From Ectocarpus siliculosus (taxonomy: Eukaryota > Sar > Phaeophyceae > Ectocarpales > Ectocarpaceae), in the NCBI GenBank assembly GCA_000310025.1, contig FN649759.1, positions 815,723-879,722 of the forward strand: a stretch of 64,000 nucleotides of DNA. Direction: 5' to 3'. The notes beneath the pieces were generated by a model. It saw only the letters and a list, made by a program, of their open reading frames with translations, was not told where the DNA came from and did not search any database. The translations under genes were made by a program, and so were the position numbers. Positions 1 to 64,000 of the stretch are shown here, piece by piece. Each line of letters starts with the position of its first letter. Position 1 is the first letter of the stretch.

Positions 1-245
1 CACTGGCGATACAATACCGGATATATTCTGTAAGTTCTGTGGCACTTCCGATACCCTACAGAAACGTTCTGTGAGGTTCTGTCACACTTCAAATACCCTA
101 CCGGACGCTTCTGTGAGATCTGTGACACTTCCAATACCCTACCGGACGCTTCTGTGAGATCTGTGACACTTCCAATACCCTACCGGAAACTTCTGTTCGA
201 TCTGTGACGCTGTCAATACCCTACCTACCGGGCAACGTCTGTACG
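1..245. repeat. Degenerate ~41-bp minisatellite, left block
   Basis: Tandem copies of a unit built around TTCTGTGAGATCTGTGACAC followed by TTCCAATACCCTACCGGA. Two adjacent copies (about 102-142 and 143-183) are identical at 41 bp; the rest vary in length and sequence. The array runs off the left window edge. The same unit in the same orientation reappears at 1475-2045, so the small gene between them sits inside one satellite domain. Confidence 0.85.
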
Positions 246-440
246 CTCTATGTTCTGAGTCAGGCCCACCAACCAAACTTGAAGCGCACCTTGTCAATTT
301 ACAGAAAAAGAAAAAGTACAAATCACGTGGTTCTCGCACACAAGTCATCATGGTGAGCATGCACCACACACATCCACCACACACATACACATCATTGTGA
401 ACAACCACGACGCATCTGTATCGCTGTGGAGGAGAGGGAC

Positions 441-520
441 ATGAGCTCTAACTCTACCATCACCGCGGACCCTCCGAGCGGATCATCGATCGCTGCGGGA
501 GGAGTCAAAACGCGGGCAGA

Positions 521-560
<40 letters not shown>

Positions 561-1491
561 CCACCACCACCAGAACGCGAGGGAGCGGTAGAGATAGTTG
601 GCGCGGGAGGCAGTGATGCAGGCGTGCCCGTAATCGCACCCGCAGCCGTCTACAACAAGAACGGGGAGCCGCATGCCGTGGACGCGGCTGTGGTGAAGGT
701 TGTGAGGAAAGGGTCCCGCGAGAAGTCGTACATGCATTCGCTACGAGTGTACATTGAGGCGTCGAGCAGCGACAAGCACCAGTTTTTCTGCATGACCGAC
801 TCCTTGTGCCGCCGCAAGAACAACAAGATGATCCCCTGCAAAGGCGGCGACCGCAGCAACGTCAACTCGCACCTCAAGAATGGGCACGGAGTGCAGGGGG
901 TGGGTGGCGTCGTGAAGGACGGGAAGAGAAAGGCAGCGAAGCAGAGCATCACGGCAAACTTCGCGGCAAGCAAGAACTCGGGTGTTGGGACGGACAGGTG
1001 TGTGCGTCAGGTTTCTCTGCTTGTTGTGTGTGTACATGTAGGCATGTGTGACTGCTGTACTGCAGTAATACTCCGTGAGGAAACCTTACCTGCGCGAACC
1101 ACGTAACCAACTGACTGATGTTGGTATCTCACGCTTGTCCCGTTCTCCCCTTTGCAATGCTGTGCCGATACGGTACATTGTATTGTATTTCTGTTTCTAT
1201 TTCGTTCCCTTTGGCAGAGTCCGTCAGCTCCTGGCTGTGAAGATGGTTGTGGAAAAGTTTTTGCACTTCAGCTTTTTCTCATCTGGCACAACTTGGCGGG
1301 ATCTCACGGGGTTGCTCATTGCCCAAGACACACCTTTTCCGGCGCTCTCTTCTGGGCGCGTCAAGCACATCCTTGAGGAGTTACCAGGGCGAACAACCGG
1401 ATGCAGAGAGACCGGGGGGGGGTGGTATATACCTGGGGTATTCTCTCATTTGAGCAACATGCTTAAATACCCCCTATTTTCTGTTCTGTGA
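441..1491 (+). CDS. hAT-transposase-like protein fragment (BED-like zinc finger), 2 exons
   Basis: Model: exon 1 441-997, exon 2 1218-1491. The intron starts GTGTGT and ends TTGGCAG, and its phase joins cleanly; the product is 276 aa. Start chosen at ATG 441; an upstream in-frame GTG at 426 is not used. The N-terminus holds a GCA-encoded poly-Ala run and a Pro run. Then comes C117-x5-C123 followed about 20 residues later by H144-x4-H149, resembling a BED finger with an unusual first spacing, and a short QSITANF motif of the kind that follows BED fingers in hAT transposases. Exon 2 resembles the hAT segment after the finger (VVEKFLHFSFFSS...). The DDE catalytic core is absent, and the last residues run into satellite sequence, so this is a fragment or a domesticated remnant. 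Family assignment is inference from motifs only. Confidence 0.45.
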
Positions 1492-2045
1492 CACTTGCAA
1501 TACCCTACAGAACGTTACAGACGAGTGATGTCACACTTGCAATACCCTACAGAAAGCGTCTGTGAGTTCTGTCACACTTGAAAACCCTACGGACACTTCT
1601 GTGACGTCTGTGATGCTACAATACCCTACAGAAAATGTGACTTCGGCGACGCTCCAATACCCTACAGAAAACTTCTGTGAGCATTTGATAACCTACCCGC
1701 GAGGTTCTGTGAGTTCTGTACGACCTTGGCACAAACCCGATTTTTTCTGTGGAGTTCTGTGGCACTTGCGTTACAATACCGGATATTTCTGTGAGATCTG
1801 TTGCACTTTCAATACCCTACAGAAAACTTCTGCGAGTTCTGTGACACGACAGTACAATACAGAAAACGTCTGTAGAGATTTGTGAACCTACCCGAAATGT
1901 TCTGTGGGTTCTGTACGACCTTCTCACAAACCCGATTGTATCTGTGGAGTTCTGTGACACTTCCAATACCTACCCGATAGTTCTGTGAGTTCTGTGACAA
2001 CTTCGGATACCCTACAGAAAGTTACAGACCCTACAGAACATACCC
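1475..2045. repeat. Degenerate ~41-bp minisatellite, right block
   Basis: About a dozen diverged copies of the unit seen at 1-245 (core TTCTGTGAGTTCTGTGACAC plus AATACCCTACAGAAA). Units vary from about 35 to 60 bp. The array begins inside the 3' end of the hAT-like reading frame, suggesting repeat growth or insertion into that gene. Confidence 0.85.
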
Positions 2046-2848
2046 TTGCAACAGTTGAACTGCTGTACACGAAAATGCCAACGGCGAAGTAGCAAAGTTG
2101 GGCATCTGATCTGATCTCATCCAGACATTCAGTCCTTCCGCACCACACCACAACATACAACAACAGCAGCAGGAGTGAACTTAGAGTGAGAGTGATGAAT
2201 AATGAATGACGTAAGTGCCACTAGCTACTACTGAGTGTGCGTTGGTTCGCTCGTCTGGCGATCATGATCATCAAGGTTGCCCGCCTATTTCTTCCACTAC
2301 TGCTGTAGCTCTGATTAGTTGCTGATCTTGCTACACTGCTGTGCCGCGAACTGGAAGAACAGCAGCAGCAAGCCGAAGCAGCAGCGCGCAGGCGTGTTGC
2401 TTCCATGGCCCACACGCCCCTCCTTCTCCGTGTGCTATGTGCCGTGTAGTGTTTGTGTGTTGCCAAGCGAGCATGTGTGCGCCTGCAGCCCTTTTTCAAA
2501 TTTGTCGAGAATGTGTGTCGTCCCACTTCGTGGCTTTACCAGAACAAACGAATCTGAAGCATAAACTAGACATAACGGATGCCCAGGCAAACAAAATAGG
2601 GCTTCCTCCGGATTGCAAGAACCGAAGTACAAGCAGAGAAGCACAGGGGAAGAGAGATGTGAGGAGATGTGAAAGAGCGAGAGCCGAGGAGCATATCCAC
2701 ACAGACAGTCCCGCCGAATGCCCGTCGGTAATTTTTGCCCACAGCTTGTGCCGCTGCTGTAATTGCTGTAATTGCGCCGCCTCTGGTTGCGTTGGAGACC
2801 GACCTTCGCAACTCAGACTCCCTCTCGCGGCTCTCACCCGCCGCCTAC
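2046..2848. other. Region upstream of the LTA-synthase-like gene
   Basis: No coding exon with consistent splice phase was found. It should contain the promoter and 5' UTR of the gene starting at 2849. I see CA/TG-rich simple sequence but no core promoter element I would defend. Confidence 0.4.
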
Positions 2849-5800
2849 ATGAGGCGGTACGTGCCAGGAATCCATGCCCGAGGGCGCTCTCCTAGCGCCG
2901 AGGGACTGCTAGATGGAGACGGGGCGGGGAAAGGGCACGCTCCTAAAGCTGGAGGCGCGTCCACCAAGCCTATTTCAGTCTCTGCTGGGGCAGCGGTAAG
3001 ATTGTTCGTGTTAGACCGGGGCATTGGATCTCCGTCTGTGTAAACCGGGGCATTGGATCTGCCTCGCGCTGCTGTCTCCTGGTACTGCTGTATGCTCAAC
3101 CAATCAGGCAGTTCTTCTTTTTGGTTCTCGGGGGAAGCTGGCATGTGGCAGTGTTGCAGGACCATTTTTTGGCGATATCGGCTCGGTTCCAGGTTGCAGT
3201 ACGCCGCGATGGTGCCGTGCAACGCACCAATGCCCGCCGTCCTGCACCCTAAGGTTGTGTTTTCGTCGTGGACGTGCCCCCATCAACCGCTGCAGGTAGC
3301 CATCAGCCTCGTGGCATTCACAACGGTCGCACTCAAGATCCACAAGTACGTTGTCGTTGGCGGATCATGGTCCTCGTCAGGAGCAGCGGCCGTGATAGCC
3401 GAGGACATGGCCCTCTTTGTCGCGGTGTTTGGGCTGTGGTACATGACAAACAGCGTCCCAGTCGGGGTGGCGAGGGTGTGGCCGCTAGCCGTTACGCGGT
3501 TGCTGTGGGGTGCCATGGTGGGGTTGACCTTGGTCGCACTGGCGTTTCTCGGAATCGAGCACTTGTACTTCTGCAGTACGGGGTGAGTGAGCAGTTGGGC
3601 CGTGTGCTGTAGTTTAGAGCTGCTGTTGGTGTCTACAGCAGTACTGTAGTTGAGAGGGTGGGTTTTGATGCTGGCTCTTTTCCATACTTGAATCCTATAC
3701 GAAGAAAGAAAACGATGTTGGCGTTAGGGTTAGCTCTGGGTTTCTACTGTCATCAGTAGAGGACAACATGAAGAGTCGTCGTGCGTGCTGGCACGTTCAG
3801 GTTTGCTACTTGCTGGAGCAGAAATATCGAAGGTCGCAGCCTCTGAGAACAGTCCGAAATCCAAGCCAGAACCAAGAGGTATCCAATATTTGTCACAGCC
3901 GTGCTCTCACCGCCACGGACCGCGAACCCCTAAACGGAGGTGTCAGCAGTAGCTAAATAGTGGCATCAGCTACTGCTGTAAACCCGCAGTTCAGGATTTT
4001 GGGATCAGTGGCGGCGAGCACGGCTGTGGCCGATGTTGGATGCCGCTTGGTTCCGGCGCAAATTTCGGACAGTTTCAAAGGCTGCTGCGACCTTCGATAT
4101 TTCAGCTCCAGTAGAAAAATCTGAACGTGCCAGCACGCAAGAGGCCTCTTCATGTTGTCCTCTACTGATGACAATAGAACCCCAAAGCTAACCGTCAAAA
4201 CTGACCTTATTTGGAGCGCCTTCCGTTTTGGCTCTTTGACTTGAATTTAGGGTGGTGTGAATCCTATCTTGATTTCAAAGGAGGCGTGTGGAGGCAGACG
4301 CGTGAATGTATCGTATGTTTTGAGCAGCCTCTACTGCCGCCCTGTGCGGGATTCAACGATTTCTGTTTTTCGCGATGCCTTCCGACTGTTCTTGTGTGTC
4401 CGTTGTGCAGTTTCTTGTGCTCTTGCGTTTGGTTTCAACATATGTCAATATCAAATTTTGAATTCTTCTTCTTCACTCCCTTAATATACAGCCTTATCAG
4501 CTGCTGTGCTGTAGCTGGCATGTTCGTGGTGATCACTCTCGAAAAGGTCGTAAATCCCCTCCTTCATCCTATTTGAGTCTAAGGACCCCTTTGCCATCTG
4601 CATGTGAAAGCTGCATTGTGCTTTGCGACATCTGTTTTCGTGCCCTTCATGCCCAGTGTGCACAGACATCGGTGCATATTTCCCTCCTAGTTTGACTGAC
4701 TAGTCCCGTATTCCTCGGCGCCAAACGCTCTGTAGGTACAGGGTTCTCTGTCGGACATCACACGAGCGCCCTATTTCTGATGAATGTACACTGCCTATCA
4801 CTGGTTCTGCTGCGATTACTGGATATGTGGCCCAGATTCCCTCAACGTGGCGAGTCCCCCGCGTACATTTACAAGGCGTTGTCTCCATCATGTCGTTGAG
4901 CTGAGAATATACTCTTGGTTCCGCCGCATCGAAACAGCGGGTGCGAGAGGAAAACACTTGATGTTCCGAAACGCGACACGAACACCTCTCTTTTCCGCGT
5001 GGGGCTACCTGAGGCAGGTCTTTGCTGGACCCAGACATCATCAAAGTAGTCAAAAAGAGTCTCGGTCCGATCATCTTCATCGCCCTACAAATCGAGGGCA
5101 AGCGCGGTAAACGCATGGCCTTCTTTGGAACCGGATTTCTGGCAGCTGGAGGGGCGGTCGTGTACAAGATACGCCATGGGATTGCTCCTCGTCTTGCTGG
5201 TGGTGGTAGCCTTCATATGAGGCGACTGCGGAAGGGACTGTCAAGGTATGGCGTGCTGAATGCTTGTGGTGCACGCTTCAAGTGATCCTGTCTTTGCCAT
5301 TCACAGAACTTGATGTGTTTTGCTGAACTGATGGGTTTATCCGCCTGCTGCAGTGCTGTGGGGATGGGGCATGTCTGAGGTATTCCCTCCTATTGTAGCA
5401 ATCGTGTCCTAAACGTTCACCGAATGCTCGTGTTTTTTGGACTGCAACTGAGGATGGATCCAGGCAGTATTACTACGGGTACGAGACGTGTTGGCAGAGA
5501 GTACTGTGGGTTGTGTTTGTGGATTTTTCACACGGTTTGTGGTTAAAGTGCGTCGCGACATTGTTTTTTTATCCTTGAACTTTTTCGTCGCGGTGCCATT
5601 CGATGGCGAAAGTTTTGGGGTCTAGGCACCCCCCCTTTTCCGGCCCGTGCAATTGGCAGGCGTGTTGGCTACGATACAATTTCACATTATCACCATTGCC
5701 ATTTCTTGGCTAGTATCGCGAAGGGTTGAGATGTGCATAGTTGTTTAGTCATCGGGCGACCGGAGAATGAGAGGATCGATTGATAATTGATCTTGACTGT

Positions 5801-8800
5801 ACGGTGTGTTGACGCGAAATGACCGACAACAGTCTTAGATGGTGCTGCGCATGAAGCGGTCCATGGCCGTACACGGCAGCATAAGCAACTACGATGTGAT
5901 GTGCACATTCCGCCGTCTTCATCTCTATGGCGCCTCCCAGGTGCCTGCGAGCGGTATGGAAAAGAGTGGCCCGCTTCATGCCATCGCGTGTTGTGCTGAT
6001 GACCCCGTGTCCGGCCAAGGTGGTCGCGTTGCCGAAAGTACCTGCAGCTGTAGCGGCACTTTCGACGTTCGTCTTCGTGTCGGCCGGCCTTGGGCCAGGC
6101 CTCTTCGGCAGCGACAGCGACCACAGTCGCGTGAAGGTTTGTGCAAATATTGTAGCTAGAGTGGTGGAGGACCCGCCGTGCTCTCCAAGGGAATTTTTTT
6201 ATATGTGTGTGCTTTGGGCGCCATTATTGACGAGAGAAACGGGAGCGCTCTACTTGTAGAAGGCGTGTTGGTTTTGCCGGTAGGACGAATAAACCGCCAA
6301 CCTTCGCTTTGAAAGAGCCGATAACTCTTCGTTCTCTGTCCCTTATCTCCTATCCGGCTTGCCCCTGCCGTATCCTTCCGTTTGAAATGCTTGTGGTAGG
6401 TGTTGCATGCTTACCCCGTCGCAATATCGTTGCTACGTGTCATTCCAGCAAATACCAGTTTTCGCCGTCGTCATGAGTCTGTTCCTCTCGCGCTTCAGCT
6501 ACTGCGCAGGAACTGCTTCGTTGCGATCGCCCTGGGTATGAGAAGCACGCCCTGGGCAACCAGCAGTGAGCATTGGGCATCGTCTGGTGAGATGCCGTGC
6601 GCCGGACTGGAATGTCTTGCCCCGTCTTGCCCGTCTTGTTGCGCCCTATTCTTCCTGGACGGCAGCGGGAAAAGTTGGCGGTGCCAAATCATAATGGTTT
6701 TGAAGGCCTCGTGAACGTTCGAGTGACGACCGCGTAGTCCGGTCGAGGTTGTCCCTTTCACTGCTGTCGAAGCATCAAGCTAGAACCAGCAGCAGTGTGT
6801 GCAGGAGGTCCCACGCCATGCTGAGTATTGTAGTTCACCGAAACCACCGCGCATGGTTGGCTATGGTTGTTGCGCTACAATAGGTTGCGCTAGGTTGTGG
6901 TGTCCGGTTTGGCGTGCTTGGTTGTTCGTGTTGGATGCCAAGGTAGAATTGGTTTGTGCGGCGTTGAGTTTTCCTAGGTCAGATCGTGATACCGCTTTCG
7001 ACTATGGCTGCTGCTGCTGCACACGCACACGCTTCCCGCCACCGTCACTTCGGGTGTCTCTTTTGGGCTTCCCATGCGTCTCCGTGCTTGCCCCTCAGAC
7101 TGATTTCTCTCGCATCCCTCTCATTTCTGACTTACGAAGCCCTTTCTCGGAGCGGAACCTGAGAGTCTCGTTCCCCAAAGCACACAGCCAGCAGGCACGG
7201 CACGTGTCCATATACGGGAAGAATAATCGATTCGAACTCGAAGCCTGCACACTTCACCACCCAACTTTCCCTCGTTGCTTTCCCTCGTTGCTTTCTCTTG
7301 TGGCGTCAAGTGCTTGCGGCGGTATCGCCGAGGATCGTCGGGGGCATCGACGTTGACGCCAACAAGCCGGAAGGCGCCGCGACCAGCGCTGGAAATGGCG
7401 GGGACGCTGCTAGCGCTCGTGGGAAGACATCCAAGAGACCCAATGTGGTGGTGGTCGTGCTGGAGTCAACCACCGGTACGATGGTGACGGGTTCGAACAA
7501 CGAGGGGGTGTCGCCATGGGCGAAGGAGCTTGCCTCCCGGTGAGATTTTGGGCAGTTTCTTGCTCCCAAGGAGCTTGTTCGATGCGGCATTGACTGGGGG
7601 GCTTCGCGAAAGAGGAAGGGGGCCTCGTTCCCGTCTGTTTTTTTAAACGATTTGCTGCGGCAACCAAACCAATAAAAAGAGATTCAGCACTTGCATGCCC
7701 GTCGCCGAACTTGTACTTCCCGTGGAGGTTGGTCGAGTGTACAGGTTGGCTTGCTGTAGCGTTCAAGGTGCACGCGAAAGAAGGTAGAAATCCGTACAGA
7801 GGGACCGGGCCTGAAACTGTCCTTGGTGTCTGCACGGGTGGTCCGTTGACATGGCTCTTCTTAACCCCAAGCCCTCTCCCTTTCATTCAACTGTGTTTCT
7901 GTCTCCCGATGTCTACTATCTCCGTGGCTCGACAGTGGTTTATCGTCTTCCAAGTTCTACTCCTCCATGCCCAACACCAACAAGGCCATGTTTCAGGTTA
8001 GACGCCATCAGTCGTACTCGTTGGTAAATATCTCCAACGCGCTTTGGGCACCACCGAGATTGAAACGACATAAACGTTTCTACACTGCCCCTGTCGTCGG
8101 CCAGTGAAACTTTGCGTTACGTCGCCTTGAGATTGCAGTCAAGGCTGTATGTTCTGGTGGGAGAGGCGGGTGCTCCTGACTTTATCTGGTCTCCTCTTTT
8201 TGGCTTGGCGCGCTGCTCAGGTGATGTGCGGCATGACTCCCTCGCTGGAGACTGCATGGGTAGAGTTTGACCGACCCGATGTACTGAAGGCGGTATGCCT
8301 ACCGGGCCTTCTGAGGTAAGGTCTACCGGCTGCAATTCCTATCGCGCGCTTCATCTGTCGTTTTGGATGGGAAGAAATATTTTCATGGGTACTGCTTCTG
8401 CAGCTGCCCATGTCAAGTTTCTCCCTCGGCGCGGTGTCCATGACGTGGATCAACCGGACCCCCTTCATTCCCCTCACTTGTTTGTGATCGGCTGTTGGGC
8501 GGAGTCAATTTTAAATGTTCTTCCGAGCTGCCATCCTCACCTCACGTTTTGAGTGTGGTGATCTTGATGCATGTCCTGCTGTGGGAACCCTTCCGAAGCG
8601 GGTGTTGGAGGCCGCTGGTACCGCAGTGGACGCTCGCGCGTGGTTTTGCGCAAGGGGGGGGTTGCCCCATATCATTGTCCGGCCTTGTGCTTTAGTCCAT
8701 TCTCACGCGCTGTGTCCCACCGCAAAATCCCCACGGCGGCAGCCATACCATTAGCTCGCTAAATGTTGTCTTTTATGTTGGCGACTCGTTTCCTACGGCA

Positions 8801-11800
8801 GATCAAAGCTAGGGTATCAATCGCTGCTGCTCACCGGCTCCATGGTTGGCGGCTTAAGCGTTTTCGGGCACGATGATGCCATTGGTTTCGCGGGGGAGAA
8901 AGAGCAAGGCGGCCGCGCGGGCTTTAAATCCAGACAGGTCAACGACAAGGCACGTGCTGTGGGATTCCGGCTCGCCTATGGTGACCTTGACCTTCAGTCG
9001 CGCACGGTCATGGGCGCGTAGATCTTGCGCTTCATGCTATTCCCCGGGCTGCAGGCGTGTGTTCGGCGTGCTTGCACGGCCTGCCGTCTTTCGCTAAAGC
9101 GGGACAATGCAACGAGCAATGTGTTGTTTGAAACCGATCTCCGCGTAATTGTGATTTTGAGTAGAGACCCAAGTAGGACAAAGTCTTGGTTGTGTCGTAT
9201 TGTAACCCCGCTCGAAATCGTCGCACGATGCGTCCAACGGCTCTTCGTGTTAATACGACTTGAACTGCTATCGTTTATCCAGGCGTGTGCTGTCCTCCGG
9301 TGTCATAACCCAGTATTTCGTACCGGCTTCCATCATCCTCCTAGCCGCGACGGCGGGGATGCTTTGTGGCTAAGGTCCGGTTTCGAGTACCCGTACAATT
9401 GTCAGCCATGTTGGTCGCTACTCCACACGTTCCTCATTGAGCTAATCTCGTTGCAGCGTCACCAACACCAAGCGGTCAATCTCGTCATTCTCAACAGTTT
9501 TCCTTCAAGCACGGGGCTTTCGAGAAGGTCAACTACCTAGGATACGACGATCACGTGGTGCTCAACCGTTCGATTTCCTTTCTCCTCGGAGAAGATCAAG
9601 CGCAAGAGGACGGCCGCCTTGGGCACAATGGCGGCGAAGCTGGCGGCAAGCTGCTGACCATCCTCACGGTATGATCGCGACCCACACACGTACGCCTTGG
9701 TGCTCTATGTTGCTCTTTGCTTGCCGCATACTCTCTTCAATTGCTCGTCGGGCAACGTTAGATCTACAATGAATGTCATTCAACTGGTCTGGGCTGTAGA
9801 GCGAGGTTCGTGTATTGTAACATCGCGGTAACCCAGATGTCAACGCGACAGCGGAATCCGCTACCCAGCATGAAGGCACACCCTCCGGTAGCATGCAGCA
9901 GATGAATCGATCACTGACGCGGAAAAGGAAATGTCATCACGTGTGCGGGGTAGGTTCCGCGTGTCTCTCTGCTATGTCGTGGAGGGTCGGCGGCCTGAGG
10001 CATCGATCGGCGATTGGGATCGAATTGGTGCGATACCTCCGCGTCGTAAGCGCACACGTACGCAACGGTCCCATCACGTTTCCACCGATGCCAATGGTGC
10101 AACAGCACCAAAAGCTGACATATCACAGAGAATAAGTAGCCCAAATGTTCACCTATATTGTGTTTGGTTGCGAACCACCATATTTAGCTACGTGGAGGCC
10201 GGCATATCCATCCGTGGGTGTCGTTTACAGATCCCACAACTTTTACAGTGTCGGGTTTTTGCAACCACACTCCATGGCTCGGACGTCCGTAGTAGCACTG
10301 GGTCAGAAGTTGGAGGGTGCCAACAGGTTGTGGCTGCGATAAAGGGTCGGACGTGCATGCCGCTATACGCCGTGGGATGAAAGCGAGCTGACGGCTGCTT
10401 TTGAGACCGAATGAATGCAAATCACGACCATACATGAGATGCGACAATGATGTGTTGAGTTGGTCCGCCCCGCTGTTTCCCCGTCCGTGTTGTACCTGCG
10501 CCCCTCTTCAGGTGGGGCCTCATCATCATCACGACGTACCTTCGGATTTCTTACCGCAAGACTTTGCGCCCTGGGATCAGGTGATGAGTCGCGTGCCTCG
10601 AAAAACACTCAACTTCTCGTTAACGGTAGATACGCCCGTTGGTCTCACACGTCCGGGGAAGCTGGTCTTGAAGTGGAGACCCGGTTTCGCATCTGTGCCA
10701 CGTTTCTCTAGAGTTTGCAGAGAGCAGAAGTGCTGGAAACTATTTGTGTTGCTGATACAGAGCGATTGGATGATGACGTTGGATGTTCGTTGGATAAAGG
10801 TACGGACACCACTGTTGTTGATCCACGAGTAGAAAGACTCGTCGTGGAAATTGCTGTTGCGTTTCGGTGTGGCGAGAAAAAATGTATCGTGGTTGCTGTT
10901 TTGAACGAGAGTGCATCCCTTGCCCACTGAATTCCTCCTGGATTCTTACCTCGCCAGGCCTCGGACACTAACTCTCTTCAGTACAAGTACCGCGTCGCGC
11001 TGCGCTACCAGGACCTGTTTTTGGAGAGACTGTTCAAGCAGCTGGATGACACCGGCCTGTCCGACAACTCATACGTGGTCGTCGTCGGTGATCACGGCGA
11101 GGTAAGTCCTGCGCTCGAGAGACTGGTCGGTGTCGTGAAAGATGGATTGACTGTGCCGCTCCTTCCAGGTCAGTTCCGCTTTAGTGTCTTCCAGCCTTTA
11201 CTGATTTGGTATGCATACGTTGGTCTGCCACCCGGTAGCGATCATATCGTTTTGCCATGTGTTCGACTGCATGTCCCGACTCGAACGATCGAAGGACCCA
11301 CCGCGTCACAGGAGTGCGTGTCGCAGAGGCATATTTTGGCGCCTTCTCTCAAACGCTAAACAATCCCAACTGATCGCGCATGTGACTCATTTATCTAGTT
11401 CCCGGCTCCACAGGCTTTCAACGAGCACGGTTTCGACAAGCACGGCAATAACGTCTACCAGGTGAACTATGTTGCTATAACAGGAAGGGCTGGTGGGGTA
11501 TTTGTTGATGACAATATACTCGCGTCCCCCTTCGACCTCTAGGATTGGCTAGCAGGCTAGCGGCCATAATCCGTTTGACATCAATGGGATCGCATTTCCA
11601 CCAACCTCTAGCCCAGATTCCGGCTCTTCTCGGTATCTGTTAACTCATCCACTTTCCGCTTTTCCATTGGTGTGCAGGAAGGGGTCATCGTGCCCTTCTT
11701 CCTCACGGCCCCGCCGGGAGACACCAGAATCATTCCTGGACAAACCCTACACCGGGTTGGAATGCAGGCGGATATCACCCCGACTTTGCTGGACCTGCTG

Positions 11801-12916
11801 GGCTTGTGGAATCCGCAGGCGATGCTCCCGTCACGGCTCCAGGAGACTGACCCCTCCGAGGAAGATGAGGCTAGGAGTGGGGATTCATTTTCACAGCCGC
11901 AAGGGTTAAGGGGACACAATGAGGTCTCCAATCGCAAACGTGGCGGAGGGTCCACGCCTGACGCGAGGCCGGGGGGTGAAAGAGAAAGGGAATTTTCTGC
12001 GGTTGGGTCGGGTTTGATCGGGGACAGTCTTCTCGGTCCGGAGTTTCGGAGATGCGCGGTCAGCTCGACGCACTTCGGCAAAAAAACTCTTGCCGTTGTG
12101 GCCGGCGACTGGAAGGGGCTCTTCGCGTACGACTTGAAGAAACGGGACAATCAAACGCACGTTGAGGTAAGTGTTGCGGGCCGTGGCTTTTCAGTGCCGT
12201 CATTAACAAGAATGGTGCTGTGTGGACTTTGTCAGCGACCACAGTTGACGTAGCAATGTGAAGCTGCGAACGCCCGCTCATTTGTGCATAGATTGTCCAC
12301 GGCCCAAGATTGCCACCAAGTTCTGGCAAACCGTCGTAGTGTGAGATTTTTTGTAGTGTAGTTCTGGACACCTTTTGGTACATGTACAACACGGGTGTAC
12401 GTTAATATTGAAAATCACTTCCAATTTACAAGGCAAAGGCCCGTGTCACACTATTCACTCTCAATACGCTCATAAGCGCACTCCGTGTGAATCGATTTGG
12501 CCGAAATCACCAAGAGTTACATGTATCTGCAATACCACCCCCACGACAGCGACAGGTGACAGCTCAGAAACATTGCCGCCCGTCAACCGATTCCCCCCGC
12601 ACGTACGTTTAATCGCCGGCAGGTACTGCACGCGCAGCTGTTCGCGCTGTCGTTAGACCCCCGAGAAACTGAAAATCTCAACGAGGTTGCCGGATCTGGC
12701 AGTTGCTGCCCGACCGATGACAAGGCAAGCCTTTCAAGTCCGTACGCGCCCAGAGAAGAAACAATGTCTGCTTCTTGCGACAAAGCGGCGCGTTATACTG
12801 CACAAGTGGTTTTACATGGCGATGGCAAGGAGGATGCCGCGGAAGTGTGCTGCCTTCTCGAGACGGCGGCCGTTGCCTTCGTCAAGGACAACCTGGCTTT
12901 CTTTGGCCGACAATAA
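2849..12916 (+). CDS. LTA-synthase-like / sulfatase-superfamily membrane protein, 15 exons
   Basis: Exons: 2849-2995, 3296-3582, 5018-5245, 5941-6136, 6499-6535, 7311-7539, 7936-7996, 8221-8315, 8802-8937, 9498-9668, 10512-10580, 10958-11101, 11414-11461, 11678-12166, 12623-12916. The total is 2631 nt, 876 aa, with all phases consistent. Hydrophobic stretches at about residues 50-68, 80-99, 113-136, 254-276 and 291-305 suggest about five membrane helices. An alkaline-phosphatase/sulfatase-fold ectodomain follows: RPNVVVVVLES with metal ligand E350; MPNTNKAM with likely nucleophile T389; CGMTP; KAVCLPGLL; NYLGYDD; PHHHHDVPSDF; DHGE with D597-H598; AFNEHGFDKHGNN; DITPTLLDLLG; and a late LDPRETENL. 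This order matches the LtaS family (phosphoglycerol- or phosphoethanolamine-transferase type). The sulfatase C/S-x-P-x-R formylglycine motif is not seen. Weakest junctions are exon 9's donor (GTCAAC) and the 37-nt exon. Substrate unknown; an extracellular or luminal head-group transferase is inferred. Confidence 0.82.
3715..4200. mobile_element. Foldback (long inverted repeat) element in intron 2 of the LTA-synthase-like gene
   Basis: The segment from about 3720 to 3955 is closely matched by the reverse complement of about 3968 to 4198. For example GTCATCAGTAGAGGACAACA at 3749 reappears inverted at about 4155-4174, and CACAGCCGTGCTC at 3895 is inverted near 4016. The arms are ~230 bp with almost no loop and scattered mismatches. 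No ORF. This looks like a foldback MITE. Ends and target duplication are not clear. Confidence 0.8.
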
Positions 12917-13811
12917 GGACGAAGATCACGTCTGAGACCACGCAGAGGTCGAACGTCTTGGTGGCGGCACGGCGTGCGCGTCACTGATGGTGTGCATTTC
13001 GATCGCCAGGGGTGGCGCGTACACGGGGTGAAAGACGATCAAGTCTATGCCAAACCGGGATTGGATGACAACGATACTGTACCATTTGTCTCCCTGTGCA
13101 TTGTGAGAGTTTGAGAATGATAGAACCATCAGCGCATATTTTGAGCTCGCTACAGTACGAACCGCTAGCGCACTGCCAATACAGAAGAGGTCTGAGATCT
13201 CGACAATGAGAACGGGTTGCCTCCTTTCAACAACGAACAGAGGTGGATGAAACACCGTTGAACGCGAGGGCCGACGATTGAAGCTTAAGCCAAAAGGAGT
13301 CGCATGTTGGGTTTCAGCAAGGTGGTGTACGGAACCAAGCGATGTGTGTGGAACCACGGGCGCGCGATAGTGTGAATCCATTAGATTAGTTTTGGGTGGC
13401 TGAAAAGGATCAACTCGGTGGATCCCTGTTTTGGACACCAGGCCGAAGCACAAAGAGACGCTGGTCGGTGTGGACAAGAGTGGCAAGGGACGTTCAAAGT
13501 CCATCCAAGATCACCTCGCGGGCCGGTTATAAATGAGAAGCCGCTCATGTGGTGATGTGGCACCCCTCCTCCTTTTGCTCCCGGTGGTGACGATTCAGGA
13601 TTACTACAGTACTTGCCCCAGAGTAGACTGAACGGGACGTACGTGTCCATTGCTTACAATGCAGTGATATTTGTGGTGGTGCCCAACACGGCAGCATTAG
13701 TTTAGTACAATAGGCTACATGGCCGTCCCACGCAGGTTCCTGGCTACTGGTTCCTGGAATGTTTCACTCTGGATCCCCTCCGAGAAGTAATAATAAACTG
13801 GATTACCGGTC
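12917..13811. other. 3' flank of the LTA-synthase-like gene, no convincing gene
   Basis: Holds the expected 3' UTR. A 192-codon frame is open on the minus strand (12926-13504) but shows no recognisable domain, no splice continuation and overlaps the 3' UTR, so I do not call it a gene. Confidence 0.4.
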
Positions 13812-14127
13812 GCCCCGGTGGTCTAGTTGGTGTCCTCGAAACCTTCTAGAGGTCAGGCCAAGGGGTTTGAACCCCGGCGTAAGCGAGCTGTTCTTGCAAA
13901 GTGAGTTTTTCTCTCGCTTCCGCTTGTCCCCTAGTGGATGGCGCTAGTTCGTGTGTACACAGAGGGAAGAGAGTGCTGAACTCTTCGCACATTAAAAAAT
14001 GAAGGCAACGTACCGCAGGAGGGGAGGGTAGAGAGGGGTCCTTCTGTGTGACCACGGGTTGGAGTAAACGGCACTATAATGGTGCTGTGAGCGCTGATTT
14101 GACGTGAACACAAAAAAAAAAAAAAAA
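13812..14127 (+). mobile_element. tRNA-derived SINE with poly(A) tail
   Basis: The head resembles a tRNA-Glu/Asp gene. TGGTCTAGTTGG at 13819-13830 matches the polymerase III A-box consensus in full, and GGTTTGAACCC at about 13864-13874 matches the B box with one change. The acceptor stem does not close and the T stem has only three good pairs, so it is not a working tRNA. About 240 bp of unrelated body follow, ending in an A-only run at about 14110-14127. Head, body and tail in this order are the SINE layout. Confidence 0.6.
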
Positions 14128-14754
14128 ACAGCACGCTGCTGTGTAGACCATATCATCAGCGACAGCAGCAGCAGGAGGAGCTTCACAGAAGAAGTGGAAG
14201 GCACATCGGGCAGCAAGGTCTTATGTTTGTTTAGAAGTGGTGAGGTGTGTCTATGTCTCGGACACAAATGGCAACCGCCATACCGCCTCACACCAAAGAC
14301 GCGGCTCAACTATGACGCGGCGCAACCGCCGTACAAATCAAATTTGAACCGAGCTCGCCGATTGGTGAATCTCTGACCAGTCACCAGCGATCAACAAACA
14401 ACGGACCTTTCGAGCGGCGAGTCTCCTTCCGGCTTCGGCCACATCAAGCATGTCCGCGTTGTCCGCCTGATACGCTTCGTGGCCCTCTCTTCTCTCTGGT
14501 ATAAGTCGGTCTGAGAGACGTGGTTGCTTTGCTGTCAGGCATTGTGGGCAGCAGTGCGTTCGCACGAACAAACAGTTGCCAAGCGGTGTTGAGAAGCAAG
14601 AACTCTCTTGATGATAACGTCGAGTCAACAGCCATCCCCAATAGCTGACGCCGAGAGACAGGCGAGACACGAAAGGGGGGTTAGACGACATTATCTCTCT
14701 CACTCTTAACGTTTTACGCAGAACTGCCGAACAGGCGAAGACCTTCTGAGAAGC
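14128..14754. other. Upstream region of the NHL-repeat gene
   Basis: No exon was recognised. It presumably contains the promoter and 5' UTR of the gene that starts at 14755. No regulatory motif could be assigned with confidence. Confidence 0.35.
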
Positions 14755-17700
14755 ATGCGGGCACCGACAGCAGCGGCCACGCCGCTGGTGGTGCTGCCGC
14801 TCATGCTGCCCATGACGCACGGTGTGGCTCTCTCGCGTATGTTCGCCACGAGACAAGCCAGCCTCGACCAAAGCGGACCCGCCGGCATGATTCGCGGGGT
14901 ACCGCGTGCTGCAAGGCTCGAAGCTGGCAAGAGAGAGGGCGGAAAGATATCAAGGCGCAACACAGAGAGTTTCGGTCCGCTTGCCCTCTTGGACGTATGC
15001 TACATGACGGATGATTGCACCCCTGGGTTGTATGTGGTGAGCCAACAAATTTGCTTGTTGCGCAGTGTAGTAGAGAACCAAACGCGAGAGAGCAGTAATA
15101 TTTCTACCGCTACTACTGTGGGTGCAAGGTCGAGAGTGCCAAGCCATCTTCAAGTACGTAGCGCCACTCTTGAAAGTTACAATATGTCTTGCCAGGAATG
15201 GCAGCGGCCTCGTAGTCTGGGATTCTCAAAGCATTGCAACTAACGCGTGACAGGGCACCGGTCGATCTACCGCTTCCATACCTCCATGTTCTCCTTTGAT
15301 ATTGGCGCGCTCAGTTGCGCCCGTGTATGCTTTGTGCCAGCAACTGTTCCAGTAGATGGGGCGCTGCCCTTCACCACGGCTTCCAGGATGCTTCGTCGTG
15401 CTTGCGATGCCATCCAGATCTCCTTGTCAGATTCTGCAGTGCATATTTCTCCCAAAAGAGCTTTGATCACCAGCATTGATGGCAACTGGACCTTAATTGT
15501 GATATCGCGTCGTACTTTTTTACACACACTCGCTGTCGTTTTGCTCGTGACCCCTCCGACACACGATCGACCCCGTGGATTTCAGGAAGCCGGATTTCGG
15601 ACACAATGCGAGAAAACGCCGTTTTCTGGCGGAGACACCGTTTGCTGCAAACCCTTTGCGACACCATGTGACTCGGACAAGGTAAGCTACGTTGCGTGCC
15701 CGAACGAGGCACTGAGATGCTACCGAAACACGTCTTGTTGGGCCCACCAGCGGCCCAAATCCAAAAGCGATGGTTCCAGTCATCATTTGAAAGAATGGCG
15801 AAAACCGGTGCCGGAGCCGCTTCACTACGTCGAAGACGAACAAGCGCAATCGATTCGTATTCCCTTTCCTTTTGTGTTTGCGCATCATCGGTCTCACATT
15901 AATTGATGCAACGCCTCATGCTATTGTCCCTTGCATCAGGCTTGCTGCTCCGGCAACTGTGACGCTAGCCATGCCCGGTGCGACGACGCGGTCGTTCCGG
16001 CTCACCCGACGGACGAAGAGCACTCCCACGAGGATGATTTCTACTCGGATGAGATTGCCTACTACTCGGATGAGATTGCCTACTACTCGGATGAGATTGC
16101 CTACTACTCGGATGAGATTACATCCGACACACCGAAAGACAGCTCTGGCGACATCATGGCCGATCAGCAGGACGGTGAGGGTGGTCAACTGTACGACGAT
16201 GGGGAAACTAGCTATGGCGAGTACGACGATGTCCAATATAGACATGACAAGTACGATGACAGGATCACTGGTTCCGGCCTTGATCGGTATTGGGACGGAT
16301 ATTCTGGCCGATACAGCTTTGGCCAGTACGATTACACGACCAGCTCGGAGGACACTCCACGCGCGCAAGACAATCCGTTGGCGGAAGATTCAGGCACGCG
16401 TCTCTATGAAGACCGTGTTGGGTCTCCGGACAACAACCACGATGACGAGAAGGGCACCGAATTTCCACCCCCACATGATGAAACAAGTGGAGCTTCTCCG
16501 AAAGCTGACGGTGCTCATGAAGGCGGCGAGGGCGAAGAGTCCACGACTGGCCCCCTCTCGACATCTTCGACCGAGGAGAGTTCTACCACCATCTGTCAAC
16601 CGGACTACGCCGCAGGGACAATCGAAACGATGGCATCGTCAGAAACAAGAGTCGAGGCGGTTGCTATGGACTCACAGGTAGCGTCGAAATGTCAAGTCAT
16701 GTGCTAGGGAATACGGGAGAGGTGGAAGCATGCCCCCCAGAACACCTATTGCGTCACGATTGCCCACCGGCATAATCAAACGGCAGTCGCACGTTGTTTG
16801 CAATGGTGAATTCGGTGTGCAAGATCAATGCGAAAGGGTCTTGTCTGCAGATTATGTTACACGCTTTAAGTGGCCTCGATTGGCGGCACCCGTGATATCG
16901 AGCACCATACCCAACTACTGCAGTTCTCGTCCTGTCCCCTTGTTACGGCCGACAGGGAAATGTGTTTTACTCCGTCAGCAAAGGCCAGAGTGCAGGCGAT
17001 GCTATACTGAGGGCGACGTCCTCTTCCCCCTCTAGTGTTAACACCAATGTAGACACCGACAACGATAACGATGGTGATACCGTCGTCTACGCCGGCACCG
17101 GCATAATCCTTGCAATGGCCATCGATGCCGACGACAACCTCATCTTCACCATGGAAGACGCGCCCGCCGTAAGTGGGGGGGTATTCTTGCTCTCGTGGCG
17201 GCAGATCAACCCGGGCGGCGGCGTTGGGGCCGAGGATTCCAGTGGTACCGGTGTGTCTATGTACGATTCCTTCTTCGAAATGACTTCGGAGACTGAAACC
17301 GCAGAGACTTCGGCAGTGAGCCTAGCCGCCGGTCTCGGTCCATTTTTGCCTGGCGTCGCCGTATGCCCCGTCACGGGAGACGTGTACGTCACAAGGGGTC
17401 ACACTGGAATAGCGAGGCTGGTCAAGGGAACCGACGGGAGTTTCGGCCAAAAGGTCAGATTTCCTTCGTCGTGCGCTGTGAAAACCGCTTGCCTTGGCAA
17501 GACAAGACCATATCATACTGTTTGCAAAGCACGAGCAAGGCAAGTCTCTACAGTACAACATCAACCAACGGTGAAGGCAGCGAAGCAACCTGTGGCTGTC
17601 GTTGTATGTATGTGTTCTGCTTTCCTAGGAAGTGAGGTGCGGAAGATTTTTACTGACTGAAGACGGACAGGGAAAACGTTTATTTGTACGACAGAGATGG

Positions 17701-19177
17701 AGGCAATAGCTGTCCCGCAGTTAGCTCTCTACCACGCTAGTTTGGTGCCGCGCGAAACGGGTGGTATGTTTTTTTGGCCAACGGAAAATACCTGTCGGTT
17801 TTGTCAGTGCCCACATGACTCGGCCTTGACGTCTCTTCGTTCATACCATCCCCCACCGACAAGATGGAATGGAATATGGTGGACATGGCCTTCAAGGACG
17901 GCGTGAAAACTCGAGCGCCGCTCATGGTATGGGACATCGCCGTCAATAGCATCGGCATCGTCTACTTCACAACATACGTACAGGTATGTCCCCCGCGGCC
18001 ACGAGTTTTTACGCTGCGAGAGTAACACATAGGAGACATAGACAATAGGTGTGAACTCATTAATCCTCAGGGAAACCCTAAACCCTACAGTGGTATGCAT
18101 GAAGCCTTACCGTGTACTGAAGGAAGCAACTGGTATTGGCGTCCAAACAGACACATGAACCGACAAGGTGCGTCAGAGTATTTGACGGCCAGCCCTGACT
18201 ACAGCCTGACGTCCGACACAAGGATCCCGCATCACTTTCCGCATCCCTCGCTACCCCCGCGACAGCTTCACCCCACTTGCCTCCCCTCATCCATCCTCCT
18301 CTATTCGCGAGCAGGGTGTTGTGCTGAAGGGAATATTCCCCCGGCAGGGAGGCGCCGCTCAGGTGCGCCTTGTAGGCGGCAAGTGGGACTCGGGCGTTTC
18401 AGGTTCTTCAGGGGACGGTGGGAAGGCCCTCTCGGCGGTGCTGGCCTACCCAAAGGGAATCGCGGTGGATGCTGACGACAATATCTACGTCGCCGAGTTC
18501 CAGGGAGAGAAGATCCGGAACATTTCTACTAGTGGGATTATCTCCACGTGCGTTGGCACGGGAAGCACGGTACGTGGGTAGGCTCCGCATATGTCATGGG
18601 GGGGGGCTACTGTAGGAAGTAGGGCTGTTGGCGTTGTCCGCAGCGATAATATGTGCCGTGTTTCAAACAAAGCTTGATGCATTTCAAAGACGAGAATGTT
18701 TCTGTCGAACACTTTGCGCTAACAAACCATGGGGTTTCCGTATGTAGGCGTTTGGGGGGGGGGGGAATGCATCGACAAAAAACTCAGAGAAAGGCCATCA
18801 TTTTTCACCGCTCTTCCTCGGTAAGCGTTTCCCCCGTCCTCTGTTCGGTCTTGGTTTTCCATGCAACACGGGCACGCACAACACGTAAGCGTCCAATCGC
18901 AATCATGTTCCTGTTCCTCACTGAAGCGTTCGAACTCTTGAGCAACCACACGCGTATCTCATCCCACCCGACCGTGCATTTGAACATTCGCCTATGGACA
19001 CAACTTCTATCTTCGGGCAAGGCGTATGAAGGAGATGGAGGACCGGCATCGGAAGCTGGCCTTGACTTACCCAACGCCATTGCTTTCATGCCGAGCACAC
19101 CTGGAAGCAGGATGGCAATCGCGGACTTCGGTCACAACGCCGTGCGCGTCGTCACGCCGACCTCGCTTTGTCCCTGA
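14755..19177 (+). CDS. Secreted NHL-repeat (beta-propeller) protein with cysteine-rich head, 7 exons
   Basis: Exons: 14755-15036, 15586-15681, 15940-16677, 16956-17453, 17864-17983, 18315-18569, 19022-19177, giving 714 aa. Every intron is phase 0. The start at ATG 14755 gives a signal peptide (MRAPTAAATPLVVLPLMLP). Residues about 80-145 carry ten cysteines including two CC pairs, over the junctions of exons 1-3. Residues 161-188 are four identical YSDEIAY repeats inside a long Asp/Glu/Tyr-rich, low-complexity stretch. From about residue 373 come propeller blades: ILAMAIDADDNLIFTMED, GVAVCPVTGDVYVTR, VWDIAVNSIGIVYFTTY, YPKGIAVDADDNIYVAEF, then GDGGPASEAGLDLPNAIAF, all typical of NHL repeats. 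Probably secreted or cell-surface; partner unknown. The exon 3 donor (GTAGCG) and the exact gene end are the least certain points; more blades could lie downstream. Confidence 0.8.
16042..16120 (+). repeat. 21-bp coding tandem repeat (4 copies)
   Basis: Four almost identical 21-bp units (TACTCGGATGAGATTGCC plus TAC) encode YSDEIAY repeats in exon 3 of the NHL gene. Near-identity at synonymous positions points to recent slippage or expansion. Confidence 0.95.
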
Positions 19178-21091
19178 GAGGATCATCTCAGGAGCAAAGC
19201 AGATCCACTCGAGTGCCTGTCGCCATTCGACCAGACAACAGTTAGGTGTGCGTGTAACCCTCAGAAACGGTTAGGAGGAAGTCGACGAAACTCTTGCCGT
19301 CTAGGAATACAGCCAAGCCTGTTGACATTGGATCGTGTGGGCGAAAGGCACGCAGTTGTTCTATAGGGTTCCTTTTTTCGCAGTTTGGCGTGAACGTAGT
19401 CGAGGAGGGATACTGAGTGAGAGCACACAATCCTCGCCGCCGTTTCGTATGAGGGAGAGTCGGTTGACAACCGAATCTTGCCGCGTGGAAGCCGGAATAC
19501 GAATGAATGAGAGGGTGGGATGGGCCGTCAATTTGGCGGTAGGTGAGTGAGACAAACTCGAACGTTAAAAAGTTGCCAAAGGTCTTCCTACCACAGCAGG
19601 CCTACGCAGGAAGTATGTAGAGGCTAGCGCCTCTCGGGAGTACCACACACGGGAAAATTATATCACCGGGAAGAGTGAGAATGTAAGGGGGGGGGGGGGC
19701 ATCGAAGCACAAATCTGGAAACGGACCACCATCGCTCCGCAGCTCACGAGAGTTGGAAATAAATGTTTCTGTAGGGTTCCCTGTTTTTTCGCAGTTTGTG
19801 CCGCGGTTCGCGTACGGTGACAATATCGTTGTAGACAGAATACAGTAGGCAGACGACGGGTTTTCAAAAAGTAGGGCGCATAAAGGAAAGGGGGACACGC
19901 ACACGGGGGGGGGTTCACTTAGCGACAGACCAAGATAGACGAACGAATACCAGCAAACTTCATGCAATGAAATAGATAAAAGGAAATCGGGTTGTGCATA
20001 ATTGTGAAAGAGAAACGTGTTGGGGGTCAAGACAGACCAGGAGGGAGCACACAGTGTAGACAGATGAGTAGGGCTGGTTCAAGTCTGTGTACAGGCTTCA
20101 ACATTTCAACATCAAAACCCGGGAAACCAACTAAACGAAAAGTACGTGATTTAAAACAGGTTGTTTGGGCTCGGTGTTACGACTCTGCCAATCCTCCAGA
20201 GTCACTGCAGACCCCAGCAGCAAACCTATGCAGTACCTATCTAGCCGAATGATGCGTCACGGAGGACGAGCTACATGCCATACTCTGGTGGTGTTCAGTT
20301 GGAGCTGTGGCTGCTGCCAGCGTACTTTCCTTGTGACACCCAAATTGCTGCTGTGGTATGGGCTGCATCGTTGACTCCTCCTACTCTCTAGAGATCGTTG
20401 CCCTGTAATACCCCTGCCATGTAAGGAGCATCGCATCGTCCCATTTTTCGATTTCGTGGCAGACACCTGGGGGTGGTACTGTACGTTTCCCCCCGGCCTT
20501 GAGAAAAATCAAGGGTCATAAGATACGTGGCAGCTTGGTGCAGTGCGCACTTCGGAAAGGTACTTGACTAGAAAAGACAAGCCTTGCGTAGGTGGGGCGG
20601 GGAACACTCAGCCAGGCGTAAACGCTCCATCTCAAAGGGTACGAATACATACGTCCCAACACATCATGTGGCGCGGAAGCGAACCAGAGCACTCAGAAAG
20701 CACCAGCAACAAAAGCGACAACCAGAAAGAAAGACAGATGAGAGAGAGAGCAAAGACCCTTCGTTATCGCCACTACAAGCTCCGTAAGCTACACCATCAA
20801 TCCTTTGTATCAACAACAGCCCCAGGACTGCGGACACGAGGGATGCAGCCATCACAGGGCAACGGGCGCAAACCTACGAAAAATTGCTAGACAGACGCCG
20901 CCCAGCTGTAAAAGCAACCTTGAACACCAACACGGGGCATGCCTCACCACCAGCTCTAGCACAGCCATACTCACGAGCACTATAATACTCTCTCAACAAT
21001 GACCTATAGGGTATGAACCTCCGATCTATCCCCCCCAAAAAAATCACGACAAGGATCCCCTTCCCCCTAGACTAATGGATGGATGACGTCG
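19178..21091. other. Convergent intergenic region, no gene recognised
   Basis: Lies between the 3' ends of the NHL gene (+) and the phosphatase-like gene (-). It contains poly-G runs (for example 19687-19699) and a short dispersed motif, TAGGGTTCC...TTTTTTCGCAGTTTG, at about 19365 and 19771. No exon with domain or splice support was found on either strand. Confidence 0.4.
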
Positions 21092-24000
21092 CTAATCGTA
21101 CGACAAGGCTTCTCCCCTTAGGCACTTCTCGAACAGGTTGTCGACGCCGTGCTGAATAATGTCCACCAGCACCTCGAAGCCCTATAATAGCATTCGAGGA
21201 TCAACATCGGCAGTGAAGCACGCAGGGTCAGTGCATGCGCGCATCATAGGAGCGGGTTCATGCGGCATTCGCAAGGAAACGAGGGCATGGGGTGAGTCGA
21301 GAAACACACCGCTGTGTGCCCAGCATGGCCGACAAACGACGTACAGTATATCATGAGAGCTTTACCAGTGCCATTGACCTGTCGTCAACAGATGGAAGAG
21401 ATATTCTGCAAGGGGAGTAGAATGTCAGTTTTGCTTGTGTGAAACGTAGCACACATTGGCGTGATTGGGGCCCAAAACCAGCGATGAACGAAAAAGATCA
21501 TTCATTTTGAAAAATTCAAGATAGCCGAAGGTCTGGGGTCCTCCAAAAAAAGAAACGCGATTTTCTTAACCGGTACACACGCAAAAAAAATCCGCTCTAC
21601 GACCCACAGAGACGTCCGGAGATCCTGCTGTTCCACGACACCAAAACCGCTCCAAAAAAAGTCAGGGTACACGCAACACATGCAGTCAGTTACCTCGCGG
21701 CCGACGTAGTAGGGGTTCGGGATGGTCTCAACCTCGGGGTACTTTGTGCCGTACGAGAGCAACGACCTCGTCTTCTTCGCGGCGATGTCGCCCTTGCCCC
21801 AGTGCTTAGCGGCGGTCATGATCGCCTCCACGTTGTCGTCATCCTGGTGATACAACCGCGTCAGACGAAGTGGCGGCAGGTGTGCCCGGTCGAACCCACG
21901 AGGAAGGGATTCAGCGGGAGTAGGCGGGGTGCAACGGGAGTAGGAGGGGTCAGCGCCACTCTGCGTCGGTCGGTGCATGCTGCAGAGTACAACAGTACAA
22001 CACCGGGTTCAGAACAACGTGAGGCCTTCCATTGATACCTGCGAAACTTCAATCTGAGCACCCCTTCACACGCACACACACCCTTGCGCACGTATAGTCA
22101 CGAAAATCGACTTGAGGTGTACGCTAGCTCCGTTTCGTCCCTGCATGACTATAGAAGATGCAGAGGCACGGAAATTTTCTGCTACGGAACGGCTCAGCCA
22201 GTACAGAGAAACGTAGTCCTACGACCAGTACAGAAAGAGGCCGTCCTAAGCAGATTTGGCATTCGGCGTCACGTCAATCAATCACAGCATCTACCAAGAC
22301 TGCCCAAAAAAAAAAAAACCTCCAACAAACAACAACTCACAATTCCGAGGATGACGTCAAACTTGTCGAGGTCGGCGGGCGTCAAGGGCCGCGATCCCCC
22401 TCCCTTCATGTCGAGCCCCCTCGTGGTAATTCTCCTCTGTGCCGCCGTTACCTCGATGCGGGGGTCCGGCTCCTGCCCGCGGAAGAGGACTTCTCCACCT
22501 TCTTTATACCTGTACGAAAAAAAAAAAACACCTTATGATTTACCATGTCATAATAGTGAAACCGTTGGAGAAAAAAATCGTGGTGTCTACGGTCCGTAGG
22601 GGGTCGGGGCAGTCGTGTGATTGCGTGATCCGGCGGCGAGAACGTTGGTGGCAAGGGTACACAGAACGGCGAACTAATCACCATTCGCTCGCTCATGGAG
22701 CCGACCCCTAAACTGTTTCATTCACGTTGGTCACCTCGGAAAGAACGAGCTGACCGAACCACTTCGAGCTGCTCCTATATTTCAAGTGTCATGCGGTACC
22801 AGTTGAATGGTTTGAGCCAAGCAGCATGTTTTCGGGACCCCCAAGCAGGAATTGTTGGGGCCTCTTTCTGTTATGCTTGATCGTCAGAATAACGACCCGG
22901 CTCTTGCTAAACAACCCCCACAAAACAATGTCAACGTCAACATCAAGCTTGGCATGAAACTAAATACTAGAAATCACATCAAAACGTGTGTGTAGGATAC
23001 CGCGACCCTTTTCAGAGTGGAAACGGTACTAACAGGTGCTCCAGGAACACACCGTGAGGATACTTACAGGCAAGCAAATGAGTACTTTCATATGCTGCTG
23101 GAATGAAAATTCTCAACCTACGTTTCATCCATACCCATTCCCATCCATGAAGGAGAGTCATGGATAAACGGGAAAGATGCTGCTGATGTTGTTAAACACC
23201 CCGGTTGACCTCCTGTTCCTACCCGTCAAAGAGACGAGATTTTCCAAGGTGTTGTACTTACCCTTGTGAAACAACCAGTGGTGTGTAGCCCATTCGGCTA
23301 GAAAGAGGTTCGTTTTCCTCCCGATGTCGACTACATGCCCACGAAAGCCAAAGACCAGACCAGGGCACCTAGATTGGGGTTCGCTGGGCCTATGAACAGC
23401 GGACACACACCTCCAAGGCGGTGACGTTCGGCACTTGGGAACCTTGCTGGTTTCGCGGACCTCAAAAACAGTACCCCCCTGGTGCTTATCACTCACCAAT
23501 CTGCGGGGCCCCCTCCGGTCCCGCAAGAGTCCACCTCCCAGGTTTCCTCGCCCTCCTCAAACACCCCGAACTCGTCCAAGATCTTCTTGTTCAGACAGCC
23601 CTCCGCGCATGGACTGATCGGCAAGACAAGAGGCATGCCCGAGGAGGCGAAGAGGGGCAAAAAAGGATTTATATCCAACAGTCCGGATCAAAGAGCGACG
23701 AAAACCACCTCCCCGCAGTGACGAGAAAAAAAAAATGCAATGCGAAACTGTAGCGACACTCGACAAAACGTGTGAAGAAGATTGATGATGAACTAAGCCT
23801 GCGACAAGAATCAAGCTGTCGTAAACACGAGCGACGTTTAAGCACGGTGCTCCAGTAAACAGCGTCGAACGCCAGCAAGATCATGATGTGCTGGTGCCGG
23901 TGCAGGCCTACCTGGGCTTGCCAGGAGAGCCTCCATCAACACGCACACTACATATATGTATCCGCTACTAGATATACCGTGGAAGTCATCAACGTTGAAC

Positions 24001-24657
24001 ACCACCAAGTAACTACACTGTCGATGTCTGCCCATGCCAATTCGGCCAAGAGCGTCCGCGCGCGGACTCGTCAGCCTAACGGGCCCAAAAAAGGCCCTGG
24101 CTCGCTTTCGTCAGCCTCACGAGTCCAAATATCCTTGCTCACCAATATAAGCATCCCTTCTCGAAAGCAGGACACAACCGACGACAGCGGTCACACATGC
24201 TCTAACCTCTCCCTCCGCCTTCGTAGGCGCGACGGCAAAAAAAAAAAAAAAGTATCTGAGTCCACAGCCACACTTGCCCACCTGCAGATCTTCTGCCCTC
24301 CTTACGGCTCCACCAACCCCTTCCGCTTGCTGGGCGTGAAACAAGTACTAAGAACAACAAAGGCGTCGAAATTTACACGAGATGCTGAAGTTTCGTCGAC
24401 GAAACACACCGACAGCAGGGCACCGACAGCAGGGTTTCTAACCCTCTGGCCAACCCCCCGTACAAGACAAAAAGCGAGAGCACAACAAACCTTGTCATAA
24501 TGTTGTACAGGCACACGAACAATACCCTCGATATGTCCGTCCCTCCGACGCACTCCCCCGCCATCATCCTCAAGGGCTTCCACGACGACGACGACGATGA
24601 CGACGACCGCCAACATCTTGCCGCACGATCCCGTCGTCGAGCGTCGCCACCGGCCAT
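21092..24657 (-). CDS. Low-molecular-weight protein tyrosine phosphatase homologue, apparently catalytically dead, 5 exons
   Basis: Exons on the minus strand: 24657-24491, 23613-23497, 22509-22341, 21843-21694, 21181-21092 (stop TAG), giving 230 aa with all phases joining. The alternative start at 24567 gives 200 aa. The fold's landmarks appear in order: RVLFVCLYNIMTSPCAEG (P-loop region), WEVDSCGTGGGPADWYKEGG, GQEPDPRIEVTAAQRR, RPLTPADLDKFDVIL, DDDNVEAI, NPYYVGREGFEVLVDII. In active enzymes the P-loop is C-L-G-N-I-C-R-S and the general acid is the Asp of D-P-Y-Y. Here the nucleophile C49 is kept, but the Gly is Tyr, the second Cys is Met, the Arg is Thr (T55), and the general-acid Asp is Asn. 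A poly-Ser tract precedes the domain if the first ATG is used. I infer a pseudophosphatase, possibly a phosphotyrosine or partner-binding protein. Confidence 0.83.
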
Positions 24658-24793
24658 CGCCGCCGCCCAGTTGAAATGCCCGACGGATGCCGGTGCCACC
24701 CCTACCGCACTATTTGTACCGGAGACTACGGGCGTCGACAGCAGCAGAGAGTTTGACACTGTCGAGGGCGAAAAGAAGCGTGTTCAAAGGGGG

Positions 24794-24815
24794 GATGTTA
24801 TGTTAACATAACATC
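24794..24815. promoter_or_regulatory. 22-bp perfect palindrome upstream of the phosphatase-like gene
   Basis: GATGTTATGTT is followed directly by its exact reverse complement AACATAACATC, 137 bp upstream of the ATG at 24657. Such perfect dyads can be dimeric transcription-factor sites. The regulatory role is a guess; the symmetry is plain in the sequence. Confidence 0.45.
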
Positions 24816-26842
24816 ACACAGGGTGGGCGGCCTGATTGTTTGCCTTGTCTTCAAATCATGGTTGTACAATGGCCGAGCGTCCCTTGTTGCGAGATAGTCC
24901 CCTGCACGTGGAACCACGCTGCAATAAAAAAACTTTTGATCGATCAACCACTGCGTGTTCCGTATTTTACGGCATAAAGACGCACTCCTATAGGAGGTAA
25001 ACACGAATATCTGCGCAGGTTTGGCGAGCTTGTGGTTCAGAAGAAAACTGCTGTGAGCCATGGTCCCTGTGCTATGGTACGACATCAACATCCACCACCA
25101 GTTTGTGCTGGTTACTGCCGTTGCATGTGCAACCTGTTCCGTACGTCCTTTCTGTATATAGAGAAAGGCCCGTAGGCGAGATGTCTACGGAGGTGCCTGG
25201 TCTATCCTGTGCGTGTACTGTACGAAAAGCGCGCGGCCTTTTCCTGGCAGGGGCGAAAGGTCACCAAACAATCTGTGTTCCCCTTCAGCTGGGTGCTCCA
25301 CGAACACAACGATATACGTGCCGAAAGCCTGCTACAGGCGTGAAAATGTCGGACGATAAGAGGGTCAAGTGGTCGGCGGCCTCTACGTGGCAGGGCTGCT
25401 GCTGCTACTGACGCTACTGCAGCAGCCGCTGCGGCAAAGCAAGTACCGGTGTAGGTTCATTCAAAGCACATATATAGAACAAATACTCTCTCCCATATGC
25501 TGCTACTGCTTCCGCGAATCAAGTAGTTGGCGTAAAGCGCACAAGGACATCCCACGTTTGGTTCCGGTTGCTGAAAAAATTGTACAGCTCCGTAGTCTGC
25601 TTCGTAGACACATGTTGAGAGCGTGGGGTGTACCTTCTGCAACACCACCCCATGTGCATCTCTGCATACCGCACATCTGCGGTGGTACAGTAGAAGTACA
25701 GAGGATTAGCTCCCGGTGATTGCACTTCTCTAGTTTTAGCTCGGGCCTTGTACTGCCTCTGCTCCTGCTCAGGATACCTAAAGGGGCGCATGTTTTCTGC
25801 CACTACAGAAGCAACCAGTAGATATCCAAGACGATCTCAAACCGTTTGAGCTTGCGACATAACCCTCTGGCTCCTGAGGAGGTGCACAGCGCTGACAACT
25901 CCACATGAGAACCTGGTGTACTAAACTATTTCCAGATATCACGAGTATTCTCAGATATGCACTGAGAACCGACCACGTCCAGCCTGGGCTGTACATATGT
26001 TTCTCGCAGCAGTGGACTGCAACAGCAGTTGTAGCGAGAGCAGTAGACACGTGTGCTGGGATAATGCAATGTGTGTGGGTGCGGCGTGTACACGTATTTC
26101 TCTTCCTCTCACCGATTGCAGGTGCAACAAAGGCTGTACAGAAGGGCGTCCATCGCGCCAGAACGAGGGCCGATGATACAAGGGCCTTCGCCATTGCTGT
26201 GCCAGCTGTTTGGACTGCTGTCGTTGTCTACGGTGGCCTGTTTGTGCAACACACGGCCACGGCAACTGTGGCGGGGGCACCGTGGAGTCGGTGTGACAGA
26301 TCTGGAAGGCTTTATGGTTCTGAACATCTGAACCTCTCAACCTCTGCTCCGACAAATTTTAATTTTTCATGTCCGAAAAAAAAAATCAGCAACGTCGTAC
26401 GCATGTGTGATATGTGCAGGAGAAGCACAACGTTTACCAGCGTTGGTCTTGGACGACGGCTGACTGCTGTGTTGTGGACTTACCTTCCCCAGTACCCATC
26501 CCTCTGTCCTATTGCACCGCTGTGGCGCTTTCTCTCGTGCGAGATGCGGAGGGAGCTAGGCGGACAATGACGTGCCGTTAAACAGTGCCCACGAGCCCTG
26601 TTCATATGGTCTAGACTAAATCTTCATTTTTTGCGTGATCATCCCCACTGACATCACGCCAACAAACAATTCTGCTCAACCTCCAACCATATCACCACCC
26701 TTCTGGCACGGACAAATTTCATACACCCGTAAGTGCTGCCGTTGTATGAACGGGGGGCGTTCGGTTGCAATCGCGACCATCGCGCTCGAGTGGCAGCGGC
26801 TGCATCCCTCCCTTGCAACCATTTCCCGCCAATCACGCTTGT
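24816..26842. other. Divergent intergenic region, no gene recognised
   Basis: About 2 kb between two divergently transcribed genes, so promoters of both are expected here. Several short open frames exist on both strands, but none has a recognisable motif or splice partner. Confidence 0.4.
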
Positions 26843-29800
26843 ATGCGGCGAGTTTCCTGTCTCATGGGACCTTGCGTTATTGACCAAACGGCAGACGCAC
26901 CACCGTCGTCCCTTGCATCGCCTTCTTCAAGCCACCAGTTGCAGGGAGGGAAGAAGCTCAAGCCACCCATGAAGCAAGAAACAAGGAGACCATCCCCACG
27001 TCCCGGTAGGCCGCCACCCCTACCCTTCCGACCTTCCCACCCCTCTCCTGCTGTCGCTGAGGCTGATGCGGACGCTGCGGCTAAAAGAGCCGCTGAGTCG
27101 ATAGAAGCAGACGATGATACCGCAGCAGCAGGGCTCGTTTCCTCCGCCGCTCATGACGAGCGCTTGTTACACCTGGCCAAGCTCATGCTCTCGCCCGAGG
27201 GCCTGGCGATGAGGAAAGTAACGCTCGAGGGCTACTCCGTCCCCGTGGCTCTACGCCTGCTCGACCGGCGCCAGCAGCAGCAGCAGCAGCAGCCGCTTGA
27301 AGAAAGGCACAAGAGCAGCAGGACCACCACCGCGGGCGGAGGAGCATCAGGAGAAGGCATCATTTCTCCGTTGCTGGCGATCACCTGGCTCGACAGTGAC
27401 ACCTTCGGCTTCGACCTAAGGGGTGTCACGAGCATCCGTCGAGGCCACGAGGCTCACGGGAGCGAGGGGGCGGCGGCGGGGCGCAAGAGGAGCAGGGGCG
27501 GCGGCGGCGGCGGCGGCGGGAGCTGCCGTAACACATCGTTGGTGCTGTCGTGGGGTAGTGCGGGGGAAATAGGGCCGTCCAAGCTCATCCTGGCTGCGGC
27601 ATCGCGGGAATTGAGAGACCTGGTGATGCTCACCCTGGAGACGCTAGTGGACGGCCTCCAGGGAGGAGGGGGCGATCATGTCTCTGCTGCGGGGGAAGGG
27701 GTCGGGAGCACGGCGGCTCCACATGTTGTACAGCAAGAAATACAAGTGGGAGGTAGGGAGGGCGAGCAGGCGGGATCGAGCGACGCCGAACCTGCTGCGC
27801 CGACAGCTACTACAACAAGTGCCGCCGCTGACACCGACAGCGACGACGAGGAAGCGGCAGCAGTCCTCGCGAGGTTTGACAACGATTGTGCCGACCCGGC
27901 CTCATCAGCAATACGGCACCGCGGCGGCGATCTCAGGGAGCGCTTGTTTTCCTCCGATGCCGCTGCCGCCTCTGCCGAGCGAAGCAGCCGCCGGCGAGCC
28001 AGCCTCGGCTTGCACAGGCGCGGGGTATCCTTCAGTTCCGCCGGCGCCGACAAGGCAGCGAGTGTTGTTCATGGTCTTGAGCGCGCTAGGACCGTAGGGG
28101 CGTCGGTGATTGGGCGAGAGAGCGATGCGGGTCTGGTGCTGGAGCAGGAGCTGGAGGCGAGGCGGAGGAGGGAGGAAGCCATGGCGAGGCTGCTGGCGGT
28201 GTACGACAGGGCTAGGGATGAGACACACGCGGCGGCGTGCCGGCTGGGGGTGAGTTTATCTACAATCAGTGAATGTAGAGTCGGTATGAGCTGGTCAGTA
28301 GTGTATTTGGGTGAATTATGCTCGATTTAATGTAGTGAGGGGATGAGCTCTCCTGCTGTCGGCGTGATATGTTAGCGCTGCTGCTTAACTCGTGCTTGCT
28401 GTCGGAACGGAAGTCATGCCTCAGCAGCCCGTCGGCAGCAGGATCTTCATGATCTTTCCAAGACCGTCCATGATCTTGTGGCGAGCGATTTATTTCTCGC
28501 CCCGTTGGGTATGCATACAACAACTACCTTCAATATATCGTCCACAAGAATTTATTCAAGACCTTTTATTTGCGGGGCCGTTGGTTTTCAGTCTTTTGCG
28601 CACCTGTCTGCGGGTAAAATTGCTGTCGTGATTGCTCTCTGTTGCACTTTTTAAGGCAAATCTGCCTCGGTTATGTAGGAGGCTAACATGAGAGTCAGCA
28701 GTAGGTAGCATACCAATGAACGACGCTCTTTTAACGGGCGCACTTGAGAGCGAGGTTCCAAAAAGTCTGCCGGATCTTGGCCCCTTTGCTTGCTTGCGGA
28801 GCTCCGCCATGCCCCCGCCCCACCCATTTCCGCCGGTACTACATTCGATTTGAAGAGCTGACTCCGTGCCCTTCCTGCTTAGATAGGGATATTTTCCGTT
28901 GCAAATCTTGATTAATTGTGCTTTTTTTTCGAGCGAGACACCGAGCCACGTACACACGAATCTCAGTTGCAAAATCTTGCAGCCTCCTGGTGGTGTTGGC
29001 ACGTGGTTTCGCATCCCCGCGTGCAGTCGCACCAGCCAAGGGCTCTTTTTTTTTCTTCACCCCCTGCCCTACATCGGAGAATGACTGGTTCTCGTGACAG
29101 CTTCTGTTCTAAAGAGCCAACTGCCATCAAGGTATCGCCACATCTCAGATCAGATCACACATCGGTGCCGGCCAGCACGGTCGATTTTTTTCCTGGTGGA
29201 GGAAGACGACCCCCGAAATCGACGCGAGTATGCATGCGCGCAACAGCAGAGCTTCCCCCTATTTTTGGGGCAGCAGCAGGTCACTGCACCGCATTCATCA
29301 TCCTGTCACTGAAAACCACCCTATGGTATTTTCCTCACGCCGCCGTTCAGACGTGTGCTCTTGTGTTTCGTTTTAGTTCCCTCTTGTTTTTTTGCTTTCA
29401 AAAAATTGCCCAGCGTTGATGTTTCCTCCTTCTCCCGAAAGCATAGCAACAACCACCAGACCACCGTCCAACGAAACTTTTGGAGAAAAACTAAGGTGTG
29501 GTGGACGACAGTGCAGGGTTTATAAGAATGTGATCCACAAGTGTAGCATATCTAGACTCGTTAGAAGACGCTACACCTCTCTCTCTCTCATTGGGTTTTG
29601 TACAACGGCTACGAATTAAGTCAGTTACTATAATAGTTGGTGTCGAGGACGGGCCGACCGTATCCTTCGAAGTACCATGGTGGTAGTCGAGGCGCTTCTG
29701 TGTGATCTCGAGGGTATCTTGCCTGCAGCCATTGCTTTCACGGGAATAATCCCTGTCCTGGGCTATGCATCAGTGGACGGATAAACCTGCGAACCACCGC

Positions 29801-32800
29801 CCTCGGTGTCCTCGTTTCCTCGCATCACGGCGGTACTTACGAAAGCACACAGACATACACACACTCCTTCCCCCAATACACACATGTTTTCATGTTTTCG
29901 ACACCCATTTCTGCCGTTTCCTGATTGCTCCGACACACACACGTACGTACGCACTGCCCACCCAGGCCTTGAAGCTGAAGCGGCTTCTGTCGGGGGCGGC
30001 GACGCGTCAGATGGAGAAGTGCTGGACTCGGTGGTGCGGCGGCGTGCGGCAGGCCAACGAAGCCAGGCAGAGGGCGGACCGGCGGCTGTGGCACCTGCAC
30101 GCCAAGGCTAACCAGAACAACGACCTGCTGGCCTGGTACCACGCCACCTTCTGCCGAGAGGTCTACCGACGAAGAGGTGAGCGTTTTTTGCGGTGTTTGT
30201 GTTTGTTTCGGGTCGACCGCGCTACAACCAATTGAGGGACGGCGGTCTTGTCTTGGAGGGGGATGGAAAAACACGAACGCTCGTTGTGTGTACTGTTTGC
30301 GTGTCTTCAAGTTGCATCGGCCTCGCTATAACCGCTGACCAATGAAAATCAATGTCCTTGGAAGGGACCCAAGATTCGAAAAAACACACTTAGGCTAAGT
30401 GAGGATGCGTAAACGATGCTTCCGTTTGTCCAGAACCACAGTTGCAGCTGCCATAGAAGGTGTCCACAGCAGTATCACTCGCCAATCTGTGTTAATATTG
30501 AGCAGGGTCCGAGATGTTTGGAACGCAAAAGTTGCATGTAGATGGCGGATGTAGTCGTGGATGATTTTTCCAGCCTGAATAGGGGGGGGGGGATAGGGGG
30601 GAAACGAAGTACGGACCCACCCATCCCCCCCCTCATTTGTGATGGCTGTGCCTAAAAAGATAGGCCCTCGTTGTCGCACCAAATCTCTTCTTGCTTTGGG
30701 TGCTTGGATGAAACATCGAGTCTCTAACAAGCACAATAACGACCACCAAGAACAACAGGAGTATGATTGCTCGGCTGCTTGCCCCCCTCTTCACGCCGCC
30801 CAACACTGCTGCTGCTGCTGTTGCTATTGCCATGTCGACGATGGCGACGATCCAGTGCCGTTCTGGTTCCGCGAGACGAACCTGAGGCCGTACCAGAAGG
30901 CTTACCGCATCGTGGACGACGGGGATTCGTACACACCCATGGAGAGGAGCATCATGACCTCCTGCGTCTGCACGGTGGGCACCAAGTACGCGGACGTGGC
31001 TGCCCAACTCTTCACCGCCAAGGTAGGCGCAGGAGGAGGGAGAACCAAAGACGGTTCTCAACGAGAACCAGTTCGAGAAACGGTTCTAGCGCCCCGGTTG
31101 GTTGTGGTGGGGTACGTGTCGTACCCCCCGGCGGTGGTTGACGGGACGGGGTGATGGATTCAAGCACGACCTGCGGTATCTGTGATTGTAGGAAACGGAA
31201 TTGATTTGTAGAAGTCCTGCTTCTGTTGAACATACCCCTTTCACTAGCTTGGCGGACAAGTCTAGGTACATTCCGCTTTTTCTCTTGCTTTCCGCTGTCA
31301 TTGCATATTGCACAAGAAATATTGTGTACCCAGCAGAGAGCTACAGAGGATGATGGTTTATACAATGAAGGGGAACTACGGGGGTGTGCCGTCTCTCCGC
31401 CTCTTGGGGTAGTACGAGTAGTTTCGGCTCTCACGACGTTCGTGTCGCCAGTGCCGGTGAAAAAGGCAGACCATCGAGTCGTGTTGAATTGTCCCAGCCG
31501 CGCACAATGCGGCGCATCTTTGAAAATTTGATGTGCATGTCGAAGGCGTCTTGGCTACCCCTAGCCTCGCCGAGCACGGCGCGTCCGTACATCTCCCAAG
31601 ACGACGTACGAACGGGCCGTGCTTGTCGAGGCTAGGATAGCCATGCTGCGGTCGATGTCCTCATGAAATTTTTCGAGATGCCCCGCATTGCGCGTGACTG
31701 TGACATTCAACACCACTTGATGGTCTGCCTTTTTTCACCGCTGATGACAAGACAAACCCTCTCAGTCCCGACATGTGGCTCTTTTTATTGCCGCCTCCGC
31801 TTTCATCACATTTTTTTGCGGGGGGTGGAGAGGGGGGGGCAAGGAACCTCAGTAGTTTGGGGGGCCTTCAGCAGGGCATGGGTACGTGCCAGCCTGTTCC
31901 TACCGCCTACTCAACATTCTGTGTGTATTTTTGTTTTGCTTTTGTCTCCTTTGTCACGGCCGCCACGGCACGGCACGTACGCTGCAGGACGTCCTCTCCC
32001 CCGAGGAGTACAGACTGTTCCAGGTGCTCGTCAAGCGCGGCGCCGAAGTCCCCAAGGCCGCGCCAAAGTCCGGCCGCAAGCTGTCCCACCCCATGAAGCT
32101 CAGGCTGTGGTTCAACCGGGGCGCGCTCTGCCTGACTGCAAAGGTGAGAGAGAGAAGCAGCAGGCCTGTAGGCGTATGCCGTCGGTTTGTATTCCTGGAA
32201 GTTCCGCTGGCTGCGTAGATGGTGCCCTGGTCCTCTGTCGAATGTCTCACGCTACCATCTTGTAACGCTTGGCGGGAGGGGGCTCGTGCGGTCAGATATG
32301 TGCTGCCTATGAAAGCCGTCCCCGTGGTCTATTCATGTGCGTGCGGGCCTGAACCTCCGCTGTAGGTCGTCTTTTGTTTTGACGCTGAGACTTGGTGTAT
32401 TTTTGCGCCATGTTGTGCAGCAAGGCGATTGATTGTCATCCCAAGTAAAATTATTCTAGCCCCCCGGCATGTCGTCTCGGCGGAAGTTTTTTTTTTTTTC
32501 CGGCTTGTGTCCTCGAGTGGGCTGCGCAGCAACCATTGTCTGCACCAGGAGTGATGAATAGATTAACGTTGTAATAATGATTCCGTTGTTTCAACAGATT
32601 TGATGTGTTATTTTCAGCAGACAGGTGCTTCGACGCACACAGCAGTACCGCCTCAACACCCCTCCGACTCATCCTCTCTCCAACGGGTTGTTGTTGTTGT
32701 TTTGCTCCCTTGCCCACCTTTCTTTCGTCGGGAAAATTTCAAAATTTCAGCGAAACAAGCCAGACGGCACGGCGAGCAAGGACCACAGCTTCTACCTCTC

Positions 32801-34038
32801 CAAGGTCAAGACCTGCCTTGTCGCGGTAACGGCAGCCGCCCGAGACTCGGGCGGCTCCAGCAGAAGGGGCAGCAGGAACCACTGCAGCAGCAGCAGCAGC
32901 AGCGGCAGCAGCCACAGCGACGCCGCCGTCACCCCGAGGCTCCCGTCGGACGCCAGCGATAACGCCTCCCCCGGCGGCAGAAGGAACAAAGGAGGGCTGA
33001 CGACTTCCGCGGCCTCGTCGTCGTCGGCCTTGTCGCTGTCGTCGTCATTGCCGGTCCCGGTGCCACCGAAGCACCTTCCCGGGGCGGCGGGCGCGGCGGC
33101 GGCGGGGTCCCGGCGCGGCAGTAGTCTGGAGGAGAACACCGCTCACGACGAGGCAGACAGGGGAGCCGGTGGCGGGAACTCCAGAAGCCTCCACGGCAGC
33201 GGTGGTGGCGGTGGGTCGGTGCCGCCGCCGCCATCCGGCAAGGGTCAACGCCCGGATGGTGATGGTGATGGTGATGGTGATGGTGATGCCAGCGGCGTTG
33301 TAAGGGCGGGGGAGGATTGGAGCTCCCAGCACGCGTGCGTGATGTCGATCCACTTCTTTGGCCGGACGATTACGCTGGACCTGTGGTTCGCCAGCGAAAC
33401 CGAGGCGGTCGAGTGGCAGGTGATAACAGTGACAGTATGATTGCTGGGTTTCATGGTGATGGCTGTACCAGTAGTATGTAAAAGCAGGTAGCTGGGTTTC
33501 ATTGCTGTTTAGGTGGACGGCGGGAAAGGATGCCCTTAGTACTCCACCTCTCTCTGCTCTTTTCGGAATGCTAATGTCTCTCGGCATCAGTAGATACACA
33601 TAGCCCTGCGCGCTCTTTGTACCGTCTGTATGTACCCTTACGCGCTGCCCGCAGCACCCCCACCTGCAACATTGCCAAACTCCGTCCATCGCTAGACCTC
33701 AACAAAAACAACACCCGTGCCATCGCCGCATTACGAAACAGGGAATGCTGACCAAGCTGTCCTGGAAGGAGCAAGGCTATCTATACGGGCCCCCGTCAGG
33801 AGACTCGGGTGGGGGAGGGGGCCACGCGGGAGGGCATACCCGTGAGGTTGCGCCGGGGGGGAGGCGTGACGCGGAGGGGGGTCACGGGGATAGAACAAGT
33901 GGGCGCGGCGGCGGCGGCGGCGGTGGCGGTGGCATGGATGGGAGCGGAGCGAGGGGGGCGGCGCCAGCAAATACGAGATCGACGAGCTGTTGGTGGTCCA
34001 CTCACGGGCCAAGGGCGCCGCCCCTTTACGTGCTGTGA
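26843..34038 (+). CDS. PH-domain protein with low-complexity insertions, at least 6 exons
   Basis: Exons: 26843-28249, 29966-30176, 30856-31022, 31988-32143, 32751-33419, 33742 to about 34038. All joins keep phase, including a phase-1 junction at 30176/30856. Start at ATG 26843; a second ATG at 26969 is possible. Exon 1 is Pro/Ala/Gly/Ser-rich but contains a PH-like stretch (VTLEGYSVPVALRLL, ITWLDSDTFGFDLRGVTSI, NTSLVLSWGS). Exon 2 is helical and rich in Arg and Trp. Exons 4-6 form a phospholipase-C-type PH domain: FQVLVKRGAEVPK, HPMKLRLWFNRGALCLTAK, FYLSKVKTCLVAV, then FFGRTITLDLWFASETEAVEW and the closing helix GMLTKLSWKEQ. About 160 Ser/Gly-rich residues, including a (GATGGT)n Asp-Gly run, interrupt this domain. 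A membrane-lipid or adaptor role is inferred. The end of exon 6 is uncertain: a better-looking peptide (SKYEIDELLVVHSRAK) lies in another frame. Confidence 0.68.
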
Positions 34039-36045
34039 GATTTGGTGCAGTGTTTGTTTTGCCGGGGGGGGGCACGGTGTGGTGATAGAGTGGGACGCCC
34101 CGCCCGCAATCCAATCAGATAAAACGGTCCCTGTCGTGTGGTTGCGGCGGGGTGTGCGGCTAACCCCCGCTGTGTGTTGCTCCGGCCTGGGAGGCGAAGA
34201 CAGGGCTGGGTTCGGCAGGTGGGGGGGGTTCTAGAAAATGTTTTACGGGGAGGAGCAAACGATCCCCTTTCTCCACACACATGTATTTGTCCATCGTAAG
34301 CGAACAGGCAAGAGTTGCTTTGCATGTTCGAGATGGAAATACGCGTAGGGGGGAGGGGGTTGCTCGATGGTCGCTTTTGTCTCGTCAGCTTTTCGATATT
34401 TGGGTGTACGCCGAAACCTAGCACGGGGGGACTTCGTCGATCATGAATGGGGGGGAGGGGGGGTTCATGCCCCCTGCCCTTCACGCTTTCAGCTCACTCC
34501 AAGCACTTGTCACACATACCAGCTTCTTTTGTCTTTTGTGACCCCATGTGTTCGGAATGATAGACCAGAACATGCTTGCTGCGCGTGGCTCATTCGCCGC
34601 GGGTGTCGCAGATAAACGGCTCCGTGTGGTATTTTGTTGCGACTCCTGTGGTTCGGAGCTTTCCTTGGCAGGCTCATTGCATGCGCTCAGGCTCTTGGGG
34701 TGTTGGGGGTTCCGTGCATGCATGCGGGTTGGGCACCGCGTGGCAATTTAGCATGGGTTCAGGGCAATCGAATTCGAAATTTTCTTCGACAGAGTGTCGA
34801 TATCAATTGAGGTACGTAGTACGAATGAGTTAGTCAACAATACCGCAATACCAAAGGGGGAGGAGAAAAATCTGGCAGGTATCCATTCGTACACTCGTGG
34901 GTTTTGGTCTCGAAGGAAATCTTCGTTTGTCAGATGCAAGTCAAATTGTGAAGTCGTGCCGCGTTCCGGTTCGTGGGCGGGTGGGTACAGTTTTCTTTAA
35001 AAAAATCATTTGGGCATTTTTTCACGCCGTTTTTTTTTCCAGTTTCACGTTGGGGGATGTGGGGGGAATTCCGGGGTTTATTCCCAATAGTGTCCGGGGG
35101 GGGGGGGGGGGTGATGGTGGCATTGTTGAACGTACGACTGCACAGAAGGGCAAAGCATCGGTAACTTGAAGCTTATCGGGGAAGGGCTAGCACCCGTCGG
35201 TTGTCACTGCTACCCGATCTATCGGGCGGCCCCGCTGTTGAGGGTTAGCAGGCGGCGAGCCACTCGGCGAGCATTGGAATTGGCGTGGTTTTGCGAGCAT
35301 GTGTTGAGTGCCTTTGTTGGCCGGGCCGCGGTGCTTGTCGCAGCTGCGAATCGCTTGCGTTGCCAGCGGCGAGGCTTTCATGCCTTTCCTTTCCTTCGTC
35401 GCGTTGTGATTGTTGTACTGGCCTTCCTCCTGTCATGTGACCCCGGCTGATCGGTCAACGCATACACCGAACTGTGCGTTTAGTAGGCTGGCGGCAGAGT
35501 ACATGGGACGAGCACACCCACACCCACACACACATGTGTTGCAACCGCTGCTGGTTTTGTGGACTGGTTGTGGATTTCCCGTGGTGCCTCGGCGTTTCTG
35601 ATGGGTATTTCCGCCAAGTCACACACCCCGCGGCGCGCTGCCGTTTCGTGCGCGGTCGGGTCACGCTTGCCACGCAATGCTTGTCTTATCACGCGGTGTG
35701 GAGCCGTTAAACATGTATGTGTATGTGCAGTCTCAACGGGAAGGGGTTTTTGTATTGTGAATTCACCGCTAGATGTGTGCGTCGCGCCAGAAGCAGGTTT
35801 GTCCTTGTTGGGGGTCGCAGAACTCACGGGGGGGATTACAATTACCCCCCCCTCCTATCATGTTATCAGGAAAGTCATTTTCGAAAAATTCGGTTTACAT
35901 CATGGGTACTTTCTTCCTGGATGGTGCTGTGCACGCGGTGTCTGGTGTTGTTTGCTAGTCTGTCTACTGTAGGAGTTGTTTTCTGTTCCGCTGGTGGAGA
36001 GTGGAGAGCAGGGATCGTGCTGAGCGGGCGAGGCGTTTTCTGTGT
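34039..36045. other. Intergenic or possible downstream exons of the PH gene; nothing assigned
   Basis: G-rich homopolymer runs (for example 35096-35111) and short open frames only. If the PH gene continues past 34038, its exons should be here, but I could not identify one with matching phase. Confidence 0.35.
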
Positions 36046-36055
36046 NNNNNNNNNN
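36046..36055. other. Assembly gap (10 N)
   Basis: Ten N characters within a CA/GT dinucleotide tract (TGTGT before, ACACACACAC after). The true gap length is unknown; a collapsed microsatellite is the simplest reason. Confidence 0.98.
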
Positions 36056-36511
36056 ACACACACACACACGCTGCATTAACGCCCGAGGCCTGAACACCTG
36101 ATGCATACGGGTGCGGACCCATCTGTCTTTTTTTTTTTATTGTAACGGGCTTCGTCGAACAACCAATCAAAAGACGCGCTTCGAACCCACGCGGGGACGG
36201 AGGCGGGGCTCACCTAACAGCGAGGGTAGAAACTTAGAGGGTGCGCGGGGCGTCCCCAGAGTGGGAGCAAAGTAAGCCGGCGGGTCATGATGGGTGAGGT
36301 TCAGCGGGAAGAAGTAGGGGTTGGGTGGGGGGGACTTGGCTTGTAGGGGCAAGAGGCACATGTTGAATTCCGAATGATATTTGTCTTTTTTTTTCATGGG
36401 CAGTTTACTCGAGTGTGTTTTAATGATATAGCGTTTCTAGCAGACAAGCACTTGTTTGTGCTGGGCTCCTTGTCCTGTGTATGTGAGATGCTCGTGTTAT
36501 TGGCTGGGATT

Positions 36512-37497
36512 TTATTTGTCGACGCCGCTGCTGCGGTTTTTGCTTGGTTTCGTTTCGTCGTTTTGGTTTGGTTCTGTTGTTGCTGTTCGAGCTGCTGCGG
36601 GAATTTCACTGTTGGCCAGTGAGACTCTTTGGCTGGCCTCATGCTCAGCTTGTAGGGGGGGAGGGTGGAAGAGGGCGGAGACGAAAGTAAGGGCGTTGAC
36701 TTCATATTCTAGGGTTTTGTTACCCGTAAGAGGAACAACTATCGTGCGAAAAACATCATGGAAGTGATTGCGGTTTTCGTTAGAACTCTTTTTGTTGTTG
36801 TGGGGCATCCAGCAGCTCTCGGCATATGGCACAGCAGAGCAGTGGTGGCAGACCACTTTTTTTTCGAATGTTTTCAATGCAACAATCCCACTGTTTTTCA
36901 TTACGTTCGTCGACATTTCGATATGAACGTCCGTGCGCGGGGAAGGCATGATGTGACTGTCAAGACGAAGAGGCTCCCGCCCCGCTGTTGCCTGCAATCG
37001 ACGATTTTTACCCCTACATCCACATCGGCACGGCACTCGGCCGAATGTCATATGTACCCTCTCCAGATAGAGGCGGGGAAACAAAACACTCGTATGCAAA
37101 CATACGTTTAATGGTTTCTCTTCGTTGATTGTACCTGTCGTTTCAGTTGGCGAGAAACTGCTGTTGTCGGCCACTTGATATGACCAGTGCGTGTATCCCG
37201 CGCCGCCAAATTCTGTGCCACAGGTCGATTGGTCGTCACGTCGTTCGGCATGCCAACATGAACATTTGTGCGTTGGGCAGTAAACACGTCGTCGAATCTC
37301 TGTAGGTTTCCATTCCATTCTGGTGGTACTGACAAACACGCACGGCAGGATTTGTCGGGGACACAATTTTTTGGTTCTCCCTTCACTTGATACTGGAGCA
37401 GGCCGTCCTCCCTAAAACCAAGGCGTTCGGGTTTGACGTTGCACGTTTTCTCGAATTCCCGCTGAAATCGTTGCGTCAGTCTGGCTACGGAAGTCAC
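36512..37497 (-). other. Overlapping open frames of unknown meaning
   Basis: Two long minus-strand frames (37497-37108 and 37366-36512, up to 284 codons) share a loosely similar segment of the type RTNVHVGM / RTDVHIEM, which hints at an internal duplication of about 300 bp. No known domain, no splice support, and no ATG of obvious quality. This may be a degenerate repeat rather than a gene. Confidence 0.2.
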
Positions 37498-38705
37498 ACA
37501 GGAGAAGCCCTCTCGTCAATTAATTTTTGTCGCGAGAAAGAGGGTAGGCTGCCAGCAGTCCCTTCCCCCTTCTTCGTGGTGTGTAGTCTACTCAATTTCG
37601 AATCCAGAGCCTAGAGAGGAAATAGTGCGCTTGACACAGGACATCATGGGCGAGTAGGGAATTGCGAGAGTGAAGAGCGTTTTTTGCTCCCGGGTACTTT
37701 GTTGGCCGCCAGCGCAATCGTCAAGAACATCATGTTTGCCCGTTCTAGCCGTGATGGAAATGCTTGGGGGGGGAGCGGACAACATCGGGCAAGACGCCCA
37801 CGGCCCATCGCCGTGCTATCTATGCTTCTCTTCTTCCCCTGCTCCAAAAGGCCAGGATGACTTTTTGGTTTGCTCCGCGTATTCCCTTGCTCCTACCGCA
37901 AGGCCGGGGACAATTTTCTGAATGCTCCTTGTCGATGCTCGCGGCCACGATCTCAGGTGTACCTACGGTGTTGTGCACGACCGCCATCAGTGTCACCCCC
38001 ATATCCCGGTTCTACAGCAGCAGAATTACCGCGGTTGGAAAAGCAGTGAAAGATTGGCACGTGTGCTCCTGTCGAATGGCACTGCATGCTGCTTCTTGCT
38101 TCGCATGAGGAGATGAATGGGATTGGAAACGCAACCAACGAGCTTGCATTCCTTGGAGGACAACCTGACCAGCAGCGGCGACTAGTTGGCCCGCCCGTGT
38201 CCACTGACGGCAGCCCTTTCCACCGCCACCCCGCACACGCAGCCTGCTCATACCACCACAGAGAGACCAGGTTCGCCATCGGTGAGAGCACACCGTCGTT
38301 GTCGATAAACCACCAAAACACACTACAGCAACGACCCACAACAATCGACCCATCCATCAGAACAAAAAAAGAAATACATGGTTCGTAAGGGGGTTGAATG
38401 GCCGAAAACCAAACCACGCAACACACACTATCCAGTCCCAGCTGCGAGCGCAATCCTCCCCGCTACTGTAACATAACCGCGCGTGCAACGAACGACGAAA
38501 AACAGAAAGCGAAACTCGTCCAACAAAAGAACAAAAAGAAAACCGCCCGAAAACAAATCGCAGCAGAAATCAGGCTTCTCAAGACACACACTCCTAAAAA
38601 AAACACCGAACACCACACCACAATCCCAACGACAGCAGCAACGACATCCCAAAGCCGACCCTCCATCTACCCGATCCTGGGACTTGTTCCTCCCCCCTCC
38701 CCTCC

Positions 38706-41700
38706 TTACACCTCAAGGCGCTTCGTGCGTGGCGATGTACTAGCCTGGTCCGGTGAAAACCGGCGTGCTCCGTCCAGGGATGCGAGGTCACAACAACGGC
38801 ATGCACGGCTACGAGTACCGCCCCCCCGCCCCCCCCCCTCATATTTTTTCTTGCTCCCGCGTCCCCCCCGCCGCTCCACCCAGGCATCCGCCAGTGCCTT
38901 TTCGAGGAGGCCCACGTAGCCTGCGGCGAGGTGGGTGCCGTCCAGGCGGAAGTTTGGTCGAAGGCTGCTGCCTGTGTCGTCCAGCAGCTGCTCGAAGAAG
39001 TCGAGCCAGTGGAGGTGCTTGGACTTGTCCACCATGCGCCGGAACACGCTGCATCGGTGTTGGGGAGGAGAGATTGGCCGAAAAGGTTGTTTCCAGCAGG
39101 GAGGAGCGATCGTAAAGGGCGCAGGTGTACGCATAGGGACCGATTTGATTCAGGACTATTTGCTAATACTTCTACGTTGATTGTGCGTTTTTGGAGGAGC
39201 TGTCATGACAACTAGATGCAAAGCGCGAATCGAAAAACAAAGAAAAGCAATACAGCAACAGGACGGAGGAGATGGACACGTCTCAACTCCGGTGCGAGAC
39301 CCTAAGTCACCCGGGATAAATTTTACCCTGGCTACAGTTAAAGATGCCATCTCCTTCCGCCTCGCACGCGCAAGCCGTCTCCATAACGCCCAGTGCAGTC
39401 GAACCATCAGTCTACGCATGCAACAGGCAGTGTCTCAGATCAGACCACCACCATCATTCCGCTTTGCGTCTCCCCCCCCGTCATCTCCCCCATGACCCGC
39501 TCTTACCGGTTGTAGGTCTTGACCATGCCACGGGTCTCGTCTAGCACTGGAATCACAGGGTGCACGAAGATCCTTAGCCCCCGCTCCCGCGACAAGGCCT
39601 CGGCCACCTTGTTAGAGAGGGGACGGGGGATAGAGGGGTAGAGTTAGGGAAACCGGGGTGCAGGCTGCTGTTGACTACGCCGCGAAGCACACAAAGAGTA
39701 CGGCCTGAACTGCTATCCACCCCTGTACCGCTCGGGGGGAGAGTGAGATTTGTGGCAAAGGCTTTCACACAATGTTGCCGTTCTCGAAGGCCGGATGCTT
39801 TGGACAAATAGGCGTACGGTGTACCACCAACAGCGGCAATGAGCGATGTGCTACGGTACTACTGTATCAAGGAAATAACTGCGCGAGTAAGAGGTACATG
39901 TCCTCGTAGCGCGCCTCGATAAAATGAGCCAGCTACAGATGCGAGGGCTACAGCGTTCGAACACAACCTACGCCGCCGATTACAACGGCGCTCTTGATGT
40001 CCCACTTGCACATACAGCATCTTGGGCTTCATTTCACACCGCCGCTGCTTGACCTCGGCAGATGCAACCGAAACGTACGCCGAAAGGTGCGAAAACTGCC
40101 TACAGAACAGACGGGACGAACACACACACAGCCTTACCTTGATAAAGATGCCGACCGTGTGCTCGATGCCCTCCTCGGCGGTCTTGTAGCGGAGCTTCTC
40201 AACGGCGACAAGGATTCCTTCGCGGCAGTCGATCTCTCCGAGGATGAAAACCACCGCCGAACCGTTGGGAACCTTGGCCATCACGCTGGGACAATCGCAA
40301 CGGGTTGTGGGGTACTCATGTAAACGCATGCCGTAGTCGTTAGGCCGTTGACCTCGCGTCCCTACAAATGTGTCGGGACGGAGCTAAATGCCGGGTTTTC
40401 GCCGGCCCAGGCTACGTTTGACAAGGGTGAACCAGAGGCCGTTCGACGTCTTTGCATTTGCTGTAGGGGGGGGGGGATACATGAGGAAGAAAACAGTTGG
40501 CACATTTGATGCGACTGACAAATGAAAGGTGCCGCAGAGGGCAGGCTGTCAGCCACAGCAGTGTTGCGTCAGAACGGGAATTGGTCCTGCGAAAGGCCAA
40601 GTACTGCAGACCACTACAACAGCGCGCGGCGCACTGCCCCCACCCCCTCCGTGAGATGGTGCGTCGCAAACACTCCTTGACTCTTATGAAGCAAACGCTC
40701 CGGCACATCACACCCAGAAACGTATTCGGCACCCTCCATAAATGCGCCGGGAGGCGAAGAACTCCGCCATGGGTGGACCGTCGCCGAGCGAAACTCCCCT
40801 TCCTACCACACGCGCTCTGTTGGCCACAATCGCGCCACATGGCGTAAGAAATCTCCCCGTTATTTCTTTGCAAACTATAATAACTACCTGGAGGGCTCCC
40901 ATTCTATTGATCGCTACACACATGACGCCCCCGCCCACATGCACATGCTCGTGGATGCCTTGCGCGTACTAATGCATCAAACATCCTGCCTTCGATGCTG
41001 GATGTAGCTTCCCAGGAGCTGTTACCCTGTTTTGTCATCCTCCCACAAGATGATACCTCATTTTGGCTGATATGTACCACTCTGAATACATACGCCCCGT
41101 TCGTACGGACGAGATACAGCATAACTTCTCCTATGTGACGACATTGTTGAAATACATCGAAATCCTTGCGCCTTCCTGGCCGTTCCGTCACCACAAACGA
41201 CACCTCTTTTCTTGTGAGTCTTGGGGTAGAAGGAACATGATACCCTCTTTTGCCACCTTGCCACAACGAGACGATACCTCTTTCAGTTACGCAAACACCA
41301 CACTACCGGACGCACCTCTCGAAGTTCCTCTTGGGGTAGAAGTCGCTCTCGGGCCTCAGGTGCCAGTGCTTGAGCCCGGTCACCAGAGCCGGCCGCAGAA
41401 CCCGCCGCCTGGCAACAACACCGTGGAAACCGCCCAACCGGACCAAATCACGCGCACAAAGGTGGAAATGGTATTACAAAAAAGGCTGCCAAAGCCTTGG
41501 CGACGCGTTGACGCGTAAGGGGCGGCGAAGCAGCTGGAAAAAAAACGACGGCCAAAGTCGCCGCAAACGCTTGACTTGTTGCTACACGAGCGAGGGGACA
41601 CGCGGCAAGCCACCACGGCATACCTGCCGCTCTGTGCACGCCGAAGAGTCGATTAACTTCGACGGCTCGTGAATGTAGTAGGTTCGAGCTACCAGATAGA

Positions 41701-44700
41701 GAAGCAAGCTGTGCACTCGGGCTGGAACAAAACGCTATGATCAGCCGGACTTTGAGTCCAAACACTATTGGCAGAATGGTTACAGAGAGGTCCACGTGTC
41801 AGAGGCTGTTAATGCCATCCACGAACTTACTCAAGGCGGCCGCCAAAAAGCGTTTGATAAACATAACAACAACTGTAGTACCACGGATTGCGACTTAACA
41901 TCCTTACTCCAGACTTTGAAGAAGAAATATGTTACCGGCCTTAACCCCGATTGCAACATTCGGCATGTGTACGTCCATCTACGTCCATCTACGGGCTGCT
42001 GTCACCACCTGCTAGGCGCAAACAGCGTCACACTCAGAGAACCAATCACGCGGCTACGGTGTAGAATTACAGCCCTAAAGGCCATCAGCCTACTGTATCT
42101 TCCAACTCACTTTCCGCCCACCGTGACCTCGTGCCAAGCCGGGGTGAGCGTGTGCGAGTCCCCGCAAACGTAGACGGCCTCCTTGTCGTCGCTACCGTCG
42201 CCTTCGGCTGATTTCTTCTCTTCCTCGACGCCGCCGGAGGCGGTGCAACTGCGACGGGTCCACGATGCCAGCAGCTGCGTGATGCAGCAGTAGTACGCCT
42301 GGGTGCATGTTGATGGACAAGGATGGGTTCAAGGGAGAGAGGAGGGTGGGGGGGGGGGGGAGTACTCATAGCCGTGCAAGTCGTAGTCGCCTGACCATTG
42401 GCCTCGCATCCCTACGAAGCCGGTACGGAGCGCGGCGGGTTCTCACCGGACCAGGCTCTCACATCACCAAGAGCCAAGGGGTGTACCATGATTCTGGTCA
42501 GTGTGTGATGCGCTCAGCACGTGGAGGGTTGCCACTATACAGGCTGAAAACGTGGTCGTGGAGACCCTTTCTTATCTTATCATCTGACAATGCATAGTCT
42601 ATGCAAAGTATCACTGAAGGTAAAGGTTTAACCCTTTACTGTACTTGCCGTGCCCACGGACCACCTGACAGCAGACCCTGTCAACAGGATGTACTTCTGA
42701 GCCAACCCAAAGGAATGAACACATGGCTGCCAACAGGACGAAATTATAACCAAGAGGCAAAAATATGATCCACACGAACGAACAGCCAACGGCTCGGAAG
42801 CAGCTTCGCACCTGCTCGTTCCTGATGGTGGTCTTGTGGAGAGGCATGAGGGAGCGCAACCGCGCCGGCTCCACTAGCTCCAGCAGCTGAGGGAGGCACG
42901 ACCACTTCCCCTCCAGGTACAAGATCTACACATAGTGTAACATATAAATAGAACAAAAATTATACACGAGGCCGGGAATTTTTGCTTAGAAGAACAAGAT
43001 ACAGCCCTGGGGAGTCGCTGCACGGATTTTGCTAGGAAAGAACAATGTGGATGTGGCCTGGGAAACAGGCGCATGGATTCTGCAAAAAAATTACAAGAAA
43101 GATGCGGCCTGGGAAATTGGTACATGGATCTTGCCGAAAACAAAGGCAGGAGTACATGCATCATCCATAGACACATACAACGGCAAGTCGCTGCCTAAAG
43201 GCATCATTTCGTCCTCTGACAAGGAGGTCGCACCAACAGCAGGAGTCGTTGTCAAGCATAGCAGAGGTAACGCCGAGGAAACAACATAGGGGGCACGCGA
43301 CTGGTACTATTTCGCGCATGGAGGACGGGGATGCAATGCCAAGAACGGCAACACGAAACCAACCGGAGCTCGACACTAAGCACGCTACATTTCAGATTGC
43401 GAGCTCGAGCCGGGCACAGAAACAATGCTTGAAGACAAAGACGGACACACCCAGGAACCTCCAAGTAAGTCTATAGAGCAACACAGATGCCTGTACCCCC
43501 CAAGCCCATGCCAACGCTCAACTGAAATACATACTGGAAAGCAGTGGCCGACGAGGTGTACAACGCATTGTCCATCGCCAGCGGGCACGGGGGGAAAGGA
43601 GCGACGAATTGTGCCACCGCCGTTAGCAGCGCTTGCTACTGGTCCAAACACTACCAAACCAGCTGCCACAACCGCAACAACGACAATAACGACGACGATA
43701 ACAACAACGTGAAGCAGGCAGCGCGTGGGCAAAATTACACGAACACCGCAACCCAGCACGCTACACCTTCGTCCATCGCGAAAAATACGGCCGAAAACAG
43801 CAACAACTGCCACAACCACATCAACATCAGCAATTACAGGCACACCATCACCACACCTTGACGATCGCGAAGTAGAGCGCGAGGACGTCCAAGTGCTCTG
43901 GCGCGTACATCTCCTTCCCCCCGCCGCCCGCCTGCAGCAGACCCTTGTACACCTCTCTCCCGCTCCGTTCCCCCTCGCCCTCCCTCTCCACCTCCACCTC
44001 CATCCCATCATCCTCGACGGCTGTCACAGTCGCCCGCGTCGAGGCGGTAGCATCGTCGTCGTCGCACCACGCGAAGCTGATGTTGTCCTCATCGCTGGAC
44101 CCTGCAGCTGGTGGCGCCCGGGAGGAGGACAAGCCTCCGTCGGGCAGGGTGGTCCAGTGCACCACCTTCCCGAGGTCCTCGAACACCGGGGGCGGGGAGG
44201 AGAGCGAGGAGGAGGAGCAGGCGGACACGCCTTCCAAGACTTTGAGAACGGCGCTGGGAGGAAGAAAAAGAAGGGGGTGGACAGCCAGGGAGGGGGGCGG
44301 GATACAGGGGGTGCCGGAGGGGAGAAGCAGGACGGCCTCAAGATCAAGGGAAGGGTGCATATTGTGGAGGGGTAGGACGCCCGTAAACGTGAGATCAGCC
44401 ATGGCAGCATTCCGGGGTATACACGCTTGTCGCACCCCCCCTCTTCTGACACCGCTCAATCCTTACGCCGACGAATGTTTGCCAAACGCTGCTAACACCC
44501 CCCCCCCTACCGATGCCCCTACAGCACATACAACGCTTTCGCCGACGGCTTTCGTCCGCCCGTCCATCCACAACACCCCACGCGCCTGTTCCTGACGCCC
44601 CTAGCGCCAACGCCTCCGTTGGGATTTCGTGCCAGGAACGATTTGGCTGAGGCTAAGGCCTTGGCGTAGTCCGCCCTAATCTCGTGGCCGTGCACAAGGC

Positions 44701-47700
44701 CGAGCGCGCAGGAAGCGTTGGTAGGGTCGATCGACGCCGCCACCTGCTTGTTCGTTGCCGGTTCGGGGTTGTTCGATTTGACGGTATTGGTTCGAGTTTC
44801 GTTTCGGTATCGGGTGGTGGTGGTTCGATAGCGGTATTGATGTCGGTTCGCGGATCGATTCTGCGATCGTTTCGATGTCGTTAAGGGGATCGATCTGTTG
44901 TTGTTGTTGCGATATCGGTAAGGGCATGTTCGGTGTGTTCGGTGCAGGTTCGGGGGCGGGCTTTTGTACTGGCATTTCGATGGGGTGGTTTTGGTGGCCA
45001 ACACACACACGTGCCAGCGTTTTCACATCAGCATTGGCGGAGAACGGCAAAAGTGCTACAGTAGCCCTCCTCACAAACGTTTGTTTCAGAAGCAGTCTCG
45101 ACGGAGAACCAACCCTTGGTGAGTCATGCACCAACGATCGTGATCTTCACAAACATGCTCACGGCCGGAGTGGACAGCCGTCATCGGCTTCGGCGTGTTC
45201 CATAGCGCCTGAAGGTGTACAACTGCTGTGCACGGGCGGGCGTGCCACTTCAACCCGGCGTTCTCCGTCTCTTGTACGCGACGACTCCTCCGCCGTATTC
45301 CGAAAGCACGAAAATCTCGCCTCAACCTTGCGCTACATAGAATGTTGGATCGACATTACAGCGAGAGCTGCTCCAAACATAACGGCAATCCCCATGCAAA
45401 AAAAAGAAATACCCAGAAACGGGTATTCCCGGGCGATATACACCACCCTTTCCGGGTACACGTGAAAACTCAGCACGAATGGACCCCCGGCGAGCCATCT
45501 GATTGGCCAAGAATACCGTTGTACCCATTGGTCGAGAGACCTCACCCTGGCACACGGTCGTCTCGACCTTCGGTTCAAGCGCCGCTGGCGACTACTGTAC
45601 CCGAAACTGGTACAGACTACTGTAGTTCCGGGAACACTAGTCGCCAGCGGCACTTGAACTGGGAGCTGAGACGGAAGGGACGGTATACCCGAGTCAGGTC
45701 TCCAGAGGAATGGCCGCCATGATACTTTCGGCCAATCAGATCGCTCCCGGTGGGTGCATGCGCGCTGAGCATTTTCCAGTACCCGGAAATGACGATATAC
45801 ATCGCCAGGGCATACCCGTTTCTGGCCAATGCCGATGCTCAAAAGACTATAGCGGTCACCGTGCTGTCGTGATCGTTGTCATGTGGTACAGTACAGTACA
45901 GTACAAAAATACAGGCCCTTTGCATGCACGGGGTGCAACACGGAGTGGTTTGTGCGGGCATTCGTTCTACCTGTTCTGCTCTGGGGGCAGTGTACAGGGA
46001 CACCTTTGGGTGTTCATTTGCGACGGACGTATCCACGAGCGTCACACAAAACGAGTTTTGATTCGCCAATCTCGTAGATATGCAAAATACCAGTGTCTTT
46101 CAACCACGTGCGACCCTACGTGCCGTGTCGATTGCAACACTAGAAAACGATGGGTCCGGATGAAGAACAAACAATGAACAAGGACCGCACGTACGGTTAC
46201 CCGTCACCGTACGGCATTTCCATCCGTAAAAGGCGGCGCCCCTAACAATGCAATCCCGCGCGGTACCCATCACATATGTCCAATTTGCAACAACATAAAT
46301 ACGTCGGCTCACCTCGAGGAGTTGAACGGAGGCGTCGATCTCGCCATAGTCTTTGGTAACCGTGGCGAGGAACGAGTAGACCGACGAAGTCTCTTTCGAA
46401 GGCACCACCTGCATACCACGCACGCACGCACCGGCGGCAGCAACGGCAACGGGGGAAGGGAAAAATGGGGGGGGGGTAACTCATAGTCGTGCATGCCGTA
46501 GTCGTTAGGTCATTGACCTCGCATCTCTTCATAGCCGGGACGGAGCACGCCGGGTTCTCACCGGACCAGGCTCTCACATCACCAAGCGCGAAGCACCGTG
46601 GGGTATTCGGCGAGTCGCATGAAGGGTTTGCTGCATCCTGCTAAGGGTTCGGCATGTTGTGCTTACTCGGGGGAGGGGGGGGGTACTCATAGTCGTGCAT
46701 GCCGTAGTCGTATGACCATTGACCTCGCATCCCTACAAAGCCGGAACGGAGCACGCCGGGTTCTCACCGGACCAGGCTCTCACATCACCAAGCGCGAAGC
46801 GCCGTGAGGTATTCGGCGAGTCGCATGAAGGGTGCGCTGCATCCTGCTAAGGGTGTTCGGCATCTCGTGCTTACTACCTTGCGTACGGATGACAGCTGCG
46901 TATGACTTAATTTATTTTCTGGTACTTTCACTTTCAGAGACAGTTATAGCACTGTGTAACTGCCTCGAGGATGCTTGACCAATGTAACACAACGTGGTGC
47001 GATCATCCCCCTTGCGCGGAGTGAGGCTTCTCCACCCACCACAACATGATCTACTCGACCATCATTATGGTTACGGCAAAAAAAAACAAAGGTAAAAAAC
47101 CCCGGTAACCTGGTTGCCGAGTTCACGAAGTGAATTGGCTTGGTTTACAACGTCGTTGCCAAGCGACGAAAGCCCAACCCCGATGGCAAACATCGGGGGG
47201 GGACGGGTTGTATTACAACGTCGTTGCCAAGCGACGAAAACCCAATCCCGATGGCGAACACCGGGGGTGGCGGGGTATCAATGTGCCGTTCATTCATGCG
47301 GTGACCCTCTTCTTGTTCGTAACGCCTCCGGCCGTGTTCCGCTACATGAGGATTGACGCCTTGTTCGTGTCGTGGCTATGATAGCCCCCTTTCTAGCATT
47401 TCGCGGCCATCGATCGTTTTTGCTTCCGCAGATGCGTGCATAGGTGCGTGCCACGGCGAGGTCTTGCTAGCCACGCAAGATCAACAACAACGGCAGAATG
47501 TTGCAAAGCGGCGCCTTGCAGAACAATGGAACGATGTCACGTCGGGTAATCTCCCCCCTATTTGCGTCTCCGGCCAACCGCTGTACGGGAGACGCACATT
47601 TCACGTATTTTGTGCGGCCTACTCTCGTGCTTCCTTTGCCACATGGGCACAGCAAATCCAGGCTCTACCAATAAAAACTGGGTAGAGAGGTCGGAACGGT

Positions 47701-50700
47701 TGTGAATGTGAAGACAACAACAACAACAACAACATACACTACAACAACTCAGAAAGGTTACCGTGCAGGTGATTCCTACTGTGTTGTTTTGCAAGGATCA
47801 TGTGGAATAGATTGCCATATGGTTAAATTTTGTTCGTCCCGTGCCTTAACCGATCCTTGCGACATTATATGTAGACTTATCGCTAGCGTTTCGGAGTGCA
47901 AGCGAGCGGGATAGCCGAGGAAAAGGAAGGTTCTCCGACGCAACCCGTTCTGATACCTTTGGTGTCATCGACATCTCAAGAGCTGCAATTCGAACGACCC
48001 CATGTGCCTCGCGTGTTCTCTGTGGTACCCCTGTTACTGATAAAATGTCGCTAGGGGCGAAGAGAACAGGGAGGGTGACATACGTGGGGGCGGGTAATAC
48101 GGAATCCCCACCCTGCCACTGCTCATGCCGGGATTCTCTGCTGCTGGGGCGCAAGACTGCCACTCCCGCTACACGATGAGGAATGCGTCTTGCTCCTTCC
48201 GCTTCTACCGCTACCCTCCTGTGCTGGGCGCACCTGAGCCTTGAACGCTTTCATGCCCTCCGGGATGCCGAGCGAACCCGCCAAGACCTTCCTCGTCTCT
48301 TTGTTGTCCTGCCACATGACACATCACACGTGACACATGACACATCACACATGACACACGATATGATGATACAACCCACAGACAGACAGACGTGCCGCAC
48401 CAACGTTAGAAGGGAGAGACACGGGCATACGTAGCAGCAGCGGTAATGGCGCCGATTGCACACCGCTGCGCTGCAAGGTATAGGGCCCCGGCGAAATCAA
48501 CGCGATAGAAAAGCAATCACAAACCTTCATTTGAGTGGCGCCGGTAACTGCCGGTCTTTTCGATATGCAGATACCGGAACGAAACGGACACCCACACCTA
48601 CTAGTTACCGGCGAGACGGCCGTTGTGAGGCTCCGATTGCGCGCGCCAAGCGATGAACATCAAAGAGGGGTAGGCAAGTCATTCCCCGCCTAGTCGGATA
48701 AATCGTCGAAGACGTTAAAGATATACCGCGCCGCCCACCACCACGTCCCGGTGGCCTGCGTCACAGCTGCCTGCGCCTCTCATTTACGCAGTACTCGAGG
48801 ATTCAATCGACCCAGGAACCACCTTCTTGACTCCCGTGCCTCTTTATCCGTACAGTGCATGCCATGCATTCGCTGTTTTTGTATGTCAATGTCTTGATGC
48901 CTACATTGCTCTGACTGTCTGTTCATGTAATCCGTTTCGTGTCGTCGATGAGTTTCTGGGGCATCGATTCGCCCGTGCGTCCTTGCAACGCCTTCCTTTC
49001 TTGTGCTTGGTGCAATAGCATACCATCGCACAGTATAGCGTACCAAAGCATAGCGAGAACATAGCACAGCATCGCATAGCAGAGCAGAGCAGAGCACAGC
49101 ACAGCATAGCGTACCAAAACATACCAAGAACTAGAACAGCAAGCATAGCGCAGCAAATACAGTGTACCTGGTCCGACATGATAGCCCTGAGCAGCGAAGG
49201 CACACCTTTGTCCGTCTGTTTGAACAAGAGCGCGAGGCGTCCGTAGCCCACCAGCGACTGCCAACAGCAACGAAGCAAATACGACAACAGAACAGAAAGG
49301 CTGGGCGTGAGGGAGGCTGGAAGCACGCTGGTCGACCGCCAGCATGTCCATCGGGGGTTCCGCACGACAATCTGTGGGTAGGGTGGGTGCATGAGGTGAA
49401 CTTACAATATCGAGGAGCGTGGCGTCGCCACGCACGAGTTGTCACGCACGCGTAGAATACACGGCAACCCAAACGACAACCTAACGGCAGATTACCACGC
49501 CAACAAGAGCAGCATCAGCAGGTAGCTGCAGGAACACAAACAAAGGCATCATCATCACTATCATCATCATCATCGTCATTAACGGCGGCAGCAGCTACAG
49601 CAAGTGCACCTCGATGTGTTTCTCGCCGGTCCTCTGCAGCACCTCCATGTACATGTTTCCAGCGCCGGGGGCGTCCCCCATCTTGAACCGGCAGAAAGCC
49701 AAGGCAGCATCGGCATCATCGACAAGGCCTCCCTGACCCGCGGTCCTATGGCAATGATACGCGCGGCGCCCGGGGTGGACACCGGCAGACACGCAAACGA
49801 AAAAGTCGAACATGGAACTGACCGCGATGTTCAGAGATAAGGGGCGTGTACTCATGTAAACGCATGCCGTAGTCGTTAGACCATGGACCTTGCATCCCTA
49901 CAATGCCGGGATGGAGCGTTTTCGCCGGCCTAGACTACGTTTCACAAGGGCGGGGGAGCAGCTGTCCGTCTTGGTTCTACGCCACGGGCCCCCGCATCCG
50001 CGGCCCTCCACTGCCGAGCGAGAGACTCACGCCGGAAGTACGCGGGTTCATCCATACCCCTTGGCTGCGGAAGCAGAGGGTGCGATTCTGAAGAGCTTGG
50101 TTCTGGAAATACCTCGTGTCGAGCTGTCCTTATACGTGGTAGCGCGCTTCGCAACCTCTTGCGCATGCATTGAACCGCGTGCGCACGGCATGTAGGAGCC
50201 ACACAACTCCGCCAACTCACCGGGCTCTGCCAAGGGCTGTGGTGGCTTCGTGGTACCTCTCTAACTGCGTGAGGCACCTTCCGGCCAAAAGGAAGTCGGC
50301 CGGAGATCCGCCGTCGCTTGCCTTTGAGCAGCACTCCTGCCCATGCGTCCGCGCACACGACCCAAAGCAAGGGTATTGTAAGGCGTTGTTTGCTTCTGCA
50401 AGCGTGGTTGTTGTTGTTGTTGTTGTGATACAATCGGGACCAAGTGTAACCAGGCGCGAGGAAGCGAGTTAAAGGTGCAGCAGCGGTGAGAACGAAAGTC
50501 ATAGCAGGGGGACAAGCAGACATACCCAAAAAAAAAAAACACAATTTGATGCATACAATTTGATGCATAGACTATAGTGGAGAACAAGGTGGAGCAGTCA
50601 GTAGAACCGACAAGAGCTGCCCTGCAATAACATGAGACCCTCCGTTAGCCGGGTAACCATGCCATACCATACCTTGGTGGCAGCGAAAGCCTCGTCAATG

Positions 50701-52055
50701 AGGCCGGCCTTGTAGTAAGTGTCCGCCAGGCATCTCAGCGCCCTTGCGTTCCTGGGATCGGCCTCAAGAGCCTGGAACCACCATCACAATGAGGCAAGAC
50801 GGCAACCAGGAAGGCGACATAGCAAGGCGACATAGCAAGACAGTGAACAAGTGATGATGACACAATGGACTACGACGGCGGCTGTCGACATCAACAACGC
50901 AGGGACGACTTGGGGAGGGGGAACAAAAGAGGTTTTTTTAAAAAAAAAGAACGGAAAAAAGGCACAAAAGAGAACGTTCGAGCAAGTTAAATGTCGCACC
51001 GTTCGGTGCTCGGATGGCACGAGCCACGCGACGCACAGGATGCCCGTGGATGAGTTGCGAGAAAATTAGAGAGGAGAGATAAAGAGAGAAAACTAGAGAG
51101 AGAGGGAGAGGGAGAGAGGGAGAGAGAGACTGGCAGAAAGCCGAGATAACAAGAATAGCTTCTGGAGTTACACTGCTGGGGATTCTCCATGTACATTCTC
51201 TAAGCTTACCCTCGAGGTTGGCAACGCCGATCACACGTCCACCGAATGCACCAAGACTGTGGCAAACCAGAAGCTAAAGAAAAGGAATTGCATCTATTTA
51301 GTCAACGCGTATCATGTAGCACCTCTTTGGCCACGTCCCTTGCACCGCGAAGGTTTTTCCGAGCCATCATCTTCTCCGCCTTGATGGCCAGCTGTCGTGC
51401 AGAAAACAGCGAGAGAGGTCCGCGGCGAAGCACAAGCAACGGTTAACGGGCGTCGGTCCGCATCGGCATCGAAGCCGCTGCTACGGCGCCTACGTTAGCA
51501 GCCACACAGCAACAACAGCGGGAGCAGCAGCAGCAGCAGCAGCAGCGACAGCCCCCACCGCACCACCGCCACTACCCTCAAAGCACGACCATCAACATTC
51601 GCATCATGCAATCCCACAACACCACCAACCTTCTTGGCCCTCGCAGCCACGTTCGGTCCCGCCTTCGCTGCCGCTACGCCCTCTGCTACCGGCGCCGGCG
51701 CCGCCGCGGCCGGCGCCGGCGCCCCTACGCTTGTCGCACCACCGCCCGCCGACTTCTGCTCCTTCACTTTGCCGTTCTCGTCTCCCGTAGGTCCCTCCTC
51801 GACCCTGATGTCGCATCCCGTGTGCACTATGGCCCGGTCCACCGCTGCGTTCGAGGTGACGTCAAGAACAACCGCCTTCGCTGCCGTTGCTGCCGCCCCC
51901 AACGGGTCCGGGGGGTCGGCCACGAGCCGGAGCCGGGAGGCGTCCATGCCCTTGCCTGGCAATACGACACCGGAGGGACGGTGGCACCGCCGTGAAAAGA
52001 AGGCTGGTCTGCTTGTATCAAAAACATGTCACTTTGGGGTGCGGGCAAGCTAAGG

Positions 52056-52090
<35 letters not shown>

Positions 52091-52863
52091 AAGTTTCTCA
52101 TCCCTCTCTTTCTCTTTGAAATATATAGTCGCTCTTTACTGCAAGGCTGCATCCGCACCGTAAGGCTCTTCGATCACCAGACAACGAAAGAGGGCGGGTG
52201 ATGCATTCAATGCATCCGTGTTACTGCAGTAGACTACAAGATGCATATTGGATGGGAGGAGCATACAGACTACGGTACGCGACAGCGGCGTAATGTGTGT
52301 TGCGCCGCGGTACGCACACAGACAAACTGACTACATAATGTACTGCTGTACCACCAGACAAAGAAGCTCGCAGCAAATCTAGAAAGAGCAGCAAACGACG
52401 TGCGGCAGTGATGTAAGATCTTCTCCTGCTGTTACTGCTATCACGTGCCAGTACACAGGAGCAGTTGCGCTGTGCCGGAGAGATGCGACAGCAGCTCAGC
52501 TCTCAAAGCAAACAGCGGAGAATACCACTGCGTATCTACGCTGCTACAGCAGCAGTGTAGACTGCACCTTCAAAGGCGCCACTTTCTTGGAAACGATTTA
52601 CACTCCCCCGTTAGACCACCACCGCACAACCGGTGGTGATGCACACTGCACACGAACCCACACACGTACGCGCGTGGCTCTCTGTCCCCCTTCTCACCTT
52701 GGTCGTACGCCTCTCGCCCGTGTTTCTTGCCGTAGCTCTCGACAAATCCCGAAAGAGCCTCCCCCAGATCGCGGCCAATGAAGGGCAGGCCGCCTGCCTT
52801 GCGCCAAATGAACGTGTGGTCGGGGCCCCGCTCTCCTTCATAGTGCAGGTAGATCTTCGACAT
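38706..52863 (-). CDS. TPR-repeat protein fused to an SGNH/GDSL-type hydrolase, 17 exons
   Basis: Exons (minus strand): 52863-52698, 51955-51630, 51391-51323, 50771-50673, 50264-50221, 49745-49610, 49257-49168, 48308-48234, 46408-46313, 44743-44640, 44253-43857, 42925-42812, 42298-42111, 41408-41316, 40285-40138, 39607-39507, 39048-38706. The total is 2589 nt, 862 aa, phases consistent. It starts MSKIYLHYEG, possibly a ubiquitin-like module, then an Ala-rich linker. TPR units follow, for example ALEADPRNARALRCLADTYY plus KAGLIDEAFAATK, VYSFLATVTKDYGEI and SIDPTNASCALGLVHGHEI. The C-terminal SGNH fold begins YVCGDSHTL (nucleophile S620), then TGLKHWHLRPESDFYPK, VVFILGEIDCREG, FVHPVIPVLDETR, and FRLDGTHLAAGY with D785 and H788. 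An esterase or acyl-hydrolase role on a TPR scaffold is inferred. The exon 10 donor (GTTCCT) is weak. The last ~38 residues come from a SINE-like repeat. Confidence 0.83.
38741..38835 (-). repeat. SINE-like dispersed repeat, copy 1 (forms the C-terminus of the TPR-SGNH gene)
   Basis: Minus-strand copy of the family described at 46467. It runs from a C-rich tract on the plus strand (G-rich on the minus strand) through CGTGCATGCCGT to CACCGGACCAGGCTAGTA. It lies inside the last coding exon and supplies about 38 codons and the context of the stop codon. Confidence 0.8.
40310..40432 (+). repeat. SINE-like dispersed repeat, copy 2
   Basis: Begins GGGGTACTCATGTAAACGCA, then CCGTAGTCGTTAGGCCGTTG, ending ...GGCTACGTTTGACAAGGG. 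With copy 6 it forms a subfamily with GTAAACGCA and GGGTTTTCGCCGG-type changes. It lies in an intron of the TPR-SGNH gene. Confidence 0.8.
42347..42472 (+). repeat. SINE-like dispersed repeat, copy 3
   Basis: Preceded by a 13-base G run; core AGTACTCATAGCCGTGCAAG through GGGTTCTCACCGGACCAGGC. It is intronic, about 50 bp upstream (gene sense) of the exon that starts the SGNH domain at 42298. Confidence 0.85.
45404..45835. mobile_element. Foldback (long inverted repeat) element in an intron of the TPR-SGNH gene
   Basis: The ~200-bp arms face each other around about 45610. CAGAAACGGGTATTCCCGGG near 45414 matches the inverted CCAGGGCATACCCGTTTCTGG near 45810-45829, and GCCGCTGGCGACTA near 45580 is inverted at about 45637. 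Scattered mismatches, no ORF. Unrelated in sequence to the foldback at 3715-4200. Confidence 0.8.
46467..46874 (+). repeat. SINE-like repeat, copies 4 and 5, as a ~207-bp tandem duplication
   Basis: Two head-to-tail units start at 46477 and 46684. Each has a G run, then TACTCATAGTCGTGCATGCC, TCATTGACCTCGCATC, GCCGGGTTCTCACCGG, and a shared 3' extension ending GCATCCTGCTAAGGG. GGTCATTGACC can form a D-arm-like hairpin and CCGG-GTTCTCA-CCGG a T-arm-like hairpin with a 7-nt loop, so a tRNA origin is plausible. Lies in an intron of the TPR-SGNH gene. Confidence 0.85.
47146..47281. repeat. 68-bp tandem duplication
   Basis: TACAACGTCGTTGCCAAGCG starts at 47146 and again at 47214, with the rest of the 68-bp unit conserved apart from a few substitutions. 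Intronic in the TPR-SGNH gene. Confidence 0.85.
49021..49150. repeat. AGCAT/AGCAG-type pentanucleotide-like repeat
   Basis: Irregular tandem run of AGCAY and AGCAG words with two copies of CATAGCGTACCAAARCATA. Intronic. Confidence 0.7.
49847..49955 (+). repeat. SINE-like dispersed repeat, copy 6
   Basis: GTACTCATGTAAACGCATGC through TTTTCGCCGGCC to CTACGTTTCACAAGGGCG. Same subfamily as copy 2. Intronic. Confidence 0.8.
52053..52091. repeat. (CTGT)n microsatellite
   Basis: About nine uninterrupted CTGT units, in the first intron of the TPR-SGNH gene's ORF, between its first and second coding exons. Confidence 0.95.
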
Positions 52864-53446
52864 GTTATTGCGCAGCTGTGATAATCTATCTATGGATTGT
52901 CGCGATGCGTGATCTCGATCGATGCGATGTGATGTGATCTCCGCTCCTCGCCCATCCAGCATCTCCAATTTCTGTGGCTATTCCAGCCTGCGTGCCCCCC
53001 CCGGCAATGAGTAACGCCTTCGGGCTGAAGCTTGGGATCTCCGTAAAACGTGAAACTGACAAAAAACTGGCTCTTTTCTAACTTCTTCTCTAGAAATCTA
53101 CATTTAAAACCGCAGAACGATTACCCGTTCGAGATATAACCACGGCAGTCGAAGGGGAGGTGCTCAAGCCTTCACGGCAGTGAGAGGAGGGAAACCGAAC
53201 GTTTGACAGCAGTTTGGCACCGACATCGAGACAGACATCGATCGACATTGCGTAGCGTATCATACCACGCGCCCAGACGATGCACAGCGGAGAACCTCGT
53301 AGAGATCTTCGAACTTCTGCCTCCGAATGGGAGAAGGGCAAACTCGTAGCCCTCGGTACTGAATGTCTGATCATCATAGTGGATCGGTGTGTTTGTCGTC
53401 CGCCTACAAAGCAACACCCGCCAACTTCAACAACCACCCACCGTCA
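52864..53446. other. Upstream region of the TPR-SGNH gene, no gene seen
   Basis: Should contain the promoter and 5' UTR of the minus-strand gene. No exon or mobile element was recognised before the LINE tail at 53447. Confidence 0.4.
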
Positions 53447-53583
53447 TTAGTAGTAGTTGTTGTTGTCTTTACATTAAAAACCGTTCCGATCTCTCTCTAC
53501 CCAGTACCTTCATATGTCCGTACTGATCCAACACTTGACGCGGTCGATTCCCGTGGTCACAGGCTAGCTTACCCTAAAAAGGT
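53447..53583 (-). mobile_element. 3' end of LINE copy 1 (separated from its body by the copia element)
   Basis: On the minus strand this is the LINE 3' UTR end: GGGTAAGCTAGCCTGTGACC, then ATCGGAACGGTTTTTAATGT, finishing in a degenerate (AAC)n/(TAC)n tail. It matches 53731-53883 of LINE copy 2. Its inner end carries AAGGT (53579-53583), one half of the copia target duplication. Confidence 0.88.
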
Positions 53584-55106
53584 TGAAAGGTAAACTACGC
53601 GGGGTGCAGCAAGCACGTTCTGGACGTTACTTGGGGCACTGGGTAGTCGGCCGTGTTAGGCCGAGAGAGAGAGGTTGAGAGAGAGTTGGAGAGAGAGTGG
53701 GAGAAGGAAACTTGATTGGAGAGAGACGGTTGTTGTTATTGTTGTTGTTGTTGTTGTCTTCACATTAAAAACCGTTCCGATCTCTCTCTACCCAGTACCT
53801 TCGTATGTCCGTACTGATCCAACACTCGACGCGGTCGATTCCCGTGGTCACAGGTTAACTTACCCTCAAAAAGGTACACTCAAATAAACTGGCCCCGAGG
53901 GGTCCGCAAGTCAATAGAAATCAACGACAGAAATTCTGGAATCCTCCACTCCCTCTTCGCGCTATGCGAGGTATCAACTGAGACTAGCAGTCACTATCTA
54001 TCATGGGCCGGAGAGAAAGAGGTACACCCCCTTGGTTCAATCTTGGTACTTCACAACGCAAGCAGAGACAAGGACATCTGGCACAGAAAAAGAGAGAAAA
54101 AAAGAGAGAAAAAAGAGAAAAATGGAAACCGTAAGGAGAAGAGAAAATAGAAATAAAATGAAAATAAAATGAAAAAGGGCGAGGACAAAGAGGGACCAGG
54201 CTGAAAATAACAAGAAGTAAGTATGAGGCAGAGCAAGGCACACGGTGGAGAGACCACTAACGAACAAGCAAACACGCAAACATGGCCACCAACCAGCGAT
54301 ACATGGTAATGGTACGTCATCACTAGTGGGGGGTTCGTGCAATGGTGCAGCGTTGTGCAGCGTTGGGGGGGGGGAATTGGCTAAAATAAATTCAATCCGG
54401 CACGTGTCGTGCCACTCGGTCCGTCTCTTCTCGTTTGCTTTCTTCCCTCGCCGTCTCGTCCGGTTCCTGCCCCCCTCCCGCCCCATTGGTTGTTGGCTTG
54501 TGGTTTCATTTGAGCGCTCGTTGTCGGCTGGCCTCTTCTTCCTTCTCGTGCCAGGAGGTCATGAACCTCTCAGCTCCCTGCAGCACCGCCGCATGCCAGG
54601 GTACTCCCCCCTCCACCTTCGCGGCTTCCGTCCATCTTAACTTCGGTGCCGTGTCTTTCGGTACGGGAATTCCGAGACAACATGGGTCGGTTTTCGTAGA
54701 TCCGTGGTCGGCCCCGAATGCCTTCAGGTCGTCGAGCACACACTTCGGCCAGTTCTGTTCCTGTCCCCCCCTACGTGGCTTCTCCCCCCCCGCCAGTTCG
54801 CCGAGCATCAGTCGTTTCGGGAGTCGCCCGTCCGGCTGCCTTGCCAGTGCTCCCGCGAACGGTAGGCGTCGTTGTCGGATCTTGGCTTCAACGCTCTGGC
54901 ATTCGACCCTCTTCAGCGTCTGGGCGTACGAGTGGAGGTGGTGGAGAGAGAGAGGAAGTGAGCTGCACGCACGCAAGCCTCATCACATCCGCCACGCCAA
55001 AAGGGTCCCCGTGAGTGCACCGGTGGTACCCCACAACACACGAAACTCCCAACACGTATCCCCCTGGGATCCTCACGACCAGATACTGCTGCGAGTATAT
55101 CTAACA
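53584..55106 (-). repeat. Copia 3' LTR, interrupted by LINE copy 2
   Basis: LTR sequence occupies 53584 to about 53730 and about 54931-55106 (about 320 bp together). The two parts align end to end with the single LTR at 61493-61799, with small indels and substitutions. Confidence 0.92.
53730..54932 (-). mobile_element. LINE copy 2, 5'-truncated, nested in the copia 3' LTR
   Basis: About 1.2 kb. On the minus strand it begins within the C-terminal coding part of a LINE ORF (QRRLPFAGALARQPDGRLPK, then LMLGELAGGEKPRRGGQEQN), continues through a 3' UTR and ends in an (AAC)n tail at 53731-53757. It is closely similar to 61800-62826 of LINE copy 1. 5' truncation and a simple-repeat tail are typical of target-primed reverse transcription. 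A target duplication could not be settled because the LTR there is GA/GGT-rich. Confidence 0.9.
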
Positions 55107-55328
55107 TCCCCCCTGCTCGCAACAGTTAGTTTCTCACTGAAAACTTCGCTAACATCTGATATCTCAACCAAAAGACGTCTTTTCCAGAATAATATGCCAT
55201 CAAGATCATGCCAAAATATGAGCTAGAAAAACAATTCAAAGAAACAAATATGCCATCGCGCGTAGCGAATACTTGGCGCGGAAAACGAAACAAAACCAAA
55301 ACAAACTCATCAGACACACAATGAACAC

Positions 55329-56743
55329 TCATGCCAAATTCATCACAAAATCACGGTGAGACTCAAAAGCATCCTTCGACAAACTCTTCGTGAGAAAGTC
55401 TGCACGCTGGAACGGTGACGGCACGTGGATTACCGAAATGTCCTTCCTCTCTACCAGTTCCCGGAGAAAATGGTGCCATACATCTATGTGCTTCGAGTTC
55501 GAGTTCGAGATGGGGTTCTGCGCTAGTTGAATCGCCCCCTGGTTGTCCTCGAATATTGGGATGCACGGCATGCCAACCTGTGGCAGCATGAAACGCCAAA
55601 CCTGCCTCAAAAACAAAACCTCCTTCACTACATCACCAAGCGCGACGTACTCTGCTTCTGTCGTCGAAAGCGTAACGCACTTTTGCGTTCTGGAAAACCA
55701 AGACACGGCGCCTCCTCCACACGTCACGATTCCCCCTGATACCGACCTACGGTCTGCTGCCTTGCTTGCAAAGTCCGCATCAGCGTACCCCTGCAAGCTG
55801 AATCCTTCTACCGTACCTCTCTGAAACGAAATACCAAAGTGACTCGTCCTCCTCGCATAGCCTAAAATATCCATCGCTGCATTCCAGTGTACCAGCTTCG
55901 GAGATGCGCAATACCTAGCTACTGCCCTTACGCATTCGCAATGTCTGGCCTAGTTTGAGTCGCCAGCCACATCAACGATCCTACCAGCTCACGAAACGGA
56001 AAGTCTGTCGCCACCTCATCCGCATCAAAATCAGAAAGCTTCACCCCCGAAGACATCGGAACGCTCTTACCTCCCACTACTCCATATTCTGCTGCTAGCT
56101 CGTCCGTGAAAGTCTGCTGAGAAATCGTCAACCTACCGGTCTCCTTGTTCCTCTCGTAAAAGCACCCAGAATACCATCTCAACTCTCCCAGGTTCTTCAC
56201 TGGCACGGACTTGTTAAGGTCGGCGCCAAACTTGTCACATCTCTCCCTCTCTCCCACAGCAAAAATGCCATCTACATGTACTACCAAAATCAAAACAACA
56301 CATCCATCCTCAATCAAACGAAACACACAAGCATCGGCCATGCACTGCTCAAAACCTAACGCCATCAAACACCTCTTTAGCATTGCATGCCACTGCCTAG
56401 ATGCCTGCCTCAAGCCATACAGACTCTTGCCTAATTTTACAATCATTCCAGATAGAGCTCCACATCCCTGCGGTAGGCGCATGTACACGTCTTCCTCCAA
56501 CTCCGAACGCACAAAAGCTTGCTCAATATCGAAATGACACAAGTCGAGGTTCAACTCGCACGCCAACGCAGCCAACATCCTAACACACGAAACAGAAACG
56601 GTAGGCGCGTACAGCTCTCCAAAGTCAATGTACTCTCTCTGCATATCACCTCTCGCTACAAGTCTCGACTTCACCTTAGTGGGCCATCCAAACTCATCTG
56701 CCTTCCAATCGAATACCCACTTACCGTTAATTGCGTTCTCCAC
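55329..56743 (-). pseudogene. Copia reverse transcriptase and RNase H (broken)
   Basis: 56743-55928 encodes the reverse transcriptase: WKADEFGWPTKVKSRLVARG, CHFDIEQAFVRSELEEDVYM, LVVHVDGIFAVG. The usual YVDD box reads HVDG, so one catalytic Asp is Gly. A 1-nt loss near 55925 shifts the frame just after RPDIANA. The chain resumes at 55874 with RNase H: ADADFASKAADRRSVSGG, LSTTEAEYVALGDVVKE, FEDNQGAIQLA, SKHIDVWHHFLRE. The stop at 55329 is the natural end. Confidence 0.92.
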
Positions 56744-56749
56744 TAGTTG

Positions 56750-59462
56750 CTACTTCGCCGGAGTAAAAGTCCCTGCTTCCAACGAGCCATAAAACTCCCT
56801 TTGCATAGAGTCGCTCCAAAGGTGCCGGTGCTCCGACGCCATGGCCTCGTTGTAGCTCTTTGGAACACGAAGGTCGCTAGCCTGGCAGTGCGGAAGGTCA
56901 GGGCGTTGCTCCGGCGGGCGCTGGTCTCGCAGCGTGGCGTCGATGTCTTCCCGGTTGGCGAGGAGCGTGGCAAATGCGAGTGGCAAGCCAGCTCCTCCAG
57001 CCCCCGGGTCGACCGCTGCGAGTGCTCCCGCTTGCTCTCCGGCCGCCGCTCCCCCCGGCTCTCCGGCCTCCGCCCCCCCCAGCTCCCTTTGCTCCTCATC
57101 CACCGCGCTCCGAGCCTCCAGCATCGACACCAGAGTGTTCTTGTCTAGCATCGAGATGAGTCCTGTGCTGTGCCTCGTCCCCGATCTTGTGCGGCTCGGC
57201 AGCCGCGGGTCTGTCATACCCTCGGCTTTCTTACCCGGGCGAAGCTGCCGCATGGCGTGAGCAGTAAGCGGGGGCATCGCGGGGTCCGGCGGCGGCGGCT
57301 GGTCTGGATCGAGGGTCGCCGACGGTGACGGCGAAGAGGCAGAAGACGGCTGGCCAGGGGCGGGGGTCGCCGACGGTGGCGGCGAAGTGGCAGAGGGCGG
57401 CTGTGAAGGCGTGGGAGCGGACGGCGGCGTGGTCGCTGGCGGCGGCGTTGCGGCAGGTGTCGTTGCGGCAGTCGAAGGCGTCGGTGCTGGGCCAAAGTTG
57501 ATCGAGACGACCGGCGGCGTGAACGGGGGGGGTGTCGGTGCAGCGGTGATACCAGCGGAACCCCCCTCGCCGGCTGGCGCCGACGTCACCCACGACACGT
57601 TGTTGGTGTAGACGACGCGACCGGTGGTCGCCTTGAGGACCTTGACGGTGCCGCTCGGGTGGTTGTCGCCGCCGTTCAGGTAGAAGCAGAGGGTGGCCTG
57701 GTCGTCGAGCTTGGTGCGGCGATCCTCGCGCATGAAGCCGGGCTGGAAGAACGGCAGCACGCGGAACGGCCCTTGCTCGCCGGTGAACATCTCGTGCGGC
57801 GAGCGCCGCCCGGGGTTGGCCTTGGTCGCCGACTGGTTAAGAGCGTCGGCGGCCCACTTCGCCGATTCCATCCAAAGACGGTCACCGCGCTCGTCGAGGC
57901 CGGGGATGGAGGCGAAGTCGACGTTGAACACACGGCCAGCGCTGCGGCGGGCGGCCATGCCGGCCTTCATAATCCGCCAGATGGCGCTCTCGACGACGCC
58001 GTTGTACTTCGGAGTGCCAGGCGGGGTGAACTCGACGCCGATGCCGTTGTCGTCGCAGAAGTGCCGAAAGTCGCCACTGGTCCACTCGGTGCCGTTGTCG
58101 ACGCGGAAACACTCGATGCGCCCGAGGTCGTATCGCCCCACGTCCGCCAGCAGCCTTTTCGTTGCCGCCAGCGCGTCGGACTTCCGCCGGAGACCGTAGA
58201 CCTTGTTCCACCGCGAGGCGCTGTCGACGGCGACGAACAGGTAGAGGTTGCCGCCCAGGGAAGGCACCAGCGGTCCACACAAGTCCAGGTGAACACGCCC
58301 GAGTGACTTGGACGCCCGCGCTCCCGGCCCCCGCGGCACCGACCCTCGCCTGCCCTTTCGCCTTGATGCAGTCCGTGCACGGTTCCAGCTTGCCGGTGAG
58401 CACGATGCCTCTCTGCTGCGCGGTTTCTCTCAAAAGAGGCTCGCAAGCGTGGGCAAGGGAGCGGTGGAAGCGGTTGACGTCAACGGACTTTTCAGTCGAA
58501 CCAAGAGCAAACGGGGACGCACCAGGGCCAAGCGCGGCCGCACCCAAGTCAAAATCAGCACCCCCATCAATGCTACCCAAAACAGCAGCCACACGCGCAG
58601 CATCAGTCTCAGGGATAAACGCCGGGAAAAAATCGTGATATGGGGTGTCATCATAGCCATCCATGAGCTGCTCGTCGGTGAGCACACTCGTATCTCCAAG
58701 ATCCATACCCGGAAAAGTACCCACGCACACAAACTCGGACGCCGAAGAAGGTACTACGTCGGCAGAGCCGGCGGACGGGACGCTCTCACGCGCAGGTACT
58801 ACACTGGTGGGACGATTGGGCGGGACGCTCTCACTCGAAGGTATTACGCTAGCAGAGCCAGCGGGAGGAAAACGCAACACGGACACCAATGATTCCGCGG
58901 AGCCCCCTTTTTGGGAAGGGGAACGCGTGGAGCCAACGGCGGGGGCGGAATCGGGGGCAGTCACGAATGCAGGCAAAGCAGAAGAGTCTACTATAGTCGC
59001 AGATGGGTCGTACGGTAACCGCATGGCATATGCTGCAGACGCTTTTTCCTCCCTAGCAAATAGCAGTCCATTTTGGAGGGTTGCACCACGCTCGTCGTGC
59101 AGGATTCGTTGCTTTCGAGAAACTGCATGCGTTGAAAACAAATTGAAGCTCAGGCTCTCTACTACAGACACGTCAGTCAGCTTAACACACATCGTCGTTT
59201 TTTCGCCGTTCTCATCCTCCTGAAAGAAACTAAGGTTGATGCTACCGATAGCTTGCACTTCTAGCAGTCGACCATCACCTACGACGACATACTTCCTATT
59301 TGCGGGGATCTCCTGCAGGTCGTACATGTGTAGGCTACTGTTGGAAAAACTGTTGCTTGCACCTGAATCAGCTACCCATCTCTCGCTACCAGGCGGCCCC
59401 TCACTAGATTCCACACTCAGCAAAGACGAAGCAGACGCAGCAGACTCAACTCCAATCGTCAC
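56750..59462 (-). pseudogene. Copia protease and integrase (broken)
   Basis: The part from 59462 carries the protease motif WVADSGAS and the integrase zinc-binding HRSLAHA...CTDC. Near 58330 the frame changes in a G/C-rich stretch. From 58339 the integrase core follows: VHLDLCGPL, CFRVDNGTEWTSGDF, KYNGVVESAIW (DDE triad visible). A Pro/Ala-rich linker with repeats leads to SYNEAMASEH at the start of the RT region. A TAG stop at 56750-56752 then separates it, in frame, from the RT. Confidence 0.9.
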
Positions 59463-59469
59463 TCCTATC

Positions 59470-61397
59470 CTACCAAAAAAAATCTTCGGGGTGAGACTTG
59501 CCTAGGGGCACCGATTGTGCCGTGCAGAGGTGGATGTAGCCCGAAGATGGAGGCGCGCCAGGAGAAGGGGCAGAGGACGAGGAGGAAGCGGTGCTGCTGC
59601 TGCCCGCGGGGGGGGGCTGACGTGGCTGCTCGGATGATGAATCTTGACCGGCGGGAGGGTAGTAGACGTAGTGGATCCCGCCGTCAGATGAACGGCTGTC
59701 TTCGTACCCGGAGGAGTAGCTGTAGCTGTCCCCGCCGCCGGCGTAGTGGGCGTACCCGGCGTCGTGGTAGCCGTCGTCGTAGGAGCAGCCTTCGTCGTAG
59801 TCGCCGTAATCTTCGTAGTAGCCACCATCATCGTGGGCGTAGTACACAACGTACGCCTGCTCTCTTCCGTGGCCAGAACGCGCGTGCCCCGGGCCTCTCC
59901 CTGCCCGATCTCTCTCGGCACGCCCGTCGCTGCTGTGGCGTCCCGCGGGCCCACGACCCCCCGGGTGACGCCCCAGACGACCACCAGGACCACGTCCACG
60001 AAGAGGTCGCGGGGGGGTTGAGGCTTGGCTCCAGCCACCGCCACCATGACCGGTGTGGTGCTGCTGCTCTATCCTCACCCATCGCCCGACACCGCGGCCG
60101 GGTCCCGGCGGCGGTCTACCCCCTCGCTGGCTACCGCCGCCACCGCGGCTGCCGCCGCCCGAGCGACGTTGCTCGGCGCCCTCTCTCGAACGCGCACGCC
60201 GCAATTGCTGCTGGAGACGACCCTGCTCGTTGGTGTGAAGCTCGGACTGGTGGTAGCGGCAAAATCCGCCGGGGTCGTCGTTGAACACGTCACTATTTCT
60301 CTTCTCTCCGTCACGATTTTGGCCGCAGGCTGCTGCCTGACCGCCGTCTTGACCCCCGGATGCCCCCCCACTGCCCCCGCCGCGCCGGCCCATGCCGGAC
60401 GCGGCGAGAGCGAGCTCCACCTCGCGCCTCTCCCCCTTGCTCCTCTCGCGCTCCATCTCCACGTGGGCGTCCCTCACCACAGTCTCAAGGGTACGCAACG
60501 TCAGGACATCATGGGCAAGCAGTATTCCTTTTTGCACGGCATACAACGAAGAGGGAAGGCCACGAGCAATGTCTTTGTTGGCATCTGTTTCATCCTTAAT
60601 CGTGCCTACAGATGCGAGACGCAGGCGAAGGGCCTCTGAGCGGGCAATGTAATCCTGTGGACTCTCGGACTCTTTCATCTCCAACTCCTTCCAGTCCTGC
60701 TCCAACCTCGACTTTTCTGACTGCTTTTTCTCCTGATAGAACTCGGTCACTATTTTCCAGCCCTTTTGGGGACTCTCACACGCCAGAATCAAGCTCTGAA
60801 TCGGGGGATACAAAACCTTGCTGATGAGGATATTCCACAGTTTGAAGACTTGTCTACCACTTAATTTCCAAAAAGTCTCCGAAGGTCTCCTACATTCACA
60901 CCCCTCTTCCCGACCTTGACCTCGACCTCCAGTTCCAACGCATCATGTACACCCTCCTCCTGAAAATATGAAATCATCTTACCACGAAAAATATCAAACA
61001 TAATGTACAAGTCCTGCTCCTTCTTTACACTACCAAGCCAAGGTTCGATTTCTGAGCCTGGATTGACACGTAACGTGCCTGAGCGGGCAAAGCCCTGTTG
61101 TTGAGCGATGGCCTCAGCTGTCGCCTTGGCCGCTTGCGCCACGATGTGTGCGACGCTGCTGGGGTCGTTGAATGTGGCTGGTGTACCCTGGCTGGAGGGT
61201 GATGGTTGGTTGCCAGTAGGTGGGACTGGGTTGCCGGTTGGAGTGGCTGGGTTGCCGGCTGGTGGTTGGGCAATGGTGACTTCACCCTCGTTGATCCTGT
61301 TGGCTTCGAGTTCGGCTTGCACTCGTTGCTGGACGACCTCCTCCACTTTTTGTTGTAGCTCTTCCCCGCTGAGGGCGAAGAGGTCGATGTCCTCCAT
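59470..61397 (-). pseudogene. Copia gag (broken)
   Basis: Starts MEDIDLFALSGEELQQKVEE at 61397. The frame shifts in a T5 run near 60870. The middle part shows a UBN2-type gag (LEQDWKELEMKESESPQDYI, EALRLRLASVG) and then a long Gly/Arg-rich, Tyr/Asp-rich tail without a clear CCHC knuckle. A T8 run at 59475-59482 brings the stop TAG. The gag start and the protease are in the same frame, so the two shifts cancel. Confidence 0.9.
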
Positions 61398-61492
61398 GAT
61401 GTTTGGTGTTGTGGGAGTCTACCGATTGCGCGTGACTGCACAACCCCCGGATGGCTACGCCCGCGCGCAGATACCGTGATATCGCACTAGTG

Positions 61493-61799
61493 TGAAAGAT
61501 AAACTACGCGGGGTGCAGCAAGCACGTTCTGGACGTTACTTGGGGCACTGGGTAGTCGGCCGTGTTAGGCCGAGAGAGAGAGGTTGAGAGAGAGTTGGAG
61601 AGAGAGTGGGAGAAGGAAACTTGATTGGAGAGAGACGGTGGTGGTGGTGGAGAGAGAGAGCGGAAGTGAGCTGCACGCACGCAAGCCTCATCACATCCGC
61701 CCCGTGACTGCACCGGTGGTACCCCACAACACACGAAATTCCCAACACGTATCCCCCTGGGATCCTCACGACTAGATACTGCTGCGAGTATATCTAACA
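61493..61799 (-). repeat. Copia 5' LTR
   Basis: Intact 307-bp LTR, TGAAAG...CTAACA on the plus strand, containing GA-rich and GGT-rich tracts. It is next to AAGGT (61800-61804), the target duplication. Confidence 0.93.
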
Positions 61800-64000
61800 A
61801 AGGTACACTCAAATAAACTGGCCCCAAGAGCTCCGCAAGTCAATAGAAATCAACGACAGATATTCTGGAATCCTCCGCTCCCTCTGCGCGCTATGCGAGG
61901 TAACAACTGAGACTAGGAGTCAGCATCACGGGCCAGAGAGAAAGAGGTACACCCCCTTGGTTCAATCTCGGTGCTTTACACGCAAGCAGAGACAAGGCCA
62001 TCTGACACGGAAAAAGAGAGAAAAGAGAGAAAAAGAGAAAAAAATATAGAGGAAACAGGAAGAAAAGAGAAAAAAAAACGAAAAAGAGCGAGGAAAAAAA
62101 GGGACCAGGCCGAAAATAACAATGAAAAAGAGACAGAAAAAGGCACACGGTGGAGAAACCACTAACGAACAAGCAAACACGCAAACATGGTCACCAACCA
62201 GCGATACATGGTAATGGTACGTCATCACTAGTGGGGGGTTCGTGCAATGGTGCAGCGTTGTGCAGCGTTGGGGGGGGGGAATTGGCTAAAAGAAATTCAA
62301 TCGGGCACGTATCACGCCACTCGGTCCGTCTCTTCTCGTTTGCTTTCTTCCCTCGCCGTCTCGTCCGTCTCCTGCCCCCCTCCCGCCCCGTTGGTTGTTG
62401 ACTTGTGGTCTCGTTTGAGCGCTCGTTGTCGGCTAGCCTCTTCTTCCTTCTTGTGCCAGGAGGTCATGAACCTCTCAGCTCCCTGCAGCACCGCCGCATG
62501 CCAGGGTACTCCCCCCTCCACCTTCGTCGCTTCCGTCCACTTTAACTTCGGCGCCGTGTCTTTCGGTACCGGGACTCCGAGACAACCTGGATCGTTTTTC
62601 GTAGATCCGTGGTCGGCCCGGAATGCCTTCAAGTCGTCGAGCACACACTTCGGCCAGTTCTGTTCCTGTCCCCCCCTACGTGGCTTCTCCCCCCCCGCCA
62701 GTTCGCCGAGCATCAGTCGTTTCGGGAGTCGCCCGTCCGGCTGCCTTGCCAGTGCTCCCGCGAACGGTAGGCGTCGTTGTCGGATCGTGGCTTCAACGCT
62801 CTGGCATCCGACCCTCTTCAGCGTCTGGGCGAAAAATGCCGATAGGTGTCTTTCTTGCGCTTGTACCCGATAACTCGGAGAAGCAGTCGGTGGTGTATCG
62901 ACCGCAGCGTCTGGTAGTGGCCGCTAAGTGGTGACCATGTCATGCAGCCGTACAGCAGTGCCTCCATCGCCTCCGCCTGGAGGAGGCGGATCTTGAGTAG
63001 TAATGGCGCTTCGGTCTGTCGAAGAGCTCCCGGCCATATCGCTTGCGGCACGCCCACGCTCCTCTGCTCCTTGCAGTTGATCTCCCGGGTGAGGTCGCCA
63101 TGTTCGTTGATGAGGCCACCAAGGTACCGGAACTCGGTCGTCTGGGCGTATTTCTATCCCGCGGCTTCGATGGTCAGCGGTGGAGGCGGGAGGGGCTGTG
63201 GTGTTGTAGTCGGCTTGTCCTTCGCGCGCTTCAGGAGTGTCTCCGTCTTCTTCTCTGATACCGTCAGCCCGAACTCCCCGAACACCTCAACGATGATGGT
63301 AATCATTCTCGCCAGTCCTTCTGCAGACCTCCATACGACGCCGGCATCATCGGCACGTAGGATCCCCCATACTGCCCTCCGTATTCGGTCAAGGGGTGTC
63401 TCCTCCGCCCCCCCCGCTTCCGTCTTCCCTTCCTCCAAGCACACCAGGCTCCGCAGAACAGCATCATCCTCGCTGAATCGGATGACAACGACCTCGAGGA
63501 CCTCGGCGAAGAAGATGTTGAACAGCAGTGGGAATAGCACACATCCTTGTCGCACGCCCTGTGTCACGAAGAACCAGTCCGATAGTTCTCCGTCGTCCAT
63601 GCGCACCCGGGCCCGCATTCCATCGTGGAATTGGCGGATGACTTTGATCAGCTTTGCGGGAATCCCGGCCCTGGCGAGCACCTTCCATAGCATCTCTCGG
63701 TCTTCCGAATCATACGCCTTGTTTAAGTCGATGAAGCAAATTAGAGCGGTATTTCTTTCTCCGCCCCAGCTCCTGGAGGCGGCGCACGACGAACAGCATG
63801 TCGACGGTGGATCGCCCGGGTCGAAATCCGCACTGTTCCTCCGGGAGGATGTTGTCGGCGTTGCAGAAGGCGCTTAGACGGTTGGTGATGATCTTGATGG
63901 GGACCTTTCCGACGTGAGATAGTAGCGAAATCCCCCTGTAGTTGTTACAGTTGGACCGGTCACCTTTCTTGAACAGCACCTTGGTGGTTGCATCCTTCTA
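61800..64000 (-). mobile_element. LINE copy 1, body (reverse transcriptase and 3' region), cut by the window edge
   Basis: Minus-strand non-LTR reverse transcriptase in pieces. 63979-63710: [15 protein letters not shown] and [19 protein letters not shown]. After a 1-nt shift, [10 protein letters not shown], then 63693-63154 with QGVRQGCVLFPLLFNIFFAE and a catalytic box reading LRADDAGVV in place of a Y/FADD type. A TAG stop at about 63152. Then EFRYLGGLINEHGDLTREI and MEALLYGCMTWSPLSGHY. A frame change near 62826; then 62713-62312, GELAGGEKPRRGGQEQNWPK. The remainder to 61800 is 3' UTR. The 5' part lies beyond 64000. Confidence 0.9.

What the first reader, a model, noticed from the sequence alone, without database searches (positions are those of the whole stretch)
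21092..24657. Low-molecular-weight tyrosine phosphatase homologue lacking the catalytic Arg and general-acid Asp
The five-exon model is phase-perfect and keeps every structural landmark of the family. The P-loop, however, reads C-L-Y-N-I-M-T-S where active enzymes have C-L-G-N-I-C-R-S, and D-P-Y-Y reads N-P-Y-Y. The residue loss is seen directly; that these residues are the phosphate-binding Arg and the general acid is established for the family. An intact, spliced pseudophosphatase of this family would be unusual. The Arg position is completed across the exon 1/2 junction, so the splice site matters.
Basis: partly seen in the sequence, partly recalled or inferred. Interest (0 to 1): 0.78.

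Follow-up and report, generated by a model that had tools for sequence, protein, structure and literature searches.

The report
Dead copy of a tyrosine phosphatase
This gene encodes a recognisable small tyrosine phosphatase fold whose catalytic arginine and acid are gone, while a normal-looking copy sits elsewhere in the genome, so it is probably a non-catalytic relative of that enzyme, though expression and function are untested.

Summary
A five-exon minus-strand gene (24567-21092) encodes a 200-residue homologue of low-molecular-weight tyrosine phosphatases (LMW-PTP) with P-loop CLYNIMTS and D-loop NPYY. Corrections: the start is better placed at 24567; the Arg-position codon (ACA, 24495-24493) lies wholly in exon 1 and only the next Ser is split by the intron, so moving that junction did not bring Arg back (0 of 52 in-frame open alternatives). 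The genome holds an orthodox copy on contig C3 (CLGNICRS, DPYY; 88 of 181 aligned residues identical) that shares introns 2-4 but lacks the P-loop intron. The 80 bacterial relatives kept (best of 586) all have CLGNICRS and PDPY. The window copy evolved far faster than the C3 copy, yet frame and splice sites are intact and 33 of 35 core hydrophobic columns stay hydrophobic. Best reading: a fast-evolving pseudophosphatase, unable to do LMW-PTP catalysis and probably a poor phosphate binder, perhaps acting by contact with other proteins such as the C3 copy. Expression, orthologues in other algae and function could not be tested; a silenced duplicate is not excluded. Human inactive LMW-PTP splice isoforms are known; my capped searches listed no gene-encoded one.

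The parts
24491..24567 (-). Exon 1 from the preferred start MMAGE; holds Cys (24513-24511), Tyr for Gly (24507-24505), Met for Cys (24498-24496) and Thr for catalytic Arg (24495-24493)
   Evidence: donor AAG|GTTTGT
24568..24657 (-).
   Evidence: the C3 paralogue as modelled starts at the residue that aligns with 24567
23614..24490 (-). Intron 1, 877 bases, splits the Ser codon of the P-loop after its second base; absent from the C3 paralogue; no second copy found in the genome
23497..23613 (-). Exon 2: end of P-loop, following helix, start of the W-loop
22341..22509 (-). Exon 3; holds most of the W-loop insertion WYKEGGE shared with the paralogue, then Leu-Phe where the paralogue has Tyr-His
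21694..21843 (-). Exon 4; D-loop N-P-Y-Y, Asn for general-acid Asp at 21717-21715
21092..21181 (-). Exon 5 with the C-terminal part and stop TAG

Best explanation
A duplicated LMW-PTP gene has become a pseudophosphatase. Shown: its closest relative among the 81 other proteins compared is an orthodox copy in the same genome; it keeps a full-length family match, open frame and splice sites, but has lost the P-loop Gly, second Cys and Arg, the D-loop Asp, and the W-loop aromatic and His. Inferred: it cannot carry out cysteine-based dephosphorylation and, without Arg and with a bulky Tyr in the P-loop, probably holds phosphate poorly, so it should not act as a STYX-like phosphate trap. Most likely mechanism (inference, untested): it acts by protein contacts through surfaces that remain (D-loop Tyr-Tyr, the W-loop insertion), pairing with or otherwise modulating the active paralogue.
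For: Window protein and C3 paralogue group together (98/91 among 82 rows, the other 80 bacterial) and share three intron positions. 80 of 80 bacterial relatives have CLGNICRS and PDPY, the window protein does not; the window departs at 15 of 50 columns conserved at 85% or more, the paralogue at 2 of 50. Fold constraint: 33 of 35 core hydrophobic columns remain hydrophobic; of 23 that changed, 21 stay hydrophobic against 13.3 expected from random one-base changes, P 0.0002. Frame constraint: if 13 to 15 changes at conserved columns (14 observed) were neutral, frame and splice sites survive in 11 of 1655 simulations without indels and 1 of 1735 with 0.05 indels per substitution. Pairwise dN 0.448, dS 1.30. 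Precedent: inactive human ACP1 isoforms SV3 and LMW-PTP-C, which might regulate the active ones (PMC4322731, passage seen).
Against: No transcript or orthologue evidence. Change in the window lineage is very fast (end branch 6.63 versus 0.44; 25 window-only versus 1 paralogue-only departures in 83 consensus columns), as relaxed constraint would give. Changes at conserved columns are not concentrated in the active site (4 of 9 versus 11 of 41, Fisher p 0.42) and the mildness of 10 other changes is not significant (p 0.15). The core changed at 23 of 35 columns, no less often than the rest, 75 of 146. The W-loop aromatic (Y, W or F in 61 of 80 bacterial rows, Tyr in the paralogue) is Leu and the His (80 of 80) is Phe, which speaks against keeping substrate recognition. 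Regulation of the paralogue has no direct evidence.
Confidence: 0.57

Rival explanations
1. A duplicate that escaped constraint and is now a silent or recently dead pseudogene, still open by chance.
For: Very long branch and scattered changes at conserved columns. If only 4 conserved changes fell in a neutral phase, an intact gene survives in 92 of 395 simulations without indels, 45 of 401 with 0.05 and 32 of 394 with 0.1 indels per substitution. With 9 to 10 changes: 39 of 952, 7 of 900 and 1 of 891.
Against: The P-loop changes alone need at least 6 base changes in three codons, which argues against a very recent loss; the hydrophobic core pattern and intact splice sites argue for constraint during much of the divergence.
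Confidence: 0.27
2. The gene model is wrong and the true product has an orthodox P-loop through another junction, a micro-exon or an assembly error.
For: Intron 1 falls inside the P-loop and its donor GTTTGT differs from the GTGAGT of introns 2 and 3; no RNA evidence.
Against: The Arg-equivalent codon is wholly inside exon 1; 0 of 52 in-frame open single-intron variants give FVC-x5-R and none of 5778 micro-exon combinations gives C-x-G-N-x-x-R-S/T; 10 give FVC-x5-R followed by S, T, A or G, all by dropping YNIM and adding an unrelated stretch from 24075. Exon 1 already carries the degenerate relics of G-N-I-C.
Confidence: 0.06
3. The protein has gained a different activity or ligand, using the retained Cys or the altered pocket.
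For: The nucleophile Cys, Asn, Ile, Ser and Pro of the P-loop and the D-loop tyrosines are kept; pocket residues of three loops have changed; the rate of change is high.
Against: The Arg of C-x5-R, shared by LMW-PTP and ArsC (PMC2175518, passage), is gone; no positive evidence for a new ligand.
Confidence: 0.1

Closest known systems
Orthodox LMW-PTP paralogue, contig C3:3770973-3767815 of the same genome (L010)
   Same: 88 of 181 aligned residues identical, same start MMAGE, same W-loop insertion, same positions of introns 2-4
   Different: Has CLGNICRS, DPYY and W-loop Tyr-His; lacks intron 1; activity inferred from sequence only
Cyanobacterial LMW-PTP slr0328 (PDB 5o7b), best solved relative by sequence
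   Same: Match over residues 13-189, E 3.8e-13
   Different: Has CLGNICRS and DPYY and no W-loop insertion (alignment)
Human ACP1 isoforms SV3 and LMW-PTP-C
   Same: LMW-PTP products that seem catalytically inactive (PMC4322731, passage seen)
   Different: They arise by alternative splicing of an active gene, not from a separate gene with replaced residues
MK-STYX pseudophosphatase
   Same: Phosphatase fold with lost catalytic residues (PMC8622459, passages seen)
   Different: Dual-specificity family; it loses His-Cys and keeps Arg (FSx5R), here Cys is kept and Arg lost

Membership tests
LMW-PTP family by descent (PF01451) | Profile match above the curated cut-off over the whole domain | tested here: met
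   55.5 bits, cut-off 23.2, profile 1-144 of 144
LMW-PTP family by descent (PF01451) | Groups with an orthodox member and shares gene structure | tested here: met
   Groups with the C3 paralogue 98/91 in a tree whose other 80 rows are bacterial; introns 2-4 shared
LMW-PTP enzymes | P-loop motif CXGNXCRS (motif as given in PMC7948962, passage) | tested here: not met
   CLYNIMTS
LMW-PTP enzymes | General acid Asp of D-loop DPYY | tested here: not met
   NPYY
LMW-PTP enzymes | Aromatic residue in the W-loop (group I, PMC7948962, passage) | tested here: inconclusive
   The aligned position is Leu, Tyr in the paralogue; the insertion just before it holds Trp-Tyr, whose role is unknown
LMW-PTP enzymes | Phosphatase activity | not testable with these tools
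   needs recombinant protein
Pseudophosphatases | Phosphatase fold with catalytic residues lost | tested here: met
   fold by homology only, no structure predicted
Pseudophosphatases | Maintained, expressed and functional without catalysis | tested here: inconclusive
   indirect signs of constraint and signs against; no RNA or orthologue
STYX-type phosphate binders | P-loop Arg kept so that phosphosubstrate can be bound (this defining role is recalled; the FSx5R of MK-STYX is from PMC8622459) | tested here: not met
   Thr at the Arg position

The most novel reading that the evidence does not exclude
A separate, conserved gene family in this algal lineage encodes LMW-PTP pseudophosphatases that lack the phosphate-binding Arg and govern an active LMW-PTP by pairing with it or masking its partners.
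Probability: 0.22. Interest if true: 0.6.

Novelty: new variant of a known kind. Interest (0 to 1): 0.42.

Why it matters
Pseudophosphatases are known in the classical, dual-specificity and myotubularin families (listings and passages). A gene-encoded one in the LMW-PTP family, with an orthodox sister copy in the same genome, would give a clean pair for asking what the fold does without catalysis. My searches listed no gene-encoded LMW-PTP pseudophosphatase; several lists were capped (15 of 74 papers, 15 of 55, 5 of 2,865), and the library omits most subscription papers, so absence from print is not shown.

Tried and rejected
A micro-exon or alternative junction restoring Arg: enumerated within 24545-23570 and not found (single introns of 40 bases or more with GT or GC donors, micro-exons of 1-75 bases with GT donors). 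Intron 1 as a repeated mobile intron: one match, itself. Concentration of change in the active site as a sign of selective loss of catalysis: not significant. Viral contigs: 1 stretch matched a pattern, none encoded a relative. Literature: listings showed nothing on this gene in titles or abstract openings, and the one passage seen of PMC3174193 concerns another protein; a search on LMW-PTP dimers (8 of 561 listed) gave nothing I could use on dimers. The tree has no eukaryotes but this pair, so the age of the duplication is unknown. The PF01451 search of the genome missed the window gene itself, so further divergent copies may be missed too.

I therefore lowered the best explanation from 0.60 to 0.57 and the novel case from 0.25 to 0.22, and raised the pseudogene rival from 0.25 to 0.27 and the new-ligand rival from 0.09 to 0.10.

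Full report
What is there. On the minus strand of the window five exons (24567-24491, 23613-23497, 22509-22341, 21843-21694, 21181-21092), separated by four GT..AG introns, give one open frame of 200 residues. It matches Pfam LMWPc over the whole profile at 55.5 bits, cut-off 23.2; the best solved relative by sequence is the cyanobacterial LMW-PTP slr0328, E 3.8e-13. The P-loop reads CLYNIMTS and the D-loop NPYY. The Arg-equivalent codon is wholly inside exon 1; the intron splits the following Ser.

The reference copy. A search of the genome (189 Mb, 492 contigs) with PF01451 gave one match, over the cut-off, on contig C3; that search did not find the window gene itself. A search with the window protein gave 9 matches at E up to 10: five in the window gene, three in the same C3 gene, and one on C11 at E 1.67. 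Spliced by hand, the C3 gene has four exons and encodes 181 residues with CLGNICRS and DPYY, 114.1 bits. The two proteins are identical at 88 of 181 aligned residues and share three intron positions; the C3 gene has no intron in the P-loop. [quoted passage not shown] So the genome keeps an orthodox-looking enzyme beside the altered copy.

Is the loss real? Gly>Tyr, Cys>Met and Arg>Thr need at least 6 base changes and Asp>Asn one more, so a single wrong base cannot make this P-loop. Of 149 donors and 56 acceptors around intron 1, 52 pairs give an in-frame open product; 42 keep FVC and none gives FVC-x5-R. Of 5778 micro-exon combinations 10 give FVC-x5-R followed by S, T, A or G, all by removing YNIM and adding an unrelated stretch; none looks like C-x-G-N-x-x-R-S/T. 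Intron 1 has no second copy found in the genome.

How it compares with the family. All 80 bacterial rows have CLGNICRS and PDPY; these rows were found with a pattern containing LFVCL[G/Y]NI or WYKEGGE and are the best 80 of 586. Of 50 columns conserved at 85% or more the window protein departs at 15 and the C3 paralogue at 2. The W-loop is altered too: the aromatic (Y, W or F in 61 of 80 rows, Tyr in the paralogue) is Leu, and the His present in 80 of 80 rows is Phe. In a tree of 82 rows the two algal proteins group together, 98/91, with end branches of 6.63 and 0.44; the programme warns that long branches may be misplaced, and the tree holds no other eukaryote, but shared introns support the pairing independently. 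Among 83 majority columns, 25 departures are window-only, 1 is paralogue-only and 16 are shared.

Alive or dead? For constraint: dN 0.448 and dS 1.30 between the two by one method and 0.446 and 1.19 by another, a third method failed; 33 of 35 core hydrophobic columns outside the P-loop stay hydrophobic, and 21 of the 23 changed ones do so against 13.3 expected under random one-base change, P 0.0002; if 13 to 15 changes at the 48 conserved columns kept by the paralogue were neutral (14 observed), an intact frame with intact splice sites is left in 11 of 1655 simulations without indels, 1 of 1735 with 0.05 and 0 of 1657 with 0.1 indels per substitution. Against: changes are not concentrated in the active site (4 of 9 versus 11 of 41, p 0.42), the mildness of 10 other changes is not significant (p 0.15), the core changed as often as the rest (23 of 35 versus 75 of 146), and smaller neutral phases are tolerable: with 9 to 10 changes 39 of 952 and with 4 changes 92 of 395 simulations without indels leave an intact gene. 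Much of the divergence may also precede the catalytic loss, in which case these tests speak to the earlier period. I put a maintained pseudophosphatase at about 0.57 and a silent duplicate at about 0.27.

Mechanism. From PMC7948962 (passages): the family P-loop is CXGNXCRS; in the Vibrio enzyme the P-loop amides and the Arg guanidine hold the phosphate; the D-loop Asp is the general acid/base and a D-loop Tyr, with a W-loop aromatic in group I, holds the substrate ring. In the window protein the Arg, the Asp, the small Gly and the W-loop aromatic are lost, while the Cys, the D-loop Tyr pair and the Trp-Tyr of the insertion remain. Inference: no catalysis, poor phosphate binding, doubtful phosphotyrosine recognition, possibly retained protein contacts. 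Inactive ACP1 isoforms might regulate active ones by competing for substrate (PMC4322731, passage); myotubularin pseudophosphatases form heterodimers with active ones (PMC8622459, passage). I propose pairing with, or another contact that modulates, the C3 paralogue; no result here tests it.

Known or new. Library searches (several lists capped) showed pseudophosphatases of other families, a statement that kinetoplastids lack LMW-PTP (PMC2175518, passages), two LMW-PTPs in Entamoeba with pseudophosphatases of other make-up (PMC3827238, passages), and an oomycete phosphatome in whose text no word beginning with 'inactive' occurs (PMC10925823), but no gene-encoded LMW-PTP pseudophosphatase. It is a new variant of a known kind: a member of the LMW-PTP family by descent, not an LMW-PTP enzyme. 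The organism was not identified here.

Noticed in passing
window 23497-22341 (exons 2-3) and L010: Both algal proteins carry an 11-residue insertion (around WYKEGGE) in the W-loop, absent from all 80 bacterial rows examined.
   Followed up: partly
window 23614-24490: An 877-base intron sits in the P-loop codons of the altered copy and is absent from the orthodox paralogue; whether it was gained here or lost there is unknown.
   Followed up: partly
window 16896-18581, + strand: Open stretches with text such as YPKGIAVDADDNIYVAEFQGEKIRNIS that look like NHL-type repeats (judged by eye; the label is recalled).
   Followed up: no
L010 (C3, about 3770438-3770391): A run of about 16 CAG units lies in intron 1 of the orthodox paralogue.
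   Followed up: no
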